A stretch of 64,000 nucleotides of DNA from Streptomyces gobiensis. Lineage in GTDB: Bacteria > Actinomycetota > Actinomycetes > Streptomycetales > Streptomycetaceae. Each line of letters starts with the position of its first letter. The stretch's first letter is position 1. Both the position numbers and the translations under genes were made by a program. Shown piece after piece: positions 1 through 64,000 of the stretch. The notes beneath the pieces are model-generated. The model made no database searches and was not told the origin of the DNA. It saw only the letters and a list, made by a program, of their open reading frames with translations. Location: the NCBI RefSeq assembly GCF_021216675.1, contig NZ_CP086120.1, positions 3,222,501 to 3,286,500 of the forward strand, written 5' to 3'.

Positions 1-1152
<1,152 letters not shown>

Positions 1153-1234
1153 CGCAGTTGCTCGCGTCCACTGTGTAGGTTCTGAGGTAACGACCAGAAC
1201 CAGAACCGGTTTTTTTGGTTGTGAACTTCATAGT

Positions 1235-1353
1235 GTTTCGGTGGCCTTGGCGAAGGGGAAACGCCCGGTTACATTTCGAACCCGGAAGCTAAGCCTTTCA
1301 GCGCCGATGGTACTGCATGGGGGACCGTGTGGGAGAGTAGGACGCCGCCGAAC
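1235..1353 (+). rRNA. 5S ribosomal RNA
   Basis: The sequence begins GTTTCGGTGGCC and ends GACGCCGCCGAAC, which pair to close the molecule, as in actinobacterial 5S rRNA of about 120 nt. It lies about 80 nt after the 23S 3' end, the usual spacing of an rrn operon. The internal CGAACCCGGAAGCTAAGCC block is the standard 5S loop region. Ends are accurate to a few bases. Confidence 0.95.
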
Positions 1354-1364
1354 AATCATTGATG

Positions 1365-1396
1365 AGAAGCCCCGTTGGGAAACCAACGGGGCTTCT
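1365..1396 (+). terminator. rrn operon intrinsic terminator
   Basis: A perfect 14-bp inverted repeat (AGAAGCCCCGTTGG and its complement) closes a GAAA tetraloop immediately after the 5S gene. There is no long T-tract, which is common for Streptomyces terminators. It also argues that the following gene cannot start at the in-frame ATG at 1359, because that ATG lies before the hairpin. Confidence 0.85.
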
Positions 1397-1427
1397 CTGC
1401 GTTGCCGTCGCCAGATACGGTGTCGGG

Positions 1428-2600
1428 ATGAGCGGCGGCGCACAGGTGATGTGGGACGAGGCGGTCACCGGCTATGACTTCGGTCCCGGGCATCCGATGG
1501 ATCCGGTCCGGCTTGCCCTGACCATGCGGCTTGTCGAGGCTTTCGGACTTGACCGGAAGGCCGATGTGGTGGCGGCCAATACCGCCGGAGACTCCACGCT
1601 GCGGCTGGTGCACCGTGCCGACTACATCGAGGCTGTACGACGGGTATCGGCGGCGCCGAAGAGCGCGGATGGTTCCTACGGTCTGGGGACCGAGGACGAT
1701 CCGGCGTTCGCCGGAATGCATGAGGCGTCCGCGCTGATCGCCGGTCAGTCCGTCGGGGCGGCCGAGGCGGTGTGGCGCGGAGAAGTGCCGCATGCCGTGA
1801 ACTTCGCGGGCGGACTGCATCACGCCATGGCAGGGGCGGCGGCGGGCTTCTGTGTCTACAACGACGCCGCCCTCGCCATCGCGCGACTGCTGGAGCTGGG
1901 CGCCGAGCGCGTCGCCTACGTGGATGTGGATGTGCACCATGGTGATGGGGTGCAGGCGGCGTTCTGGGGTGATCCGCGGGTGCTGACCATCTCCGTGCAT
2001 GAGCACCCTCGCCTTCTCTTTCCCGGCACCGGCTGGCCCGAGGAGGCCGGGGGACAGGGCGCTGAGGGCACCGCGGTCAATGTCGCGTTGCCGCCGGGGA
2101 CGACGGATGACGGCTGGCTGCGTGCGGTGCATGCGGTGGTGCCGGAGCTGTTGAGTGCTTTCCGGCCCAGTGTGCTGGTGAGCCAGCATGGTGCCGATAC
2201 ACATATCGAAGACCCGCTCGCACATCTGGCGGTGACGGTGGACGCGCAGCGGGCGGCCTCGGTGGCCCTGCATGAGTGGGCGCACGAGTATGCCGATGGG
2301 CGGTGGGTCGCGCTGGGAGGCGGGGGCTACGCGGTGGTGGATGTGGTGCCGCGCAGCTGGGCGCATCTGGTGGGGATCGCGGCCGGAGCGCCGATTCCGC
2401 CGGAGACCGAGGTGCCGGAAGAGTGGCGGCAAGAGGCGTACCTGATGACGCGGCAGACGGCGCCACTGCGGATGACGGATGGGGCCGATCCGCAGTGGCG
2501 GGACTGGCACGAGTCGGGATACGACCCGGCGGACCCGGTGGACCAGGCCGTGCTCGCTACTCGGCGGGCGGTTTTCCCGGGGCATGGCCTGCTGCCCTAG
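1428..2600 (+). CDS. acuC: AcuC-like histone deacetylase-family protein
   Basis: This is a class I/II histone deacetylase superfamily protein, probably a zinc-dependent deacetylase of acetyl-CoA synthetase or other acetylated proteins, as reported for Bacillus AcuC. The start is placed at ATG 1428, after the rrn terminator, giving 390 residues, the usual AcuC length. An upstream in-frame ATG would put translation through the terminator. The catalytic His pair lies in NFAGGLHHAM (about residues 125-134). The zinc-binding DVDVHHGDG motif is at about 166-174, and the C-terminal GGGGY loop is present. The gene stands between the rrn operon and the bldN-region genes and reads codirectionally with the latter. 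The family assignment is secure; the substrate is inferred. Confidence 0.88.
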   Translation: MSGGAQVMWDEAVTGYDFGPGHPMDPVRLALTMRLVEAFGLDRKADVVAANTAGDSTLRLVHRADYIEAVRRVSAAPKSADGSYGLGTEDDPAFAGMHEASALIAGQSVGAAEAVWRGEVPHAVNFAGGLHHAMAGAAAGFCVYNDAALAIARLLELGAERVAYVDVDVHHGDGVQAAFWGDPRVLTISVHEHPRLLFPGTGWPEEAGGQGAEGTAVNVALPPGTTDDGWLRAVHAVVPELLSAFRPSVLVSQHGADTHIEDPLAHLAVTVDAQRAASVALHEWAHEYADGRWVALGGGGYAVVDVVPRSWAHLVGIAAGAPIPPETEVPEEWRQEAYLMTRQTAPLRMTDGADPQWRDWHESGYDPADPVDQAVLATRRAVFPGHGLLP

Positions 2601-2665
2601 GTACGTGTGTGCGAAGGGTGATGGTGCGGGGTTTCCGGCCCGTATGACGGGCTGGACGCGTAAGC

Positions 2666-3490
2666 ATGGCGGCCGTGTTGAGTGTGGACGCCCTTCGGGC
2701 GCATCTGCTGGCGGCCAGGCTCGCGGGAACGATCGCGACCACGCGGGAGAAGAGCCTGCGCCGCTACCGGCTCTTCGCGGCCCGCGACCCAAGGACGCTG
2801 CTCGGGCTGGAGCCCGAACGGGACTGGACCGTACCGCAGCTGCTGACGTTGATGGCGAAGGAGTGCGGGGTATCAGCCGACCCGGCGACGGTTTCCGGTC
2901 AGGATACGATCGATCCCGACCAGACCATTGCGGCTCTCGATGCCTTCGCCGAACGGCTCGCGCTGGCTGCGCTGCGGCGTACGCCTGTGTTGCTGGGTAC
3001 CGGGCATCCTGACCGGCTCCTTGGGTTCTACGCCGATTTGGCCTATGCCCTGTCGGCGGCGGGGTGTTCTGTTCTCACCCCAGCGAAGGGGAGATGTATC
3101 GACATAACGACCCGGTTTGGCGTACGCCCGTACAACCTTTGCTACGTGCGGGGAGTCGCATTGATCCACGCGGCGGGAGTGCGGCCCGGTTCCGGTGCGC
3201 CGGGCGCACACAGCCATTCTCCGCTGCCGCTTCGGATCGCGCTCGCCGCCGCGACGGCCACCGGAAGTCCGCTGCCAGGGCTCGTGATTGGGGACCATGG
3301 TTGGGTTTGCGGTGCAGGTCAGCTAGGCATTGAGGCTATGGGACCGGCCGATACGGACGACCCCGCGGTGTTCGTCGGTCAGGCCGAGGGACGGGTGTCC
3401 GTGGCCGTTCCACTTGATGACGCTGTGCGGTCCGAGCACTACCGCCCACTCACGCGCTATGTACTCAATCGGGCGTGTCTGTCCCAGTAG
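2666..3490 (+). CDS. conserved actinobacterial phosphatase-like protein
   Basis: This 274-residue soluble protein occurs next to the bldN region in other Streptomyces, where I recall it being annotated as a phosphatase. I cannot verify that activity from the sequence. An N-terminal helical part (roughly 1-100) precedes a compact region with the TGHPDRLLGFYADLAYAL segment (about 112-131). A Gly-rich GLVIGDHGWVCGAGQ segment follows at about 205-219 and might bind a phosphate or nucleotide. No signal peptide or membrane helix is seen. The ATG at 2666 lacks a strong ribosome binding site. The gene follows acuC by 65 nt and may be cotranscribed with it. Confidence 0.6.
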   Translation: MAAVLSVDALRAHLLAARLAGTIATTREKSLRRYRLFAARDPRTLLGLEPERDWTVPQLLTLMAKECGVSADPATVSGQDTIDPDQTIAALDAFAERLALAALRRTPVLLGTGHPDRLLGFYADLAYALSAAGCSVLTPAKGRCIDITTRFGVRPYNLCYVRGVALIHAAGVRPGSGAPGAHSHSPLPLRIALAAATATGSPLPGLVIGDHGWVCGAGQLGIEAMGPADTDDPAVFVGQAEGRVSVAVPLDDAVRSEHYRPLTRYVLNRACLSQ

Positions 3491-3585
3491 GAGGCCGATC
3501 GCTACTCCTCTTCCCCACTTGCATCACCCGCCCCTAATCTGGGGAGGAGCGCACATGCGAGCAGGAGTCACCGGAGGGGAAGCCG

Positions 3586-3828
3586 GTGCCCGACATGTGC
3601 GGAAGGTTCAGGTGTGATATGGCTGCTGAGGCAAGGCCTCTGAACGAGGTTGTGTTCCTGACCGTGGCGGAAGTCGCCACGGTGATGCGTGTATCCAAGA
3701 TGACCGTGTACCGGTTGGTGCACAGTGGTCATCTGCCGGCGATCCGGGTGGGCAGGTCCTTCCGGGTCCCTGAGCAAGCTGTTCACGAATACCTCCGAGA
3801 GTCCTATGTGGGGGTGGAAAGCGCCTGA
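3586..3828 (+). CDS. bdtA: BdtA-like excisionase/MerR-type DNA-binding protein
   Basis: This 80-residue protein is essentially one winged-helix DNA-binding domain of the excisionase/BldC type. The segment FLTVAEVATVMRVSKMTVYR (about residues 19-38) forms the helix-turn-helix, and the GRSFRVPEQAVHEYL segment forms the wing and last helix. From memory, the S. coelicolor gene at this position is bdtA, a direct target of BldD a few genes from bldN. The start is GTG 3586, preceded by GGAGGGG at good spacing; internal ATGs at 3595 and 3619 are alternatives. The symbol rests on context plus fold. No clear BldD box was identified upstream. Confidence 0.75.
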   Translation: MPDMCGRFRCDMAAEARPLNEVVFLTVAEVATVMRVSKMTVYRLVHSGHLPAIRVGRSFRVPEQAVHEYLRESYVGVESA

Positions 3829-3950
3829 CAGGCGATCCGTGACTGCCCTCGGATTACGACCATCACTCGGCGGCGGGTAGGCTGGGCCGACGTAGGTAGT
3901 GTGGGCTCGGACGCCCCGCACCGAGTGAATCGAAGTGAGCGAGGGTAGTC

Positions 3951-4049
3951 GTGGGCTCTGTTATCAAGAAGCGGCGCAAGCGGATGGCGAAGAAGAAGCA
4001 CCGCAAGCTGCTCAAGCGCACGCGTGTGCAGCGCCGCAACAAGAAGTAA
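3951..4049 (+). CDS. ribosomal protein bS22 (AURKAIP1/COX24 domain), 32 aa
   Basis: GTG 3951 follows GAGGG and encodes a 32-residue, extremely basic peptide beginning [19 protein letters not shown] and ending RRNKK. This matches the tiny AURKAIP1/COX24-domain protein found in actinobacterial small subunits and named bS22 in mycobacterial cryo-EM structures. It binds 16S rRNA near the decoding region. The gene is below the size limit of many gene callers. A strong hairpin terminator follows at 4101-4140. Identity is inferred from the characteristic composition and motif; confidence is high because the pattern is distinctive. Confidence 0.9.
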
Positions 4050-4100
4050 GCAGTAAGCAGCAAAGCGAGCGCGCAGCACGCAGGTCTTAAGACCGATCTT

Positions 4101-4140
4101 CCGCAGCCCTCCCACCGCATCGTCGGTGGGAGGGCTGCGG
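4101..4140 (+). terminator. hairpin terminator after bS22 gene
   Basis: A 16-bp perfect stem (starting CCGCAGCCCTCCCACC) closes an 8-nt loop 52 nt after the bS22 stop codon. No T-tract follows. It probably ends transcription of the small ribosomal protein gene. Confidence 0.75.
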
Positions 4141-4185
4141 TGTGCGGACATGCGGTGTGCGGACATGGGTGTGCCGACATGCGGG
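4136..4185. repeat. 15-bp tandem repeat
   Basis: Two exact copies of TGCGGTGTGCGGACA (4136-4150 and 4151-4165) are followed by a degenerate third copy (TGGGTGTGCCGACA) and the start of a fourth. This is a local tandem duplication in the non-coding stretch between the bS22 gene and the epimerase gene; no function is evident. The remainder of 4186-4295 shows no further feature I can support. Confidence 0.7.
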
Positions 4186-4295
4186 CGTAGCGGACCGTAT
4201 GGATCGCGTCACTTTGGGCATCCAGAGGTCACGACAGCGCAATATCCACCCGATACGGTGGCCACGGGCGTGGACGCAGCGGTGAGGGAGGGGTT

Positions 4296-5330
4296 TTGGG
4301 CAGGGTCGTACTCATCACTGGAGTCGCCCGGCAGCTGGGCGGTCGCCTGGTGCGGCGTATTCAACGCGAACCCGATGTGGACCGGGTGATCGCCGTGGAT
4401 GCCCTGGCGCCAGCGCACCATCTCGGCGGCGCGCAGTTCGTCCGGGCCGACATCCGGCAGCCCGCGATCGGCAAGCTGCTCGCTGAGCACGCTGTCGACA
4501 CGGTCGTCCACATGGATGTGAACGGCACCCCGCTGACCCCGCGCAGCGGCCGGGCGTCGGTCAAGGAGACCAACGTCATCGGCACCATGCAGCTCCTGGG
4601 AGCCTGCCAGAAGGCGCCTTCCGTGCGGCGCCTGGTGGTGAAGTCCAGTACGAATGTCTACGGCTCCGCGCCCCGCGACCCCGCTGTCTTCGTTGAGTCG
4701 ACCGCACCCAAGGCGCTGCCCAGCGGTGGCTTCGCCAAGGACACCGTCGAGGTCGAGGGGTATGTGCGCGGCTTCGCCCGGCGCCGTCCCGATGTGGCGG
4801 TCACCGTGCTGCGTTTCGCGAACATCCTGGGGCCGTGTGCGGACTCCTCATTCGCCGAGTACTTCAGATTGCCGGTGCTGCCGACCGTATTCGGCTATGA
4901 CCCGCGGCTGCAGTTCGTACATGAAGACGATGCGATCGACGTGCTGTCGCTGGCGGCCGGAGAGCCGCGGCGCGGCTCGCTGAACGCCGGGACGTTCAAT
5001 ATCGCGGGCGACGGCGTACTGCTGCTGTCGCAGTGCGCGCGGCGGCTCGGGCGGCCCACGCTGCCGCTGCTGCTCCCGGCGATCAGCTGGGCCCGTACGG
5101 CGCTGCGTGCGGTCGGCGTCACGGACTTCTCGCCGGAACAGATCCGGCTGCTCACCCATGGCCGGGTCGTGCTCACCACGCAGATGCGTGAGGCCCTCGG
5201 TTTCGAACCCAGGCATACAACGGCCGATACCTTCGCCGACTTCGCGCGGACCCATGGACCCGGGCTGCTGCCGCCGGAGACCCTCGCCCATGCCGTCGAC
5301 CGGATACAGGAGGCCGTCCGCAATGGCTGA
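4296..5330 (+). CDS. NAD-dependent epimerase/dehydratase (extended SDR)
   Basis: This 344-residue extended short-chain dehydrogenase has an N-terminal Rossmann segment VVLITGVARQLGGRL (about residues 4-18). This is a variant of the TGxxGxxG nucleotide-binding motif. The catalytic region KSSTNVYGS lies near residue 115. Family members act on nucleotide sugars or related substrates; the exact substrate is unknown. TTG 4296 is chosen because GGGAGGGG lies just upstream. The stop codon overlaps the start of the acyltransferase gene by 8 nt, so the two are translationally coupled and probably function together at the envelope. The conserved linkage with rsbN and bldN is Streptomyces-wide, as far as I recall. 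Confidence 0.82.
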   Translation: MGRVVLITGVARQLGGRLVRRIQREPDVDRVIAVDALAPAHHLGGAQFVRADIRQPAIGKLLAEHAVDTVVHMDVNGTPLTPRSGRASVKETNVIGTMQLLGACQKAPSVRRLVVKSSTNVYGSAPRDPAVFVESTAPKALPSGGFAKDTVEVEGYVRGFARRRPDVAVTVLRFANILGPCADSSFAEYFRLPVLPTVFGYDPRLQFVHEDDAIDVLSLAAGEPRRGSLNAGTFNIAGDGVLLLSQCARRLGRPTLPLLLPAISWARTALRAVGVTDFSPEQIRLLTHGRVVLTTQMREALGFEPRHTTADTFADFARTHGPGLLPPETLAHAVDRIQEAVRNG

Positions 5331-6384
5331 CGCCAAGGTCATTCCCTTCGACGACGACCGTTCGCGAGGTACGGGCAATACGGCGGGGCGGGGTCGGCGC
5401 AGCGGGCGGCGTAAGGGCGACGCGGCGCCGTCGCTGGCCTCCGTGCCCGTAACCGGGCAGTCACCCGCACAGCAGGCGGAGGCGGCCCCGGAGCCGCCTT
5501 CGGGGCCGCTTGCGGAGTCCCGGCTGCTGGACCGGCTGCTGGGCGGTGGCTGGGACCGTAAGGCGGCCCAGGGGCTGTCTTTTCTACGGCGGCGGGTCAC
5601 CGGGGAGTACGAGGTCGACGACTTCGGCTATGACGCGGAGCTGACCGACCAGGTGCTGATGTCGCTGCTGCGGCCGATGTACGAGAAATACTTCCGGGTT
5701 GAGGTGCGGGGGGTTGAGAACATCCCGGCGGATGGCGGCGCGCTGGTGGTCGCCAACCACTCGGGGACGCTGCCGTGGGACGGGCTGATGCTTCAGGTCG
5801 CCGTCCATGACCACCATCCGGCCGACCGGCATCTGCGGTTGCTCGCCGCCGATCTGGTCTTTGTGCTGCCGGTCGTCAACGAGCTGGCCCGTAAGGCCGG
5901 GCACACTCTCGCCTGCGCGGAGGACGCCGGGCGGCTGCTGGAGCGCGGCGAGGTCGTCGGGGTGATGCCCGAGGGCTTCAAGGGGATCGGGAAGCCCTTT
6001 TCGGACCGCTACAAGCTGCAGCGCTTCGGCCGGGGCGGCTTTGTCTCCACGGCGCTGCGTGCGGGGGCGCCGATTGTGCCGTGCTCGATCGTGGGGGCGG
6101 AGGAGATATACCCGATGCTCGGCAACGCCAAGACGGTGGCGCGGCTGCTTGGGCTTCCGTACTTCCCGATTACGCCGACGTTCCCCTGGCTGGGGCCGCT
6201 TGGCGCGGTGCCGTTGCCGACGAAGTGGACGATCCAGTTCGGGGAGCCGATCCCTACGGATGGTTATCCGGCGGAGGCGGCGGATGATCCGATGCTGATG
6301 TTCAATCTGACGGATCAGGTGCGGGAGACGATTCAGCACACGCTGTACAAGTTGCTGGTGCAGCGTCGGTCGGTGTTCTTTTAG
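5323..6384 (+). CDS. PlsC-family lysophospholipid acyltransferase
   Basis: This 353-residue protein is a 1-acyl-glycerol-3-phosphate acyltransferase-like enzyme. A basic, Pro/Ala-rich, probably disordered N-terminus (about residues 1-70) precedes the acyltransferase domain. The catalytic block NHSGTLPWDG is near residue 145; its His-to-Asp spacing is six, not four. The block MPEGFKGIGKPF, near 215, binds the glycerophosphate. ATG 5323 lies inside the last codons of the epimerase gene, 8-nt overlap. A perfect inverted repeat at 6444-6477 separates it from the convergent rsbN. The substrate is not deducible from sequence alone. Confidence 0.85.
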   Translation: MADAKVIPFDDDRSRGTGNTAGRGRRSGRRKGDAAPSLASVPVTGQSPAQQAEAAPEPPSGPLAESRLLDRLLGGGWDRKAAQGLSFLRRRVTGEYEVDDFGYDAELTDQVLMSLLRPMYEKYFRVEVRGVENIPADGGALVVANHSGTLPWDGLMLQVAVHDHHPADRHLRLLAADLVFVLPVVNELARKAGHTLACAEDAGRLLERGEVVGVMPEGFKGIGKPFSDRYKLQRFGRGGFVSTALRAGAPIVPCSIVGAEEIYPMLGNAKTVARLLGLPYFPITPTFPWLGPLGAVPLPTKWTIQFGEPIPTDGYPAEAADDPMLMFNLTDQVRETIQHTLYKLLVQRRSVFF

Positions 6385-6396
6385 GCCCCTGTCCCA

Positions 6397-6434
6397 CCCC
6401 TTCCCGTAACTGGGGGCGCTGCCCCCAGACCCCC
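6397..6434. repeat. C-rich palindromic intergenic repeat
   Basis: The block CCCCTTCCCGTAACTGGGGG followed by CGCTGCCCCCAGACCCCC contains the palindrome CTGGGGGCGCTGCCCCCAG. Close relatives lie at 41505-41550 and 51855-51890. It sits in the gap between two convergent genes. Confidence 0.75.
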
Positions 6435-6443
6435 GGTCCTCAA

Positions 6444-6477
6444 ACGCCGGACAGGCTCATGTGAGCCTGTCCGGCGT
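6444..6477. terminator. bidirectional terminator between acyltransferase gene and rsbN
   Basis: A perfect 16-bp inverted repeat (ACGCCGGACAGGCTCA) with a minimal TG centre lies between the two convergent stop codons, 4 nt from the end of rsbN. This position and perfect symmetry suit termination from both sides. Confidence 0.8.
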
Positions 6478-6481
6478 CGTG

Positions 6482-7729
6482 CTACTTGTCGTCGTCTACC
6501 TCCAGGCCCAGGCCGGGGAGGCCGCCGGGGAGGAGGGGCGGGATGGTGACGTCCGGGGGCGGGGGCTGGAGGGAATCCTTGCCACTGCCGCTGGAGTCGG
6601 TTTCGCTTTCCTGCGCGGGTGGGTCGAGCAGGCCCGACCCACCAAGGAGGCCGTCTTCCCGCTCCTCGGGGTTCGAGTTCGACGGGCTGGGCGGCTCGCT
6701 GTCGGCCGTGCGCCCGTCGGAGGGCTGGTCCTCCGAGGAAGGCGTGCCCGGCTGGGTGCCGGGCTCCTGGCCGGTGTGGTCACCGGTCTCCGGCCTGCCC
6801 TCGGACATCCTGCTGTCCGGCTCGGGCGGTAGCAGCGACCGGATCGGGATGACCTCATCGTCTATGGCGTCGAAGACCGAGCTCACCTCGTCGCCGACAT
6901 CCTGCAGCTGCGCCGGAAGCTTCTGGCGCAGCTGGGCCCAGCCGCTGCGATGCGTCTTGGCGAAGGAGGACAGCGACTGCATTGGAGCGATCTTGCCATC
7001 GCGCTCATACGCCTGGCTCAGCAGTCGGTGCCCCTCTGAGGCGTCGTGCCGCATGGAGCTGAGCGCCCTGCGGACATCGCCCAGCGCCTCGTGGTCCAGC
7101 GGACCCGATCTGCCGCGCTCCATGAGGCGTCGGGCTTCGTGCAGCCGGGTCGAGGCATGGTCCAGGTGCACCCTGCCGCGATCGGTGTCACCACCGGCCA
7201 GGTCGAGCTTGAGGTCTTCCATGCCGCGCTTCAGCCCGTAGAGCGTGTCGCCGGGCAGGGCGTTCGTACTGGCCGCTGCGACACCGCTGAAGGCGCCCGC
7301 CGCGACGCCCACCGTCAGTCCGCCCGCTGCGAGGCCCTTGGTCAGCCGCGATCTGGGGCGCAGCTTGCTCAGCGATCCCAGCGGGACGGCCCGATGCGCT
7401 CCTTTGCGCGAGCGGGTGCGCTGCTCGGGTACCAGCGTGCCGCCCTCCGCGAGGTGTGTCTCCATCGCGGCGATCAGCCGGGCCCGGTGAACGGTCTTCA
7501 CCTCATGATCCAGCTCCGGCTTCGGCAGGGCGTCCAGCTCTCTGGCCAGCGCGAGCATCATCGCCTGGTCGGCCTCGCCCGGTGGCCCCTCCGGGCTGGC
7601 CGGGCTGGTCGAACCGTTCAGAACGGCGCCCTCGGTCCGGACACCGCTGCCTGCGCCCTCGGGGTCTTGCTCCTCGAGGGCCTGGGCGAAGGCGTTGGCC
7701 CGCCGATTCGTCGATACGGATCCGATCAC
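6482..7729 (-). CDS. rsbN: anti-sigma factor RsbN for sigma-BldN
   Basis: The protein lies directly downstream of bldN on the same strand, as in S. coelicolor and S. venezuelae, where RsbN binds and holds sigma-BldN. The N-terminal 85 residues form the predicted sigma-binding cytoplasmic part. A single hydrophobic segment (GLAAGGLTVGVAAGAFSGVA, about 130-150) should anchor it in the membrane. A DUF5667-type extracytoplasmic helical region (LPGDTLYGLKRGMEDL onward) follows, then a long acidic, Pro/Ser-rich tail to residue 415. GTG 7729 is preferred because GAGGAGG precedes it at good spacing; the GTG three codons upstream overlaps that site. A sigma-BldN-like promoter lies upstream at 7860-7888. 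Confidence 0.88.
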   Translation of the reverse strand: MIGSVSTNRRANAFAQALEEQDPEGAGSGVRTEGAVLNGSTSPASPEGPPGEADQAMMLALARELDALPKPELDHEVKTVHRARLIAAMETHLAEGGTLVPEQRTRSRKGAHRAVPLGSLSKLRPRSRLTKGLAAGGLTVGVAAGAFSGVAAASTNALPGDTLYGLKRGMEDLKLDLAGGDTDRGRVHLDHASTRLHEARRLMERGRSGPLDHEALGDVRRALSSMRHDASEGHRLLSQAYERDGKIAPMQSLSSFAKTHRSGWAQLRQKLPAQLQDVGDEVSSVFDAIDDEVIPIRSLLPPEPDSRMSEGRPETGDHTGQEPGTQPGTPSSEDQPSDGRTADSEPPSPSNSNPEEREDGLLGGSGLLDPPAQESETDSSGSGKDSLQPPPPDVTIPPLLPGGLPGLGLEVDDDK

Positions 7730-7859
7730 GGGCGGCACCTCCTCTCGTCAGCACGGTCGACTCCCGGCTCATACGGAAGGTTGCACGGCCTCTGCGGGCT
7801 CACCCATTCGGGTGAAGATCCGGCGGGTAAAACGAGGCCGCGGGGAGTCTGCAACCCCC

Positions 7860-7888
7860 ACAACGAGCGGCAGCGCACTCGGGTTACG
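7860..7888 (-). promoter_or_regulatory. sigma-BldN-type promoter upstream of rsbN
   Basis: On the minus strand CGTAAC (7888-7883) and CGTTGT (7865-7860) are separated by 17 nt. They closely resemble the -35 and -10 elements I recall for sigma-BldN promoters. The site is about 130 nt before the rsbN start and after the bldN stop, so it would let the sigma factor drive its own anti-sigma factor. Confidence 0.6.
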
Positions 7889-7945
7889 GAGTGGCGATGA
7901 TGTGACCGGGAGGTTGACCGAGAGGTCATCCAGGGTCACGAAGAG

Positions 7946-8746
7946 TCACCGTGCGTCGTCCGGAAGGAGCCGGGCCAGCGTACGAACGGCCCGATACTGA
8001 AGGGTTTTGATCGCCCCCTCGTTCTTGCCCATGATGCGTGCCGTCTCCGCGACCGAGAGGCCCTGCAGAAAGCGGAGCGTCACACACTCCTGCTGCTGCG
8101 GGTTGAGCCTGCGGACGGCCTCCAGCAGGGCGGCGTTGGAGAGGGATTCCAGCACCGAGTCCTCGGGGCTGCGCTCGACCTCGTTGGCGTCGAGCATTTC
8201 ACCGGTGGTCACCTCCAGCCGGAAGCGGCTCGACTTGAAGTGGTCGGCGACGAGGTTACGGGCGATGGTGACCAGCCAGGCGCCGAAGTCGCGGCCCTGC
8301 CAGGTGAAGGTGCCGATGCGGCGCAGGGCGCGCAGGAAGGTCTCGCTGGTGAGGTCCTCGGCCGTGGCACGGCCGCCGACGCGGTAGTAGATGTAGCGGT
8401 AGACGGTGTCGGAGTACTGGTCGTAGAGCTGTCCGAACGCTTCGGACTCGCCGTCCTGGGCGCGTTCGACCAGATCCATCATGCGGCGGCTGTCGCTGTC
8501 GGTCGCGGGGCGGCGGGCCGTGGAGGTGCCGGCGGCTCCGGCGCGGCTGCGTCTGCCCACGGCGGTCGCTGCCGCTGTGCTGGTGGCTCCGTCGGCCAGG
8601 GCGTAGGCAGGGCCTACGGGGACGGGCGCGGCGAAAGCCGGGATGGCGTACGCGGTGGGGACGGAGACGAGTGCGCGCAATTGGTCGACGACCGTCGTGC
8701 GCAGCGTAGCCAGGCCCGAGGCGTCAACCCCGACGTGTGGGTACAC
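7946..8746 (-). CDS. bldN: developmental ECF sigma factor BldN
   Basis: This 266-residue ECF sigma factor is needed for aerial mycelium formation; sigma-BldN directs chaplin, rodlin and bldM transcription. The N-terminus begins VYPHVGVDASGLATLR, the characteristic BldN pro-sequence of about 87 residues that is removed by proteolysis in S. coelicolor. Region sigma-2 (AFGQLYDQYSDTVYRYIYYR) starts near residue 103, and sigma-4 (QECVTLRFLQGLSVAETARI) occupies about 215-255. The start is GTG 8746. rsbN follows after a 216-nt gap that carries its own promoter-like site. The Ala/Thr-rich pro-region at about 50-85 is low-complexity, as expected. Confidence 0.96.
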   Translation of the reverse strand: MYPHVGVDASGLATLRTTVVDQLRALVSVPTAYAIPAFAAPVPVGPAYALADGATSTAAATAVGRRSRAGAAGTSTARRPATDSDSRRMMDLVERAQDGESEAFGQLYDQYSDTVYRYIYYRVGGRATAEDLTSETFLRALRRIGTFTWQGRDFGAWLVTIARNLVADHFKSSRFRLEVTTGEMLDANEVERSPEDSVLESLSNAALLEAVRRLNPQQQECVTLRFLQGLSVAETARIMGKNEGAIKTLQYRAVRTLARLLPDDAR

Positions 8747-9090
8747 GGGACTCCCAGAGGCAGAGCTTTCATCACGTGCAGTTCGGGACCGAACGCCCGG
8801 TGGTGGGGCGTATAGGTACCGGATTGCGTCTGAGGAGAATAACGCTTCGTACAGGCCGTGCTACGCCTAGTTGCCAAAATCGTCGATTCAGTTCGCTCTC
8901 TTACGTATTGGTGGTCGATCACATATCGAACAAGTGCCGCTTATTGATCGGTTGAGCGTGCGGTTCGGTCGATTCCCGGGCGAGTTGTGGTTGAGCTGAT
9001 ATAGGGGGACTGCCGGGGCGCGGGAGGGGGTAAGAACGCACGATGGCCCGCTGGCGGGCTCGCCGGACAGCGGGTGCGGGTGCCGGAGGC
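8747..9090. other. non-coding region upstream of bldN
   Basis: About 340 bases without a gene separate bldN from the HAD-family gene, with both transcribed leftward. The stretch 8880-8960 is AT-richer than its surroundings and is the likely bldN promoter and regulatory region. In S. coelicolor this region is bound by BldD, but I could not point to a convincing BldD operator here. Confidence 0.5.
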
Positions 9091-9993
9091 CTAGCGGCGA
9101 CGGCGTTGCAGGGCTACGAGGGCCACCGTGCCGCCCGCTACGGCGCCTACTCCGGCGGCCGCCGGTATGCCGACTCTGGCCGCCTTCCGGCCGGTCCGGT
9201 AGTCACGTAGTCGCCAGCCGTTTTCGCGAGCGTGTACGCGTAGCCGGTTATCAGGATTGATCGCATATGGATAGCCGACGAGCGAGAGCATCGGGATGTC
9301 GTTGGCCGAGTCGCTGTACGCGGCGCAGCGGTCGAGGTCCAGATCCTCCGCGGCGGCCAGGGCGCGTACGGCCTCCGCCTTCGCGGGGCCGTGCAGGGGC
9401 TCGCCGACGAGCCGCCCCGTATAGACGCCGTCCACCGACTCGGCCACGGTGCCCAGCGCGCCGGTCAGGCCGAGCCGCCGGGCGATGATCGTCGCCGTCT
9501 CCACCGGGGCCGCGGTGACCAGCCACACCTTCTGGCCCGCGTCCAGATGGGCCTGGGCCAGGGCGCGGGTGCCCGGCCAGATCCGGTCGGCCATGTACTC
9601 GTCGTAGATCTCCTCGCCGATGCGCATCAGCTCGGCGACACGGTGGCCCTTGACGATGGACAGGGCGCTGCTGCGGACATCCTCCATGTGCTCCGGGTTC
9701 TCGGACCCGGCGATACGGAAGCAGGCCTGCTGCCAGGCGAAGCGGGTGAGATCGCGGGTGCGGAAGAACCTGCGCTTGTACAGACCCCGGCCGAAGTGGA
9801 AGAGCGCCGCGCCCTGCATCACGGTGTTGTCCAGGTCGAAGAAGGCTGCGGCGCGGGTGTCACCGGGGGTCGGGAATTCGGACTCGTGTTCGTGTTCGGT
9901 TTTGCGAGCCGCCTCGGCGGCGGCCTCGCCAGCGAGAACGCTCCGCGCGGTCGCGGAGCGCTTACGAGGGGTGAGCCATGCCAGTCCGCCCAT
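9091..9993 (-). CDS. HAD-IB family phosphatase with C-terminal anchor
   Basis: The start is placed at ATG 9993, giving 300 residues; the longer frame would run into the divergent gene. Motif I of the HAD superfamily is FFDLDNTV, with the nucleophile Asp near residue 53. Motif II is WLVTAAP and motif III/IV is [14 protein letters not shown]. The arrangement is that of the HAD-IB (SerB/CicA-like) subfamily. A basic N-terminus and a C-terminal hydrophobic stretch ([15 protein letters not shown]) before RRRR suggest membrane tethering. No Shine-Dalgarno sequence is apparent, so the mRNA may be leaderless. Substrate unknown. It is divergent from the glutaredoxin-like gene with only 79 nt between the starts. 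Confidence 0.82.
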
Positions 9994-10072
9994 ACGGCGA
10001 GCATAGCCACTTTGTTCTAGTGGTCCGGTTACGTGCGGATGTCCGGGGTGGAACGGGCGGGACAATGGCCGC

Positions 10073-10309
10073 ATGAAGACTGTGACCCTCATCGGAAAGC
10101 CTGGCTGTCACCTCTGCGACGACGCTCGCGAAGTCATCAGGGAAGTGTGCGCGGAGGTGGGTGCGGCCTGGGAGGAGAAGGACATCAATCAGGACGCTGA
10201 GCTGCATCGCAAGTACTGGGAGCAGATTCCGGTGGTGCTGGTTGATGGGGCGCAGCATGACTTCTGGCGGGTGGATCGGGGGCGGTTGCGCCGTGCGCTC
10301 CGGGCGTAG
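10073..10309 (+). CDS. glutaredoxin family protein
   Basis: This 78-residue thioredoxin-fold protein carries the redox motif CHLC (about residues 12-15, in [11 protein letters not shown]). It also has the IPVVLVDG cis-Pro segment at about residues 52-59, typical of short actinobacterial glutaredoxin-like proteins of the DUF836 type. It probably reduces a specific disulfide in the cytoplasm. It lies upstream of rex but is separated from it by a repeat element and the Rex operator, so it is likely a separate transcription unit. Thiol partner unknown. Confidence 0.85.
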
Positions 10310-10314
10310 CCGGC

Positions 10315-10450
10315 GGGGGTTTCCCCGATCCCGCCCCTTCCCGGAAACCGGGGCTTTCGCCCCGGGGCCCCGGGGTTGGTCCGGTGCGGGCCGGTGGCCG
10401 GGTGTTGTGCCCACCCACAGCCCCTCGCGGGGCTGCGAGTGCCCACAACA
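10315..10450. repeat. composite intergenic repeat (GTTGTG family), copy 1
   Basis: This element starts 6 nt after the glutaredoxin stop. It has a C-rich hairpin block (GATCCCGCCCCTTCCCGG, then AACCGGGGCTTTCGCCCCGG), a GCGGGCCGGTGGCCGG spacer, and a terminal hairpin. The terminal hairpin is bounded by GTTGTG (10404-10409) and CACAAC (10444-10449), with inner stem AGCCCC/GGGGCT. Related copies occur at 21091, 28168, 36903, 51897 and 60974. It may terminate the upstream gene. Confidence 0.8.
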
Positions 10451-10505
10451 ACGGGCGGGTGTGCGTGTGGCGCCGGTCACTTCGGGGGGACAAAGCGGAC
10501 AGTAT

Positions 10506-10527
10506 CTTTGTGCACGCGTTCACAAAG
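10506..10527. promoter_or_regulatory. Rex operator (ROP)
   Basis: The near-perfect palindrome TTGTGCACGCGTTCACAA with flanking CTT/AAG lies about 85 nt before the rex start. It matches the Rex consensus TGTGAACnnnTTCACA except at one base. Rex binds such sites when NADH/NAD+ is low and would repress rex-hemACD(B) transcription. A -10-like CAGTAT lies directly upstream. Confidence 0.9.
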
Positions 10528-10610
10528 GCATAGCCTGTGCCCGACGGAGCGGTTCAGGCGCGTGCGGCGCACATGGCCGCTCACCGCTTCGCGTAAACGG
10601 CAGGAGCACC

Positions 10611-11429
10611 GTGGCAACTGGCCGAACCCACCGACCGGCGACCCGCAGCCGAGGGATTCCCGAGGCTACCGTCGCCCGGCTTCCGCTGTATCTGCGGGCG
10701 TTGACCGCGCTCTCCGAGCGCTCGGTGCCCACGGTCTCCTCGGAGGAGCTGGCGGCCGCCGCCGGGGTGAACTCGGCGAAGCTGCGTAAGGATTTTTCCT
10801 ACCTTGGCTCCTACGGGACACGCGGGGTCGGCTATGACGTGGAATACCTCGTTTACCAGATCTCCCGGGAGCTGGGGCTGACCCAGGACTGGCCGGTTGT
10901 CATCGTCGGTATCGGTAACCTCGGCGCCGCGCTGGCCAACTACGGCGGCTTCGCGTCCCGGGGCTTCCGGGTCGCCGCGCTGATCGACGCCGACCCGGCG
11001 ATCGCGGGGAAGCCCGTCGCGGGCATTGAGGTGCAGCACACCGATGGGCTCGAGAAGATCATCGATGAGAACGGCGTCTCGATTGGTGTGATCGCCACGC
11101 CCGCGGGTGCCGCGCAGCAGGTCTGTGACCGGCTGGTGGCCGCCGGGATCACCTCCATCCTCAACTTCGCGCCCACCGTGCTGTCCGTGCCGGACGGGGT
11201 GGACGTCCGCAAGGTCGATCTGTCGATAGAGCTACAGATCCTCGCCTTCCATGAGCAGCGCAAGGCCGGTGAGGAGGTGCCCGAGCAGGACACCGCGCCG
11301 CCCGCGGCGCCGCCCGCCGCCTCCGTCACCAAGCGCGCCGCCACCGCACCCACCTCCGGCAGCGCCGCCAGTCGTGCCGGGCACGAGTCGGGACCTGACG
11401 GGGATGTCCCCGCCGTGATGCCCGCATGA
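10611..11429 (+). CDS. rex: redox-sensing transcriptional repressor Rex
   Basis: This 272-residue protein senses the NADH/NAD+ ratio and represses respiratory genes. The N-terminal winged helix (about 10-85) contains EATVARLPLYLRAL and the DNA-binding NSAKLRKDFSYLGSYGTRG block. The Rossmann domain begins VVIVGIGNLGAALANYGGF (about 100-118), and the dimerising C-terminal helix includes LSIELQILAFHEQ. A Pro/Ala-rich tail follows, common in Streptomyces Rex. GTG 10611 is preceded by AGGAG; the long frame upstream of it is not coding. The stop overlaps the hemA ATG (ATGA). Confidence 0.96.
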   Translation: MATGRTHRPATRSRGIPEATVARLPLYLRALTALSERSVPTVSSEELAAAAGVNSAKLRKDFSYLGSYGTRGVGYDVEYLVYQISRELGLTQDWPVVIVGIGNLGAALANYGGFASRGFRVAALIDADPAIAGKPVAGIEVQHTDGLEKIIDENGVSIGVIATPAGAAQQVCDRLVAAGITSILNFAPTVLSVPDGVDVRKVDLSIELQILAFHEQRKAGEEVPEQDTAPPAAPPAASVTKRAATAPTSGSAASRAGHESGPDGDVPAVMPA

Positions 11430-12763
11430 GTCTTCTTGTCGTCGGACTGAGCCATCGCAGCGCGCCGGTGAGCGTGCTGGAACGTGCCGCCCTCGCCCCT
11501 GAGCTGCGTGGCGGGCTGCTGCAGGACGTGGTCGGCGCCGAGCCCGCTACGGAGGCGGCGGTGCTGTCGACCTGCAACCGGATCGAGCTCTACGCCGACG
11601 TGGACAAGTTCCACGCCGGGGTCGCCGAGCTGTCCACGCTGCTGGCCCAGCACAGTGGTGTCGGCCTGGAAGAGCTCACTCCTTATCTCTACGTCCACTA
11701 CGAGGACCGGGCCGTACACCACCTCTTCTCGGTGGCCTGCGGGCTGGACTCGATGGTCGTCGGCGAGGGGCAGATCCTCGGCCAGATCAAGGAAGCGCTC
11801 GCCGTCGCCCAGGCGCAGCACAGTGCCGGGAAGCTCCTCAACGACCTCTTCCAGCAGGCGCTGCGCGTCGGCAAGCGGGCACACACCGAGACCGGCATCG
11901 ACAAGGCCGGTCAGTCGCTGGTCACTTTCGGTCTGGAACAGCTCGCCGGTGGGGTCGAGGTGGACAAGTGGGTGAGGGGCAAGCGCGCGCTGGTGATCGG
12001 CGCGGGCTCGATGTCCTCGCTCGCGGCTACGACGCTTTCGCGTGTCGGTGTGACCGAACTGGTGATCGCCAACAGGACGTTGGAGCGCGCTGAGCGGCTG
12101 GCCGCCACCGCGCAGGCCAGTGCCGTGCCGATCGACGCGGTGGCCGAGGAGCTGCCGCGCGCGGACATCGTCGTCTCCTGCACCGGAGCGACCGGGCTGG
12201 TGCTGACGGTCGGAGCGCTCGAGCGCGCCGTCGCCGAGCGCCGCGCGGCCGGTACGGCGGGCATGGCGCCGTTGGCGCTGCTGGACCTGGCCATGCCGCG
12301 GGATATCGACGCCGCAGCGCACCGGGTCGAGGGCGCCCGGCTCGTCGACATCGAATCGCTCGCGGAGGCCGCCGCGGACGCGCCGATGGCCGCCGATGTG
12401 GACGCGGTACGCGGCATAGTGGGTGATGAGGTAGCCGCCTTCGGCGCCGCCCAGCGGGCCGCGACGATCACCCCGACCGTGGTGGCGCTGCGCACCATGG
12501 CCGCCGATGTGGTGGCCAGTGAGATGGCCCGGCTCGACGGCCGGCTGCCCGAGCTCGATGACAAGCAGCGGGCGGAGATCATCCAGTCCGTGCGCCGTGT
12601 CGTCGACAAGTTGCTGCATGCACCAACCGTGCGTGTGAAGGAGCTCGCCGGGGAGCCCGGGGGCGCCGGATACGCCGACGCGCTGCGGGAACTCTTCGAC
12701 ATCGACCCCCAGACGGTCGCCGCAGTCAGCAAGCCGAACAACAGGAGCGGCAATGAGCACTGA
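11426..12763 (+). CDS. hemA: glutamyl-tRNA reductase
   Basis: HemA catalyses the first committed step of C5 haem synthesis, reducing glutamyl-tRNA to glutamate-1-semialdehyde with NADPH. The protein has 445 residues. The catalytic Cys is in LSTCNRIELYA (about residues 47-57). GEGQILGQIKEAL lies at about 112-124. The NADPH domain starts ALVIGAGSMSSLAA near 190, and a helical dimerisation domain ends the protein. Its start overlaps rex and its end overlaps hemC, so the genes are coupled and fall under Rex control. Confidence 0.97.
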   Translation: MSLLVVGLSHRSAPVSVLERAALAPELRGGLLQDVVGAEPATEAAVLSTCNRIELYADVDKFHAGVAELSTLLAQHSGVGLEELTPYLYVHYEDRAVHHLFSVACGLDSMVVGEGQILGQIKEALAVAQAQHSAGKLLNDLFQQALRVGKRAHTETGIDKAGQSLVTFGLEQLAGGVEVDKWVRGKRALVIGAGSMSSLAATTLSRVGVTELVIANRTLERAERLAATAQASAVPIDAVAEELPRADIVVSCTGATGLVLTVGALERAVAERRAAGTAGMAPLALLDLAMPRDIDAAAHRVEGARLVDIESLAEAAADAPMAADVDAVRGIVGDEVAAFGAAQRAATITPTVVALRTMAADVVASEMARLDGRLPELDDKQRAEIIQSVRRVVDKLLHAPTVRVKELAGEPGGAGYADALRELFDIDPQTVAAVSKPNNRSGNEH

Positions 12764-13775
12764 AGCCCTGAAGCTGGGCACCCGCCGCAGTAAGCTCGCC
12801 ATGGCCCAGTCCGGGCAGATCGCCGAGCAGGTGAAGCAGCTCACCGGGCGTCCCGTGGAGCTGGTCGAGATCACCACATATGGTGATGTGTCCAGAGAGC
12901 CCCTGGCCCAGATCGGCGGTGCGGGCGTGTTTGTCACCGCGCTGCGCGAGGCCCTGCTCAGCGGTGAGGTCGACTTCGCCGTGCACTCGCTCAAGGATCT
13001 GCCCACCACCCAGCCCGAAGAACTCGCGCTGGCCGCCATCCCGCCGCGCGCCGACCCGCGTGACGCGCTGGTCGCCCGGGACGGGCTGACCTTTGAGCAG
13101 CTGACCGCGGACCCGGAGCGGGTCGCGCGGATCGGCACCGGTTCGCCGCGCCGGATGGCACAGCTCAACGCGTGGGCACGCGCGATCGGCCGGGACATCG
13201 AAACAGTTCCGATCCGGGGGAATGTCGACACCCGAATCGGGTTCGTGCGTTCCGGTGAGCTTGACGCGGTCGTGCTCGCCGCCGCCGGACTCACCCGTAT
13301 CGGCCGGCTCGACGAAGCCACCGAGCTTCTTGACCCCGACTCAGTCCTGCCCGCTCCCGGCCAGGGGGCACTGGCAGTCGAGTGCGCGGCGTCCAACGCG
13401 CACCTGACCGCCCAGCTCGCCGAGCTCGACGACCCGTTCACGCGGGCCGCTGTGACCGCCGAGCGAACCCTGCTCGCCGCCTTGGAGGCCGGCTGCAGCG
13501 CACCCGTGGGTGCGCTGGCCGACCTTCCCCCAGTTCTCGGCTCCGCTCGAGACTGGGGGGACCTCCATGTCGACGGGCAGGTTGTCACCGAAATGCGCCT
13601 GCGCGGCGTCGTCGGCACGACCGACGGCTCAACGCTGGTGCAGCTGTCCACCACCGGTTCCGTACCGGCGTCCGCCGAAGAAGCCACGGCACAGTCCCAG
13701 CGAATGGGCCGTGAACTCGCCGACGCGATGCTCGCCAAGGGTGCGGCCGGTCTGATGGGGGAGCGAGCACTTTGA
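12753..13775 (+). CDS. hemC: hydroxymethylbilane synthase (porphobilinogen deaminase)
   Basis: HemC polymerises four porphobilinogens into hydroxymethylbilane using a dipyrromethane cofactor bound to a Cys, here in LEAGCSAPVGA (about residues 245-255). The N-terminal KLGTRRSKLAMAQSGQIAEQ and the central PIRGNVDTR segments are typical. The protein is 340 residues. It is longer than most homologues because about 13 residues (PPVLGSARDWGDL, about 258-271) are encoded by an inserted palindromic repeat. That insert falls in the loop after the cofactor Cys. Start overlaps hemA by 11 nt; stop overlaps hemD by 4 nt. Confidence 0.97.
   Translation: MSTEALKLGTRRSKLAMAQSGQIAEQVKQLTGRPVELVEITTYGDVSREPLAQIGGAGVFVTALREALLSGEVDFAVHSLKDLPTTQPEELALAAIPPRADPRDALVARDGLTFEQLTADPERVARIGTGSPRRMAQLNAWARAIGRDIETVPIRGNVDTRIGFVRSGELDAVVLAAAGLTRIGRLDEATELLDPDSVLPAPGQGALAVECAASNAHLTAQLAELDDPFTRAAVTAERTLLAALEAGCSAPVGALADLPPVLGSARDWGDLHVDGQVVTEMRLRGVVGTTDGSTLVQLSTTGSVPASAEEATAQSQRMGRELADAMLAKGAAGLMGERAL
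13524..13567. repeat. short palindromic repeat inserted in frame in hemC
   Basis: The stem is CCCCCAGT (13527-13534) plus CTCG (13536-13539) pairing with CGAG plus ACTGGGGG (13548-13559). It has a one-base bulge and an 8-nt loop, and is followed by GACCTCC. Palindromes of the same CCCCCAG/CTGGGGG type with CACCTCC flanks lie in the intergenic array near 52140-52190. The insert is a multiple of three and keeps the hemC frame open. Confidence 0.75.
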
Positions 13776-15469
13776 GCCCCACCACCGCCCAGAACCCGGC
13801 GACGCCGAAGACCCAGTCGGCAACGCCACGACCACAGCGCTTGTATGGCGCACACGGACACGTCACCTTCCTCGGTGCCGGGCCGGGGGACCCGGGACTG
13901 CTGACCCTCCGCGCCGTCGAGGCACTGGCGCAGGCCGATGTGCTGGTCGCTGACCCACAGGTCTACGACGTGGTACGGACCCACGCCCGGGCAGGTGTGG
14001 ACGCACCGCTGCAGACCGCGGCTGACGAGACATCGGCCACAGCTGCCGGTGCAGCAGATCTTGTCATGGCGGCCGCGCGCGCTGGCAAGCGGGTGGTACG
14101 TGCGGTCACGGGCGACCCCGGACTGGACGCGGACGCGGCCCAGGAGATGCTGGAGTGCGCAGCCGAGGGCATCACCTTCGAGGTGGTACCCGGCATCGCC
14201 ACAGCGGTAGGCGTACCCGCCTACGCCGGGGTGCCGTTGCGTGACGCACACGGCACCGATGTCCGCTTCATCGACGCGCGGACCGCCGATGACCGGTGCT
14301 GGACCGAGCTGGGCGCCAGCGACGCCACCGCCGTTGTCTCCACCACCCTGGATACGGTGGTGGCCGCCGCCGGTGAGCTGGTCGCCGCGGGCCGTAAGCC
14401 GGACACCCCGCTGACCGTGACCATCGCGGGCACGACGACGCGGCAGCGCACCTGGACCGCGACGCTCGGCTCCATCGCGCAGACGCTGAAGCAGGCCAAG
14501 GTGCTGCCCACGGCCAATGGCCCGGCGGGCTGGGGAGATCAGCCCGTCATAGCCGTGGTCGGTGAACGCAGCGCGCCCGCCCAGCGCGACCAGCTGGCCT
14601 GGTTTGAGTCCAAGCCGCTGTTCGGCTGGAACGTTCTGGTACCGCGGACCAAGGAGCAGGCCGCTTCGCTCTCCGACCAGCTCCGGTCGTACGGCGCTGT
14701 CCCCTCCGAGGTCCCGACCATCGCCGTTGAACCCCCGCGCACCCCGCAGCAGATGGAGCGCGCGGTCAAGGGCCTGGTCACCGGCCGCTATGAGTGGATC
14801 GCCTTCACCTCCGTCAACGCGGTGAAGGCCGTCCGGGAGAAGTTCGAGGAGTACGGTCTCGACGCCCGTGCCTTCGCCGGGATCAAGGTGGCGGCCGTGG
14901 GGGAACAGACCGCCAAGGCGCTGGTCACCTTTGGGGTGAAGCCCGATCTGGTACCCAGCGGTGAGCAGTCCGCGGCCGGGCTGCTGGAGGACTGGCCGCC
15001 GTATGACCCGGTGTTCGACCCCATTGACCGGGTCTTCCTGCCACGCGCCGATATCGCCACCGAGACGCTGGTGGCGGGCCTGATCGAGCTGGGCTGGGAG
15101 GTCGACGACGTCACGGCGTACCGCACCGTGCGCGCCTCGCCGCCGCCCGCCCAGACCCGCGAGATGATCAAGGGTGGCGGCTTTGACGCGGTCCTTTTCA
15201 CCTCTTCGAGTACGGTCCGCAATCTCGTCGGGATCGCGGGCAAGCCGCACAATGTGACGGTCATCGCCTGTATCGGTCCGGCCACCGCCAAGACGGCGGA
15301 GGAGCATGGGCTGCGTGTCGACGTCCTCTCACCGGAGCCCTCGGTGCACAAGCTTGCTGAGGCGCTTGCGGAGTTCGGCGCCCAGCGCCGGGTGGCGGCC
15401 ATCGAGGCGGGTGAACCTGTCAAGCGGCCGAGCGAGAAGCGGCCGACCCGGAGGAGGGCACGTTCTTGA
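13772..15469 (+). CDS. hemD: bifunctional uroporphyrinogen-III C-methyltransferase-like / uroporphyrinogen-III synthase
   Basis: This 565-residue fusion has an N-terminal SUMT (CobA-like) domain (about 30-270, starting [20 protein letters not shown]) and a C-terminal uroporphyrinogen-III synthase domain (about 285-545). The latter closes the tetrapyrrole ring. The SUMT domain is divergent: the usual RLKGGDPFVFGR motif reads [13 protein letters not shown], so methyltransferase activity is doubtful. The HemD half is the likely essential activity of this operon. TTG 13772 overlaps the hemC stop, and the stop overlaps the hemB start. Confidence 0.93.
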
Positions 15470-16461
15470 GCACCTATGGCAGCTACCCGGCAGCGCGGCC
15501 GAGGCGGCTGCGCACTACGGCGGCGATGCGGCGGCTGGTCGCCGAGCACCGGCCGCACCCCGCTGATCTGATCCTCCCGGTCTTCATCCGGGAGGGCGTC
15601 AGCGAACCGGTGCCGGTCTCCGCCATGCCGGGCGTGGTGCAGCACACCCGGGACAGCCTGCGGAAGGCCGCCGTTGAAGCGGTCGAGGCGGGCGTCGGCG
15701 GGATCATGCTCTTCGGCGTACCGGAGCGGAAGGACGCCATCGGCTCCCAGGGCACCGACCCCGACGGCATCCTGCAGGTCGCCCTGCGGGATGTGCGTGC
15801 CGAGATCGGTGATGAGCTGGTCGTCATGTCCGACCTGTGCCTGGACGAGTACACGGACCACGGTCACTGCGGTGTGCTGGACGAGCAGGGGCGGGTCGAC
15901 AACGACGCCACCCTGGAGCGCTACGCGGAGATGGCGCGGGTGCAGGCAGCCGCGGGCGCGCATGTGCTGGGGCCCAGCGGCATGATGGACGGCCAGATCG
16001 GGTACGTACGCCGGGCCCTGGACGAGGCCGGGCACCAGGATGTCTCGCTCTTCGCCTACACGGCCAAATACTCCTCAGCCTTCTACGGGCCGTTCCGGGA
16101 GGCCGTGGGCTCCTCGCTGAAGGGTGACCGCAAGACGTATCAGCAGGACCCGGCCAACGCCCGGGAGTCCCTGCGCGAGCTCGCGCTGGACCTCGCCGAA
16201 GGCGCGGACATGGTGATGGTCAAGCCCGGCCTGCCGTATCTGGATGTGCTCCGTGACTTCACCGAGCGGGTGGATGTGCCGGTCGGGGTGTATCAGATCT
16301 CCGGTGAGTACGCGATGGTTGAGGCCGCGGCGGAGAAGGGCTGGATCGACCGGGAGCGGGCGGTCCTGGAGACGCTGACCAGCTTCAAGCGGGCGGGCGC
16401 GAGCATGGTGCTGACGTACTGGGCGACGGAGGCCGCGCGCTGGCTGGGGCGCGAGCGGTAG
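15466..16461 (+). CDS. hemB: delta-aminolevulinic acid dehydratase (porphobilinogen synthase)
   Basis: HemB condenses two 5-aminolevulinates into porphobilinogen. The 331-residue protein has the Schiff-base Lys regions [18 protein letters not shown] (about 201-218) and [12 protein letters not shown] (about 246-257). The metal-site segment is [16 protein letters not shown], with an Asp replacing the middle Cys of the classical three-Cys zinc site. I recall this pattern from other actinobacteria. TTG 15466 overlaps the hemD stop. It is the last gene of the rex-hem operon and converges with the esterase-like gene 6 nt away. Confidence 0.96.
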
Positions 16462-16467
16462 CTCCCG

Positions 16468-17322
16468 TCACGGGGAGGGGAGCTGGGGGGTGCCGTAGAC
16501 CGGGCCGTAGGGGGTGTCGTCGGCCTTGGCCAGGGCGGCGGGGGAGATCCGGCGCAGGCAGTCGGCGGCGGAAGGGCCCGTGCAGCCCAGCCGTTCCGCC
16601 AGGGCCGTGCCGTCCCGCAGTGCCTCCTTACGGGTCCGGTGTGCCGCCTCGTCCGCGCATGAACCGCCCCGCACGATCGCCCGGCGGAACAGATAACCGG
16701 AGCCGGGTGCGGCGAGTTGGGCGCACTCGCCAACGAGGGTGACATCGGACGGGTCGCCGCCGAACGCCTTGGCGTTGCGCTGCACCCAGCGCAGCACGGC
16801 CTGCTGGTCTTCCAGGCCGAAGTTGCCGGAGTCCTTGAGCGAGGGATGGGCGAGGTAACCCAGCGGCCCTTGACGGTGGTTGGCGGTGACGAGGATGGTG
16901 CCGCCCTCGGCGGCAGGGGGACTGGTGTCACGCAGCCACACCGTGATGGGCCTGTTGGCGCCGACCGACACATTCCGCGGGGTGCTGACATTGAGGTAGA
17001 GGCAGTCCTCGTCACCCCCGGACGACGGCGGGCAGGGTGGGCCGGGCGCTGTGCCGTCCCGTACGCCGCTCCAGTTGGCCGCGGGCTGCGGCGACCTCCA
17101 GCGCAGTGGCCCGGTGGGCGGGGCGGCGTAGGGGATGCCCTGGAAGATCCGGGCGTCATCGGTGACCGTGCCTCGTATGGCCCCCTGGTCGCTGCGTACG
17201 ACCGAGGGGTCCGGGTCGCCGCCACCGGTCGTACGGGCGGCGGCGACCAGCGTGGCGGCCATCAGGACAGCGGCGATCGTGCCGAGTGCTGCTTTCCGTA
17301 CCTTCGCCGCTGTCGTCAACAT
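16468..17322 (-). CDS. truncated, probably inactive type-B carboxylesterase-like protein
   Basis: The ATG at 17322 gives 284 residues with an N-terminal hydrophobic segment (LGTIAAVLMAATLVAAA, about 12-28), a signal anchor. The next region (FQGIPYAAPPTGPLRW, GGDEDCLYLNV) is clearly carboxylesterase type B. However, the oxyanion-hole HGGG motif is missing: the chain passes from PITVWLRDTSPP to TANHRQGPLGYL. The nucleophile motif GESAG reads GECAQ, with Cys for Ser. The chain also stops at about half the family length of 500, without the acid and His residues. It is either a pseudoenzyme or a decaying gene. The argS terminator lies between it and argS, so it needs its own promoter. Confidence 0.75.
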   Translation of the reverse strand: MLTTAAKVRKAALGTIAAVLMAATLVAAARTTGGGDPDPSVVRSDQGAIRGTVTDDARIFQGIPYAAPPTGPLRWRSPQPAANWSGVRDGTAPGPPCPPSSGGDEDCLYLNVSTPRNVSVGANRPITVWLRDTSPPAAEGGTILVTANHRQGPLGYLAHPSLKDSGNFGLEDQQAVLRWVQRNAKAFGGDPSDVTLVGECAQLAAPGSGYLFRRAIVRGGSCADEAAHRTRKEALRDGTALAERLGCTGPSAADCLRRISPAALAKADDTPYGPVYGTPQLPSP

Positions 17323-17369
17323 GCCATTGACGCTACGGAGTCGGGGGCCGCCGCGAAATCCAATTAACC

Positions 17370-17404
17370 CCCGGGTGGGGGTGGTGCCAGCACCCCCACC
17401 CGGG
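17370..17404 (-). terminator. argS terminator hairpin
   Basis: A perfect 14-bp stem (CCCGGGTGGGGGTG) with a 7-nt loop lies 6 nt past the argS stop on the minus strand, before the esterase-like gene. Confidence 0.8.
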
Positions 17405-17410
17405 AAAGCT

Positions 17411-19228
17411 CTACAGGCGCTCGGGGGTGCGGATGCCCAGCAGCGCCATGCCCTGGTGCAGGGTGCGGGCCGTGAGATCGCAGAGGAAGAGACGGTTCTC
17501 GACAGCCGCCTCGCCATCGGCCTTCAGCACCGGGCAGTGCTCGTAGAAGGTCGTGTAGTGCGAGGCCAGCCCGTAGAGATAGGCGGCCAGCTTGTGCGGC
17601 TCGTAGGACTCGGCGACACCCGCCAGGGTCTCCGCGAACTCATCCAAGTGCAGGGCCAGCGCGCGCTCGGCCGGGGCCAGCTCAAGCTCCGGGTGTGCGA
17701 CCGGCTTACGGTCACCGGCCTTGCGGATGATCGACTGGATACGGGCGTAGGCGTACTGGAGGTAGACGCTGGTGTCGCCGTTGAGGGAGACCATCCGGTC
17801 CAGGTCGAAGATGTAGTCACGGGACATCGACGTGGACAGGTCCGCGTACTTCACCGCGCCGATGCCGACCTGGGCGGCGCGCTCCGCGATCTCCTCTTCG
17901 GTCAGATCCTGTGCCTTCTCCCGTACGACCGTGGCCGCCCGGTCCACCGCCTCGTCGAGCAGGTCGACCAGCCGGACCGTCTCGCCCTCCCGGGTCTTGA
18001 ACGGCTTGCCGTCCTTGCCCAGCACGGTGCCGAAGGCCAGCTGCCTGGCAGCGTCTGGGCGGCCTTCGGGCAGCCAGCCCGCGCGGCGGGCGGTCTCGAA
18101 GACCATCTTGAAGTGCAGCGCCTGGCGGGCGTCCACCACGTAGAGCAGGGTGTCGGCGTGCAGCGCGCTGACCCGGTCGCGGATCGCGGCGAGGTCGGTG
18201 GCGGCGTAGCCGAAGCCGCCGTTGGACTTCTGCACGATCAGCGGGGTCGGGCTGCCGTCGGGGCCCTTGACATCATCGAAGAAGACACACAGGGCGCCGT
18301 CGGAGCGGACCGCGACACCGGACTCCTCCAGCTCCTTCACGACCTGCGGGAGGTCGTCGTTATAGGCGCTCTCGCCGACGACGTCCTCGTCCCTGATCTC
18401 GACATCGAGCTGGTGGTAGACCGCCTGGAAGTAGATCTTCGACTCGTCGACGATCTTGTGCCAGATGTCCAGGGTCTCCTGGTCACCGGCCTGGAGCCGC
18501 ACCACCCGGTTGCGGGCGCGGGTCTTGAACTCCTCATCGGAGTCGAAGACGGCCCGGGAGGCCTTGTAGAGGCGGTTGAGTCGCGCCATGGCGGCTGCGC
18601 CGCCATAGGACACTGCGGCTGCGCCGCCATAGAGCACCGCAGCTTCGCCCTCACCGTTGGCGGTGTCCGACTCATGGTCCAGCTCATGCGGGTGCTCGAT
18701 CAGATACTGGATGAGCATGCCGAACTGGGTGCCCCAGTCGCCGATGTGATGGCGCCGGATGACCGTCTCACCACGGTGCTCCAGAATCCGCACGATGGCG
18801 TCACCGATCACGGTGGAGCGCAGATGACCGACGTGCATCTCCTTGGCGACGTTCGGCTGGGAGTAGTCGATGACGGTCCTGCCGGGCTCCTCGGCGTACG
18901 GGACTCCGAGCCGGTCGTCCGCGGCGCGGGCGGCGAGAGTGCTCAGGATCGCCTCATCGGTGACGGTGATGTTGAGGAAGCCGGGACCGGAGACCTCGAT
19001 ATCCTTGATCACCTCACCGGCCGGGAGCTGGGCCACGACCTGGGCGGCCAGCTCGCGCGGGTTGCCCTTCAGCTTCTTGGCGAGCGCCAGCATCCCATTG
19101 GCCTGGAAGTCCGCCCGGTCGCTTCGTCGCAGCAGCGGGTCCACGGCGGCGGCCTCCGGCAGCGCAGCCGAGAGGGCGTCCGAGACACGCTGATTGACCG
19201 TAGCGGCGAGGGAAGGGACCGAAGCCAT
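17411..19228 (-). CDS. argS: arginyl-tRNA synthetase
   Basis: This 605-residue class I synthetase charges tRNA-Arg. The N-terminal Add-1 domain (about 1-110) is followed by [20 protein letters not shown], whose HVGH is the HIGH signature (about 131-134). The C-terminal DALR anticodon-binding domain includes [13 protein letters not shown]. The ArgRS-typical degenerate KMSKS region appears as [14 protein letters not shown] 24-bp in-frame tandem duplication encodes two copies of an AAVxYGGA unit around residues 197-212, in the catalytic-domain region between [10 protein letters not shown] and the following helix. It is divergent from lysS, 120 nt apart. Confidence 0.96.
18591..18638. repeat. 24-bp in-frame tandem repeat in argS
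   Basis: Units GCGGCTGCGCCGCCATAGGA+CACT (18591-18614) and the same with AGCACC at the end (18615-18638) differ at three positions. In argS they encode consecutive AAV(L/S)YGGA octapeptides. A degenerate start of a third unit follows. Confidence 0.75.
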
Positions 19229-19348
19229 GGGTGGGTAGCTCTCCTGTCGATGGGTTTCCAGTCAGTATCCCACGGCGCCGCTCACCATTTTGTGTCTGGG
19301 ATAATGGGGCCGTCAGGCCCATGCGCGAGGAAGAAGGACGTAACGACC

Positions 19349-21085
19349 GTGGCTCAGAGCACTGAGACCGACTGGGTCTCCCGTTTCGCAGACGAGGTCA
19401 TTGCCGAGGCGGAGCGCCGCGCCCCCGGCAAACCCATTGTCTGTGCCTCGGGCCTGAGCCCCTCCGGCCCGATTCACCTCGGCAATCTGCGCGAGGTCAT
19501 GACCCCGCACCTCGTCGCGGACGAGATCAAGCGGCGCGGCTATGACTGTGTACACATCATCTCCTGGGACGACTACGACCGGTACCGCAAGGTCCCGGCC
19601 GGTATTGACCCGTCCTGGGCCGAGCACATCGGCAAGCCGCTGACCTCCGTACCCCCGCCGCCCGGTAGTGAGCACCCGAACTGGGCCGAGCACTTCAAGG
19701 CCGCGATGATCGAGGCGCTGGAGCAGCTGGGCGTCGAGTTCCGGGGCATCAGCCAGACCGAGCAGTACACCTCGGGGGCGTACCGGGAGCAGATCCTGCT
19801 CGCCATGCGGGAGCGGGCCCGTATCGATGCCGTCCTCGACCGGTACCGCACGAAGGACAAGGACAAGGGCAAGGCTGCTGGCGCGGGCACCGGCAAGAAG
19901 AGCCAGAAGCCGGTGGACGAGGCTGAGCTGGAGGCCGCCGAGGGCTCCGGCGCGGCGAGCGAGGACGACGGCAGCGCGGGAGGTGCGGGGTACTACCCGT
20001 ACAAGCCGTACTGCACGGTCTGTGAGAAGGATCTGACGACGGTCACCGCGTATGACGAGGCTTCGACCGAGCTGACCTATGTGTGTGAGTGCGGGCACTC
20101 CGAGACGGTGCGGCTGAGCGAGTTCAACCGCGGCAAGCTGGTCTGGAAGGTGGACTGGCCGATGCGGTGGGCGTACGAGGGCGTGGTCTTCGAGCCCTCC
20201 GGCGTGGACCACTCCTCGCCCGGATCGTCGTTTGTGGTCGGCGGTCAGATCGTCCGCGAGGTTTTCGACGCGGACCAGCCGATCGGCCCGATGTACGCGT
20301 TCGTCGGGATCAGCGGCATGGCGAAGATGTCCAGCTCCAAGGGCGGCGTGCCGACCCCGGGCGATGCGCTGGAGATCATGGAGGCGCCGCTGCTGCGCTG
20401 GCTGTACGCGCGGCGTAAGCCGAACCAGTCCTTCAAGATCGCCTTCGATCAGGAGATCCAGCGCACGTACGACGAGTGGGACGCGCTGGAGCGGAAGATC
20501 AGCGAGGGCAGGGCGCAGCCCGCGGATGTGGCCGCCTACAACCGCTCGGTGCGCACGGCGGCCGGTGAGCTGCCGAGGACGCCCCGGCCGCTGCCGTACC
20601 GGACGCTGGCCTCGGTCGCCGACGTCACGCAGGGCGCGGAGGAGCAGATCCTGCGGATTCTGAGCGAGCTGGACCCGGAGAATCCGGTCACCTCGCTGGA
20701 TGAGACCCGGCCACGGCTGAACTGTGCCGAGCGGTGGATCACCACGCAGGTTCCGGCGGACCAGCGCACCCGGGTGCGGGAGGAGCCGGACACCGAGCTG
20801 CTCGGTTCGCTCGATGAGGAGCAGCGGGAGTCGCTGCGGCTGCTGCTGGACGGGCTGGATGAGCACTGGTCGCTGGACGGGCTGACGACGCTTGTCTATG
20901 GGGTGCCGAAGGTGCAGGCCGGGCTGGCGCCCGACGCCAAGCCGACGCCGGAGCTGAAGGTTGCGCAGCGGTCGTTCTTCGCGCTGCTTTACCGGTTGCT
21001 GGTGGGGCGGGATACGGGGCCGCGGTTGCCTACGTTGCTGCTTGCGGTGGGGGCGGGGCGGGTGCGGAAGCTGTTGGGTGGGTGA
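19349..21085 (+). CDS. lysS: class I lysyl-tRNA synthetase
   Basis: The protein has 578 residues. It is the archaeal/spirochaete-type class I LysRS rather than the common class II enzyme. The HIGH-type motif is GPIHLGNLREV (about residues 36-46), and the KMSKS loop is KMSSSKGG near 330. A four-Cys zinc ribbon (CTVCEKDL ... CECGH) lies at about 220-250, after an insertion rich in Lys, Glu and Ala (about 168-205) of low complexity. GTG 19349 is chosen because a GGA-containing site precedes it; the longer upstream frame runs antisense through argS and is not coding. A GGATAAT -10-like hexamer lies at 19299-19305. Class I LysRS next to argS is the usual Streptomyces arrangement. Confidence 0.94.
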   Translation: MAQSTETDWVSRFADEVIAEAERRAPGKPIVCASGLSPSGPIHLGNLREVMTPHLVADEIKRRGYDCVHIISWDDYDRYRKVPAGIDPSWAEHIGKPLTSVPPPPGSEHPNWAEHFKAAMIEALEQLGVEFRGISQTEQYTSGAYREQILLAMRERARIDAVLDRYRTKDKDKGKAAGAGTGKKSQKPVDEAELEAAEGSGAASEDDGSAGGAGYYPYKPYCTVCEKDLTTVTAYDEASTELTYVCECGHSETVRLSEFNRGKLVWKVDWPMRWAYEGVVFEPSGVDHSSPGSSFVVGGQIVREVFDADQPIGPMYAFVGISGMAKMSSSKGGVPTPGDALEIMEAPLLRWLYARRKPNQSFKIAFDQEIQRTYDEWDALERKISEGRAQPADVAAYNRSVRTAAGELPRTPRPLPYRTLASVADVTQGAEEQILRILSELDPENPVTSLDETRPRLNCAERWITTQVPADQRTRVREEPDTELLGSLDEEQRESLRLLLDGLDEHWSLDGLTTLVYGVPKVQAGLAPDAKPTPELKVAQRSFFALLYRLLVGRDTGPRLPTLLLAVGAGRVRKLLGG

Positions 21086-21090
21086 GGGGG

Positions 21091-21214
21091 TTCTCCCCGA
21101 TCCCGCCCCTTCCCGTAACCGGGGCTTCGCCCCGGGGCCCGGTTCTTTCGGTGCGGGCCGGTGGCCGGTGTGTTGTGCCCACCCTCCGCCCATGGCGGAG
21201 ACTGCCCACAACAC
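21091..21214. repeat. composite intergenic repeat (GTTGTG family), copy 2
   Basis: It starts 6 nt after the lysS stop. The order matches copy 1: a C-rich hairpin block, a GCGGGCCGGTGGCCGG spacer, then GTTGTGCCCACC (21172) and CACAAC (21207-21212) around an inner stem. Here the inner stem is CTCCGCC/GGCGGAG instead of AGCCCC/GGGGCT. Confidence 0.8.
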
Positions 21215-21221
21215 GTGTGGG

Positions 21222-22355
21222 CTAGCCTGCTACGCCCATTTCGGCGTTGTAGCGTTCGCGGAATTCGCGTAGGTAGGGGCGGAGGTAGCCCTCGCTGAGC
21301 AGGGTGCCGTCGCTGTTGGTGACGCCGGAGCGCTCGTGCAGGACGCGGGAGAGCTGGCGGGCGCTGGGGAAGCTGCCCTGTTCCGCTATGAACGAGCGGT
21401 AGGCACCGAAGTAGACCTCGTCCCGTGCCTCCCCGTCGGGGATGCCGATGGGGTTGTCCTCGGGTGCCTGTTCAGGGGCGGCCTGGCCCAGGGCGCGGCG
21501 GCGGCCGCCGGGTCCGACGGGGACTGTGACGGGGGGTTCGGGTTGTTGCTGCGTCTGGTGCGGGATGAACGCGGGCTGGGGCTGGGGTTCGGGCTCGGGT
21601 TCGTGGACTGGTTCCGGTTCGGGTGCCGGTGTGGGTTCGGCGATGGGTGTGGGTTGTGGGCGGGGGAGGGTGATGCCTGCTGCGGCCAGTCCTGCTGGGG
21701 CGGTCTCGGCCAGGGGGATGCCGTAGCGGGCGAGCTTGAGCGGCATGAGGGCTTCGACGGGGGCTCTGCGGCGCCAGGCGCGGCCGAAGCGGGCGCGGAG
21801 GCGGGCCTGGTAGACCAGACGGTCCTGTTCGAGCCGGATGACCTCGTCGTAGCTGCGGAGTTCCCAGAGCTTCATGCGGCGCCACAGGCGGAAGGTGGAG
21901 GGGAAGGCGAGCAGCCAGCGGGAGAGCCGTACGCCCTCCATGTGTTTGTCGGCGGTGATGTCGGCGATACGGCCGATCGCGTGCCGGGCGGCTTCGACGG
22001 AGACGACGAAGAGGATGGGGATGACGGCGTGCATGCCGACGCCGAGGGGGTCGGGCCAGGCGGCGGCGCCGTTGAAGGCGATGGTGGCGGCGGTGAGCAG
22101 CCAGGCGGTCTGGCGCAGCAGCGGGAAGCCGATGCGTAGCCAGGTGAGCAGGAGATCGAGGGCGAGCAGGACGACGATTCCGGCGTCGATGCCGATGGGG
22201 AAGAACGGGGCGAAGGCCCCGAAGCCCTTACGTTCGGCCAGATCACGCACCGCGCTGTAGGACCCGGCGAAGCCGATCGCCGCGATGACCACGGCGCCCA
22301 TGATGACGACGCCGATGAGTATGCGGTGTGTGCGATTCAGTTGCGTCGCGGACAC
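21222..22355 (-). CDS. DUF2637 membrane protein with C-terminal cytoplasmic domain
   Basis: This 377-residue protein has four predicted membrane helices in its first 130 residues (LIGVVIMGAVVIAAIGFAG and three more). A basic linker follows (LWRRMKLWELRSYDE). A Pro/Glu/Gln repeat region (about 235-275) leads to a conserved C-terminal segment ending YLRPYLREFRERYNAEM. DUF2637 proteins occur on Streptomyces chromosomes and on conjugative plasmids, where related Spd proteins assist intramycelial plasmid spread. The function of this chromosomal copy is unknown. GTG 22355 is used. No plasmid transfer or integrase genes are near, so there is no sign of a mobile element here. Confidence 0.75.
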   Translation of the reverse strand: MSATQLNRTHRILIGVVIMGAVVIAAIGFAGSYSAVRDLAERKGFGAFAPFFPIGIDAGIVVLLALDLLLTWLRIGFPLLRQTAWLLTAATIAFNGAAAWPDPLGVGMHAVIPILFVVSVEAARHAIGRIADITADKHMEGVRLSRWLLAFPSTFRLWRRMKLWELRSYDEVIRLEQDRLVYQARLRARFGRAWRRRAPVEALMPLKLARYGIPLAETAPAGLAAAGITLPRPQPTPIAEPTPAPEPEPVHEPEPEPQPQPAFIPHQTQQQPEPPVTVPVGPGGRRRALGQAAPEQAPEDNPIGIPDGEARDEVYFGAYRSFIAEQGSFPSARQLSRVLHERSGVTNSDGTLLSEGYLRPYLREFRERYNAEMGVAG

Positions 22356-22414
22356 CCGCGATCCCCTCCCACCCTCGACACTGAGCGGCGCCTAGCCTGA
22401 CACATGTGTCAAGT

Positions 22415-23122
22415 TCATGCCCGGAGTGAGGCGACGGCTTCCTTGGCGGCCTTCTCCGCGCCCTTGCGGATATCAGCGGCGCTGGGTGTCTTCGCGTCCT
22501 CCAGGCCCGCGCCCGAGTAGTCGACGGTGACGACGACATTGGCGGTCCGGACCACGATCCGCTGCTCGCGGTAGTCCTGGGACTTCTTGCCGTCCTTCTT
22601 GGTGATGTCGTAGCTGATGGCGGTCGCCGTGTCGCCGACACCACTGAGCTTGGCGTCCTTGACGCTTTTGGCTTCCTTGTTGCCGGAGATCGCGGCGATC
22701 TTGTCCTGGGCGTACTCGGTGGCGCGCTTGTCGCCGCTGCCGATGGCGACATCGGAGTCGTAGCGGCGCAGGGAGACGCTCAGCTCGCGGTATTCGAAGG
22801 TGCTGAGGTCCACGCCGCTCCACAGGCAACCGCTGTAGGCGTCGGCGTCCTTGGAGCCGAGGCTCTTGCCGGATGCCGGTTTTGCCTTCGGCACGGTCTT
22901 CTTGACGGTGTCCTTGGAAACCGTCTCGCACGCGTCGGGCAGCGTGCTGAACTTCACCGGCTCCGGGCTGGGCGCGGCTTCCTTGCTGGGGCCGGCGTCC
23001 GAAGCGGAGTCGCTGTCCTTCGTACCGGAGCCGGAGCCGAAGGAGCAGCCGGCGACCAGCAGCACGGGAAGGACGGCTCCGGTGAGGGCTCGTATGGCCA
23101 GGTGCGGAGTGTTACGGGGCAT
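22415..23122 (-). CDS. DUF3558 lipoprotein
   Basis: The 235-residue protein starts at ATG 23122. It has a signal peptide ending in the lipobox VLLVAGC (Cys near residue 25). A Ser/Gly/Asp linker follows, then a DUF3558-type extracytoplasmic domain with paired Cys residues (LPDACETVSKDTVKK and AYSGCLWSG). It lies 26 nt downstream of a second DUF3558 lipoprotein gene on the same strand, so the two form a small operon. The function of the family is not known. Confidence 0.8.
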   Translation of the reverse strand: MPRNTPHLAIRALTGAVLPVLLVAGCSFGSGSGTKDSDSASDAGPSKEAAPSPEPVKFSTLPDACETVSKDTVKKTVPKAKPASGKSLGSKDADAYSGCLWSGVDLSTFEYRELSVSLRRYDSDVAIGSGDKRATEYAQDKIAAISGNKEAKSVKDAKLSGVGDTATAISYDITKKDGKKSQDYREQRIVVRTANVVVTVDYSGAGLEDAKTPSAADIRKGAEKAAKEAVASLRA

Positions 23123-23148
23123 GGTTTCTTCACTTCCAGGTATGCGGA

Positions 23149-24009
23149 TCAACTGTCGAGCCGCCCGGCCAGCTCTTTCGCGAGCTTCTGGGCCTTCTCC
23201 TGCAGCTCTTCGCTGTCGGGGAGGCGGCTCTTACCGGTGGACCACTGGTCGTACTCGACCGTGACGATGACATTGCCGGTGCGGAAGACCAGCGTGATGT
23301 CGCGGTGCACCCCGGAGTCGGCGGTGGTCAGCTCGTCATTGAGGTAGGCCGCGTCACCGATGCCCTCCAGGGGGCGGGGTGCGAGCGCCGGGCTGGAGGA
23401 GGGGGAGGCGCTGGTGCTGTCCTCGCTGGTTTCGGGGCTCTCCGCGCTGCCGGAGCTGTCGGCGCTCTCGGCGTCCTCAGCGTTCTTGGCGTCTTCAGGA
23501 TCGCCGGAGCCATCGGTTTGGGGGGAGATGTCGCCCGATGGGCTGTCGTCGGCGGTGGGGGGTGTGGCGGGAATCTCGTCCTTGAGCGCCTTGGTGTCGT
23601 AGAGCTCGGCGGCCCGGTCGTCATCGCTGACGGCCGCCTCGTAGGAGACCACGCGCTCGAAGTCGATGGTGAGGTGGCGGCTGCCCAGGCTGGTGGTGTT
23701 CTTCCAGCGGCAGCCGACCCGGCGGTCGATGTCATAGGTGACGCTGGCGTCACCTTCCAGCGTGGTGGGAGCGCTGGCGTCAGCCGCGTCCGTGAGCAGC
23801 TCCCGCAAGGTGTCCTCGGCTACCGAGCCGCAGGGCTCGGGGAGGGAGCGGTGCTTGCCGGGCTTCGCGGCGCCGGTGGAGCCGGGGGTATCGCCGGGTT
23901 TGGGGTCGCTGGTGTCACCGGCGCCGTTGGACCCGCCGGTGCAGGCAGCGAGGCCCACGGCCAGCGCTGCTACGGCTGCGGCGCCGCCCATATATGCCCT
24001 CCGCCGCAC
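23149..24009 (-). CDS. DUF3558-like lipoprotein
   Basis: GTG 24009 is chosen because GAGGAGG lies upstream at ideal spacing; the longer frame has no site. The 286-residue product has a lipobox (VGLAAC, Cys near 22). A Ser/Gly linker leads to an extracytoplasmic domain with LPEPCGSV and RVGCRWKN cysteine segments, like its downstream paralogue. It differs by an acidic Ser/Asp/Glu insertion (about 165-215). It may bind the same type of partner as the paralogue; function unknown. Confidence 0.78.
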   Translation of the reverse strand: MRRRAYMGGAAAVAALAVGLAACTGGSNGAGDTSDPKPGDTPGSTGAAKPGKHRSLPEPCGSVAEDTLRELLTDAADASAPTTLEGDASVTYDIDRRVGCRWKNTTSLGSRHLTIDFERVVSYEAAVSDDDRAAELYDTKALKDEIPATPPTADDSPSGDISPQTDGSGDPEDAKNAEDAESADSSGSAESPETSEDSTSASPSSSPALAPRPLEGIGDAAYLNDELTTADSGVHRDITLVFRTGNVIVTVEYDQWSTGKSRLPDSEELQEKAQKLAKELAGRLDS

Positions 24010-24214
24010 GGGTGGCCTCCTCTGCTCGCTCGGCTGAATCCAAGAACACCGAAAACGTGTTGCCGTCGGCTGGGGACGGCGGAACACAATGTCTACCGCA
24101 CGCACCGCGTGGGCGTCCGTTCCGCTGAGGAGTATGGGGCGCTACGTCTGCTTTTTTGCTGTTTGCTCTGTGGTGCGGTGAATCTTGGACTTCTGCAGGG
24201 GGAGCTGATCAGTC

Positions 24215-25408
24215 ATGCCGTACACCGAGGTGCCCGGGGCGCGGGTTCCGATCCGGATGTGGACCGAACCGGCCACGGTTGAGGATGTCGCGATGCGGCA
24301 GCTGCACAATGTCTCGACGCTGCCGTGGATCAAGGGGCTGGCGGTCATGCCCGATGTCCACTTCGGCAAGGGCGCGACGGTCGGTTCGGTGATCGCCATG
24401 CGGGGCGCGGTCTGCCCGGCGGCGGTGGGCGTGGACATCGGCTGCGGTATGTCGGCGGTCAAGACCTCGCTGACCGCGAACGACCTGCCCGGTGATCTGT
24501 CCCGGCTGCGCTCGGGGATAGAGGCGGCGATCCCGGTGGGGCGGGCGATGCACGATGACCCGGTGGACCCGGGGCGGCTGCATGGCTTCCCGACGCGGGG
24601 GTGGGAGGACTTCTGGTCGCGCTTCGACGGGATCGCCGATGCGGTGAAGTTCCGTCAGGGGCGGGCGGTGAAGCAGATGGGAACGCTGGGGTCCGGCAAC
24701 CACTTTGTCGAGGTGTGCACGGATTCAACGGGCGCTGTCTGGCTGATGCTGCACTCCGGTTCCCGCAACATCGGCAAGGAGCTGGCCGAGTACCACATCG
24801 GCCGGGCACAGCAGCTGTCGCACAACCAGGGCCTGGTCGACCGGGATCTGGCTGTCTTCATCGCGGACACTCCGCAGATGGCTGCCTACCAGCACGATCT
24901 GTTCTGGGCCCAGGAGTACGCCAAGAACAACCGCGCGGTCATGATGGGCCTGCTCCAGGACGTCGTCCGTAAGGAGTTCAAGAAGGCGAAGCCGCTCTTC
25001 GAGCCGGTCATCTCCTGCCACCACAACTATGTGGCCCAGGAGCGCTACGAGGGCATGGACCTGCTCGTCACCCGCAAGGGCGCGATCCGGGCGGGGTCGG
25101 GTGACTACGGCATCATCCCGGGTTCGATGGGCACTGGCTCGTACATCGTGCGGGGCCTTGGCAACCCCGCCTCCTTCAACTCCGCCTCGCACGGCGCGGG
25201 TCGGAAGATGAGCCGTAATGCCGCGAAGAAGCGCTACTCGGCGCGTGATCTGGTCGAGCAGACCCGGGGTGTGGAGTGTCGTAAGGACGCCGGTGTGGTG
25301 GATGAGATTCCGGCCGCGTACAAGCGGATTGAGCAGGTCATGGAGCAGCAGCGCGACCTGGTCGAGGTGGTCGCGAAGCTCAAGCAGGTTGTCTGTGTGA
25401 AGGGTTAG
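24215..25408 (+). CDS. rtcB: RtcB-family 3'-phosphate RNA ligase
   Basis: RtcB joins RNA ends bearing 2',3'-cyclic phosphate or 3'-phosphate to 5'-OH ends, using GTP and Mn2+. The protein has 397 residues. Metal-binding motifs are AVGVDIGCGM (about 72-81), GSGNHFVEV (about 159-167) and the two-His SCHHNYV segment. The guanylylated His lies in SASHGAGRKMSR (about 326-337). A C-terminal DEIPAAYK segment completes the GTP site. All key residues look intact. The gene stands alone with no archease gene; GGGGGAG precedes the ATG. It converges on the SDR gene 5 nt away. Confidence 0.93.
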   Translation: MPYTEVPGARVPIRMWTEPATVEDVAMRQLHNVSTLPWIKGLAVMPDVHFGKGATVGSVIAMRGAVCPAAVGVDIGCGMSAVKTSLTANDLPGDLSRLRSGIEAAIPVGRAMHDDPVDPGRLHGFPTRGWEDFWSRFDGIADAVKFRQGRAVKQMGTLGSGNHFVEVCTDSTGAVWLMLHSGSRNIGKELAEYHIGRAQQLSHNQGLVDRDLAVFIADTPQMAAYQHDLFWAQEYAKNNRAVMMGLLQDVVRKEFKKAKPLFEPVISCHHNYVAQERYEGMDLLVTRKGAIRAGSGDYGIIPGSMGTGSYIVRGLGNPASFNSASHGAGRKMSRNAAKKRYSARDLVEQTRGVECRKDAGVVDEIPAAYKRIEQVMEQQRDLVEVVAKLKQVVCVKG

Positions 25409-25413
25409 CGCGC

Positions 25414-26205
25414 TCAGCTCCCGCTGTTCCCGCTGTTCTCCCGGTGCTCGCGGTGGACCTTGCGGTTCGCCGCCTGGGCGCGTGGGCGGACGATCAGCAG
25501 GTCGACATTGACATGTGAGGGGCGGGTCACCGCCCAGGTGATGGTGTCGGCGACATCCTCGGCGGTGAGCGGGGCGGCGACGCCCTCGTAGACCGCGGCG
25601 GCCCTGTCGGCGTCGCCACGGAAGCGGGTGAGGGCGAACTCCTCGGTCTTCACCATGCCGGGGGCGATCTCGATCACGCGGATCGGTTCGCCGCACAGCT
25701 CCAGCCGGAGGGTTTCGGCGAGGGCGTGGGTGCCGTGCTTGGCGGCGACGTAGCCCCCGCCGCCCTCGTAGGTGCCGTGGCCCGCGGTGGAGGAGAGCAC
25801 CACGATCGTGCCGTCCCCCGAGGCGGTGAGTGCCGGGAGCAGGGCCTGGGTGATGTGCAGTACGCCGAGGACGTTGACCTCGTACATCGCCGACCAGTCG
25901 GCCGGGTCGCCGCCGGCGACGGTCTCGGTGCCGAAGGCGCCGCCCGCGTTGTTGACGAGGACATCGACGGAGTCATAGCGGTCCAGGGTGGCCGCGAAGG
26001 CGTCGACGGAGGCACGGTCGGTGACATCAAGGGGGTGCGCGACGGCCCGGTAGCCCTGCCGGTTCAGCTCGTCGGCGAGCGCGTCGATACGGTCCTTGCG
26101 GCGCGCGGTGAGCACCACCCGGTATCCGGCGGCGGCGAGCTGACGGGCGGTGGCGGCGCCGATCCCGCTGCTGGCGCCGGTGATGACGGCGACGGGGGTG
26201 GTCAT
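25414..26205 (-). CDS. SDR family NAD(P)-dependent oxidoreductase
   Basis: This classical short-chain dehydrogenase has 263 residues. The cofactor motif TGASSGIG is at about 9-16, the NNAG motif is in VLVNNAGGAFG, and the catalytic Tyr/Lys lie in YVAAKHGTHAL (Y-x3-K, about 152-156). The Ser is in VVLSSTAGHG. Substrate unknown; many homologues are annotated as serine or 3-hydroxy acid dehydrogenases. It is followed by the ynfA-like gene in the same direction, whose stop codon does not overlap it. Confidence 0.85.
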   Translation of the reverse strand: MTTPVAVITGASSGIGAATARQLAAAGYRVVLTARRKDRIDALADELNRQGYRAVAHPLDVTDRASVDAFAATLDRYDSVDVLVNNAGGAFGTETVAGGDPADWSAMYEVNVLGVLHITQALLPALTASGDGTIVVLSSTAGHGTYEGGGGYVAAKHGTHALAETLRLELCGEPIRVIEIAPGMVKTEEFALTRFRGDADRAAAVYEGVAAPLTAEDVADTITWAVTRPSHVNVDLLIVRPRAQAANRKVHREHRENSGNSGS

Positions 26206-26252
26206 ACGGTGCGGTGCCTTCCCTCGGGCGGATACTTCCTGCCGTACGCAGG

Positions 26253-26588
26253 CTAACGCGGCCTCGGTACGTACATGATCACGGCCACTCCGGCGAGGCA
26301 GATCAGCGCGCCCAGCACATCCCAGCGGTCCGGCCGGAAGCCGTCCATCACCATGCCCCAGGCGAGCGATCCGGCGACGAAGACACCGCCGTACGCGGCG
26401 AGGATCCGGCCGAAGTGCGGGTCGGGCTGAAAGGTGGCGACAAAACCGTAGGCGCCCAGCGCGAGCACTCCGGCGCCTATCCAGATCCAGCCACGGTGCT
26501 CACGTACGCCCTGCCAGACCAGCCACGCGCCGCCGATCTCAAAGAGCGCGGCGACGATGTAGAGGGCGATGGAGCGGGAAACGAACAT
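26253..26588 (-). CDS. YnfA (UPF0060) small membrane protein
   Basis: The ATG at 26588 gives 111 residues with four membrane helices. The family signature [20 protein letters not shown] is at the start, with [18 protein letters not shown] and [17 protein letters not shown] at the end. YnfA proteins resemble small multidrug resistance proteins, but their transport role is unsettled. An upstream in-frame ATG would add a hydrophilic stretch that homologues lack. Confidence 0.88.
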
Positions 26589-26783
26589 GGGGGCAGGGTA
26601 GCCGTGCGGTTTCCCGCACCTGGCTGGCACCGACTCTCCAGCGCTACCTCACCGGGAGCCCGTGAGGGGCTGTCCCATACTGCGCCCAGCCCTGTCCCAG
26701 CTTATGAATGAGAGGAGCGGGAAGTCCTGACGGAGTAGGACATTCCGGTAGGACATTTCTGTCTGTCCCTGAGGGAGCGTGTG

Positions 26784-28142
26784 ATGGTGCGGGAAACCGA
26801 TGTAGTGGTCCTCGGCATGGGGCCCGGCGGTGAGCAGGTGGCCGGGCGGCTGGCCGAGGCCGGGCTGGAGGTGACCGGCGTCGAAGCCGAGTTGCTGGGC
26901 GGCGAGTGCCCGTACTGGGCCTGTGTGCCGAGCAAGATGATGGTCCGCGCGGGAAATCTGCTGGCCGAGGCCCGCCGCGTACCCGGCGTCGCCGGACAGT
27001 CAGCGGCCACTCCCAGCTGGGCGCCGGTGGCTCAGCGGATCAGGGACGATGCCACCGACAACTGGAACGACCAGGCGGCGGTGGACCGCTTCACCGGCAA
27101 GGGCGGGCACTTCGTACGCGGCCGGGGAACCCTGACCGGCCCCCGTACCGTCCGGGTCGACGACGACGAGTTCCGGGCCCGGCGAGGCGTGGTGGTGGCG
27201 ACCGGCACCCGTGCGCAGATTCCGCCGATCGCCGGTATGGACGGCGTGCCGTACTGGACCAACCGCGAGGCGGTGGCCACCAAGCAACGCCCCTCCTCGC
27301 TGCTCGTCCTCGGCGGTGGGACCGTCGGTCTGGAACTGGCCCAGGCCTTCGCCCGCTTCGGTACCAACGTCACCGTAGTGGAGGCCGTTGACCGGCTGCT
27401 GCCGATGGAGGAGCCGGAAGCCGGTGAGATGCTCTCCGAGGTGCTGGCGGCGGATGGCGTAGCCGTACGTACCGGGGCGCGCGTCACGGCGGTACGGCAC
27501 GCGCACGACACCTTCACCCTGACGCTGGAGGGCGGAGCGGAGCTGGCCGGACAGCATCTGCTGGTTGCCACCGGAAGGGCGGCCGACCTGGCAGCCATTG
27601 GCGTGGCGTCGGTCGGCCTGGACCCGGAGGCCAAGGAGCTGGCGGTGGACCCGCGGATGCGGGCGGCCGAGGGGCTGTGGGGCGTTGGGGACATCACCGG
27701 CCGGGGTGCGTTTACGCATGTGGCGCTGTATCAGGCGGACATCGCCGTACGGGACATCCTGGGTGAGCCCGGACCGGAGGCGGACTATCGCGCCGTGTCC
27801 CGGGTGACCTTCACCGATCCGGAGATCGGCGCGGTCGGCCTGACCGAGGCACAGGCCAGGGAGCGGGGGCTGACGGTCCGTACCGGCACGGCGCAGCTGC
27901 CGTCCTCGGCTCGCGGCTGGATCCACAAGACGGGCAACGAAGGCTTCATCAAGCTGGTCGAGGACGCGGAGAAGGGCTCCTTGGTGGGGGCCACATCCGC
28001 TGGGCCGATGGGAGGCGAGGTGCTGTACGGGCTCGCGGTGGCCGTCCAGAACGAGGTCCCGGTCGACCAGCTGCGCCACATGATCTACGCCTACCCCACC
28101 TTCCACCGAGCCATCGAAGACGCCCTGACCAACCTCACCTAA
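26784..28142 (+). CDS. flavin disulfide oxidoreductase (dihydrolipoamide dehydrogenase/mercuric reductase-like)
   Basis: This protein of about 452 residues has an FAD motif (VVVLGMGPGGEQVAGRLA) and the redox-active disulfide CPYWACVPSK (C-x4-C, about 44-49). The NAD(P) motif is LVLGGGTVGLELAQAF, and the second FAD motif is GLWGVGDITG. The C-terminal interface normally reads HAHPTxxE but here is YAYPTFHRAIE. The catalytic His of the His-Glu dyad is therefore Tyr, so the disulfide chemistry may differ from LpdA or MerA. ATG 26784 suits the GAGGGAG site; GTG 26781 and GTG 26787 are alternatives. The substrate is unknown. Confidence 0.82.
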   Translation: MVRETDVVVLGMGPGGEQVAGRLAEAGLEVTGVEAELLGGECPYWACVPSKMMVRAGNLLAEARRVPGVAGQSAATPSWAPVAQRIRDDATDNWNDQAAVDRFTGKGGHFVRGRGTLTGPRTVRVDDDEFRARRGVVVATGTRAQIPPIAGMDGVPYWTNREAVATKQRPSSLLVLGGGTVGLELAQAFARFGTNVTVVEAVDRLLPMEEPEAGEMLSEVLAADGVAVRTGARVTAVRHAHDTFTLTLEGGAELAGQHLLVATGRAADLAAIGVASVGLDPEAKELAVDPRMRAAEGLWGVGDITGRGAFTHVALYQADIAVRDILGEPGPEADYRAVSRVTFTDPEIGAVGLTEAQARERGLTVRTGTAQLPSSARGWIHKTGNEGFIKLVEDAEKGSLVGATSAGPMGGEVLYGLAVAVQNEVPVDQLRHMIYAYPTFHRAIEDALTNLT

Positions 28143-28167
28143 CCCCGCTGCGGCCAACCGCCCCCCG

Positions 28168-28430
28168 CGTTGTGGGCACTCGCAGCCCCGCGAGGGGCGT
28201 GGGCCCACCCTGCTACGCAACCACCCACCTACACCAGCCACGACGCTCCGGCCAACCCCGAAACGGAGCTTGCGACGCTTGGTGGGCACAACACCCGGCC
28301 ACCGTCCCGCACCCGGCCAACCCAGGGGCCCGGGGCGAAGCCCCGGTTACGGGAAGGGGCGGGATACGGGGAACCCCACCCACAACACCCCGCACCCGGG
28401 CGAAGCCCCACCACGCGGCGGAGCCGCGAA
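28168..28430. repeat. composite intergenic repeat (GTTGTG family), copy 3, reversed
   Basis: In opposite orientation to copies 1 and 2. GTTGTGGGCACTCGCAGCCC begins at 28169 with inner stem AGCCCC/GGGGC. After an unrelated insert of about 75 nt, TGGGCACAAC ends at 28292. The spacer and the CGGGGCGAAGCCCCGG hairpin follow, then a unit shared with the array at 52.0-52.5 kb. It fills the gap between the convergent oxidoreductase and methyltransferase genes; I see no gene in it. Confidence 0.75.
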
Positions 28431-28438
28431 GCCCCCAC

Positions 28439-29173
28439 CTACCCGCGCACAGCGACAACGCGCCGCAACGGCACCGGCATAGTCGCCCCACCCCGCGCGA
28501 GAAGCCGCAGCCAGCCCCGCGCCACCCCCCGCCGACGCTCGGACAGGCCAGGCAGATAGAGCGAGGACAGCAGCACATCCGCGTCCTCAGCGCTCCCCAT
28601 CCGATAGGCGAAACGCCGCTGCCTGCTGTCAGCCAACCGCAGTCCTGCCCCGCTCAGGACCTGCGGCAGCCGTTCATGGAGCCGCTCATCGTTCGGGTAG
28701 CGGATGGGACGGCCGAGCGCGGCCAGCAGCCCGGCCAGCCACAGCCGGTCGGCGCCCCGCAGCGGCTCCCGGCCCGGCACGAGGGCGACCAGCAGGCCGC
28801 CCGGTGCCATGACACGGGCGATCTCGTCCAGCACCGCGGTCAGCGGGGTGAGGATCTGCAGCGACATCGAGCAGACCACCACCGGAAAGCTGCCGGAACC
28901 GAAGGGGAGGGCTTCGGCGCGGCCCAGTACCAGCGGCCCGGCGCCCCGTGTCCCGGCCGCCGCCAGCTCGCCAGGTGAGGCGTCGAGGCCCACATACTCC
29001 TGCGCGGCCAGCGCGGGCCACAGCGGAGCGCTGCCGCAGGCGAGATCCAGCACCGGAGCCTTGGAGGGCACTGCCTCCAGCAGCCAGGTGTACGCACCGG
29101 TACGGGCCAGCACCGCCTCGGTGATCCCGGGACGACGCTGGTGGAAGTCGGCGAGATACCCCGGCCAGTTCAT
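28439..29173 (-). CDS. class I SAM-dependent methyltransferase
   Basis: The 244-residue protein has the SAM-binding motif I VLDLACGSAPLW (about 41-52), an acidic motif II ending YVGLD, and the post-motif LPFGSGSFPVVVCSMSLQIL. Its layout is of the Methyltransf_11/UbiE type. The C-terminus (about 200-244) is basic and specific to this protein. The substrate is unknown and no biosynthetic partner gene is adjacent. The ATG start is unambiguous. Confidence 0.82.
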   Translation of the reverse strand: MNWPGYLADFHQRRPGITEAVLARTGAYTWLLEAVPSKAPVLDLACGSAPLWPALAAQEYVGLDASPGELAAAGTRGAGPLVLGRAEALPFGSGSFPVVVCSMSLQILTPLTAVLDEIARVMAPGGLLVALVPGREPLRGADRLWLAGLLAALGRPIRYPNDERLHERLPQVLSGAGLRLADSRQRRFAYRMGSAEDADVLLSSLYLPGLSERRRGVARGWLRLLARGGATMPVPLRRVVAVRG

Positions 29174-29281
29174 CTCTTCTCACCCCCACGGGTGGTCGGC
29201 GAAGTGGCGCCGACCCGGAGCCGGGAGGGCGGATCAGCGCTCTCCCGGCCACCGTGTCCCACCCAGCTATGGGCGGTTGGC

Positions 29282-29548
29282 TCAGAGAAGCGTCAGGGTG
29301 AGCAGGGGGCGGCCGAGCCCGTACCCGTACCCATAACCGAAGCCGTAGCTCTGGCCGTAGAAGCCGTGGTGGCTGCTGCAGTGGCACTTCTTGTAGTGGC
29401 CCTTGTGGTGGCCGTCGCCGTGGTGGGCGATCGTGGGCGCCGACTGGGGTGCCGCCGAAGCGGTGGTGGAGCTTACGCCTACGGCGCCGAAGGCCAGGAA
29501 GGTGGCCGCGGTGCCAAGGGCGGCACTGCGCATCAGACGGGATCGCAT
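29282..29548 (-). CDS. small secreted His/Gly/Tyr-rich protein
   Basis: The 88-residue product has a signal peptide (AALGTAATFLAFGAVGVSS, cleavage after about ASAA, residue 33). The mature part of about 55 residues starts with a His-rich stretch (HHGDGHHKGHYKKCHCSSHH). It then has a Tyr/Gly repeat (YGFGYGYGYGLG) and ends LTLTLL. The CHC and His cluster could bind a metal, and the GYG repeat suggests a structural or surface protein. It is not a chaplin or a rodlin by sequence. It is divergent from a Crp/Fnr regulator and shares a 32-bp inverted repeat with it. I do not recognise the family. Confidence 0.7.
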   Translation of the reverse strand: MRSRLMRSAALGTAATFLAFGAVGVSSTTASAAPQSAPTIAHHGDGHHKGHYKKCHCSSHHGFYGQSYGFGYGYGYGLGRPLLTLTLL

Positions 29549-29670
29549 GTTTTTCCCTCTCGTGTTTTCGAGTGTGGCGCGGTGGAGGGGCCGGGTGCCA
29601 CCTCCACCTCCACCGCTAGCGGTTGACTTCTGGGCGAGTCGGTAATCGCTGAGCGCTCCAGCTGGGTGAA

Positions 29671-29702
29671 CATATGGTCAGGGAAGTGACATAGACCATA
29701 TG
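29671..29702. promoter_or_regulatory. inverted repeat between secreted peptide and Crp/Fnr genes
   Basis: CATATGGTC (29671-29679) and its exact complement GACCATATG (29694-29702) are separated by 14 nt and end 8 nt before the regulator ATG. In this GC-rich genome two AT-rich 9-mers in this arrangement are unlikely by chance. The site could be an operator for the adjacent Crp/Fnr-type protein. Confidence 0.6.
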
Positions 29703-29709
29703 AAGGAAC

Positions 29710-30405
29710 ATGAAAACGATAGAAACCGAACAGTCGCGGGCGGCGCTGCGGGCAGCGGCATGGGTCATGCGCTGTCTGGGTGACCGCTGGCCGCCGGATG
29801 AAGAGGAGGCCGCCGAGCTGGCGGCCAGGCTGGAGGAGCGCTTGCTGGCGCCGGGCGAAGTGGCCTTTTCGGACGGCCGGCTCCCGGATGGGGTGTGGAT
29901 CGTCCGCAGTGGCACGCTGGAGTTGGTCTCCGGCGCCGGGCGGCGCCGGGTGGTGATCGGGGTCGTACAGCCGAGCGGTATCGCGGGTGATGTGCCGCTG
30001 CTGCTGAGGCGCCCGGCCGTGTATACGGTCCGCGCGCTGACCGACGTCCAGGCTGGCTACTTGCCCGCCCGGTCCTTTCTCACCCTGCTGGAGAGCAGTC
30101 CCGTGCTGGCCCGGGCCTGGCTGACCGGTCTCGCCCACCGGCACGCCAAGGCGCAGGAGGCGCTGGCTCAGAGCGTGGGCGGCAACGCGGAGTGCCGGGT
30201 CGCCAGGCTGCTGCTGCGCGAGGCCCGTGGCGGTTCGGTCAGCTGCTCACAGGACACCCTGGCGAGGATGCTCGGTCTGCGCCGCCCCACTCTCAACCGG
30301 GTGCTCAAGGAGTTTGAACGGGACGGACTGCTGCGGCTGGGCTACCGGCGGGTGGAGCTGCTGGCCAGAGACGGGCTGCGGGACCGCGCGAGGGGCGGTG
30401 ACTGA
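29710..30405 (+). CDS. Crp/Fnr family transcriptional regulator
   Basis: The protein has 231 residues. A cyclic nucleotide-binding-like beta-barrel (about 40-135) includes LLAPGEVAFSDGRLPDGVWI and VVQPSGIAGDVPLLLRRPAV. The C-terminal helix-turn-helix is CSQDTLARMLGLRRPTLNRV (about 178-197). No Cys cluster for an iron-sulfur centre is present at the N-terminus, so it is not an Fnr-type oxygen sensor by cluster. The phosphate-binding RxAxV consensus of cAMP-binding proteins is not evident. GAAGGA precedes the ATG closely. It is divergent from the secreted peptide gene and may control it through the shared inverted repeat. Confidence 0.82.
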   Translation: MKTIETEQSRAALRAAAWVMRCLGDRWPPDEEEAAELAARLEERLLAPGEVAFSDGRLPDGVWIVRSGTLELVSGAGRRRVVIGVVQPSGIAGDVPLLLRRPAVYTVRALTDVQAGYLPARSFLTLLESSPVLARAWLTGLAHRHAKAQEALAQSVGGNAECRVARLLLREARGGSVSCSQDTLARMLGLRRPTLNRVLKEFERDGLLRLGYRRVELLARDGLRDRARGGD

Positions 30406-30535
30406 GGGCGTATGCAGCCGCATCCCGAGATATGGCCGAAATTCACCGGCGGTCGCGTCGTGGCTGGTCACCGAGGGGTAACGGGGGGACACCGGGTGAC
30501 GCTGACTCAATCTTCAGCCGAAAGACGGCTTTTAG

Positions 30536-30545
30536 TTAGGCCTAA
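30536..30545. promoter_or_regulatory. palindrome upstream of XRE regulator
   Basis: The perfect 10-bp palindrome TTAGGCCTAA lies within AGTTAGGCCTAAAGG, 53 nt before the XRE start. Its position in an AT-richer promoter-like stretch suits an autoregulatory operator; not proven. Confidence 0.4.
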
Positions 30546-30598
30546 AGGTGGCATGCTGTTCTTGGGAGACGCCGACATCACGACTCCTGGGGGTATCC

Positions 30599-30952
30599 AT
30601 GGTCTGGCGTAAAGGCGTTGAGGGCGATCACGCGGCGGAGCTCGCGGGGGCCCGGCTGGCGCGGCAAGCGACCGCGTCGTTGGCTGGGCTGCTGGCCGAG
30701 CGCGGTATGTCCCGTAAGGACTTGGCCGATTGTATGGGTGTGTCACCCGGAAGGGTCAGTCAGATTCTGTCCGGAGACGAGAACCTGACCATGCGGTCGC
30801 TCGCGGCGGTCGCCGAAGCGCTCAGTGCGCAGGTGGAGATCACGTTCTTCGATCCACCGATACCCAGCCAGCCGGAGCCCAGAGAATCCACGGCACCCGA
30901 GACCGGCCCCCTGACCGGCTCCTTCGTGTCATCGTCCCAATTCACCAACTAG
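30599..30952 (+). CDS. XRE family helix-turn-helix regulator
   Basis: The ATG at 30599 follows GGGGG and gives 117 residues. The XRE-type helix-turn-helix is MSRKDLADCMGVSPGRVSQI (about 38-57), followed by LSGDENLTMRSLAAVAEALS. This is the form of small antitoxin-like or phage-repressor-like regulators. The C-terminus is a Pro/Ser-rich tail. It converges with the membrane protein gene at 30977, only 24 nt away, next to the lasso peptide genes, and might regulate that locus. Targets unknown. Confidence 0.82.
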   Translation: MVWRKGVEGDHAAELAGARLARQATASLAGLLAERGMSRKDLADCMGVSPGRVSQILSGDENLTMRSLAAVAEALSAQVEITFFDPPIPSQPEPRESTAPETGPLTGSFVSSSQFTN

Positions 30953-30976
30953 CCAGCTCACGAACAGCCAGTCGGC

Positions 30977-31840
30977 TCATGAACTGACTGGTTCCTGTGT
31001 CTGGTGAGGCATGTGCTGCTTCTTCAGCTCCAGAAGCCTTGTGTCATTGCTGCGTTTGCCGTGCGCGTGCGCTAGCTCAAGCAGGCGCTCGCAGTAGTAC
31101 TGGGCCTCGCCGAAGGCCCGTCTGACCTTGAGGATTTCCGCATGTGTGCGGTGACGCGCCTGCTGCTGGCATGCGTTCTCGATCTCCGACTCAAGGGTGG
31201 CCCATGCCTGTGCCGCGGTGCGCACTTCCTTGTAGCGCTCAGCGATCTCGCGCCGCATATTGCTGCGCGTTCTGCTGGGACGTCCGGGCACATCGACCCG
31301 CAGCAGCAGATGATGTCTGACGCTGTCGGCATAGATGCCAAGATCCCAGCAGTCCGGGAAGCCGCTGGCCAGACGGTGGCACCAGTCGGCCCGGTCGGTC
31401 CGCAGCCGCAGCGCCAGACTGTGCAGCAGCAGCGAGTTACCCAGGGTCAGCACCGCCATCACGGCATTCCCACTGCGCTGTTCCGACCGGCCCTTGGGAG
31501 CCATCCCTAATCCCGCCATGGCACCCACCGCCGCCGGCGGCACGCTCGACGCGTGGGGCAGCAGCAGGCCGCTGGCCAGCGCCGCCATGCCAGCCGTCCA
31601 CAGCACCACGGCCACCGTCAACGCCGTCGAGCGGACCGTGCCCAGCAGACGTCCGTCCTCACGGAAGCGGTAGACCAGGCACACCCAGGTCACGGGCACA
31701 CAGACGGCAGCGGGCAACACCCACGCTGACACCACGGACGCCTGTCCCCACGCCACCTCGTCCCCCATTCCGGTCGCAGACGGCGAGGCCCTTCGCGACG
31801 TCGGATCAGAGCAGCCTGACCACGTGTTGCCCAACCCCAT
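30977..31840 (-). CDS. hypothetical membrane protein with cytoplasmic helical domain
   Basis: The N-terminal half holds three likely membrane helices (SAWVLPAAVCVPVTWVCLVY, ALTVAVVLWTAGMAALASGL and NAVMAVLTLGNSLLLHSLAL). The C-terminal half is a soluble, basic, helical domain rich in Arg and Glu (from RREIAERYKEVR to LLELKKQHMPH). The start is uncertain: ATG 31840 is given, ATG 31768 would begin just before the first helix. It weakly recalls the MAB_1171c-type proteins often paired with XRE regulators in actinobacteria, but I cannot confirm that. It follows the lasso cyclase on the same strand and could be part of that locus, for example export or immunity; this is speculation. Confidence 0.6.
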   Translation of the reverse strand: MGLGNTWSGCSDPTSRRASPSATGMGDEVAWGQASVVSAWVLPAAVCVPVTWVCLVYRFREDGRLLGTVRSTALTVAVVLWTAGMAALASGLLLPHASSVPPAAVGAMAGLGMAPKGRSEQRSGNAVMAVLTLGNSLLLHSLALRLRTDRADWCHRLASGFPDCWDLGIYADSVRHHLLLRVDVPGRPSRTRSNMRREIAERYKEVRTAAQAWATLESEIENACQQQARHRTHAEILKVRRAFGEAQYYCERLLELAHAHGKRSNDTRLLELKKQHMPHQTQEPVSS

Positions 31841-31968
31841 GGCCCACTCGACTCGACACCTTCTCACGCAGCGCCCCAAGGCGACTACTGAGTGATGTTC
31901 CCACTATGGCCACTACCGCGTACAACGATCCGGCCAGCTCTCCGAGCGGGAGTAAGAATCCCGCCAGC

Positions 31969-33846
31969 TCATGGTGTCTCACCGGTGAACGCGTCGGACA
32001 GCGGCTTGCTGCGGTCGGGGCCGGAACGCAGCCAGACCTCGCAGCCCAACGTCGCGTCCAAGGGCTGTAGTACGTCCGGCCCAGGGTGCAGCCCCAGCAC
32101 AGCCGCACGCAGGGCATCGACGTTCACCAGCCCGCTCTGGGCCAGCAGGGAATCGTCGAACAGGGCGAGCAGCTCGGCCCGGTTCTGGCGGAGCCCGGCA
32201 TGGAAATCTGCGCTGAAGTTCCCTTTGGTGGAACGCTGGAGGACCGACTCAGGAACGATCCCTCGCATGACGGCCGCCAGCACCGGTTTGTACCGGGCGG
32301 GCGCATTGCGCTGATGCACCCGTACGGACAGCGCTGCCTCGATCACCCCGTCGTCGAAATAGGGCGCCGCGTACTCCACGCCCAGGCGGCTGGTGACCTC
32401 GTCCATCTGATGGATGCCGCTTCCTGCGGCCCGTACGCACTGGAGCGCCGTGTGCTGCCCTCGCTGCGGTGACAGCGGATCCGGTGCGCTGCCGGCGGCT
32501 TCCCGCAGCAGGCCGCGTACAGCCTCGACCGCTTCGGGTGTCGCCCAGGGAGGTATACGCGGGGTGGCACCCCAGGACAGCGAAGGAACATGCGGGCCGG
32601 GCTGGCTGGCTGGGCCGTGCGTGCCGGGCGATGTGGCGGGCTCCGCCGCGAGGCCGTCCGCGGCGGCGGCCAGCCACGCGCCGAATGTGTCGCGCCGGGT
32701 CAGCTCACGCAGCACCGGCCACAGCGGCCACCGCCGGTGGGCGTGCTGCCTGCGGATGCGGGCGAGCGCTGCCAGCGGACGGCGGCGGATGAGGTCGTGG
32801 AGGTGGGCGGGTGGTGCACAGAACAGCTCGTCGCCGCCGCCACCGCAGATATGCAGCCGCGATCCCCGGTCGGCCATCTGCTCGACGGTCGCCAAACTCC
32901 TGGCCCCGGCGCGCACCCATACGCTCGGCTCCGCGGTCGCGGCGTCCAGTCCGGTCAGCCCGGCGAACCACAGGGGGGTGTCGGCCGGGCCGGGCACCAC
33001 ATGCTCGATGTCCGGCAGCTCGGCGACGGCACGTTCGGCCCAGACACGGTCGTCGTTCTCCGGGTCCATGCCTTCCCACCGCAGGGTGACCAGCCGTGCC
33101 GCGCCCCGGGCCGCCAGGAAGCACAGGCTGGTGGAGTCCATGCCGCCGGACAGGTCCGCGCTCACCGTTCCGCCACCGGCCGTGCAGGACTCCACCGCGG
33201 TGGTCACCGCGCCGCGTACCGCGGACACCCCCTGCTCCGCCGGGAGAACCGGGTCCGGAGGGCTCCACCACCGGATGGAGCGGGCGCGCCCGGCCGGGTC
33301 GATCAGCAGACAGTGGTCGGGCCGCAGGGCCGCCAGCCCCTGCCACACGCACTGGTCATCCAGCGGATACGGCGGCACCGGAAACAACAGCCGCAGCGCC
33401 AGCCGCGGTATCTCAACGCCCGCCCCGGTCACCGACGCGAGCACACTCGCATGGCTGGCGGCCACCGTCACACCGGCCACCCGCGCGTGGAAGACCCGCC
33501 GTACGGCGGAGGCGCTGCCCCGCACCCGGACCTGGCCGTCCATCGAGGTGACCAGATGGAAGCTGCCCGCCAGGCCCTCGGCCGCCCGCTCCGTCTCCGT
33601 GATGTCCCGCATCCGCTCCAGCCGCGCCGACAGCGCATCGGCGGTGACCGGGCAACGCCCGATCACCGCCAGCCGTGCCGCCCCCGCCTTGGCCACCCTC
33701 ACCTGTCCGTCCGGCCAGCTGCCCAGCAGCCACGGCCGCCCCGAACCATGAGCGATCACCTTGGCCGCACGGGGGCGCAGCACCCGCGCCGCGGCGAGAC
33801 CCGCTTCACCGTCCGGCAGGACCGCGAACCACACCTCACCCGACAT
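31969..33846 (-). CDS. asparagine synthetase-like lasso peptide cyclase
   Basis: This protein of about 625 residues belongs to the AsnB-related lasso macrolactam synthetases (LasC/McjC type). These adenylate an Asp/Glu side chain of the core peptide and form the isopeptide ring with residue 1. The N-terminal glutaminase-like domain (about 1-215) lacks the catalytic Cys2 of true asparagine synthetases. The ATP-pyrophosphatase motif SADLSGGMDSTSLCF (about 235-249) is intact, and a second conserved segment is HICGGGGDELF. The C-terminal region QMDEVTSRLGVEYAAPYFDD carries the usual synthetase motif. ATG 33846 is chosen, 10 nt after the precursor stop; TTG 33864 would overlap the precursor. The pairing with a lasso precursor makes the assignment strong. 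Confidence 0.88.
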   Translation of the reverse strand: MSGEVWFAVLPDGEAGLAAARVLRPRAAKVIAHGSGRPWLLGSWPDGQVRVAKAGAARLAVIGRCPVTADALSARLERMRDITETERAAEGLAGSFHLVTSMDGQVRVRGSASAVRRVFHARVAGVTVAASHASVLASVTGAGVEIPRLALRLLFPVPPYPLDDQCVWQGLAALRPDHCLLIDPAGRARSIRWWSPPDPVLPAEQGVSAVRGAVTTAVESCTAGGGTVSADLSGGMDSTSLCFLAARGAARLVTLRWEGMDPENDDRVWAERAVAELPDIEHVVPGPADTPLWFAGLTGLDAATAEPSVWVRAGARSLATVEQMADRGSRLHICGGGGDELFCAPPAHLHDLIRRRPLAALARIRRQHAHRRWPLWPVLRELTRRDTFGAWLAAAADGLAAEPATSPGTHGPASQPGPHVPSLSWGATPRIPPWATPEAVEAVRGLLREAAGSAPDPLSPQRGQHTALQCVRAAGSGIHQMDEVTSRLGVEYAAPYFDDGVIEAALSVRVHQRNAPARYKPVLAAVMRGIVPESVLQRSTKGNFSADFHAGLRQNRAELLALFDDSLLAQSGLVNVDALRAAVLGLHPGPDVLQPLDATLGCEVWLRSGPDRSKPLSDAFTGETP

Positions 33847-33856
33847 GGCGTCCGCT

Positions 33857-33997
33857 TCAGCCAAGGAAGGGCTCGTAGAGGGGGAGCGACGGAAGGAAGT
33901 CCAGCTCTGGCCCCTCCGGGATGCCCCGGGTCAGCTCGGCGAACTCACCGACCTCCACCAGCGCCGGAGGCTCGTACACCTGGTCACGGCTTTCCAT
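33857..33997 (-). CDS. lasso peptide precursor
   Basis: ATG 33997 is preceded by AAGGGG at 6 nt and encodes 46 residues. The leader contains YEPPALVEVGEFAELTRG, matching the actinobacterial lasso leader pattern Y-x2-P-x-L-x3-G-x-F. Thr at position -2 of the cleavage site is followed by Arg -1 and Gly +1. The core would have 22 residues, starting GIPEGPELD and ending YEPFLG. Asp9 (9-residue ring) or Glu7 (7-residue ring) are the possible ring acceptors. Tail residues F10, L11, Y17 and F20 could act as steric plugs. The cyclase gene starts 10 nt downstream. The product is not one I recognise. No B1 or B2 gene is adjacent. Confidence 0.85.
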   Translation of the reverse strand: MESRDQVYEPPALVEVGEFAELTRGIPEGPELDFLPSLPLYEPFLG

Positions 33998-34049
33998 CGA
34001 GATCCCCTTCCGGTGTTTTCTGCTGCGGCGCGGGGGTCCGCACGCCGTC

Positions 34050-34073
34050 CCATGGCTGTCCAGCCAGCCATGG
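34050..34073. promoter_or_regulatory. inverted repeat upstream of lasso precursor
   Basis: CCATGGCTG (34050-34058) and CAGCCATGG (34065-34073) form a 9-bp inverted repeat around TCCAGC, about 53 nt before the precursor start. It may be an operator, or the terminator of the upstream gene ending at 34196, since both read leftward. The rest of 33998-34195 holds no gene I can support. Confidence 0.5.
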
Positions 34074-34195
34074 GTTAGGCGGGAAGGGTGATGGAGTCAT
34101 TCGAAGGAGCGGAACATCGTTCGGACGTCTCATTCTGGGACCTGCACCAACGGACGTGCCGCGCAGCACACCTGACGCACGATACGAAGCGCAGG

Positions 34196-34744
34196 TCAGG
34201 GCCACACCAGACAGTAGGGCTGGTGCCCCGCGTCGTGCAGGCGGTGACTGAAGTCCTGCCACTCGTGCAGCAGTTGGTAGACGTCGTAAGCGTCGCGCGG
34301 GCCGCCTCGGTCGGGAACCGTGGACCAGATGAAGGCTGCCGCGCCGACCGACTCCTCGCCAACGCCGCGCAGCGGGTCCACGACCGTCATGGGCAGCTTG
34401 ACCACGGCGTAGTCGGGGTGGAGCACCACAAGCTCCAGCGGAGGGACGCGGTGCAGCGGTATGCCCTGGATACCGGTGAGAACCATCGCGGCCATGGTCT
34501 CCGGCTTGATCTTGGTGAACATGCCCTGACCCAGTTCATCGCCGCCGAGCTCCTCCGGGCGCATGGAGATGGGGACCCGCGCCGCCGTCGCGCCATCGGG
34601 GGCACCGAAGTATTTGTAGGTCACCCCCACTCGGCTGCCACCCTTGCTGTTCTCCGTGTCCGCCGCCTCGCGTCGGTGTCGGCCGCGCGGCACGCTCTCC
34701 GGCTCGAGGTCCCCGGCGCCCTCGCCCAGTCCGCCTCCGCGCAT
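34196..34744 (-). CDS. conserved Streptomyces hypothetical protein
   Basis: The 182-residue protein starts at ATG 34744, preceded by AGGTGG. The first 35 residues are polar and disordered. The rest is a soluble alpha/beta domain starting [20 protein letters not shown], with [20 protein letters not shown] and a conserved C-terminus ending [10 protein letters not shown] recognise it only as the conserved gene divergent from hemL in streptomycetes. No catalytic motif is apparent and no function can be assigned. It is 116 nt from the hemL start on the opposite strand. Confidence 0.65.
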
Positions 34745-34860
34745 GTCACCACCTGACTACTCGCGGCCCCCGCCGCGCAACCCGATCATCGTCTCAGAGA
34801 CATCCCCTCGATACGGCCAGCGAAACGCCCGGCCGCACAAGCGCGCGAAGCTCTGACACC

Positions 34861-36180
34861 ATGGCTTGCGTGAGCTATCCGTTCGAAGCACCAGTATCGC
34901 AGTCGCTCTTCGACCGTGCGGCCGTCGTGACACCGGGAGGCGTGAACTCTCCGGTGCGGGCGTTCCGTGCCGTGGGCGGTACGCCCCGGTTCATGGTGTC
35001 CGGCACCGGCCCGTACCTCACGGACGCGGACGGTCGGGAGTATGTAGACCTTGTTTGTTCGTGGGGGCCGATGATCCTCGGCCATTCTCATCCGGCGGTG
35101 AACGAAGCCGTCCTCGCAGCCGTATCGCGGGGGACGTCCTTCGGTACGCCCGGGGAGGGTGAGGTCGAGCTGGCCGAGGAGATTGTGGCCCGTATCGCCC
35201 CTGCTCAGCAGGTACGGCTGGTCTCCTCGGGTACCGAGGCCACCATGTCCGCGATCCGGCTGGCCCGCGGTTTCACCGGGCGGGCCAAGGTCATCAAGTT
35301 CGCCGGGTGCTACCACGGGCATGTGGACGCGCTGCTCGCCGCCGCCGGGTCCGGGGTGGCGACCTTCGGGCTGCCGGACACCCCGGGGGTGACCGGGGCG
35401 CAGGCCGGGGAGACGCTGGTACTGCCGTATAACGATCTGGCGGCGGTACGGGACGCGTTCGCCGCGCATCCGGGTGAGATCGCCTGCGTGATCACCGAGG
35501 CTTCGCCGGGGAACATGGGCGTCGTACCGCCCCGGGAGGGCTTCAACGCCGGGCTGAAGGCGCTCTGCCAGGAGAACGGCGCGCTTTTCATCTCCGATGA
35601 GGTCATGACCGGCTTCCGGGTCAGCAAGCAGGGCTGGTACGGGATCGATGGCGTCAGCCCGGATCTGATGACCTTCGGCAAGGTGATGGGCGGCGGCTTC
35701 CCGGCCGCGGCCTTCGGCGGCCGGGCGGATGTGATGGCGTATCTGGCCCCAGCGGGGCCGGTCTATCAGGCGGGGACGCTCTCCGGGAACCCGGTCGCCA
35801 CCGCCGCCGGTGTCGCCCAGCTCCGGCAGCTCGATGACGCGGCGTACGAGAAGGTCGACGCCGCATCGGCCGCCGTGCGCTCGCTGGTGACCGAGGCGCT
35901 GGGCAAGGAGGGCGTCGCGCACCGGTTGCAGACCGCGGGCAATATGTTCTCGGTCTTCTTCACGGACCAGGACGTCACCGACTACGCCTCGGCCAAGGCT
36001 CAGGAGTCCTTCCGCTTCACCGCCTTCTTCCACTCCATGCTGGAACAGGGCGTCTACCTGCCGCCGTCCGCCTTTGAGTCCTGGTTTGTGTCGACCGCGC
36101 ACGATGACCGGGCCATCGAGCGGATCGCCGCCGCCCTGCCCGCTGCCGCGCGGGCCGCCGCCGGGGCGGTGGCGGCATGA
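34861..36180 (+). CDS. hemL: glutamate-1-semialdehyde 2,1-aminomutase
   Basis: HemL converts the HemA product into 5-aminolevulinate using PLP. The protein has 439 residues. The N-terminal [17 protein letters not shown] is family-typical. The PLP-binding Lys lies in [17 protein letters not shown] (about 271-287), preceded by [12 protein letters not shown] with the PLP Asp. ATG 34861 or GTG 34870 could be the start. In this genome hemL is only about 18 kb from hemB, whereas as I recall the two loci are far apart in S. coelicolor. The stop overlaps the next gene (ATGA). Confidence 0.95.
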
Positions 36181-36857
36181 GCGGCGAGAAAGATGTGACC
36201 GTTGTCCATCTGATGCGGCACGGTGAGGTGGAGAACCCGGACGGGATCCTCTACGGCCGTCTCCCCGGCTATCACCTCTCCGACCTGGGCCGCCGCATGG
36301 CCGACCGGGTCGCCGAGCAGCTGGCCGACCGGGATATCACCAAGGTCATCTCCTCCCCGCTGGACCGTGCCCAGGAGACCGCCGCCCCGGTCGCCAAGGC
36401 GCACGGCCTGGACGTCAGCACCGATGAGCGGCTGATCGAGGCGGGCAACCTCTTCCAGGGCAAGACCTTCGGTGTCGGTGACGGAGCCCTGCGCAGGCCT
36501 TCCAACTGGAAGCATCTGCGCAACCCGTTCCGGCCGTCCTGGGGTGAGCCGTATGTGGACCAGGTCGTACGGATGATGGGCGCCCTTGACGCGGCCAAGG
36601 AGGCCGCCCGTGGCCATGAGGCGGTGTGCGTCAGCCATCAGCTGCCGATCTGGATTGTGCGCAGCTATGTGGAGCGGCGTCGGCTGTGGCATGACCCGCG
36701 GAACCGGCAGTGCACGCTTGCTTCGCTGACGAGCTTTACGTATGTCGGCGACAAGATCGTCTCGGTGAGCTATACGGAACCGGCTCGTGATCTGGTGCCT
36801 CGGCATTTGCTGGCTGGGGGCAGGCCGGTCAAGGGCGCGAAGGGCTTCGGCGCCTGA
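36177..36857 (+). CDS. histidine phosphatase family protein
   Basis: This 226-residue branched-superfamily phosphatase (phosphoglycerate mutase-like) has the catalytic [10 protein letters not shown] (His near 14). Other conserved parts are [11 protein letters not shown] (second Arg, about 60-70) and [12 protein letters not shown] (second His, about 148). The genuine substrate is unknown; it is unlikely to be glycolytic phosphoglycerate mutase. Coupling by a 4-nt overlap to hemL and position upstream of the cytochrome c biogenesis genes are conserved in Streptomyces. Confidence 0.87.
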
Positions 36858-36902
36858 CGCAGCCGCCCGCCCGCACAGCGGGGCTCCGCCCCGGGCCCGG
36901 CT

Positions 36903-37142
36903 TCCCGGCGCGGGGTTTCCCCTATGCCCGCCCCTTCCGGCTGTGCCGGTATGCGGCTCCGCCGCGTGGCGGGGCTTTGCCCGGTTGTGGGTGCTGTGGG
37001 TGGGTGTCCCCGTATCCCGCCCCTTCCCGGAAACCGGGGCTTCGCCCCGGGGCCCCGGGGGTTGGCCGGGTGCGGGCCGGTGGCCGGTGTTGTGCCCACC
37101 CGTTCCGCCCTGCGGAACGATTGCCCACAACATGGGTGGGGG
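36903..37142. repeat. composite intergenic repeat (GTTGTG family), copy 4
   Basis: The left part (36903-37010) resembles the reverse of the 52-kb array unit (CCGGTATGCGGCTCCGCCGC, GCGGGGCTTTGCCCGG). It is followed by a full element: C-rich hairpin CCGGGGCTTCGCCCCGG, GCGGGCCGGTGGCCGG, and GTTGTGCCCACC to TGCCCACAAC around 37096-37132. The inner stem here is CGTTCCG/CGGAACG, different from the other copies. Placed after the histidine phosphatase gene; no gene seen in 36858-37366. Confidence 0.75.
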
Positions 37143-37301
37143 TCTGGGGGCGTCAGCCCACAGTTTCGGGAAGGGGCCGGGTTAGGGGACTCCCACCCAC
37201 GGCAACGGCGCTCAGCCACCACCGACGGACGGAGTCCGGCGCAGGCGGGCCGAAGCCCTCGAGGCGCCCCCGGCGCCGAGAGGCGCGAGGGCGCCGTTAA
37301 G
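37143..37301. repeat. 160-bp repeat, inverted copy of 51730-51886
   Basis: Read on the minus strand this block begins CTTAACGGCGCCCTCGCGCC and contains GGACTCCGTCCGTCGGTGGT and CCCGGCCCCTTCCCGAAACT. The plus-strand block at 51730-51886 has the same order with few changes, by eye about 85 percent identical. The pair brackets the segment from resA to mqnE in inverted orientation. Confidence 0.8.
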
Positions 37302-37330
37302 GAGGGGCGGGCGCCGTTAGGGAGGGGTGG
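37291..37330. repeat. 20-bp tandem repeat
   Basis: GCGCCGTTAAGGAGGGGCGG is followed directly by GCGCCGTTAGGGAGGGGTGG, two differences in 20. It lies just upstream of the resA-like gene. The remaining 36 nt to the start may hold its promoter (AT-richer TTCACATG). Confidence 0.7.
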
Positions 37331-37366
37331 GGAAGATTCCTTGGGGGCGCATGCGAAACTTTTCAC

Positions 37367-37966
37367 ATGAGTTCTCACCCCGCTCTCCGGAGGCCCGCGC
37401 TGGCCTCCCTCGTCATGGTCGGCGCTCTGGCGCTGACCGCCTGCGGCGGCGACAGCGGGACAGGATCAGGCGGCGGTCAGTCCAACTATGTCCAGGGCAC
37501 CGGTGTGATCACTTCGGTACAGCGCGGTGAGCGGCAGGCCGCGCCCGAGCTCTCCGGAGAGACCGTCGACGGGGGGACCATCGATGTTGCGGACTACCGC
37601 GGCAAGGTCGTCGTCCTGAACGTCTGGGGCTCATGGTGTCCGCCATGCCGCGCGGAGATGCCGCATCTGGTCAAGGTCGCCGAGGAGATGAAGCCCCAGG
37701 GGGTGCAGTTCATCGGCATCAATACCCGGGACACCCAGAAGGTGCCCGCGCAGCGGTTCGAGAAGGAGTTCGAGGTCCCGTACCCGAGCCTGTACGACCC
37801 CACCGGGAAGCTGCTGCTGCGGTTCCCCAGGGGAAGCCTCAACCCACAGGCGATCCCGTCGACCCTCGTACTCGACCGCGAGGGCAAAATCGCGGCGCGT
37901 GCCCTCAAGGCCCTCAGCGAGGACGAGCTGAACAAGATGATCAAGCCGATCGTCGCCGAGAAGTGA
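37367..37966 (+). CDS. ResA/TlpA-like thiol-disulfide oxidoreductase lipoprotein
   Basis: This 199-residue protein has a lipoprotein signal (VMVGALALTACGG, Cys near 26). The thioredoxin-fold domain carries WGSWCPPCRAEMPHL (redox Cys pair about 89-92). The characteristic GINTRD and cis-Pro IPSTLVLD follow. ResA-type proteins reduce the haem-binding cysteines of apocytochrome c outside the membrane. It starts an operon with ccdA-, resB- and ccsB-like genes, all nearly touching, which together make a System II cytochrome c maturation set. Confidence 0.92.
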   Translation: MSSHPALRRPALASLVMVGALALTACGGDSGTGSGGGQSNYVQGTGVITSVQRGERQAAPELSGETVDGGTIDVADYRGKVVVLNVWGSWCPPCRAEMPHLVKVAEEMKPQGVQFIGINTRDTQKVPAQRFEKEFEVPYPSLYDPTGKLLLRFPRGSLNPQAIPSTLVLDREGKIAARALKALSEDELNKMIKPIVAEK

Positions 37967-37969
37967 CCT

Positions 37970-38734
37970 GTGCTGACTCTCGCCGCGGCCACCGATGTCA
38001 ATGAGACCGTCCTCAGTGGGGCACTGCTCGCCGCGCTGCCCCTCGCTCTCTTCGGCGGTCTGGTCTCCTTCTTCTCCCCGTGCGTACTGCCGCTGGTGCC
38101 CGGCTATCTCTCCTATGTCACCGGCGTGGGCGGAGCGGACCTGGCGGAGCAGCGGCGCGGTCGGATGCTGGCCGGGGCGTCGCTGTTCGTGCTGGGCTTC
38201 ACGGCCGTCTTTGTCTCGGGCGGGGCGCTCTTCGGCTATGCGGGACAGTCGCTGCTGGAGCACCAGCAGCTGATCAACCGGGTGCTCGGCGTCTTTATGA
38301 TCTTGATGGGGCTGGCCTTTATGGGCCTGCTCAAGGGCTTCGGGCAGCGGGAGTTCCGCTTTCATAAGAAGCCCGCGCTGGGCCTGGCGGGCGCACCGCT
38401 GCTGGGTGTGGTGTTCGGCGTCGGCTGGACACCGTGTATCGGCCCCACCCTCGCCGCCGTCAACGGGCTCGCCCTGAATCAGGCGAGCGCCGGACGGGGC
38501 GCGCTGCTGATGACCGCCTATTGCATCGGGCTCGGGCTGCCGCTCATCCTGGCCGCGGTCGCCTTCCGGCGGGCGCTAGGCGCCTTCGACTGGATCAGGC
38601 GCCACTATGTGTGGGTGATGCGGCTGGGCGGTGGGATGCTCATCGCCCTGGGGGTGCTGTTCGTCAGCGGCGGCTGGGATCTGATGCTCGCGGAAATGCT
38701 GAGCTGGACCAACAACTTCACTGTCGGGGTCTGA
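37970..38734 (+). CDS. ccdA: CcdA-like thiol-disulfide transporter
   Basis: This 254-residue polytopic protein has about six membrane helices. The first contains GLVSFFSPCVLPLVPGYLSY with the conserved Cys, and the second redox Cys is in GVGWTPCIGPTL. CcdA passes electrons from cytoplasmic thioredoxin to ResA across the membrane. GTG 37970 lies 3 nt after the resA stop. Both conserved cysteines are present, so the protein looks functional. Confidence 0.93.
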   Translation: MLTLAAATDVNETVLSGALLAALPLALFGGLVSFFSPCVLPLVPGYLSYVTGVGGADLAEQRRGRMLAGASLFVLGFTAVFVSGGALFGYAGQSLLEHQQLINRVLGVFMILMGLAFMGLLKGFGQREFRFHKKPALGLAGAPLLGVVFGVGWTPCIGPTLAAVNGLALNQASAGRGALLMTAYCIGLGLPLILAAVAFRRALGAFDWIRRHYVWVMRLGGGMLIALGVLFVSGGWDLMLAEMLSWTNNFTVGV

Positions 38735-38737
38735 TCC

Positions 38738-40405
38738 ATGAGCAATACGGACGTCGAAGAGCGCGACGCGGGGGCCCAGCTCTCCACCGCCCCTTCGGAA
38801 GAGCCAGCCCAACCGGCCGGCCCCGCCCTGGGGGTGATCGGCTGGGCCCGCTGGTTCTGGCGCCAGCTCACCTCGATGCGGATCGCGCTGATCCTGCTGC
38901 TGCTGCTCTCACTCGCCACCATCCCTGGCTCGCTGATCCCGCAGAACAGCGTCGACGACTCCAAGGTCGCCCAGTTCCAGGAGCGGCATGAGACGCTGAC
39001 GCCGGTCTACGAGAAGCTCCAGCTGTTCGACGTCTACAGCTCCGTGTGGTTCTCCGCGATCTACATCCTGCTGTTCATCTCGTTGATCGGCTGCATTGTG
39101 CCGCGCAGCTGGCAGTTTGTGGGCCAGCTGCGCGCCCGTCCGCCGCGTGCCCCAGGGCGGCTGACCCGGATGCCCGCGTACACCACCTGGCACACCGACG
39201 CAGAGCCGGGGCGGGTGCTGAGCGCGGCTCGGAAGCTGCTGGGCCGGAAGCGGTTCAGGGTGGCACCGAAGGCCCCCGGGGATTCCTCTCTCGCCGCCGA
39301 GAAGGGCTATGTGCGCGAGGCGGGCAACCTCGTCTTCCATATCGCGCTGATCGTCATGCTGATCGCCTTCGCGGCCGGTCAGCTCTGGAAGTCCGAGGGC
39401 GGCAAGCTGATTGTCGAGGGCGATGGATTCTCCAATACCCTCACGCAGTACGACGACTTCAAGGGCGGTTCCCTCTACGATCCGCAGGACCTTGACTCCT
39501 TCGGTTTCACTCTGGACAAGTTCCACTCCAGCTTTGAGCCCAGCGGCCCGCAGAAGGGCACACCGCGCGAGTTCCGCGCGGATGTCACCTACTGGGAGGG
39601 CGCCGACGGGGCAGAGAAGAAGACCGCGATCGAGGTGAACCGCCCGCTCCAGGTGGGGGACTCCAAGGTCTATCTGCTCGAACACGGCTACGCCCCCGTG
39701 GTCACCGTCAAGGACGGTCAGGGCGAGGTCGCCTATGAGGGCCCCGTCCCGTTCCTGCCGCAGGACGCCAACGTCACCTCCTCGGGAGTCGTCAAGGTCC
39801 CCGACTACCGCGACAAGGACAACAAGAAGAGCCAGCTCGGCTTTCAGGGCTTCTTCGTGCCCACCTTCGAAGAAGACAGCGGCACGATGTTTTCCCAGTT
39901 CCCCGCGGCGATCAATCCGGTGCTCTTCCTCACCGCCTACCACGGTGATCTGGGCATCGACGCCGGGCTGCCGCAGAACGTCTACCAGCTCGAAACCAAG
40001 AAGCTGAAGCAGTTCAAGACCAAGGACGGCAAGCCCGTCGCGAAGAAGCTGCAGCCCGGCGAGACGATGACGCTGCCCAATGGCGCGGGCGAGCTGAAGT
40101 TCGAGGGTGTGCAGCGCTGGGCGACGTTCCAGATCTCCCAGGCGCCCGGCAAGGGCTGGGCATTGGGCGGTGCGCTCGCCGCGGTGCTGGGGCTCGCCGC
40201 GTCGCTGTTCATCCAGCGCCGCCGCGTCTGGGTCCGGACCTCGGCAGGCCCCGATGGCCGTACCGTCGTCGAGATGGCCGGGCTCGGCCGCAGCGAGTCC
40301 GCGAAGGTGCCCGAGGAACTGGGTGAGCTGGCCGAGGCGCTGCGGGCCGAGGCGCCCGTCGCGAAGGAAACCCCCGCCGAATCTGCTGAAGGAGAGCCTC
40401 AGTGA
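38738..40405 (+). CDS. resB: ResB/Ccs1 cytochrome c biogenesis protein
   Basis: This 555-residue protein has an N-terminal hydrophilic tail and three membrane helices in the first 210 residues (LTSMRIALILLLLLSLATIP, AIYILLFISLIGCIVP and LVFHIALIVMLIAFAAG). A large extracytoplasmic domain and a last helix (GGALAAVLGLAASLFI) follow. With CcsB it forms the haem-export and cytochrome c synthetase complex of System II. Three nucleotides separate it from ccdA, and its stop overlaps the ccsB start. Confidence 0.94.
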   Translation: MSNTDVEERDAGAQLSTAPSEEPAQPAGPALGVIGWARWFWRQLTSMRIALILLLLLSLATIPGSLIPQNSVDDSKVAQFQERHETLTPVYEKLQLFDVYSSVWFSAIYILLFISLIGCIVPRSWQFVGQLRARPPRAPGRLTRMPAYTTWHTDAEPGRVLSAARKLLGRKRFRVAPKAPGDSSLAAEKGYVREAGNLVFHIALIVMLIAFAAGQLWKSEGGKLIVEGDGFSNTLTQYDDFKGGSLYDPQDLDSFGFTLDKFHSSFEPSGPQKGTPREFRADVTYWEGADGAEKKTAIEVNRPLQVGDSKVYLLEHGYAPVVTVKDGQGEVAYEGPVPFLPQDANVTSSGVVKVPDYRDKDNKKSQLGFQGFFVPTFEEDSGTMFSQFPAAINPVLFLTAYHGDLGIDAGLPQNVYQLETKKLKQFKTKDGKPVAKKLQPGETMTLPNGAGELKFEGVQRWATFQISQAPGKGWALGGALAAVLGLAASLFIQRRRVWVRTSAGPDGRTVVEMAGLGRSESAKVPEELGELAEALRAEAPVAKETPAESAEGEPQ

Positions 40406-41484
40406 TTATCGCTGCCCCGGCCAACGCCGAGCTGGCCGATATCAGCAATGTGCTGGTCTACTCGGCGATGGCGGTTTATGTGCTCGCCTTCGTCGCCCAT
40501 ATCGCGGAGTGGCTGTTCGGCAGTCGTAGCAAGGTGGCGCGCACCGCTGCCGCGCTCACCCCGGAGAAGGCCCCGAAGAAGGCGGCGCAGGGCGCCACGC
40601 GGGGTGGTGGCGGCACAGCTGTGCTCGACCGGCCCAAGGTTGTCACCCGTTCCGCTGGTGGGTCCCGTGCCGATGTCCCGGACGGTCCGGGGGCGGCCGG
40701 TGAGGACGAGCAGGGCGATATGTACGGCCGGATCGCCGTCGCGCTCACCCTCCTGGCCTTCCTGGTGCACGCGGGGGGCGTGCTGAGCCGCGCGCTGTCG
40801 GTGCAGCGGGTGCCGTGGGCCAATATGTATGAGTTCTCCACGACCTTCTCCATGGTTGTGGTCGGCGCGTACCTCGCCTTTCTGGCGGCCAAGAAGAACG
40901 TCCGCTGGATTGGGCTGCCGCTGGTCACCACCGTGCTGCTTGACCTGGGGCTGGCCACCACCGTCTTCTACGCGGAGAGCGACCAGCTGCCGCCCGCGCT
41001 GGACTCGTACTGGCTGGTCATTCATGTCTCGCTGGCCATCGTCTGCGGTGCGCTCTTCTATCTGGGCGCGGTCGGCTCGGTGCTGTATCTCTTCCGGGAC
41101 CGCTACGAGGCCAAGCTGGAGGGCGGTGCCAAGCCGGGCCGTTTCGCCACCTCTGTGCTGGAGCGGTTGCCGTCGGCGGCCTCGCTGGACAAGTTCGCCT
41201 ACCGCATCAACGCGGCGGTCTTCCCCTTCTGGACTTTCACGATTGTCGCCGGGGCGATCTGGGCGGAGAGCGCTTGGGGCCGCTACTGGGGCTGGGACGC
41301 CAAGGAAGTGTGGTCCTTCATCACCTGGGCCGCTTACGCGTGCTATCTGCACGCCCGTGCGACCGTCGGCTGGAAGGGCCGCAGGGCCGCCTACCTGGCG
41401 CTCTTCGCCTTCTGCTGCTTCCTCTTCAACTACTACGGGGTCAACATCTTCGTGAACAGCCTGCATTCGTACGCGGGCGTCTGA
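40402..41484 (+). CDS. ccsB: CcsA/CcsB cytochrome c biogenesis haem-handling protein
   Basis: This 360-residue protein has about eight membrane helices. The tryptophan-rich WWD-type haem motif reads WGRYWGWDAKEVWSFITWAA (about 290-309). A charged cytoplasmic loop (about 45-100) follows the first helix. The conserved His in HVSLAIVCGALF and the later YLHARA probably ligate haem. It works with ResB to deliver haem to apocytochrome c. GTG 40402 overlaps the resB stop. Confidence 0.94.
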   Translation: MIIAAPANAELADISNVLVYSAMAVYVLAFVAHIAEWLFGSRSKVARTAAALTPEKAPKKAAQGATRGGGGTAVLDRPKVVTRSAGGSRADVPDGPGAAGEDEQGDMYGRIAVALTLLAFLVHAGGVLSRALSVQRVPWANMYEFSTTFSMVVVGAYLAFLAAKKNVRWIGLPLVTTVLLDLGLATTVFYAESDQLPPALDSYWLVIHVSLAIVCGALFYLGAVGSVLYLFRDRYEAKLEGGAKPGRFATSVLERLPSAASLDKFAYRINAAVFPFWTFTIVAGAIWAESAWGRYWGWDAKEVWSFITWAAYACYLHARATVGWKGRRAAYLALFAFCCFLFNYYGVNIFVNSLHSYAGV

Positions 41485-41486
41485 CC

Positions 41487-41555
41487 GGGGGGTCTTTCCC
41501 CTGACCCTCCCCTTCCCGAAACTGGGGGCTGACGCCCCCAGATCCCCCAGCCCAA
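41487..41555. repeat. C-rich palindromic repeat after ccsB
   Basis: CCCCTTCCCGAAACTGGGGG followed by CTGACGCCCCCAG forms a hairpin like those at 6397 and 51855. It may end the cytochrome c biogenesis transcript. The rest of 41556-41632 holds nothing I can name. Confidence 0.65.
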
Positions 41556-41632
41556 GCCTCTCGCCGATACCGGGGCGCTCTTTGCTGAGGTGGGAGCCCA
41601 CCCCCAATGGGGGAGGCGGTCAATGCGGCCTG

Positions 41633-42805
41633 TTACGTGAGGAGCCTGGCGGCTGCGCCGGTGTGCTTGCCGTCTTCTTCGTCGACCCGGTCAATGAGGA
41701 TCATCGCCACATCGTCCGCCAAGCGGCCCTCAGCGTGGCGGACCAATGCCTGGTGCAGTTCTTCCAGGAACTCCGGCGGCGTGGTGCTCGCGCGTATCTC
41801 CTGGATGGTCTCCGGCAGGGCGAAGAAGTCGTTGTCGCGATTGCGGGCTTCGATCACGCCGTCGGTGTAGAGCAGCAGACGGTCGCCGGGTAGGAACGGA
41901 TAGCTCTCGGACTTGGCGGGAGGGCCGGTTTCGAGGTCTTCCAGGCCGAGAGGCGGCAGTGGCGAGGCGGGCATCAGGCCCTGAACCCTGCCCTGGCGCA
42001 GCACCAGCGGAGGCGGATGGCCACGGTTGACCAGTTGCACCACGTGTTCGTCCGGCACCTGGGCGATGAGCGCGGTGGTGAATCCCTCCAACAGAGCTTC
42101 CGGAGCGTACGCACCCGGCACGTCGGCCTCCCGTCGCAGCGCAGCCGCGCAGTGGTTCATGACCTCCGGCAGCTCGTCCTCATAGTGCGCGGCCTCCCGA
42201 AACGCACCCAACGCCACCGCGACCGCGCGCACGGCAGACAGCCCCTTGCCCCGTACGTCTCCCATGATCAGCCGGACCCCGTACCGCGTCTGCACAGCCT
42301 CGTACAGATCACCGCCGATCTGTGCCCCCGTCTCAGCCGCGAGGTACAGGCTGGCCGCCCGCACCGGACCCAGGCGCTCGGGGACGGGCCGCAGTACGAC
42401 CTCCTGAGCCGCCACGGCGATCCTGCGCACCTGGTCGAGTTCGCTCTGCCTGCGCGCACGTACCGCGTTGCTCAGGGTGATGCTGGCCACGGATACCACA
42501 AGCAGCCCCAGGAAGTTGCCGAAGACCAGCTGTGTACCCCACGCCTGGTTGTAGGTCGCGGTGGTCACATTCACGGCCAGAGCGAGGGCTGCCGCGGAGA
42601 GGGTCCCTGTCGGGCCCATCGTCAGCGCGGCCAGTGCCGGCGTTGTGGTGAGGACAGGGCCGGTGACCAGATCGTGTGCGGGCGAGAGCTCGATACCCAG
42701 CACGCCCAGCGCGATCGCGAAGGGCACACACTGCGCCAGCGTGAAGAGGACCCCACTATGGCCTCCCGCTCCTGGTCGAGGAGGCGAGCGGAAGAGCGAC
42801 CGCAT
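41633..42805 (-). CDS. membrane-bound PP2C/SpoIIE phosphatase
   Basis: The chosen ATG 42805 gives about 390 residues; GTG 42841 would add 12. Three or four membrane helices (about 20-135) lead to a PP2C SpoIIE domain (about 160-380). Metal-binding Asp residues lie in GAQIGGDLYEAV, LIMGDVRGKGLSA and RLADDVAMILID. Such proteins dephosphorylate anti-sigma-factor antagonists and are numerous in Streptomyces. No sensor domain other than the membrane part is present. A 19-bp inverted repeat overlaps the alternative start. Confidence 0.85.
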   Translation of the reverse strand: MRSLFRSPPRPGAGGHSGVLFTLAQCVPFAIALGVLGIELSPAHDLVTGPVLTTTPALAALTMGPTGTLSAAALALAVNVTTATYNQAWGTQLVFGNFLGLLVVSVASITLSNAVRARRQSELDQVRRIAVAAQEVVLRPVPERLGPVRAASLYLAAETGAQIGGDLYEAVQTRYGVRLIMGDVRGKGLSAVRAVAVALGAFREAAHYEDELPEVMNHCAAALRREADVPGAYAPEALLEGFTTALIAQVPDEHVVQLVNRGHPPPLVLRQGRVQGLMPASPLPPLGLEDLETGPPAKSESYPFLPGDRLLLYTDGVIEARNRDNDFFALPETIQEIRASTTPPEFLEELHQALVRHAEGRLADDVAMILIDRVDEEDGKHTGAAARLLT

Positions 42806-42826
42806 GGGTCCAGCATGCCTCGCTGA

Positions 42827-42845
42827 AGTTGAGTGCTCCACTCAA
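42827..42845. promoter_or_regulatory. inverted repeat at the 5' end of the SpoIIE phosphatase gene
   Basis: GTTGAGTG (42827-42834) and CACTCAAC (42838-42845) are perfect 8-bp arms around CTC. The repeat overlaps GTG 42841 and lies 22 nt before ATG 42805. It could be an operator or 5' UTR hairpin and favours the downstream start. Confidence 0.5.
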
Positions 42846-42949
42846 CGCTCTTGTGGCGCAAGGAACCCGGAGAGCCGTGGCCTACTGGCCCGGCGCTACT
42901 GCGCCCTCAAGTAAACCGGTGAGATCCGCCAACTCAGGCAGGGCCGACG

Positions 42950-43026
42950 GTGTGTGCCCGCACCACGGGTGGGGGCCCGGGGCGCAAGCCTACGGTTTCG
43001 GGAAGGGGCGGGGATTGGGGAAAACC
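42950..43026. repeat. partial intergenic repeat before mqnP end
   Basis: The block includes CACGGGTGGGGGCCCGGGGC, TTCGGGAAGGGGCGGGGATT and GGGGAAAACCCCC, which are pieces of the same repeat family. It ends 5 nt before the mqnP stop codon. It lies between two genes read leftward, and the GGGGAAAACCCCC hairpin may terminate mqnP. Confidence 0.6.
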
Positions 43027-43031
43027 CCCGG

Positions 43032-43937
43032 TTACCAGGTCAGGCCGCGGGTGAGCAGGTCGAGCAGCGCGAACGTGAAAAGGACGATCCCGATCACACC
43101 GTTCACCGTGAAGAACGCCCGGTTGAGCCTGCTCAGATCCCCCGGCCTGACAATGGCGTGCTCATAGCCGAAGGCCGCCACGACAATCACCAGTCCCGCC
43201 CAGAGGAACGGCCCCGCGCCCGTGGCCAGGCCGTACCAGATGAGCAGCGCCATCGTGACGGCATGGCAGCCGCGGGCGCCGTACAGCGCGGCGGTGATGC
43301 CGAAGCGGGCCGGGACGGACTTGACGCCCTCCGCACGGTCCGCGGCCACATCCTGGCAGGCGAAGATCAGGTCGAAGCCGCCGATCCAGATGCCGACGGC
43401 CAGCCCCAGAATGACCGCGTCCCACGACCACGCCCCGGTGACCGCGAGCCAGGCGCCCACCGGGCCGATGGCCTGGGCGAGGCCGAGTATGGCGTGCGGG
43501 AAATTGGTGAACCGCTTCCCGTACGGATAGACCACCATCGGTACGACCGCCAGCGGAGCCAGCGCCAGACAGAGCAGGTTGAGCAGTGCGGCCGCACCGA
43601 GGAAGATCACCAGGGCGATCAGGGCACCGGCCCACGCCGTACGCACGGACACCGCGCCGGTGACCAGCTCACGCCCGGCCGTGCGCGGATTTCGGGCGTC
43701 GATCTCCCGGTCGATGATGCGGTTCGCGGCCATCGCGAAGGTGCGCAGGGACACCATGGCGACGGTGACCAGGAGCAGATCCCACCCGTGAACGGTGCCG
43801 CTGACCTGGAACATCGCGGTGAGCGAGGCGATATACGCGAAGGGCAGCGCGAAGACCGAGTGCTCGATCATCACCAGCCGCAGAAAGGCTTTGACCCTGC
43901 TGGGGCCCGGGCCGACAACACCCTCAGCGGTGCTCAC
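43032..43937 (-). CDS. mqnP: UbiA-family prenyltransferase of menaquinone (futalosine) pathway
   Basis: This 301-residue membrane protein has about eight helices. The two Asp-rich substrate motifs are NRIIDREIDARNPRT (about 66-80) and FACQDVAADRAEGVKS. It prenylates the naphthoate intermediate before decarboxylation and methylation to menaquinone in the futalosine route used by Streptomyces. GTG 43937 overlaps the mqnL stop by 4 nt, so the two enzymes are translationally coupled. A 4-hydroxybenzoate-type specificity is the alternative but is unlikely in this context. Confidence 0.88.
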   Translation of the reverse strand: MSTAEGVVGPGPSRVKAFLRLVMIEHSVFALPFAYIASLTAMFQVSGTVHGWDLLLVTVAMVSLRTFAMAANRIIDREIDARNPRTAGRELVTGAVSVRTAWAGALIALVIFLGAAALLNLLCLALAPLAVVPMVVYPYGKRFTNFPHAILGLAQAIGPVGAWLAVTGAWSWDAVILGLAVGIWIGGFDLIFACQDVAADRAEGVKSVPARFGITAALYGARGCHAVTMALLIWYGLATGAGPFLWAGLVIVVAAFGYEHAIVRPGDLSRLNRAFFTVNGVIGIVLFTFALLDLLTRGLTW

Positions 43938-45385
43938 AGGCCGTACTCCTGCCAGCGCCTGGTCACCCGGTCGGCCACCTCCGGATCGGACTCGATCATG
44001 TGCGGCCAGCCGCCATCGCGCGTATAGCCCTCCTCGGGCCACTTCGCGGTGGCGTCGATGCCCGCCTTGCCACCCCAGAACTGCTGGTAGGAAGCGTGGT
44101 CCAGGTGGTCCACCGGGCCCTCGACCACGCTCAGATCCCGCGCGTAGTCCGTGTTGCCCAGCGCACGCCAGGCCACCTCGTGCAGATCGTGGACATCGCA
44201 GTCGGCGTCCACGACCACGATCAGCTTGGTCAGCGACATCATGTGCGCGCCCCAGATCGCGTGCATCACCTTCTGCGCGTGCTTGGGGTATTTCTTGTCG
44301 ATCGAGACAATCGCGCAGTTGTGGAAGCCGCCTGCCTCCGGCAGGTGGTAGTCCACGATGTCCGGAATAATGATCTTGAGCAGGGGGAGGAAGAACCGCT
44401 CCGTGGCCCGTCCCAGTGGGCCGTCCTCGGTCGGTGGACGGCCGACCACGATGGACTGCAACAGCGGCCGCTTGCGCGTGGTGACGCAGTCGATCGTCAG
44501 CGCCGGGAAGTCCTCCTGCGGCGTATAGAAGCCGGTGTGGTCGCCGTACGGGCCCTCCGGCAGCATCTCGCCGGGCTCCAGCCACCCCTCCAGCACCACC
44601 TCGGCCTGCGCCGGGACCTGCAGGGGCACGGTCTTGCAGTCGACCATCTCCACCCGCTTGCCCTGCACAAAGCCAGCGAAGAGATACTCGTCGATATCGC
44701 CGGGCAGCGGCGCGGTCGAGGCGTAGGTCACCGCGGGCGGGCAGCCGAAGGCGATGGCGACCGGCAGCTTCTCGCCCCGCTTGGCGGCGACCTGGTAGTG
44801 GTTGCGGCTGTCCTTGTGGATCTGCCAGTGCATCCCGATGGTCCGGCGGTCGTGCCGCTGCAGCCGGTAAAGCCCCAGATTCCGTACCCCGGTCTCCGGG
44901 TGCCTGGTGTGCGTCAGGCCCAGATTGAAGAACGAGCCGCCGTCCTCCGGCCAGGTGAACAGCGCGGGCAACTGGTCAAGGTCGACCTCGTCGCCCGTGC
45001 GGACGACCTCCTGCACGGGAGCGTCCTTGACCTTCTTCGGCGGGACGTGCGTCATCCCGGCCAGCTTGCCGAAGGCCTCCCGCATCCCGACGAAGCCCTG
45101 CGGCAGCTCCGGCTTCAGCAGGCCGCCGATCTTGTCGCTGATCTCCCCGTACGACGTCAGGCCGAGCGCCTTGAGCAGCCGCCGGTCGGTGCCGAATACA
45201 TTCATCGCCAGGGGCATCGCCGAGCCCTTGACGTTCTCGAAGAGCAGCGCCGGGCCGCCCGCCTTGTTGACCCGGTCGACGATCTCGCCCACTTCCAGAC
45301 GGGGGTCAACCTCGGCCTTGACGCGTTTCAGATCGCCATCCCGCTCAAGCGCCCGCAGGAGCGAGCGGAGATCGTCGTATGCCAT
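43934..45385 (-). CDS. mqnL: UbiD-family decarboxylase of menaquinone (futalosine) pathway
   Basis: ATG 45385 gives 483 residues. UbiD hallmarks are present: GMHWQIHKDSRNHYQVAAKR binds prenylated FMN and Mn, and the EGPYGDHTGFYT segment carries the catalytic Glu. It would decarboxylate the naphthoate or prenyl-naphthoate intermediate. It needs prenyl-FMN made by the UbiX-like protein at 49299, which lies in the same neighbourhood. The longer frame upstream lacks homology to the family start MAYDDLRSLLRALE. Confidence 0.9.
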   Translation of the reverse strand: MAYDDLRSLLRALERDGDLKRVKAEVDPRLEVGEIVDRVNKAGGPALLFENVKGSAMPLAMNVFGTDRRLLKALGLTSYGEISDKIGGLLKPELPQGFVGMREAFGKLAGMTHVPPKKVKDAPVQEVVRTGDEVDLDQLPALFTWPEDGGSFFNLGLTHTRHPETGVRNLGLYRLQRHDRRTIGMHWQIHKDSRNHYQVAAKRGEKLPVAIAFGCPPAVTYASTAPLPGDIDEYLFAGFVQGKRVEMVDCKTVPLQVPAQAEVVLEGWLEPGEMLPEGPYGDHTGFYTPQEDFPALTIDCVTTRKRPLLQSIVVGRPPTEDGPLGRATERFFLPLLKIIIPDIVDYHLPEAGGFHNCAIVSIDKKYPKHAQKVMHAIWGAHMMSLTKLIVVVDADCDVHDLHEVAWRALGNTDYARDLSVVEGPVDHLDHASYQQFWGGKAGIDATAKWPEEGYTRDGGWPHMIESDPEVADRVTRRWQEYGL

Positions 45386-45544
45386 GCCTGCCAGTATCGG
45401 GTATCGCCTCGCCAGGCATGCCGCGGGGCAGCCGCCGGGCAGCGCGCCCTTCACTTGCGGCTCCCATTACGCTTGACCTTGTATCGGGGCTGATGTCTCA
45501 GGCCCACCCGCGCCACGTCAGGACGTACTCAGGGGGCGTTCCAC

Positions 45545-45952
45545 ATGAAAGTTCTTGCCATCCTGCTGTTGCTGGCGGTGTGGGTCTACGCCTTTATCGA
45601 CTGCCTCAACACTCCTGAGAACCAGGTGCGGAAGCTGCCGAAGGTCGTATGGGTGATCATCGTCCTGCTCTTCGGTCAGGTCCTGGTGGGCCCGATCGCC
45701 TGGTTCGCGGTCGGCCGCCCCCGTAAGAACGCCGCGTACGGCGCCACCCGCGCGGAGGAGCGCCGGTGGGTCGCCCCGGATGACAATCCGGACTTCCTCA
45801 AGTCCATCAAGGACGAGGACACCCCGCCGCCGGCCCAGGACGGCCCGCGCCAGGAGGCCCCGCCTCCCGCTGAGGAGCTCAGCCTGGAGGAGTGGGAGGA
45901 AGAGTTCCGCCGTAAGGACAACGGCCCGGACGACACCCCGCCAAAGGCCTGA
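45545..45952 (+). CDS. PLDc_N-domain small membrane protein
   Basis: This 135-residue protein has two membrane helices (VLAILLLLAVWVYAFIDCL and VVWVIIVLLFGQVLVGPIAW) that match the phospholipase D N-terminal (PLDc_N) domain. There is no catalytic HKD motif, so it is not a phospholipase. A conserved WFAVGRPRK follows. The C-terminus (about 75-135) is acidic and Pro-rich, presumably cytoplasmic. It is divergent from mqnL. Function unknown. Confidence 0.8.
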   Translation: MKVLAILLLLAVWVYAFIDCLNTPENQVRKLPKVVWVIIVLLFGQVLVGPIAWFAVGRPRKNAAYGATRAEERRWVAPDDNPDFLKSIKDEDTPPPAQDGPRQEAPPPAEELSLEEWEEEFRRKDNGPDDTPPKA

Positions 45953-46077
45953 CCTGCGGCCGAGTAAGTCCGCGGCAAAGGCTGCGCAAATAGGCAGACA
46001 TTCACGGAACCGGCATGCCCGGTGTTCCCCTCTTTCCCGGCATCGAGACCGCAATGCCGTAAGGGAACGGGGATGTC

Positions 46078-47298
46078 ATGCCGGACGAGGGTGGGATAGG
46101 TATAAGCCGACGGGGCCTGCTGGGTATGGGAGCCGGGGCCCTGGTCGCCATGGGGGCCGCCGGATGCGGGGCAGCCTCCGGGTCGGGCAAGGGGGGCGCG
46201 GGGGAGGAAAAGCAGCAGGCCAAGGCGATAGGTGACGGCTCAACGGCCGACACCGGACCACAGCCGAATCAGCCGTCGCAGCCGGAGAAGCTGGAGCCGG
46301 GGCAGACGCCCCCGCAATTTGTGATCTTTTCCTGGGATGGCGCCGGCGAGGTCGGGAACGGCCTCTTTCCGCGCTTCCGCAAGGTCGCCGAAGATCACGG
46401 CGCGGCGATGACCTTCTTTCTCTCCGGGCTGTATCTGCTGCCGGAGTCCAAACAGAATCTTTACGGTCCGCCGAACAACCCGGTCGGCGCCTCCGACATC
46501 GGCTATCTCAAGGACAGCAACATCCGGGAGACCTTGAAGAACCTGCGCGCCGCCTGGCTGGAAGGCCATGAGGTCGGTACGCACTTCAACGGGCACTTCT
46601 GCGGCGGCTCGGGCTCGGTCGAGAAGTGGACCCCGCAGCAGTGGCGGTCCGAGATCGACCAGGCCATGTCGTTTGTGACGAAGTGGCGTACGAACACGGG
46701 CTTCAGCGATCTTGAACCGCTGCCCTTCGACTACCGCAAGGAGCTCATCGGCGGCCGCACCCCGTGCCTGCTGGGCCAGGACAATCTGCTGCCGACCGCG
46801 GCGGAGCTGAACTGGCGCTACGACGCCAGCTCCGCCGGCGGGTTGCAGATCTGGCCCGCGAAGAAGCAGGGCATCTGGGATCTGCCGCTGCAGTCCATAC
46901 CGTTCCCCGGGCACTCTTTCGAGGTGCTCTCCATGGACTACAACATCCTCGCCAACCAGTCGCAGAACTCCACGAACGCGCCGCCCGCCAACTACCCGGG
47001 CTGGCGCAAGCAGGCCACGGACGCGTATATCGCGGGCTTCCAGCGCGCCTATGAGACCAACCGGGCGCCCCTGTTCATAGGCAACCACTTTGAGCGGTGG
47101 AACGGCGGCATCTATATGGACGCCGTTGAGGAGGCGATCAAGCACATCGCCGATGAGAAGCGGAAGGATGTGCGCCTGGTGTCCTTCCGGCAGTTTGTCG
47201 ACTGGCTCGATGTGCAGCATGCGGGGGTGCTGCGGAAGCTGCGTGGCCTGGGCGTGGGCCAAGAGCCCACCGGCGGCTGGAAGACCTACCTGACCTGA
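46078..47298 (+). CDS. Tat-exported polysaccharide deacetylase-like protein
   Basis: This 406-residue protein starts with a twin-arginine signal (ISRRGLLGMGAGALVAMGAA) followed by a possible lipobox Cys (GAAGCG). The domain at about 75-370 resembles carbohydrate esterase family 4. FVIFSWDGAGE stands in place of the TFDDG motif and keeps one Asp. EGHEVGTHFNGHF supplies the H-x3-H metal site. The missing first Asp and other divergences leave catalysis uncertain. It probably acts on the cell envelope or on extracellular polysaccharide. GGGGA precedes the ATG. Confidence 0.78.
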   Translation: MPDEGGIGISRRGLLGMGAGALVAMGAAGCGAASGSGKGGAGEEKQQAKAIGDGSTADTGPQPNQPSQPEKLEPGQTPPQFVIFSWDGAGEVGNGLFPRFRKVAEDHGAAMTFFLSGLYLLPESKQNLYGPPNNPVGASDIGYLKDSNIRETLKNLRAAWLEGHEVGTHFNGHFCGGSGSVEKWTPQQWRSEIDQAMSFVTKWRTNTGFSDLEPLPFDYRKELIGGRTPCLLGQDNLLPTAAELNWRYDASSAGGLQIWPAKKQGIWDLPLQSIPFPGHSFEVLSMDYNILANQSQNSTNAPPANYPGWRKQATDAYIAGFQRAYETNRAPLFIGNHFERWNGGIYMDAVEEAIKHIADEKRKDVRLVSFRQFVDWLDVQHAGVLRKLRGLGVGQEPTGGWKTYLT

Positions 47299-47348
47299 CC
47301 TGACCGGCCCCCCAGCCCCCGGCCCCCGCCCGAGCCCCAGCGTGCCGG

Positions 47349-47999
47349 TCAGCTCCAGGGGCTGGGGCCGATACCGCCGGGGGCCCCGCGGACCGCCCGC
47401 CGCTGGGGCGTCCGGCGAAGCCAGAAAGCCGCGAGAACGCCGCCGATCAGACCGAAGAGGTGACCCTGCCAGGAGACGCCCGCCGCGGTGGGCAGCACAC
47501 CCCACAGAATCGAGCCGTAGAGCAGCAGCACCGTGATACCGACGGTGATGTCGAGCGCGTCCCGCTCGACAAAGCCCCGCACCAGCAGATAGCCGAAGAG
47601 GCCGAAGACAACACCGGAGGCGCCCGCCGTATTGGAGCCGTCCGGAGCGGTGAGCCAGACGCCGAGCCCGCTCACGACGATGATCACCAGCACCACGCCG
47701 ATGAAACGGGCCAGGCCGCGCACCGCGGCGAGGAAGCCGAAGATCAGCAGCGGCACGGTGTTGGCCATGACATGGTCCCAGCCGAAGTGCAGAAAGGCCG
47801 CCGGGAAGATATCCAGGACCTCGTCCAGATCCCGCGGCTGTATGCCGTACTCCCGGACGATGGGACCGGCGGGACCGTCAATGGCCTCCAGCAACCACAT
47901 CAGCACGACCCAGGAGAGCATGAACGCGCCCGCGGCCATCGCTCTGGAGCGCCGTGTCGGGCCCGGGCGCGGGCCCGTCCCGCTTGGTCCGTACGCCAT
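47349..47999 (-). CDS. rhomboid family intramembrane serine protease
   Basis: This 216-residue protein has six membrane helices. The catalytic Ser is in AGASGVVFGLFGYLL (about 125-139) and the catalytic His in WQGHLFGLIGGVLAAF (about 178-193). The helix-2 pair HFGWDHVMAN supplies the conserved His and Asn. All residues of the Ser/His dyad are present. The substrate is unknown. A G-rich Shine-Dalgarno sequence precedes ATG 47999. Confidence 0.88.
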   Translation of the reverse strand: MAYGPSGTGPRPGPTRRSRAMAAGAFMLSWVVLMWLLEAIDGPAGPIVREYGIQPRDLDEVLDIFPAAFLHFGWDHVMANTVPLLIFGFLAAVRGLARFIGVVLVIIVVSGLGVWLTAPDGSNTAGASGVVFGLFGYLLVRGFVERDALDITVGITVLLLYGSILWGVLPTAAGVSWQGHLFGLIGGVLAAFWLRRTPQRRAVRGAPGGIGPSPWS

Positions 48000-48046
48000 G
48001 CAGACCCCCCGGTCCTCTATACGTATTACTACAGCGTAGACAACGT

Positions 48047-49159
48047 CTAGAGCAGTTTGGAGAGTTCCGGGGACCTCATCGCCGCATACGTCAGGGCGGC
48101 CAGCAGATCCTGGGGGTTGAGTTTCTCGGCGACGGGCGGGGCAGCGACCGCAAGCGCCTCACCAGGCGCGAAGGTCAGCTTCAGCGGGAGCTTCGCGGGC
48201 TGGCCCGCGCGGCCCTCGTCGAACTGTCCCAGGTCCACGGTCAGCGTGGAGAGCGTGTCATGCCGGATCGCGAGGTCCGCTACGACCTTCTTGTTCGGTG
48301 CCTTCTCCAGTACGGAAAGATCCAGGTCGCCGATCTGCCGCTGCACCGGCCGCAGCGCGGCGGCCAGCACCTTGCCCGCGTCGCGCGCGGGCAGGGTGAG
48401 CGTGACATGCTCGGCGCCCTCCTTGGTGCCCGCCGAGGTGAACGTCGCGTGTTTGCCCAGGGACTCCTGCACCGCGGTCACGATCCGCTGCTGCACCGGG
48501 GCGCTCTGCAGCACCGCGGTGGCCTCGGCCAGCCGCTCGGCGTGCTGCCCCGCCTCACCGCCCAGTACCTCGCTGAACTCACCGAATTCCCTGGGGTTGA
48601 TACGCACCCACTTGCCGCTCAGTGCCGACTGCGCCGCCGCGAGTGAGGAGGGCAGCTCCTTGGTGAGCCGTCCCAGCTCCTGGGCGTCCTTCAGCGCGAG
48701 ACCGGTGCCGTTGATCTCCTTGGCCAGCGCTTCCAGACTGAGCTGGACATAGAGCTTCCTGTCGACCGACTTGAACGAGAAGACGTCCACGCCACCGAAG
48801 TTGACGGCCGTCGCGCTGTCGGCCCGGTCCGTATCGGTCAGGTCCCTCAGCGGCTTGTCCGCCCCGACCGAGACCGCCAGCTCCAGATCGGCCAGCAGCT
48901 GGGCGTTCTCCCGGGCCTTCTTGCCCTTGCCCACACCCTTGCCCTGCTGGAGATACGTATAGATCTGATCCGGCGTCGCGTCGATGCGGGCCGTGGCGGT
49001 GACCGACTCACGCGCGCCCAGCTTCTCGACGGCGTTCTTGACCTTCATGGCGGCGCCGACGCGCTCGGTGGTGCTGCATGCCACGGTGCTGGTGAGGAGG
49101 AGGGCGGCACAGCCGAGGACGGCACCTTTCCGGCGGTGCGCCTTGCGCGTGATGTTGAT
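48047..49159 (-). CDS. secreted lipoprotein with apparent ATC start codon
   Basis: The mature protein is a conserved Streptomyces lipoprotein of about 370 residues. A short basic N-region (NITRKAHRRK) leads to VLGCAALLLTSTVACS, with the lipobox Cys near residue 27. The rest is a soluble lipid-transfer-like domain (KNAVEKLGARESVTATARID onward) resembling LppX/DUF1396-type proteins. In this frame no ATG, GTG or TTG lies between the lipobox and upstream stop-free, non-homologous sequence. An ATC at 49159 stands where homologues would begin with Met-Asn-Ile, 6 nt after AGGAG. The ATC is therefore the probable start, or a point change of ATG. Confidence 0.75.
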   Translation of the reverse strand: MNITRKAHRRKGAVLGCAALLLTSTVACSTTERVGAAMKVKNAVEKLGARESVTATARIDATPDQIYTYLQQGKGVGKGKKARENAQLLADLELAVSVGADKPLRDLTDTDRADSATAVNFGGVDVFSFKSVDRKLYVQLSLEALAKEINGTGLALKDAQELGRLTKELPSSLAAAQSALSGKWVRINPREFGEFSEVLGGEAGQHAERLAEATAVLQSAPVQQRIVTAVQESLGKHATFTSAGTKEGAEHVTLTLPARDAGKVLAAALRPVQRQIGDLDLSVLEKAPNKKVVADLAIRHDTLSTLTVDLGQFDEGRAGQPAKLPLKLTFAPGEALAVAAPPVAEKLNPQDLLAALTYAAMRSPELSKLL

Positions 49160-49298
49160 GGCGGGCTCCTGATCCGAACTCCTGGTCCGACGGTGGGCTC
49201 CGCGCCGACGATGCCGGAGCCCACCCCATTGTGGGGCCTGCTCCCTGGGTCTGGTCGCGGGGTACGCCGCCCCGCGCGACGCCCGTACGCTCGGTGGT

Positions 49299-49985
49299 GT
49301 GACTGATACCGCCCAGCGCCGCCCCTGGATCGTCGGAGTGTCCGGGGCCTCCGGAACGCCGTATGCCGCCGCCGTGCTGCGCGGGCTGCTGGCGGCCGGG
49401 GAGCAGGTCGACCTGGTGGTCAGCCGGGCCTCCCGGCTGACGCTGCTGGATGAGACCGGGCACCCCTTCCGGGACGGCCACTGGCGGGAGGACCTGCGGC
49501 GCTGGCTCGCGCTGGGGGCGGACGGCACGCCGGACGCGTACGCGGTGGACCTCACCGGGGACGCCGTACGGCACTGGCCCGCGGGGGATCTGGCCGCCGG
49601 GCCGTCGTCCGGGTCGTACCCCTGCAAGGGCATGCTGATCGTCCCGGCCTCCACCGCCTGTGTCGCCGGGGTGGCGCTGGGCCTGTCCAAGGATCTGCTC
49701 CAGCGGGCGGCGAGCGTGACGCTGAAGGAGCGGCGGCCGCTGGTGGTCGCGGTCCGGGAGACACCGCTCAGCGGTCAGACCCTGAAGCAGCTGGTCGCCC
49801 TGGACGAGGCCGGTGCGGTGGTGCTGCCCGCCTCGCCCGCGTTCTACGCTGGTGCCACCCATATCCAGCACCTGGTCGACTTTGTCGCCGGACGTGTCCT
49901 GGACGCCGTGAATGTGCCGCACAAGCTCTACCACCGCTGGGAGGGTGAGCTGGGTAGTGCAGGCTCCCAGCGTTCCATGCCTTAG
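49299..49985 (+). CDS. ubiX: UbiX-like flavin prenyltransferase
   Basis: This 228-residue flavoprotein makes prenylated FMN, the cofactor of UbiD decarboxylases. The flavin-phosphate motif is WIVGVSGASGTPYAAAVLRG (about 10-29), and IVPASTACVAGVALGLSKDL (about 113-132) forms the active-site wall. The KERRPLVVAVRETPLS segment is typical. GTG 49299 is the start. It lies between mqnL/mqnP and mqnE and presumably serves MqnL. Confidence 0.92.
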   Translation: MTDTAQRRPWIVGVSGASGTPYAAAVLRGLLAAGEQVDLVVSRASRLTLLDETGHPFRDGHWREDLRRWLALGADGTPDAYAVDLTGDAVRHWPAGDLAAGPSSGSYPCKGMLIVPASTACVAGVALGLSKDLLQRAASVTLKERRPLVVAVRETPLSGQTLKQLVALDEAGAVVLPASPAFYAGATHIQHLVDFVAGRVLDAVNVPHKLYHRWEGELGSAGSQRSMP

Positions 49986-50040
49986 ATTCATCCACGGAAG
50001 TCAGGTCACGCGGGACAACCGGAAGGCAACGGGACAACGC

Positions 50041-50496
50041 ATGGACGCGGTGGACAGGCAGCTCATCCAGGCCCTTCGGGAGAACGGCAGGGCCTCCTAC
50101 GCTGAGCTGGGCCGACTCGTGGGGCTCTCGGGCCCCAGCGTGACCGACCGCATCAACCGGCTGGAGGCCGCCGGGGTCATCACCGGTTACCGCGCCACCG
50201 TCGACGCCCCGTCCCTGGGGCTCGGCGTCACCGCACTGATCGGTATCTCGCTCTCCGACGCCACCGACCATGAGGATGTGGCCGCGCGGCTGCGCGATCT
50301 GGCGGAGATCGAGGACTGCTGGTTCATCGCGGGCGACGACTCCTACATGCTCAAGGTCCGGGCGAGCAATGTGGACGGTCTGGAGCGGACGATCCGCCGG
50401 CTGTCCGGCACCAAGGGCGTCTCCCGGACCCGTACGACGATCGTGCTCTCCACAAAGTGGGAGAACCGGGTGGGGGAGCTGCCCGAGGAGAGCTAG
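50041..50496 (+). CDS. Lrp/AsnC family transcriptional regulator
   Basis: ATG 50041 gives 151 residues. The N-terminal helix-turn-helix is RASYAELGRLVGLSGPSVTDRI (about 18-39). The RAM ligand-binding domain (about 65-145) follows, with a characteristic GDDSYMLKV segment. Family members respond to amino acids or related small molecules. It is codirectional with ubiX and mqnE and might regulate the menaquinone genes, but no operator was identified. An upstream frame extension lacks homology. Confidence 0.88.
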   Translation: MDAVDRQLIQALRENGRASYAELGRLVGLSGPSVTDRINRLEAAGVITGYRATVDAPSLGLGVTALIGISLSDATDHEDVAARLRDLAEIEDCWFIAGDDSYMLKVRASNVDGLERTIRRLSGTKGVSRTRTTIVLSTKWENRVGELPEES

Positions 50497-50561
50497 GCGG
50501 TGGGGCGTACGCTCGGGTGAGCGCGCGAAGCGGATATTTGCGGACTGAGGAGGCGCGACGC

Positions 50562-51728
50562 ATGGACGCTGGGCTCAAGCGTGAGCTGGAGGAGAAGGTC
50601 CGCGCTGGGGAGCGGCTGACCCGCGAGGACGGCATCGCTCTGTATGAGTCCGATGATCTGGCGTGGCTGGGCGGGCTCGCCCACGAGGTGCGTACGCGCA
50701 AGAACGGCGATGTCGTTCACTTCAACGTCAACCGTCATCTGAATATGACGAACGTGTGCACCGCGTCGTGCGCCTACTGCTCGTTCCAGCGGAAGCCGGG
50801 CGAGAAGGACGCGTACACGATGCGCATCGAGGAGGCGGTCCGGCTCGCCAAGGCGATGGAGGGCGACAACCTCACCGAGCTGCATATCGTCAACGGCCTC
50901 CACCCCACGCTGCCGTGGCGCTACTACCCGCGCTCGCTGAGCGCGCTCAAGGAGGCGCTGCCGGAGACGGTGTCGCTGAAGGCGTTCACCGCCACGGAGA
51001 TCCACCACTTCGAGACCATCTCGGGGATGGACGCGTCCGAGATCCTGGACGAGCTCATCGACGCCGGTCTGGAGTCGCTGACCGGCGGCGGCGCGGAGAT
51101 CTTCGACTGGGAGGTCCGCCAGCACATCGTGGACCACCGGACCCACTGGGAAGACTGGTCGCGGATTCACCGGCTGGCGCATGCGAAGGGGCTCAAGACG
51201 CCGTGCACGATGCTGTACGGCCATATCGAGGAGCCCCGCCACCGGGTGGACCATGTACTGCGGTTGCGCGAACTCCAGGACGAGACCGGTGGCTTCCAGG
51301 TCTTCATCCCGCTGCGCTATCAGCACGACTTCGTGGATATGCAGGACGGCAAGGTCCGTAACCGGTTGCAGGCCCGTACGACGATGGCGACGGGGGCCGA
51401 GGCGCTGAAGACCTTCGCGGTCTCGCGTCTCCTGTTCGACAATGTCCCGCACGTCAAGGTCTTCTGGGTTATGCACGGGGTGCAGACCGCGCAGCTGGCG
51501 CTGCAGCACGGTGCGGACGACATGGACGGCTCGGTTGTCGAGTACAAGATCACGCACGATGCGGATGACTTCGGTACGCCGGACAAGCTCACCCGCGAGG
51601 ATCTGCTGGACCTCATCCGCGATGCGGGGTTCCGGCCGGTGGAGCGGAACACCCGCTACGAGGTGATCCGCGAGTACGAGGGCCCCGACCCGGCCCGCCG
51701 CGAGTCCCCCCAGCCCATGCGGCTCTGA
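50562..51728 (+). CDS. mqnE: aminofutalosine synthase (radical SAM)
   Basis: MqnE joins 3-(1-carboxyvinyloxy)benzoate to the adenosyl group of SAM, an early step of the futalosine menaquinone pathway. The 388-residue protein has the cluster-binding motif CTASCAYCSF (C-x3-C-x2-C, about 68-75) and the typical LHIVNGLHPTLPWRYY. GGAGG precedes ATG 50562. MqnC, a paralogue, is the alternative, but the size, FEWYLE-free sequence and neighbourhood fit MqnE. The transcript probably ends in the repeat at 51730. Confidence 0.92.
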   Translation: MDAGLKRELEEKVRAGERLTREDGIALYESDDLAWLGGLAHEVRTRKNGDVVHFNVNRHLNMTNVCTASCAYCSFQRKPGEKDAYTMRIEEAVRLAKAMEGDNLTELHIVNGLHPTLPWRYYPRSLSALKEALPETVSLKAFTATEIHHFETISGMDASEILDELIDAGLESLTGGGAEIFDWEVRQHIVDHRTHWEDWSRIHRLAHAKGLKTPCTMLYGHIEEPRHRVDHVLRLRELQDETGGFQVFIPLRYQHDFVDMQDGKVRNRLQARTTMATGAEALKTFAVSRLLFDNVPHVKVFWVMHGVQTAQLALQHGADDMDGSVVEYKITHDADDFGTPDKLTREDLLDLIRDAGFRPVERNTRYEVIREYEGPDPARRESPQPMRL

Positions 51729-51729
51729 A

Positions 51730-51886
51730 CTTAACGGCGTCCTCGCGCCTCTCGGCCCCAGGGGGCCTCAAGGGCTTCGGCCCCCTGCGACGGACTCCGT
51801 CCGTCGGTGGTGGCTGAGCGCCGCTGTCGGCGGAGGGATTCCCCTAACCCGGCCCCTTCCCGAAACTGTGGGCTGCCGCCCCCAGA
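51730..51886. repeat. 160-bp repeat, inverted copy of 37143-37301
   Basis: The block begins at the last bases after the mqnE stop with CTTAACGGCGTCCTCGCGCC. It contains GGACTCCGTCCGTCGGTGGT and ends with a CCCCTTCCCGAAACTGTGGG hairpin segment. It matches the block at 37143-37301 in reverse. It may serve as the mqnE terminator. Confidence 0.8.
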
Positions 51887-51896
51887 CCCCCACTAG

Positions 51897-51990
51897 CGTT
51901 GTGGGCACTCGGGCCGCCCGAGGGGCGATGGGGGTCCCCCCATGCCCTTAAGGCTATGGGGGAGGGTGGGCACAACCCGCCCACCGGCCC
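51897..51990. repeat. composite intergenic repeat (GTTGTG family), copy 5, reversed
   Basis: GTTGTGGGCACTCGG (51898) and GGTGGGCACAAC (ending near 51977) bound a large inner palindrome. CCCCCCATGCCC, TTAA and GGCTATGGGGG form its stem. The stem is unlike those of the other copies. Confidence 0.75.
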
Positions 51991-52013
51991 GCACCGGCAA
52001 ACCCGGGGCCCGG

Positions 52014-52490
52014 GGCAAAGCCCCGGTTACGGGAAGGGGCGGGATACGGGGACACCCACCACGGCAACCCGCAGCCGGGCGAAGCCCGCCACGCGGCGAA
52101 GCCGCACATCGGTACAGCCGGGAAGGCGGGGGCACCTCCTGGGGGCACCTCCCTGGGGGCACCCCCAGCGGTAGCTGGGGGAGGAGTCTGGGGGAGGGAT
52201 ACGGGGAAGCCCACCCGCGGCACCCCGCAGCCGGGCGTAAACCCCGCCGCGCGGGGGAGCCGCGTATCGGGTGCAGCCGGGAAGGGGCGGGAATTGGGGA
52301 AACCCACCCCGGCACCCCCAGAGCCGGGTGGAGCCCCGCTGCGGCGCGGAGCCGCGTATCGGTGCAGCCGGGAAAGGGGGCACCCCCGGGGGTACCCCTG
52401 GGGGCACCTCCCAGACGGAGTCTGGGGGAGGTAGCTGGGGGAGCCGGTACGGGGGCGCCCGCCCACGGCACCCCGCGGCGGGGGAGGGGC
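52014..52490. repeat. tandem array of ~95-bp repeat units with nested palindromes
   Basis: Unit landmarks GGGAAGGGGCGGGATACGGG, GCAGCCGGGCGAAGCCC and GCGAAGCCGCACATCGGT recur about four times, at roughly 52031, 52190, 52284 and a partial copy near 52445. Between units lie CACCTCC/TGGGGGCA strings and the palindrome CCCCCAGCGGTAGCTGGGGG. The same palindrome type is found inside hemC. With the two preceding elements this fills the 786-nt gap between mqnE and the GNAT gene; no gene is seen in it. Confidence 0.75.
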
Positions 52491-52514
52491 AAACCGGGTC
52501 GTACAGTCAAGCGC

Positions 52515-53039
52515 ATGAGCCTTCGGTTTGCGCTCGACCCGGAAATAGACCACCGGGTCACGGACGGCATATGCGCCCTGTGGGCCGACGTGGTCAACGC
52601 CGGTGGCGCCGTCGGCTTCGTGCCCACCGTCACCACGGAAGACGTCCGGCCCGGACTGCTGACGCATCTGCGTGCGATGAGCGAGAACCGCTGCCGCGTG
52701 CTTCTCGGCTTCGACGAGCACAATGAGGTGAAGGCCACCGCCTTCTTCACGTTCAACGCCCACCGGCTGATGCGACACTGGGTGTGGCTGTACACCGTGA
52801 TGGTGCACCCTGCCCAGCAGGGCAAGGGCGTCGGCCGTGCGCTGATGGCCGCGGCCGAGGAGGCCGCCCGGGGCATGGACGGCATCCGGAGCATCCGGCT
52901 GAACTGCCGTGGCGGCCTCGGCCTTGAGCACTTCTACGGCTCGTGCGGCTACAAGGAAGTCGGCCGGGTGCCCGACGCCATCAAGGTCGCGGACGACGAC
53001 TTCCGGGACGACATCATCATGTGGCTGCCTCTCGTATGA
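52515..53039 (+). CDS. GNAT family N-acetyltransferase
   Basis: ATG 52515 gives 174 residues; the upstream frame reads through the repeat array and is not coding. The acetyl-CoA-binding signature is VMVHPAQQGKGVGRALMAAA (Q-x2-G-x-G/A, about 95-114). The C-terminal FYGSCGYKEVGRVPDAIKV matches GNAT beta-strands 6-7. The substrate is unknown. Its stop region overlaps the possible ATG of the next gene. Confidence 0.87.
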   Translation: MSLRFALDPEIDHRVTDGICALWADVVNAGGAVGFVPTVTTEDVRPGLLTHLRAMSENRCRVLLGFDEHNEVKATAFFTFNAHRLMRHWVWLYTVMVHPAQQGKGVGRALMAAAEEAARGMDGIRSIRLNCRGGLGLEHFYGSCGYKEVGRVPDAIKVADDDFRDDIIMWLPLV

Positions 53040-53065
53040 CCTCTCAGCAGAAGGAAGAAACCGCC

Positions 53066-53356
53066 GTGAACGCAACGATCCGCTACACCCTGATGCGGCT
53101 GGGCCTCTTCGTCGGTTGTTTCGCCGTCCTCGCGGTGCTGGCCCAGGTGGGTGTGATCCCCGCGGGCATTGGCACGTCCAACCCGCTGTGGATTTTCCTG
53201 CTGGCCGTCGTTGTCTCCGCGCCGCTCAGCTTTGTGCTGCTGCGTAAGCAGCGGGACGAGATGTCCGAGCAGATCGCCCCACGGGTGGAGCGGGTCTCCG
53301 GCAACGTCAAGGGCAGGCTCGCCGCGAACCGCAATCAGGAGGACGAGGTCGCGTAA
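53066..53356 (+). CDS. DUF4229 small membrane protein
   Basis: GTG 53066 follows AAGGAAG at good spacing and gives 96 residues; ATG 53036 (overlapping the GNAT stop) would add ten. Two membrane helices (MRLGLFVGCFAVLAVLAQVG and LWIFLLAVVVSAPLSFVLL) precede a charged cytoplasmic tail (LRKQRDEMSEQI). The DUF4229 family is common in actinobacteria and of unknown function. It is probably cotranscribed with the GNAT gene and ends at the hairpin at 53402. Confidence 0.8.
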   Translation: MNATIRYTLMRLGLFVGCFAVLAVLAQVGVIPAGIGTSNPLWIFLLAVVVSAPLSFVLLRKQRDEMSEQIAPRVERVSGNVKGRLAANRNQEDEVA

Positions 53357-53401
53357 CCGCGTCACCGCCTCACCGCGTAACCCTCGTCACACCGTTCCGC
53401 G

Positions 53402-53436
53402 CACCCCACCGGGAATCAACGTTTCCCGGTGGGGTG
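53402..53436 (+). terminator. terminator after DUF4229 gene
   Basis: CACCCCACCGGGAA and its exact complement form a 14-bp stem with a 7-nt loop, followed by TTGTGCTGTC. Confidence 0.8.
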
Positions 53437-53509
53437 TTGTGCTGTCACGTGTCCCGTACTCAAAGGATGTCTTTGAGTGAGCCAAAGACCGAGTGTTAGC
53501 GTGAGGCCC

Positions 53510-53614
53510 ATGATGACCGCAGCCAGCCCCCTTGCTCTGACGAGTGTTCCGCTCGTGGCACGGCTGCACGTCGATCTCTGCCGCTGTCTGTCCGCGGCCT
53601 GTCGCATCAGCTAA
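53510..53614 (+). CDS. cysteine-containing putative leader peptide
   Basis: ATG 53510 (ATGATG) follows GAGG and encodes 34 residues ending RLHVDLCRCLSAACRIS. The HVDLCR core with nearby Cys codons (positions 24, 26 and 31) matches the class of short actinobacterial putative leader peptides found upstream of sulfur and amino-acid genes. It ends 86 nt before the symporter gene. By analogy with mycobacterial cysteine-responsive leader ORFs it could control the symporter by ribosome stalling on Cys codons. That role is inferred. A TTGAGT/TTAGCG pair with 17-nt spacing lies upstream at about 53473-53501. Confidence 0.7.
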   Translation: MMTAASPLALTSVPLVARLHVDLCRCLSAACRIS

Positions 53615-53700
53615 CACCAGCGACATCCGGCGGCCGGACCACATTTCCGGCGCTTCTCATCTCCTCTTCCTTCCACCTTTCGTATCACCGGAGTGTGTCC

Positions 53701-55050
53701 GTGTCGTCCACCACGTCTGCGCGCATACGTGTGCCCAAGGTGCCCTTCTGGGCCCAGATTCTGCTTGGTCTCGCCCTCGGTCTGCTGCTCGGCTGGGCCG
53801 CCCGCAGCGGTGACATATCCTGGCTGGGGACCGCCCTCGACAAAATCGGCAGCACCTTCGTCCAGCTGCTGAAGCTGGCCGTCGCCCCGCTGGTCTTCTT
53901 CGCGATCGCCATCTCGATCACCAATCTGCGCAAGGTCTCCAACGCCGCCCGGCTGGCCAGCCGCACGCTGCTGTGGTTTCTGGCGACCTCGCTGATCGCC
54001 GTCGCGATCGGCCTGAGCATCGGGCTGCTCACCAACCCCGGTGCGGGGACCGGGCTGACCCCGGAGGACGGTGCGAAGCCGGACGGCTCCGGCTCCTGGC
54101 TGGACTTCCTCACCGGGATCATCCCGACGGACGTCATCACGCCGTTCACCGAGCTGAACGTCCTGCAGATCGTCTTTATGGCCGCTGTGGCCGGTATCGC
54201 CGCCCTCAAGCTGGGCGAGAAGGCGGCCCCGCTGCTGGCCTTCGGCGAGTCGGTGCTGGCGCTGCTGCAGAAGGCCCTGTGGTGGGTTATCCGGCTGGCT
54301 CCGCTGGGCACTCTGGGCCTGATCGGCCGCGCCATCAATGAGTACGGCTGGGATCTGCTCGGGCAGTACGCGACCTTCACCGTCGACGTCTACATCGGCT
54401 GCCTGCTGGTGATGTTCGGTGTCTATCCGCTGCTGCTGCGGTTCGTCGGTGGCGTCAGCCCGCTTCAGTTCTTCCGTGGCGCCTGGCCCGCCATCCAGCT
54501 GGCCTTTGTATCCCGCTCCTCGGTCGGCACCATGCCGGTCACCCAGAAGGTCACCGAGCGGCTTGGGGTCCCGAAGGAGTACACCTCCTTCGCGGTGCCG
54601 TTCGGCGCGACCACCAAGATGGACGGCTGCGCGGCGGTCTATCCGGCGCTCGCCGCGATCTTTGTCGCGGAGATCTTCGACGTCAGCCTGGGGATCCAGG
54701 AGTATCTGCTGATCGCGTTCGTCTCGGTCATCGGGTCGGCCGCCACGGCTGGTCTGACCGGTGCGACGGTGATGACGACCCTGACCCTGTCCACGCTGGG
54801 GCTTCCGCTGGAGGGTGTGGGTCTGCTGCTGGCGATCGACCCGATCCTGGACATGATCCGCACCGCCACCAACGTCACCGGCCAGGCGGTTGTCCCGGTG
54901 CTGGTCTCCGCCCGCGAGAAGATCCTCGACACCGAGGCCTTCGACTCCGCCAAGAGCTTCGACATCGACGATGTGGACGCGGAGGCGGACGGGGACACGG
55001 ACGGGGACTCGGAGCAGGACGAGAAGGAGCTGGTGGCTGCCCGGGCCTGA
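53701..55050 (+). CDS. dicarboxylate/amino acid:cation symporter (DAACS family)
   Basis: This 449-residue transporter has about eight membrane helices plus two re-entrant loops. The family segments VSRSSVGTMPVTQKVTERLG (the SSS-type hairpin loop) and VPFGATTKMDGCAAVYP are present. IDPILDMIRTATNVTGQAVV is the substrate and Na+ site. The family carries C4-dicarboxylates, glutamate or, in TcyP members, cystine. The C-terminus is acidic and Asp/Glu-rich. GTG 53701 fits the GGAG site; GTG 53695 is close by. The upstream cysteine leader peptide makes cystine a candidate substrate. Confidence 0.9.
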   Translation: MSSTTSARIRVPKVPFWAQILLGLALGLLLGWAARSGDISWLGTALDKIGSTFVQLLKLAVAPLVFFAIAISITNLRKVSNAARLASRTLLWFLATSLIAVAIGLSIGLLTNPGAGTGLTPEDGAKPDGSGSWLDFLTGIIPTDVITPFTELNVLQIVFMAAVAGIAALKLGEKAAPLLAFGESVLALLQKALWWVIRLAPLGTLGLIGRAINEYGWDLLGQYATFTVDVYIGCLLVMFGVYPLLLRFVGGVSPLQFFRGAWPAIQLAFVSRSSVGTMPVTQKVTERLGVPKEYTSFAVPFGATTKMDGCAAVYPALAAIFVAEIFDVSLGIQEYLLIAFVSVIGSAATAGLTGATVMTTLTLSTLGLPLEGVGLLLAIDPILDMIRTATNVTGQAVVPVLVSAREKILDTEAFDSAKSFDIDDVDAEADGDTDGDSEQDEKELVAARA

Positions 55051-55068
55051 TGCTTTCGCGGCCCGGGA

Positions 55069-55103
55069 CGAGGGCGCCCCCACTGCCGGTGGGGGCGCCC
55101 TCG
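55069..55103 (+). terminator. terminator after symporter gene
   Basis: A 15-bp stem starting CGAGGGCGCCCCCAC with a 5-nt loop, followed by TTCTGCTG, lies 18 nt after the symporter stop. Confidence 0.85.
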
Positions 55104-55181
55104 TTCTGCTGTATGCCTCGGCGGTGCGGTTGTGCCGACCGCACCGCGGGATGATCCTGAAAGCACGGGTGAGGTGGTGCT

Positions 55182-57644
55182 ATGAGCTCATCGTCCGAGG
55201 CGGAGGCAGACCTTCGTGGCCCGCTCGATGTGACGCGCGCGGCCACCGCGGTGCTGGATGCCCAGGGCGTGGTCATGGGGTGGAGCCCGGCGGCGGAGGA
55301 GCTGCTGGGCTATACAGCGTCCGAGGTGCTGGGGCGCCGCCTGGACACGCTGCTGGCGCGTCCCGAGGACATGCGCTGGCCGCCCCGGCGGGGCAAGCCC
55401 CGGACTGTGCGGAGTGAGGCGTTCGAGGTACGTCATCGGGACGGGCACATTCTGCGGCTGGCGATGATCATGAGCGTGCTGTCGGCCGGAGGGACGGGGC
55501 CGACCTGGATCATCGTCGCGGCGGACCTGGAGGAGCTGCAGCGCTGGGAGGCCCATCAGGCGATGCTGCGGGGCCTGGTCACCCAGTCGCCGATCACGCT
55601 GACCATCTACGACACCGACCTGCGGCTGGCGTGGACCAACGCCGCCTCGCAGGAGGAACTGGGCGCCCCGGTCGCCGACTATGTGGGCTGGCCCGAGTCG
55701 AAGCTGTTCACAGAGGGCGAGGTGCTGACCGAGGGCTACCCGGCGTCGTTGGAGCGGGTCATGCGGCGGGTGCTGGTCACCGGGGAGCCTGTGGTGGGTC
55801 TGCACTACCGTGGCCGCCCGCCCGCGGACCGTCGGCACGACTACTTCTGGTCCTGCTCGTACTACCGCCTGCAGGATGCGCGGGGGCACACGCTGGGTGT
55901 GTGCGAGGAAGCGGTCGACATCAGCAACCAGTACCAGGCACAGCAGCGGCTGGCCCTGCTGGTGCGCGCTGGTGAACGCATCGGCACTTCGCTGGATGTG
56001 CGGCGCACCGCTGAGGAGCTTGCCGACGTCGTCATTCCGGTGTTCGCCGACGCGGTCGCGATCGATCTGCTGGAGGATGTGCTGGGCGGTGAGGAGGTCG
56101 CCGCGGGGGCGGCGCCCGTGCATGACCGGATGCGGCGGGCGGGCCACCGGGCGCGTACGGAGAGCGCCGCGGTCGTGGTGGGGCCCGACCCCGGAGAGCC
56201 GGTGCACTATCCCCCGACTTCGGCGCAGGCGCGGAGCCTGGCCTCCGGGCAGCCGATCCTGGAGCACCGGGCGGAGGCGGCGGCCGACGCGGGCCAGGGC
56301 GGTGTCCATTCGAGACTGGTCGTACCGCTGCGTGCGGGGGGCGCCACCATGGGGCTGGTCACGTTCCTGCGGGACCGTAACCCTGATCCCTTCGACGCCG
56401 ACGAGCGTTCGCTCGCCGACGAGCTGGCCGCGCGTACCGCCATCTGCGTGGACAACGCCTGCCGGTTCAGCCGCGAGCATGCCGCCGCCCTGATGCTCCA
56501 GCGCAGCCTCCTCCCGCGGGGACTGCCGCCGCAGACGGCCGCCGATGTGAGCTACCGCTATCTGCCCGCCGACACCCAGGCCGGTGTCGGCGGCGACTGG
56601 TTCGACCTCATCCCGCTGTCCGGAACGCGGGTCGGGCTGGTCGTCGGCGATGTCGTCGGCCATGGCCTGCGCGCCGCCGCCACGATGGGACGGTTCCGTA
56701 CGACCGTACGTGCCCTGGCCCGGCTGGACCTCGCCCCGGACGAGCTGCTTTCGCGTCTGGACGATCTGGTGGGGCAGACAGCCAAGGAGCGTTCCGCCCT
56801 GTGGGACGGGGAGATCTCGGAGGCCGAGCCCGAGGATGAAGAGGCCATGGGCGTGACCTGCTTGTATGCCGTGTACGACCCGGTATCCGGGCGGTGCACC
56901 GTGGCCCGGGCGGGGCATCTGCTGCCCCTGGTGGTCGACCCCCGCACCGGTGCCGTCATCTATCCGGAGATCCCGCCGGGGCCGCCCCTGGGACTGGGGG
57001 GCCTGCCCTTTGAGAGCGCGGAATTCGACCTGCCGGAGGGCAGCCTTATCGCCCTGTTCACCAACGGTCTCGTTCAGTCCCCCGACGGGGATATGGAGGC
57101 CGGGCTCCAGCGGCTCGGTGCCATCATCGCCGAGCACTGGCGGCCCCTGGATGAGCTGTGTGAGCACGCGGTGGCGTCCCGGCCCGCCGGGCCGGTGGCT
57201 GATGACGCGGCCCTGCTGCTGGTCCGTACGCGCGTACTCGCCGGTCATCAGGTGGCCGAGTGGGAACTCACCGCCGACCCCGCGGTGGTCTCCCAGGCCC
57301 GCACCGCGGCTGTCGAGCAGCTCGGCGCGTGGGGCCTGGGCGAGCTGGCGTTCACCACCGAACTGGTCGTCAGCGAGCTGGTCACCAACGCCATCCGCTA
57401 CGCCGGCGGACCCATCCACCTCCGGTTGATCCGAGATCAGACCCTCATCTGCGAGGTCTCCGACACCGGGCACACCTCGCCCCATCTGCGCCGTGCCGCC
57501 AGCGAGGACGAGGGCGGGCGCGGCCTCTTCCTCATCGCCCAGATGACCCAGCTGTGGGGTACGCGCTACACCCCCACCGGCAAGACCATCTGGGCTGAAC
57601 AGCCTCTCCCGCATCAGCACCTGGACCTCGGTTACGCCGCCTAG
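55182..57644 (+). CDS. PAS-PAS-GAF-SpoIIE-ATPase multidomain phosphatase
   Basis: This 820-residue soluble protein has two PAS domains (about 15-120 and 130-255) and a GAF domain (about 260-440). A PP2C SpoIIE phosphatase follows (about 450-680, with GVGGDWFDLIPL and VGDVVGHGLRAAATMG). The C-terminus is an HATPase_c_2 anti-sigma-type kinase domain (about 690-805, with ELVVSELVTNAIRYA and EGGRGLFLIAQM). Such proteins combine anti-sigma kinase and phosphatase activities in one chain and respond to signals bound by PAS or GAF. The PAS domains show no obvious haem His or flavin Cys motif. No partner STAS gene is adjacent. Confidence 0.9.
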   Translation: MSSSSEAEADLRGPLDVTRAATAVLDAQGVVMGWSPAAEELLGYTASEVLGRRLDTLLARPEDMRWPPRRGKPRTVRSEAFEVRHRDGHILRLAMIMSVLSAGGTGPTWIIVAADLEELQRWEAHQAMLRGLVTQSPITLTIYDTDLRLAWTNAASQEELGAPVADYVGWPESKLFTEGEVLTEGYPASLERVMRRVLVTGEPVVGLHYRGRPPADRRHDYFWSCSYYRLQDARGHTLGVCEEAVDISNQYQAQQRLALLVRAGERIGTSLDVRRTAEELADVVIPVFADAVAIDLLEDVLGGEEVAAGAAPVHDRMRRAGHRARTESAAVVVGPDPGEPVHYPPTSAQARSLASGQPILEHRAEAAADAGQGGVHSRLVVPLRAGGATMGLVTFLRDRNPDPFDADERSLADELAARTAICVDNACRFSREHAAALMLQRSLLPRGLPPQTAADVSYRYLPADTQAGVGGDWFDLIPLSGTRVGLVVGDVVGHGLRAAATMGRFRTTVRALARLDLAPDELLSRLDDLVGQTAKERSALWDGEISEAEPEDEEAMGVTCLYAVYDPVSGRCTVARAGHLLPLVVDPRTGAVIYPEIPPGPPLGLGGLPFESAEFDLPEGSLIALFTNGLVQSPDGDMEAGLQRLGAIIAEHWRPLDELCEHAVASRPAGPVADDAALLLVRTRVLAGHQVAEWELTADPAVVSQARTAAVEQLGAWGLGELAFTTELVVSELVTNAIRYAGGPIHLRLIRDQTLICEVSDTGHTSPHLRRAASEDEGGRGLFLIAQMTQLWGTRYTPTGKTIWAEQPLPHQHLDLGYAA

Positions 57645-57675
57645 CCGCCTAGCCGCCTGGCCGCCTTCTCAGTTC

Positions 57676-58746
57676 TCACCCCGCCTCGATCGCGGCCGCC
57701 AGCAGGGGCAGTGCGGTGGCCAGCTCCCGTTCCCAGTACCGCCAGCTGTGGGTGCCCGGGCCATAGCGGTGGGCGGTGACATGGAGGCCGTAGTCGCGGG
57801 CGCGGTCGATGTAGGCCGCGGCCATCCGGTCGAAGGAAGCCTCCAGGCCGCTGGGTGCGGCCTGTGGCCTGTCCATGGGGCCGGGGCGGCCGTCGCCGCA
57901 GGAGATATAGACCGGGAAGCCCCTGGGGAGGCTGCGGATCAGCCGATACGGGTTGTGTGCCGTCCAGATGTGCTCATGGGTCACCGGGTCGCCCCAGAGC
58001 GCCTTGGGGTCCGGCGCGAAGCGGCCGACCTTGTTCAGTACGGCCAGTGGGTCGGACTGGGTGTCCAGCCGCCCGCTGAACGACGCGGCCATCTGGAACA
58101 TTCCCGGGTTCCGCCCCGCGTACAGCAGCGCCCCGGTGCCGCCCATCGAGACGCCCGCCACTGCGCGGCGCCCGTTGGCGCGCAGCTCACGCTCCAGCAG
58201 CTCGCGTAGCTCGGTCAGATGAAAGGTCTCCCAGGCGGCCGGGGTGCCCTGGTCAGACCGCCACCAGTTGCTGTAGTAGCTGACGGGGCCGCCCTCGGGC
58301 ATCACGACCAGGGCCTTGAGCGAGGCTGTGATCAGCTCGACATCGGTCTTCCGGGTCCACAGCTGCCAGCTGTTCTGGGAGATACAGCAGCCGTGCAGCA
58401 GATAGAGCGTCGGCCAACGCCGCTCCGGCTGCTCATCGAAGCCGGGCGGCAGCAGCACCCGGGTGGCCACTCGTCGGCCGAGAGCGGGGGAGTCGATGGT
58501 CAGATCGACGGTGCGCCCCGCGCCGCGGGTGAGGGAGACGAGCCGGGCTTCGTCGCCGCTGCTCCGTTCGATCAGCGCTGGTGCGCCGACCGGGGCGGCG
58601 GGCTGCGGCCGGGAGCCGTAGGAGTCCAGTCCGACGGCGAGCGCCAGCGCGACGGCAGCCGCGAGCGCGATCGCCGTGAGCGCTACCGCCGCACGACGCC
58701 ACAGCGGTGCCGGGCGGGATTTCCGGCTGGTCGTGCTGATGCCCAC
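57676..58746 (-). CDS. secreted alpha/beta-hydrolase, esterase/mycolyltransferase-like
   Basis: GTG 58746 follows GAGGAG and gives 356 residues. A signal anchor (AAVALTAIALAAAVALALAV, about 19-38) is followed by an esterase-D/antigen-85-like alpha/beta-hydrolase. The nucleophile is in VAGVSMGGTGALLYAG (about 190), and the C-terminal catalytic His is in YGPGTHSWRYWERE. YLLHGCCIS supplies the oxyanion hole. Streptomyces lacks mycolates, so the substrate is likely another ester. It converges with the large phosphatase gene. Confidence 0.85.
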   Translation of the reverse strand: MGISTTSRKSRPAPLWRRAAVALTAIALAAAVALALAVGLDSYGSRPQPAAPVGAPALIERSSGDEARLVSLTRGAGRTVDLTIDSPALGRRVATRVLLPPGFDEQPERRWPTLYLLHGCCISQNSWQLWTRKTDVELITASLKALVVMPEGGPVSYYSNWWRSDQGTPAAWETFHLTELRELLERELRANGRRAVAGVSMGGTGALLYAGRNPGMFQMAASFSGRLDTQSDPLAVLNKVGRFAPDPKALWGDPVTHEHIWTAHNPYRLIRSLPRGFPVYISCGDGRPGPMDRPQAAPSGLEASFDRMAAAYIDRARDYGLHVTAHRYGPGTHSWRYWERELATALPLLAAAIEAG

Positions 58747-59025
58747 GGAACTCCTCGGCGACCAGATGCGCTTCACAGACCTCCAAGCCGACCCCATCAC
58801 GGCGAACGGACGCGGTCATTCAGGCGGCGCAGGAGTTACCGCATTCGGGCCAGTCACGGCGGCAGAGCGGCGGCAGAGCGGTGGCAGAGCGGCACCAGAG
58901 TGACAGAAGAGCGTGGCTGTCTGGTGAAGGTGCGTGTCCAACCTCTGGCCAAAGGGCGATAACCGCGTCAACCTACGCCCCAGTAGTGCTGAATTTCTGT
59001 CAATAACTCGCTGCTGGGAGGACGC
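58747..59025. other. divergent intergenic region between esterase and acyl-CoA ligase genes
   Basis: No gene is seen. A short tandem repeat of CGGCAGAGCGG-type units (about 58858-58893, three to four copies) is the only structure. The stretch 58975-59015 is AT-richer and probably carries the promoter of the acyl-CoA ligase gene. Confidence 0.5.
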
Positions 59026-60942
59026 ATGTCCGCACAGCAAGTCCCCGCCGTCCCCGCCGTCCCCGCCGCCCCCGAGCCTGTCGAACCCGTACTGCGGGTC
59101 GCGGACGGCTCCGTGCGGGAAGTCTCCGTACCGCCGCTCGTACAGCCCGTAAGCCGGGGGTCGCTCGCCGATATCCCCTTCGACAACGCCAGCGAGGCAC
59201 CGACCGAGGCCGTGCTGGGCCGTAAGCGACCCGATGGCCGCTGGGAGGATGTGACCTGCGCCGAGTTCGCCCATGAGGTGCTGGCCACCGCCCGTGGGCT
59301 GGTCGCCAGCGGGCTGCGCCCCGGTGACCGGCTCGCCATCATGGCCCGTACGACCTATGAGTGGACGCTGCTCGATTTCGCCGCTTGGGCCGCCGGGCTG
59401 ATCACCGTCCCGATCTATCCGACGTCCTCCGTGCACCAGGCCCGCTGGATACTCCAGGACGCGGCCGTATCCGCCATCGCGGTCGAGGACGTCGCGGGCG
59501 TCCGGCTCATCAGCGGTATACGCGCCGAACTCCCCGATCTGGCCCACCTCTGGCAGCTGGACAACGGCGCCATCCCCCAACTCGCCGCCGATGGCCAGGA
59601 CATACCCGACGCCCTGGTGACCGAACGCCGGGCGGGCCTCACACCCGACACGGTCGCCACCCTCATCTACACCTCGGGCACCACCGGACGCCCTAAGGGC
59701 TGTGTCCTCACCCACGGCAACTTCTTCGCCGAGGTCGACAACTCCATCGAGCTGCTGCACCCTGTCTTCAAAGCGGTCAGCACGGAGCCCGCCGCTACGC
59801 TGCTGTTTCTGCCGCTGTCCCATGTCTTCGGCCGGATGGTCGCCGTCGGCTGTCTGCGCGCCCGGGTCAGGCTCGGCCACGCGCCGAGCATCCAGACCGA
59901 GGACCTGCTCGCCGACCTCGCGGGCTTCCAGCCAACATTCCTGCTGGCCATCCCCTATGTGCTGGAGAAGGTCTACAACACCGGGCGCGCTACGGCGGAG
60001 AAGATGGGCCGCGCCTCGTCCTTCGACCGGGCTGCGAAGATCGCCATCCGCTGGGGCGAGGAGTGGAGCGCCGCTCGCAGCGGCCATGGCAAGGGGCCCG
60101 GGATCGCCGTCCGGGCCGCCCGTGGCCTCTACGATCCGCTGGTCTACCGGCGCATACGGGCGGCGCTGGGCGGCAAGGTGCGATACGTCATCTGCGGCGG
60201 CTCGCCGCTCGGCAAGCGGCTCGGCGCCTTCTACACCGGAGCCGGGATCGAGGTCTTCGAGGGGTACGGGCTGACGGAGACCACGGCGGCGTCCACCGTC
60301 ACCCCGCCGCTGAAGCCCAAGCTGGGCACCGTCGGCTGGCCGATGCCGGGCACGTCGGTGCGGATCGCCGAGGACGGTGAGGTGCTGCTGAAGGGCGGTC
60401 ATATCTTCAGCGGCTACTGGGACTCGGAGCGGGGAATCACCGTCCCGGACACGGATGGTGAGGGGTGGCTCGCCACCGGGGATATCGGCGCCCTGGACGC
60501 GGAGGGCTACCTCACCATCACCGGCCGCAAGAAGGATCTGATTATCACCTCCGGCGGCAAGAACATCGCCCCGGCTCCGCTGGAGGACTGGCTGCGCGCC
60601 CATCCGCTGGTCAACCAGTGCCTGGTGCTCGGCGACAATCGGCCGTACATCACCGCGCTGATCACTCTGGAGCCCGACGGTCTCGCCCACTGGCGCCGTA
60701 TGCACAAGAAGGAGGACATCCCAGTCGAGGCACTGGTCACGGATGACGACCTACGGCGCGACCTTCAACAGGCTGTGGATGAGGCCAACAAACTCGTCTC
60801 CCGCGCCGAGTCCATCCGCCGCTTCGCGATCCTGCCGGTGGATTTCACGGAGGAGTCCGGCCACCTCACGCCATCGCTGAAGCTCAAGCGGGCGGCGATC
60901 ACCCGCGACTTCACCAAGGAGATCCAATCCCTCTACACCTGA
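59026..60942 (+). CDS. long-chain fatty acyl-CoA ligase
   Basis: This 638-residue AMP-forming ligase activates fatty acids to acyl-CoA through acyl-adenylates. The P-loop-like motif is LIYTSGTTGRPKG (about 211-223). GYGLTETTAAS is A5-like and near 410. GDIGALDAEGYLTITGRKKD (about 486-505) carries the A7/A8 motifs and the hinge. The N-terminus has a short VPAVPAVPAAP repeat. GGGAGGA precedes the ATG. It is of the FadD15 type found in actinobacteria. Chain-length specificity is unknown. Confidence 0.92.
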   Translation: MSAQQVPAVPAVPAAPEPVEPVLRVADGSVREVSVPPLVQPVSRGSLADIPFDNASEAPTEAVLGRKRPDGRWEDVTCAEFAHEVLATARGLVASGLRPGDRLAIMARTTYEWTLLDFAAWAAGLITVPIYPTSSVHQARWILQDAAVSAIAVEDVAGVRLISGIRAELPDLAHLWQLDNGAIPQLAADGQDIPDALVTERRAGLTPDTVATLIYTSGTTGRPKGCVLTHGNFFAEVDNSIELLHPVFKAVSTEPAATLLFLPLSHVFGRMVAVGCLRARVRLGHAPSIQTEDLLADLAGFQPTFLLAIPYVLEKVYNTGRATAEKMGRASSFDRAAKIAIRWGEEWSAARSGHGKGPGIAVRAARGLYDPLVYRRIRAALGGKVRYVICGGSPLGKRLGAFYTGAGIEVFEGYGLTETTAASTVTPPLKPKLGTVGWPMPGTSVRIAEDGEVLLKGGHIFSGYWDSERGITVPDTDGEGWLATGDIGALDAEGYLTITGRKKDLIITSGGKNIAPAPLEDWLRAHPLVNQCLVLGDNRPYITALITLEPDGLAHWRRMHKKEDIPVEALVTDDDLRRDLQQAVDEANKLVSRAESIRRFAILPVDFTEESGHLTPSLKLKRAAITRDFTKEIQSLYT

Positions 60943-60973
60943 CCCGGCTCCCGGGTGCGGGGCCCCCACCCGC

Positions 60974-61050
60974 GTTGTGGGCAACTCGCAGCCCCGCGAG
61001 GGGCTGTGGGTGGGTACAACACCGACCACCGGCCCGCACCGGCAAACCCG
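60974..61050. repeat. composite intergenic repeat (GTTGTG family), copy 6, reversed
   Basis: GTTGTGGGCAACTCGCAGCC and GGGTGGGTACAAC (ending 61020) bracket the AGCCCC/GGGGCT stem, followed by ACCGGCCCGCACCGGCAAAC. It is the reverse of copy 1 with the same inner stem. The rest of 60943-61223 shows nothing I can name. Confidence 0.8.
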
Positions 61051-61223
61051 CCGCCTCAGTCTTCGCCTCAGAACTGGACCAAGCTCGGCAGATCGATTTC
61101 GACCGGATACGGCACTTCCGTGACTAACTTTAGGACCTGCTTCGAAAGTGCGTGCGGCGATGGGTGTGCTGTGGTACTTCTGGGGCGTCTCAGAGACAGG
61201 TTTGTTCTCACTTGGAGTCGTCG

Positions 61224-61571
61224 ATGGCCGTCCGCCGTGTCATGCCCATCATCCAGTCAGAGGCTGCGCCGGAGAACCGCGAGTTCTACGGCCTGCTGGG
61301 GTTTGAAGAGGTCATGAATCACGGGTGGATCATGACGCTCGCCTCCCCGTCCAGTCCGGCGGCACAGGTCAGCTTCATGACCAGTGACAAGACTGCGCCG
61401 GTCACCCCGGACATGAGCGTGGAGGTGGACGACGTGGATGCGGCCTACGCGGTCATGCGGGAGAGGGGTGCGGAGATTGTTCACCCCCTGCAGGACGAGG
61501 AGTGGGGAGTACGGCGGTTCTTCGTCCGCGACCCCAACGGCCGGGTGGTCAACGTACTGAGCCACCGCTGA
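61224..61571 (+). CDS. VOC (glyoxalase/bleomycin resistance) family protein
   Basis: ATG 61224 follows GGAG and gives 115 residues. The fold is a beta-alpha-beta3 vicinal oxygen chelate unit repeated twice. REFYGLLGFEEV and DVDAAYAVMRERGAEIVHPL are hallmark segments, and FFVRDPNGRVVNVL is the C-terminal strand with the family PxGxxxxV pattern. The usual metal ligands (His at strand 1, Glu at the C-terminus) are only partly kept, so it may be a binding protein instead of an enzyme. Confidence 0.83.
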   Translation: MAVRRVMPIIQSEAAPENREFYGLLGFEEVMNHGWIMTLASPSSPAAQVSFMTSDKTAPVTPDMSVEVDDVDAAYAVMRERGAEIVHPLQDEEWGVRRFFVRDPNGRVVNVLSHR

Positions 61572-61604
61572 CGCCTCTCCCCGAACTGCTGGTGAAGGTA
61601 CTGG

Positions 61605-61740
61605 TCACAACCACTCGTTGATGGCCGCGACAAGGACAGTCGCTTCGTAGCGAGCGGCAAGCTTCCCGTAGCGGGTGGCGCCACCGCCCCACGGCGTGGG
61701 CCCGCTCACCGGTGTTGGGTGGTGGGCGGGCCGTCGCTCG
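61605..61740 (-). pseudogene. remnant of IS5-like transposase C-terminus
   Basis: On the minus strand the codons from about 61679 to the TGA at 61605 encode ATRYGKLAARYEATVLVAAI followed by NEWL, a typical C-terminal end of IS5-group DDE transposases. A second frame just upstream reads NTGERAHAVGRWR, which may be a frameshifted continuation. No start, catalytic residues or terminal inverted repeats remain. Confidence 0.65.
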
Positions 61741-61741
61741 G

Positions 61742-62389
61742 TCAGGGTTTGGGGCACCTCTTCCAGGCCAGGTGGTAGATCGTGTTGACGTCACCGTCCG
61801 TGGAGTCCATGGTCATGAAGCTGGTCTTGTCCGCGTCCGAGGTACCGGCGTTGACCCGCAGTTCGGTGTTGACGTTGAAGTTCCGTTTGGCGCCGCAGGG
61901 GGCCCAGACCAGTTGGGCCCATTCGGTCTCGTCGGTCGCCTGCCAGTTGTCGTTGTACGGGCCGTCGAACGGGTGGGTCCTGGACGCCGTATCCGGTGAC
62001 CCCTGGAAGTAGTACGAGGCCTTCTGCATGCTGCTGGCGCCAGGCTGCAGGGAGGCGAAACCCCGGTAGTCGACGCTGGCGATCGCGTAGGTGAATCCGT
62101 GCGGGACATGCACGACAAGGCTGATCTGGCAGTTCTTCCGGAAGTCGGTCGGGTCGGAGGACCCGCCCACTCTGGCCAGATAGTCGCTGTAAGTAACCGT
62201 GAATGCCGTGTTGTCCTGGGCGACGGCCACGGCGGCTGTGCCCTGGCGGCACCCCGATCCATTGACCGTCGCGACTTCGATGACGATCTTGTCGGGGGGC
62301 GGGTCGCTGATCGCGGACGCGCCCTGAGCGGAGAGCGTCGAGGCGAACAGTGCTGCTATCGCGCCACTTGCGAGTAATCCACCGGCCAT
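61742..62389 (-). CDS. DUF4360 secreted protein
   Basis: ATG 62389 follows GGGAG and gives 215 residues. The signal peptide is GLLASGAIAALFASTLSAQG, with cleavage near residue 26. The DUF4360 domain shows VNGSGCRQGTAAVAVAQDNT, SVDYRGFASLQPG and a pair of late Cys residues (WAPCGAKRN and WKRCPKP). The family is common in secreted proteins of streptomycetes and fungi; function unknown. TTG 62431 is a less likely start. It lies next to a transposase remnant. Confidence 0.85.
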   Translation of the reverse strand: MAGGLLASGAIAALFASTLSAQGASAISDPPPDKIVIEVATVNGSGCRQGTAAVAVAQDNTAFTVTYSDYLARVGGSSDPTDFRKNCQISLVVHVPHGFTYAIASVDYRGFASLQPGASSMQKASYYFQGSPDTASRTHPFDGPYNDNWQATDETEWAQLVWAPCGAKRNFNVNTELRVNAGTSDADKTSFMTMDSTDGDVNTIYHLAWKRCPKP

Positions 62390-62510
62390 GATTCTCCCAT
62401 CCTCGGCTCGGGTGGTGTGGGGGTAACGCAAGAGGCCGCTGCGAGGTGGGGGGATGCGGATTCCCCATCCGTACGCGGCGCGACCGTTGAGCGGGCCGGT
62501 CCCCGCAGGG

Positions 62511-63470
62511 TCAGTTGCGGTCTGTGGGACCGGAGTTGGGCAGATAGTACGTACCAGCGTGGGGGTCGGCTAGGGAGCTTTCCGGCCAGTTGTAGTAGGC
62601 GTGCAGTGCGGCCTCGCTGCCGGAGCCCATCGCGGTCATGATGCGCTGGCAGCGTGCGGAACGGAGGTCGCCCGCGATGTGGATGCGGGGGTGCTGGCGG
62701 GCCGGTGGGCAGTAGCCCAGCTCGTCGGGGGAGAAGGGGCCGGTGGGGTGGTGAGGGCGGGTGCCCAGGTTGAGGTGGATGTGATCTGCCGGTCGTGACA
62801 GGGTTTCGCCGGTTGTGCTGGTGATCTCGGCGGTGAGCTGGGGGCTTTCTGGGGGTGTGTACACCGTCACGTGGCGGGCCTGGATGAGCTCGACGCGGCT
62901 GTCCCCTCGGGCCTCGGCGGTCTTGTAGGTGTCCTCGGGCGGGTGGACGACCAGGAGGTGGGTGTCGAGGTCCGGGGCCGAGCGGAGGAGGGTGTCCAGG
63001 GGGCGGTCGGCGCCCAGGATGAGGGCGGTCCGGCCGGTGAGCGCTTCGGGGCTGGCCTCCCACAGCGGGGTGATGGCGAGCCCTTCCGGGGCGGTGATCC
63101 AGTCGGCGTGGGCGGGCTGTGCCGGGGTGACGCCGGTGGCGACGACCACGTGCGGCGCGGTGAGCCGCTGGTCCGGGGCGAGCGTTACGGTCACGTCTTC
63201 GTCGCCGGCGTCGATACGGGAGACGGGGTGCCCGGTCATGATGTGGCAGCGGTCGGAGCGGGTGACATCACCGGCGATCGCTTCGGCCAGGGCGGGTCCG
63301 GAGGTGAAGCCGCCCAGGACATTGCTGAGGGCGGGGATGTGCAGCAGCTTGCGGCACAGCAGGGTGTCCGCCTCAAGCAGGGTGGAACGCATACCCAGGC
63401 TGGCGGCCATCACGGCCGCCGCACAGCCCGCGGGACCGCCGCCGACGATCAGCAGGTCGATATCCCTCAT
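62511..63470 (-). CDS. thioredoxin reductase-like flavoprotein lacking the redox CxxC
   Basis: This 319-residue protein has an N-terminal FAD motif LLIVGGGPAGCAAAVMAASL (about 6-25) and a C-terminal FAD segment IHIAGDLRSARCQRIMTAMG. It is built like bacterial thioredoxin reductase. However, the CxxC disulfide of TrxR is absent. The second Rossmann motif is degenerate (LILGADRPLDTLL, without GxGxxG), so NADPH binding is doubtful. It could be a ferredoxin-dependent or thiol-oxidase-like flavoprotein. ATGA overlap couples it to the isochorismatase gene. Confidence 0.8.
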   Translation of the reverse strand: MRDIDLLIVGGGPAGCAAAVMAASLGMRSTLLEADTLLCRKLLHIPALSNVLGGFTSGPALAEAIAGDVTRSDRCHIMTGHPVSRIDAGDEDVTVTLAPDQRLTAPHVVVATGVTPAQPAHADWITAPEGLAITPLWEASPEALTGRTALILGADRPLDTLLRSAPDLDTHLLVVHPPEDTYKTAEARGDSRVELIQARHVTVYTPPESPQLTAEITSTTGETLSRPADHIHLNLGTRPHHPTGPFSPDELGYCPPARQHPRIHIAGDLRSARCQRIMTAMGSGSEAALHAYYNWPESSLADPHAGTYYLPNSGPTDRN

Positions 63471-64000
63471 TTCAGCATCTGAGGCAGGTCACCGGAGGTA
63501 ATCAGGTGATCGGCCCCGATGAAACGCCGGGCGACCGTCACCCCGGCCTCGTGGACGGCGGAGCCTGCGTGGCTGGCGGAGGCATCGGTCACGATCCATG
63601 GCCGGTAACCACGCTCAAAGGCGTCAACGGCAGACTTCAGAACACAGTTTTCCGTGGCGATCCCGCAGAAGACGAGATCGCTCCACCCCTCCTTCTCGAA
63701 CAGGGCGCTCCCCTGGGCCGTGAAGCAGGTGTAGGCGGGCTTGTCGATAACGGCACGCGCATGGGCCGCCCGCTGAGCCAGCGTAGGAGCGATATCCGTC
63801 TCGGGCGGCTGCTGAAGCCGCGTCCAGTGCAGCAGGCGCTCAAAGGGGCTGCCCGGGTGATTGCGGTACTGGGTGAACACGACGGGACGGCCAGCCGCCG
63901 CCCAGCGGTCGATGAGCCCGGTGACGGTGGGGAGGATGTGCTGGCTGTGGGCGTTGAGAAAGCCGTTCTGCATATCGATGACGATCAGCGCCGCGTGAGG
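63467..64000 (-). CDS. isochorismatase family cysteine hydrolase (5' end beyond window)
   Basis: The 5' end lies past the window; the visible part encodes about 178 residues. The first visible residues AALIVIDMQNGFLNA carry the catalytic Asp, and FCGIATENCVLKSAVDAFER carries the nucleophilic Cys with the preceding cis-peptide. The Lys is in IDKPAYTCF. Family members hydrolyse nicotinamide, N-carbamoyl compounds or isochorismate. It is coupled to the reductase-like gene by a 4-nt overlap, so they likely act in one pathway. Confidence 0.85.
   Translation of the reverse strand, partial: PHAALIVIDMQNGFLNAHSQHILPTVTGLIDRWAAAGRPVVFTQYRNHPGSPFERLLHWTRLQQPPETDIAPTLAQRAAHARAVIDKPAYTCFTAQGSALFEKEGWSDLVFCGIATENCVLKSAVDAFERGYRPWIVTDASASHAGSAVHEAGVTVARRFIGADHLITSGDLPQMLK

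Follow-up and report, generated by a model that had tools for sequence, protein, structure and literature searches.

In lasso peptide biosynthesis, a B1 protein binds the leader of the precursor, a B2 protein cuts the leader and the cyclase C closes the threaded core with an isopeptide bond. The 64-kb stretch of DNA analysed here (the window) includes a precursor gene, A, and a cyclase gene, C, with neither B1 nor B2 beside them. How could such a pair yield a lasso peptide, and does it still do so in this strain? The locus is a real lasso locus, of a known kind with a variant architecture.

The precursor gene and the cyclase gene

The precursor gene is found on the minus strand at 33857-33997 (46 codons), and a Shine-Dalgarno-like GAAGGGG, read from the sequence, lies 6 nt upstream of its ATG (34004-34010, minus strand). 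Its product matches the NCBIfam model lasso_leader_L3 (NF033521) with 36.5 bits, where the cut-off is 19. The 24 aa leader, MESRDQVYEPPALVEVGEFAELTR, includes the YEPPALVEVGEF motif and has Thr at -2. The 22 aa core, GIPEGPELDFLPSLPLYEPFLG, is encoded at 33860-33925 (minus strand), with Gly1 and Asp9 as the predicted ring residues. A shows every feature sought in a lasso precursor: the motif in the leader, Thr(-2), Gly1 and, within core positions 7-9, an acidic residue. A is the sole open reading frame in the window with this combination of leader, Thr(-2), Gly1 and acidic residue, and there were no matches in 50 Markov-randomised copies of the window to the pattern, which was composed after the family had been inspected.

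The precursors of the nearest subfamily share YEPPxxVEVGxFxxLT and have Gly at core positions 1 and 5 and an acidic residue at position 9, as in cores that begin GEALGAHYE, GVPQGNWPD and GYPSGSVID; the window core begins GIPEGPELD. As the acidic position 9 is conserved, Asp9 is the likely ring residue, and a Gly1-Asp9 ring is likely for the window peptide. The recomputed monoisotopic mass of the lasso form is 2381.219 Da, with predicted ions at m/z 2382.23 (1+) and 1191.62 (2+).

The cyclase gene begins 10 nt past the stop codon of A and extends over 31969-33846 on the minus strand. It encodes 625 aa with no internal stops and an intact PP-loop (SGGMDSTS), and the protein matches PF00733 with 120 bits. 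An AlphaFold2 model (mean pLDDT 90.3, pTM 0.91) was closest, in a fold search, to the solved structures of an AsnB-like hydroxyamidotransferase, beta-lactam and carbapenam synthetases and asparagine synthetases; a sequence search returned no homologue among solved structures. In a tree of 79 cyclases, built with a short search and a single support value, C is nested within a lasso cyclase clade of 35 rows (support 100). C is thus an AsnB-like cyclase of the lasso clade. Its sister group (support 95) comprises 24 rows, 18 of which have B1 and B2 adjoining. With truncated cyclases left out, C has changed six of 128 clade-invariant residues, and members linked to B1 and B2 at a similar distance have changed three to nine. 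Judged by its sequence, C looks maintained, with no signs of decay, and either the loss of B1 and B2 was recent or C is still used.

A sequence-only reading of the window had proposed a 46-codon lasso precursor gene with a Shine-Dalgarno site, followed after 10 nt by an AsnB-like cyclase with an intact SGGMDSTS motif, and both genes stand as described. Its preference for Asp9 over Glu7 is supported by the subfamily, and its mass of about 2381.2 Da agrees with ours. It had held that absence of the small gene from relatives that keep the cyclase, or a cyclase placed outside the lasso synthetases, would tell against the locus; a small open reading frame with the same leader is present in such relatives, and C falls within the lasso cyclases.

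Immediately downstream is a 19-codon open reading frame (31913-31972, minus strand) whose ATG overlaps the stop codon of C (ATGA), the position at which B1 starts in several relatives. It has no similarity to B1 and is possibly a vestige of translational coupling, or due to chance. A neighbouring 300 aa open reading frame was considered as a gene truncated by a B1/B2 deletion and rejected, as its homologues align from residue 38, which is likely the true start. The region 30548-31879 includes two convergent genes, one for an XRE-type regulator and one of approximately 263 aa that has no Pfam match. This pair recurs in three other Streptomyces (L211-L213), with 62-69% identity, away from lasso loci.

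B1 and B2 in the window and the genome

When the window was searched with profiles, and by tblastn with B1 and B2 proteins of the family, nothing convincing was found for either gene, and no remnant of them was detected downstream of C. The genome is a single contig of 5,691,859 bases that is 99.99% complete. Searches of the whole genome for a lasso B1, using Pfam, NCBIfam and purpose-built alignments, returned no match with an alignment even at E 0.1 (150 of the 166 first-look candidates were scored). A PF05402 match was rejected as the missing B1 because it is the PqqD of the PQQ cluster, and the genome has no other PqqD-like RRE. A PF13471 match was likewise rejected as the missing B2 because it is a dead fragment. 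Neither a B1 (RRE) nor a functional B2 is therefore present at the locus or elsewhere on the chromosome.

The PF13471 match, at C1:3090649-3090858, is the only B2 match in the genome. It covers positions 47-115 of 136 and sits 164 kb from the A-C pair, at a separate locus. Both the N-terminus and the C-terminus of B2 have been lost, and the catalytic His has been replaced by Arg (SRAW, versus AHAW in 20 of 20 aligned B2 proteins). A deletion has joined the fragment to a methyltransferase gene in an in-frame fusion (L195:7650-8880, corresponding to G000:C1:3090649-3091879), and the PCMT-like part is frameshifted. Streptomyces eurocidicus (L218) has intact B2 and PCMT genes that match the fragment and the fused methyltransferase at approximately 80%, and there they lie in a complete A-C-B1-B2-PCMT cluster. 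No remnant of a cyclase or B1 gene was found in the 16 kb surrounding the B2 fragment. To judge from its genes, this relic derives from the tail of a second lasso cluster, one still intact in S. eurocidicus. As the remnant is truncated, lacks the His, is fused and is frameshifted, we conclude that the second cluster, a possible source of B1 and B2, has decayed.

As B1 is gone and B2 is reduced to a dead fragment, no lasso product of the window locus is expected, and the strain probably makes no lasso peptide now. The sequence-only reading had reported no B1 or B2 gene in the window, as these searches bear out, and had suggested that they were either encoded elsewhere or lost. The genome scan for a PqqD-like RRE and a lasso B2 that it called for yielded only the PqqD and the dead fragment, which favours loss in this strain and tells against a location elsewhere on the chromosome. 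Among the matches listed, about 94 sampled Streptomyces genomes had a strong cyclase match (E<=1e-75), and besides the window genome only G197 had no B2 match; the G197 cluster is cut by the end of its contig, of which B1 occupies bases 128-379. The best B2 match was partial or weak in three further genomes (G118, G174 and G265), all of which have B1 matches.

Two non-canonical proteins of this genome, one for leader recognition and one a protease, could stand in for B1 and B2. RiPP precursors with lasso-type leaders can be cleaved by other proteases, as where an RRE acts with a signal-peptidase-like enzyme (PMC13381572), and the genome does contain one PqqD-like RRE. However, that PqqD serves the PQQ pathway only, the neighbourhood of A and C includes no protease-like or RRE-like gene, and the window leader is of the standard B1 type. 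We regard such a substitution as highly improbable.

Half-clusters in other Streptomyces

The closest cyclases of the same genus share 54-61% identity with C and are mostly found in the order A-C-B1-B2, with B1 beginning at, or shortly past, the cyclase stop codon. When 84,980 species genomes were scanned with the cyclase alignment, 80 loci were returned, the best with approximately 62% identity to C. Members of the same subfamily, with cyclase identities of 57-62%, are present in Streptomyces klenkii, Streptomyces diastatochromogenes, Streptomyces mashuensis and others. Well-supported branches of the cyclase tree force at least six changes to or from the cyclase-only state, a count in which gain and loss are indistinguishable, and the cyclase-only state thus arose repeatedly.

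In a profile survey of the 80 loci, an A-C pair lacking B1 and B2 within 7 kb downstream was found in Streptomyces sp. CB02923, Streptomyces monomycini, Streptomyces lilacinus, where an upstream assembly gap conceals most of the precursor, and Streptomyces hoynatensis. Each of the four genomes does encode full B1 and B2 at other loci, and only these could mature the product of the half-cluster. For CB02923 and S. monomycini, they belong to other, complete lasso clusters. The half-cluster cyclases of these two species differ with a dN of 0.045 and a dS of 0.524 (YN00), close to the values for their flanking genes (0.026/0.635 and 0.037/0.569) and for a pair of cyclases linked to B1 and B2 (0.032/0.244). 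It follows that in this pair, the only one in which it could be measured, the half-cluster has been under purifying selection once parted from B1 and B2.

S. hoynatensis has three cyclase loci and, genome-wide, a single B1 and a single B2, which lie apart. One locus is an A-C pair (L133), the second is A-C-B1 (L198), and the third cyclase has no B1 or B2 within about 6 kb (L217). Within 15 kb of the lone intact B2 (L197) there is neither a cyclase nor a B1 or a precursor. As the only B1 and B2 are at separate loci, any lasso peptide of S. hoynatensis needs trans-acting enzymes. The lasso machinery of this species is spread over at least four loci.

Loci with the order A-C-B2 and no B1 were found in Streptomyces olivoreticuli, for which the genome is complete, Streptomyces caatingaensis, Streptomyces iconiensis and S. 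eurocidicus. At these loci (L067, L074, L091 and L092) the gap between the cyclase and B2 is too small for B1, which is found elsewhere in the genomes. Cyclases lacking B2 in Spongiactinospora and Streptosporangium were set aside as support, with no precursor found and the PP-loop Asp lost in Streptosporangium. The lasso-type Spongiactinospora cyclases (L079:7001-8827 and L080:1062-2900) are flanked by a TenA-like gene on one side and an ABC transporter on the other, with no recognisable precursor and no B2 in either genome, yet their dN/dS is low (0.023/0.361). The cyclase of Streptosporangium sp. KLBMP 9127 (L081:7001-8743), which has SGGLGST in the PP-loop and changes at further invariant residues, is probably a dying gene.

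The explanation that we favour, and consider fairly probable, is that the window half-cluster relied on B1 and B2 encoded in trans and was stranded once their donor cluster decayed. A B1 recognition protein would have bound the precursor at the YEPPALVEVGEF motif of the leader, a transglutaminase-like B2 protease would have cleaved after Thr(-2)-Arg(-1), and the ATP-dependent cyclase would have closed the Gly1-Asp9 ring around the tail, with B1 and B2 both coming from elsewhere in the genome. Decay of the second lasso cluster would then have left A and C on their own. Both maturation in trans and this order of events, reliance first and loss of the donor second, are inferred.

Alternatively, an ordinary A-C-B1-B2 cluster may have deleted its own B1 and B2 with no prior phase of dependence in trans. 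The 24-row sister clade consists mostly of A-C-B1-B2 clusters, and the overlap of the stop codon of C with an ATG resembles the overlap with the B1 start in relatives. Set against this, A and C are both wholly intact, no remnant of B1 or B2 is present downstream, and loci lacking B1 and B2 persist elsewhere under purifying selection. We recognised no deletion scar at the window locus, as synteny of the flanking genes does not extend to the relatives examined. With no scar and no close relative that keeps the earlier state, direct decay is hard to separate on present data from stranding after loss of a donor, though we rate it as very unlikely.

It is also conceivable that the locus still works, with B1 and B2 supplied in trans by a plasmid outside the assembly and the strain making the 2381.2-Da lasso. 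A one-contig assembly may lack plasmids, lasso cyclase genes are found on Streptomyces plasmids, A and C are intact and conserved, and half-clusters are under purifying selection in genomes with B1 and B2 elsewhere. The absence of both genes from the chromosome counts against it, and we find plasmid supply quite unlikely; the ion of the window peptide is probably not made unless B1 and B2 come from outside the chromosome. A broader proposal, that half-clusters are a functional and recurrent actinobacterial architecture in which several unlinked A-C pairs draw in trans on one B1 and one B2, and that the window peptide is still made with plasmid-borne or unrecognised B1 and B2, appears unlikely.

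Genome mining for lasso peptides usually seeks adjacent cyclase, B1 and B2 genes. Half-clusters would escape such mining or be counted as broken, though they are kept intact in several species that encode B1 and B2 at other loci. In the literature searched, mostly outside subscription journals, we found no description of lasso loci that lack B1 and B2 and are supplied in trans. If sharing in trans is true, one B1/B2 pair can mature several precursors, which bears on the evolution of lasso peptide diversity and on the choice of promiscuous B1 and B2 for engineering. The half-clusters that accompany unlinked B1 and B2 genes across species are a more interesting result than the window copy. The window strain illustrates a possible outcome after loss of a shared donor, and offers a clean background free of B1 and B2 for complementation.

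Comparison with known systems

The window locus shares the YxxPxLxxxGxF leader, Thr(-2) and the AsnB-like cyclase with actinobacterial A-C-B1-B2 clusters, and differs in that B1 and B2 are missing from the locus and functional copies are missing from the chromosome. The best curated family match of C is the albusnodin/ikarugamycin macrolactam cyclase family (NF033561), which aligns to residues 20-608 with 290.8 bits. However, this is below the curated cut-off of 300, so C falls short of the subfamily threshold, and A matches the albusnodin precursor model weakly (19.3 bits; cut-off 30). No acetyltransferase was recognised adjoining A and C.

The relic elsewhere in the genome resembles, on its genes alone, the B2-PCMT tail of the aspartimide lasso clusters (cellulonodin-2/lihuanodin), which include a PCMT-like methyltransferase and whose chemistry has been reviewed (PMC9266682); in the window genome that tail is separate, decayed and 164 kb from the A-C pair. 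The unclustered lanthipeptide proteases (PMC8960859) are a known case of RiPP maturation enzymes whose genes lie apart from the cluster that they serve. Those are different proteases of a different RiPP class, whereas here recognition and cleavage of the leader would both be unlinked.
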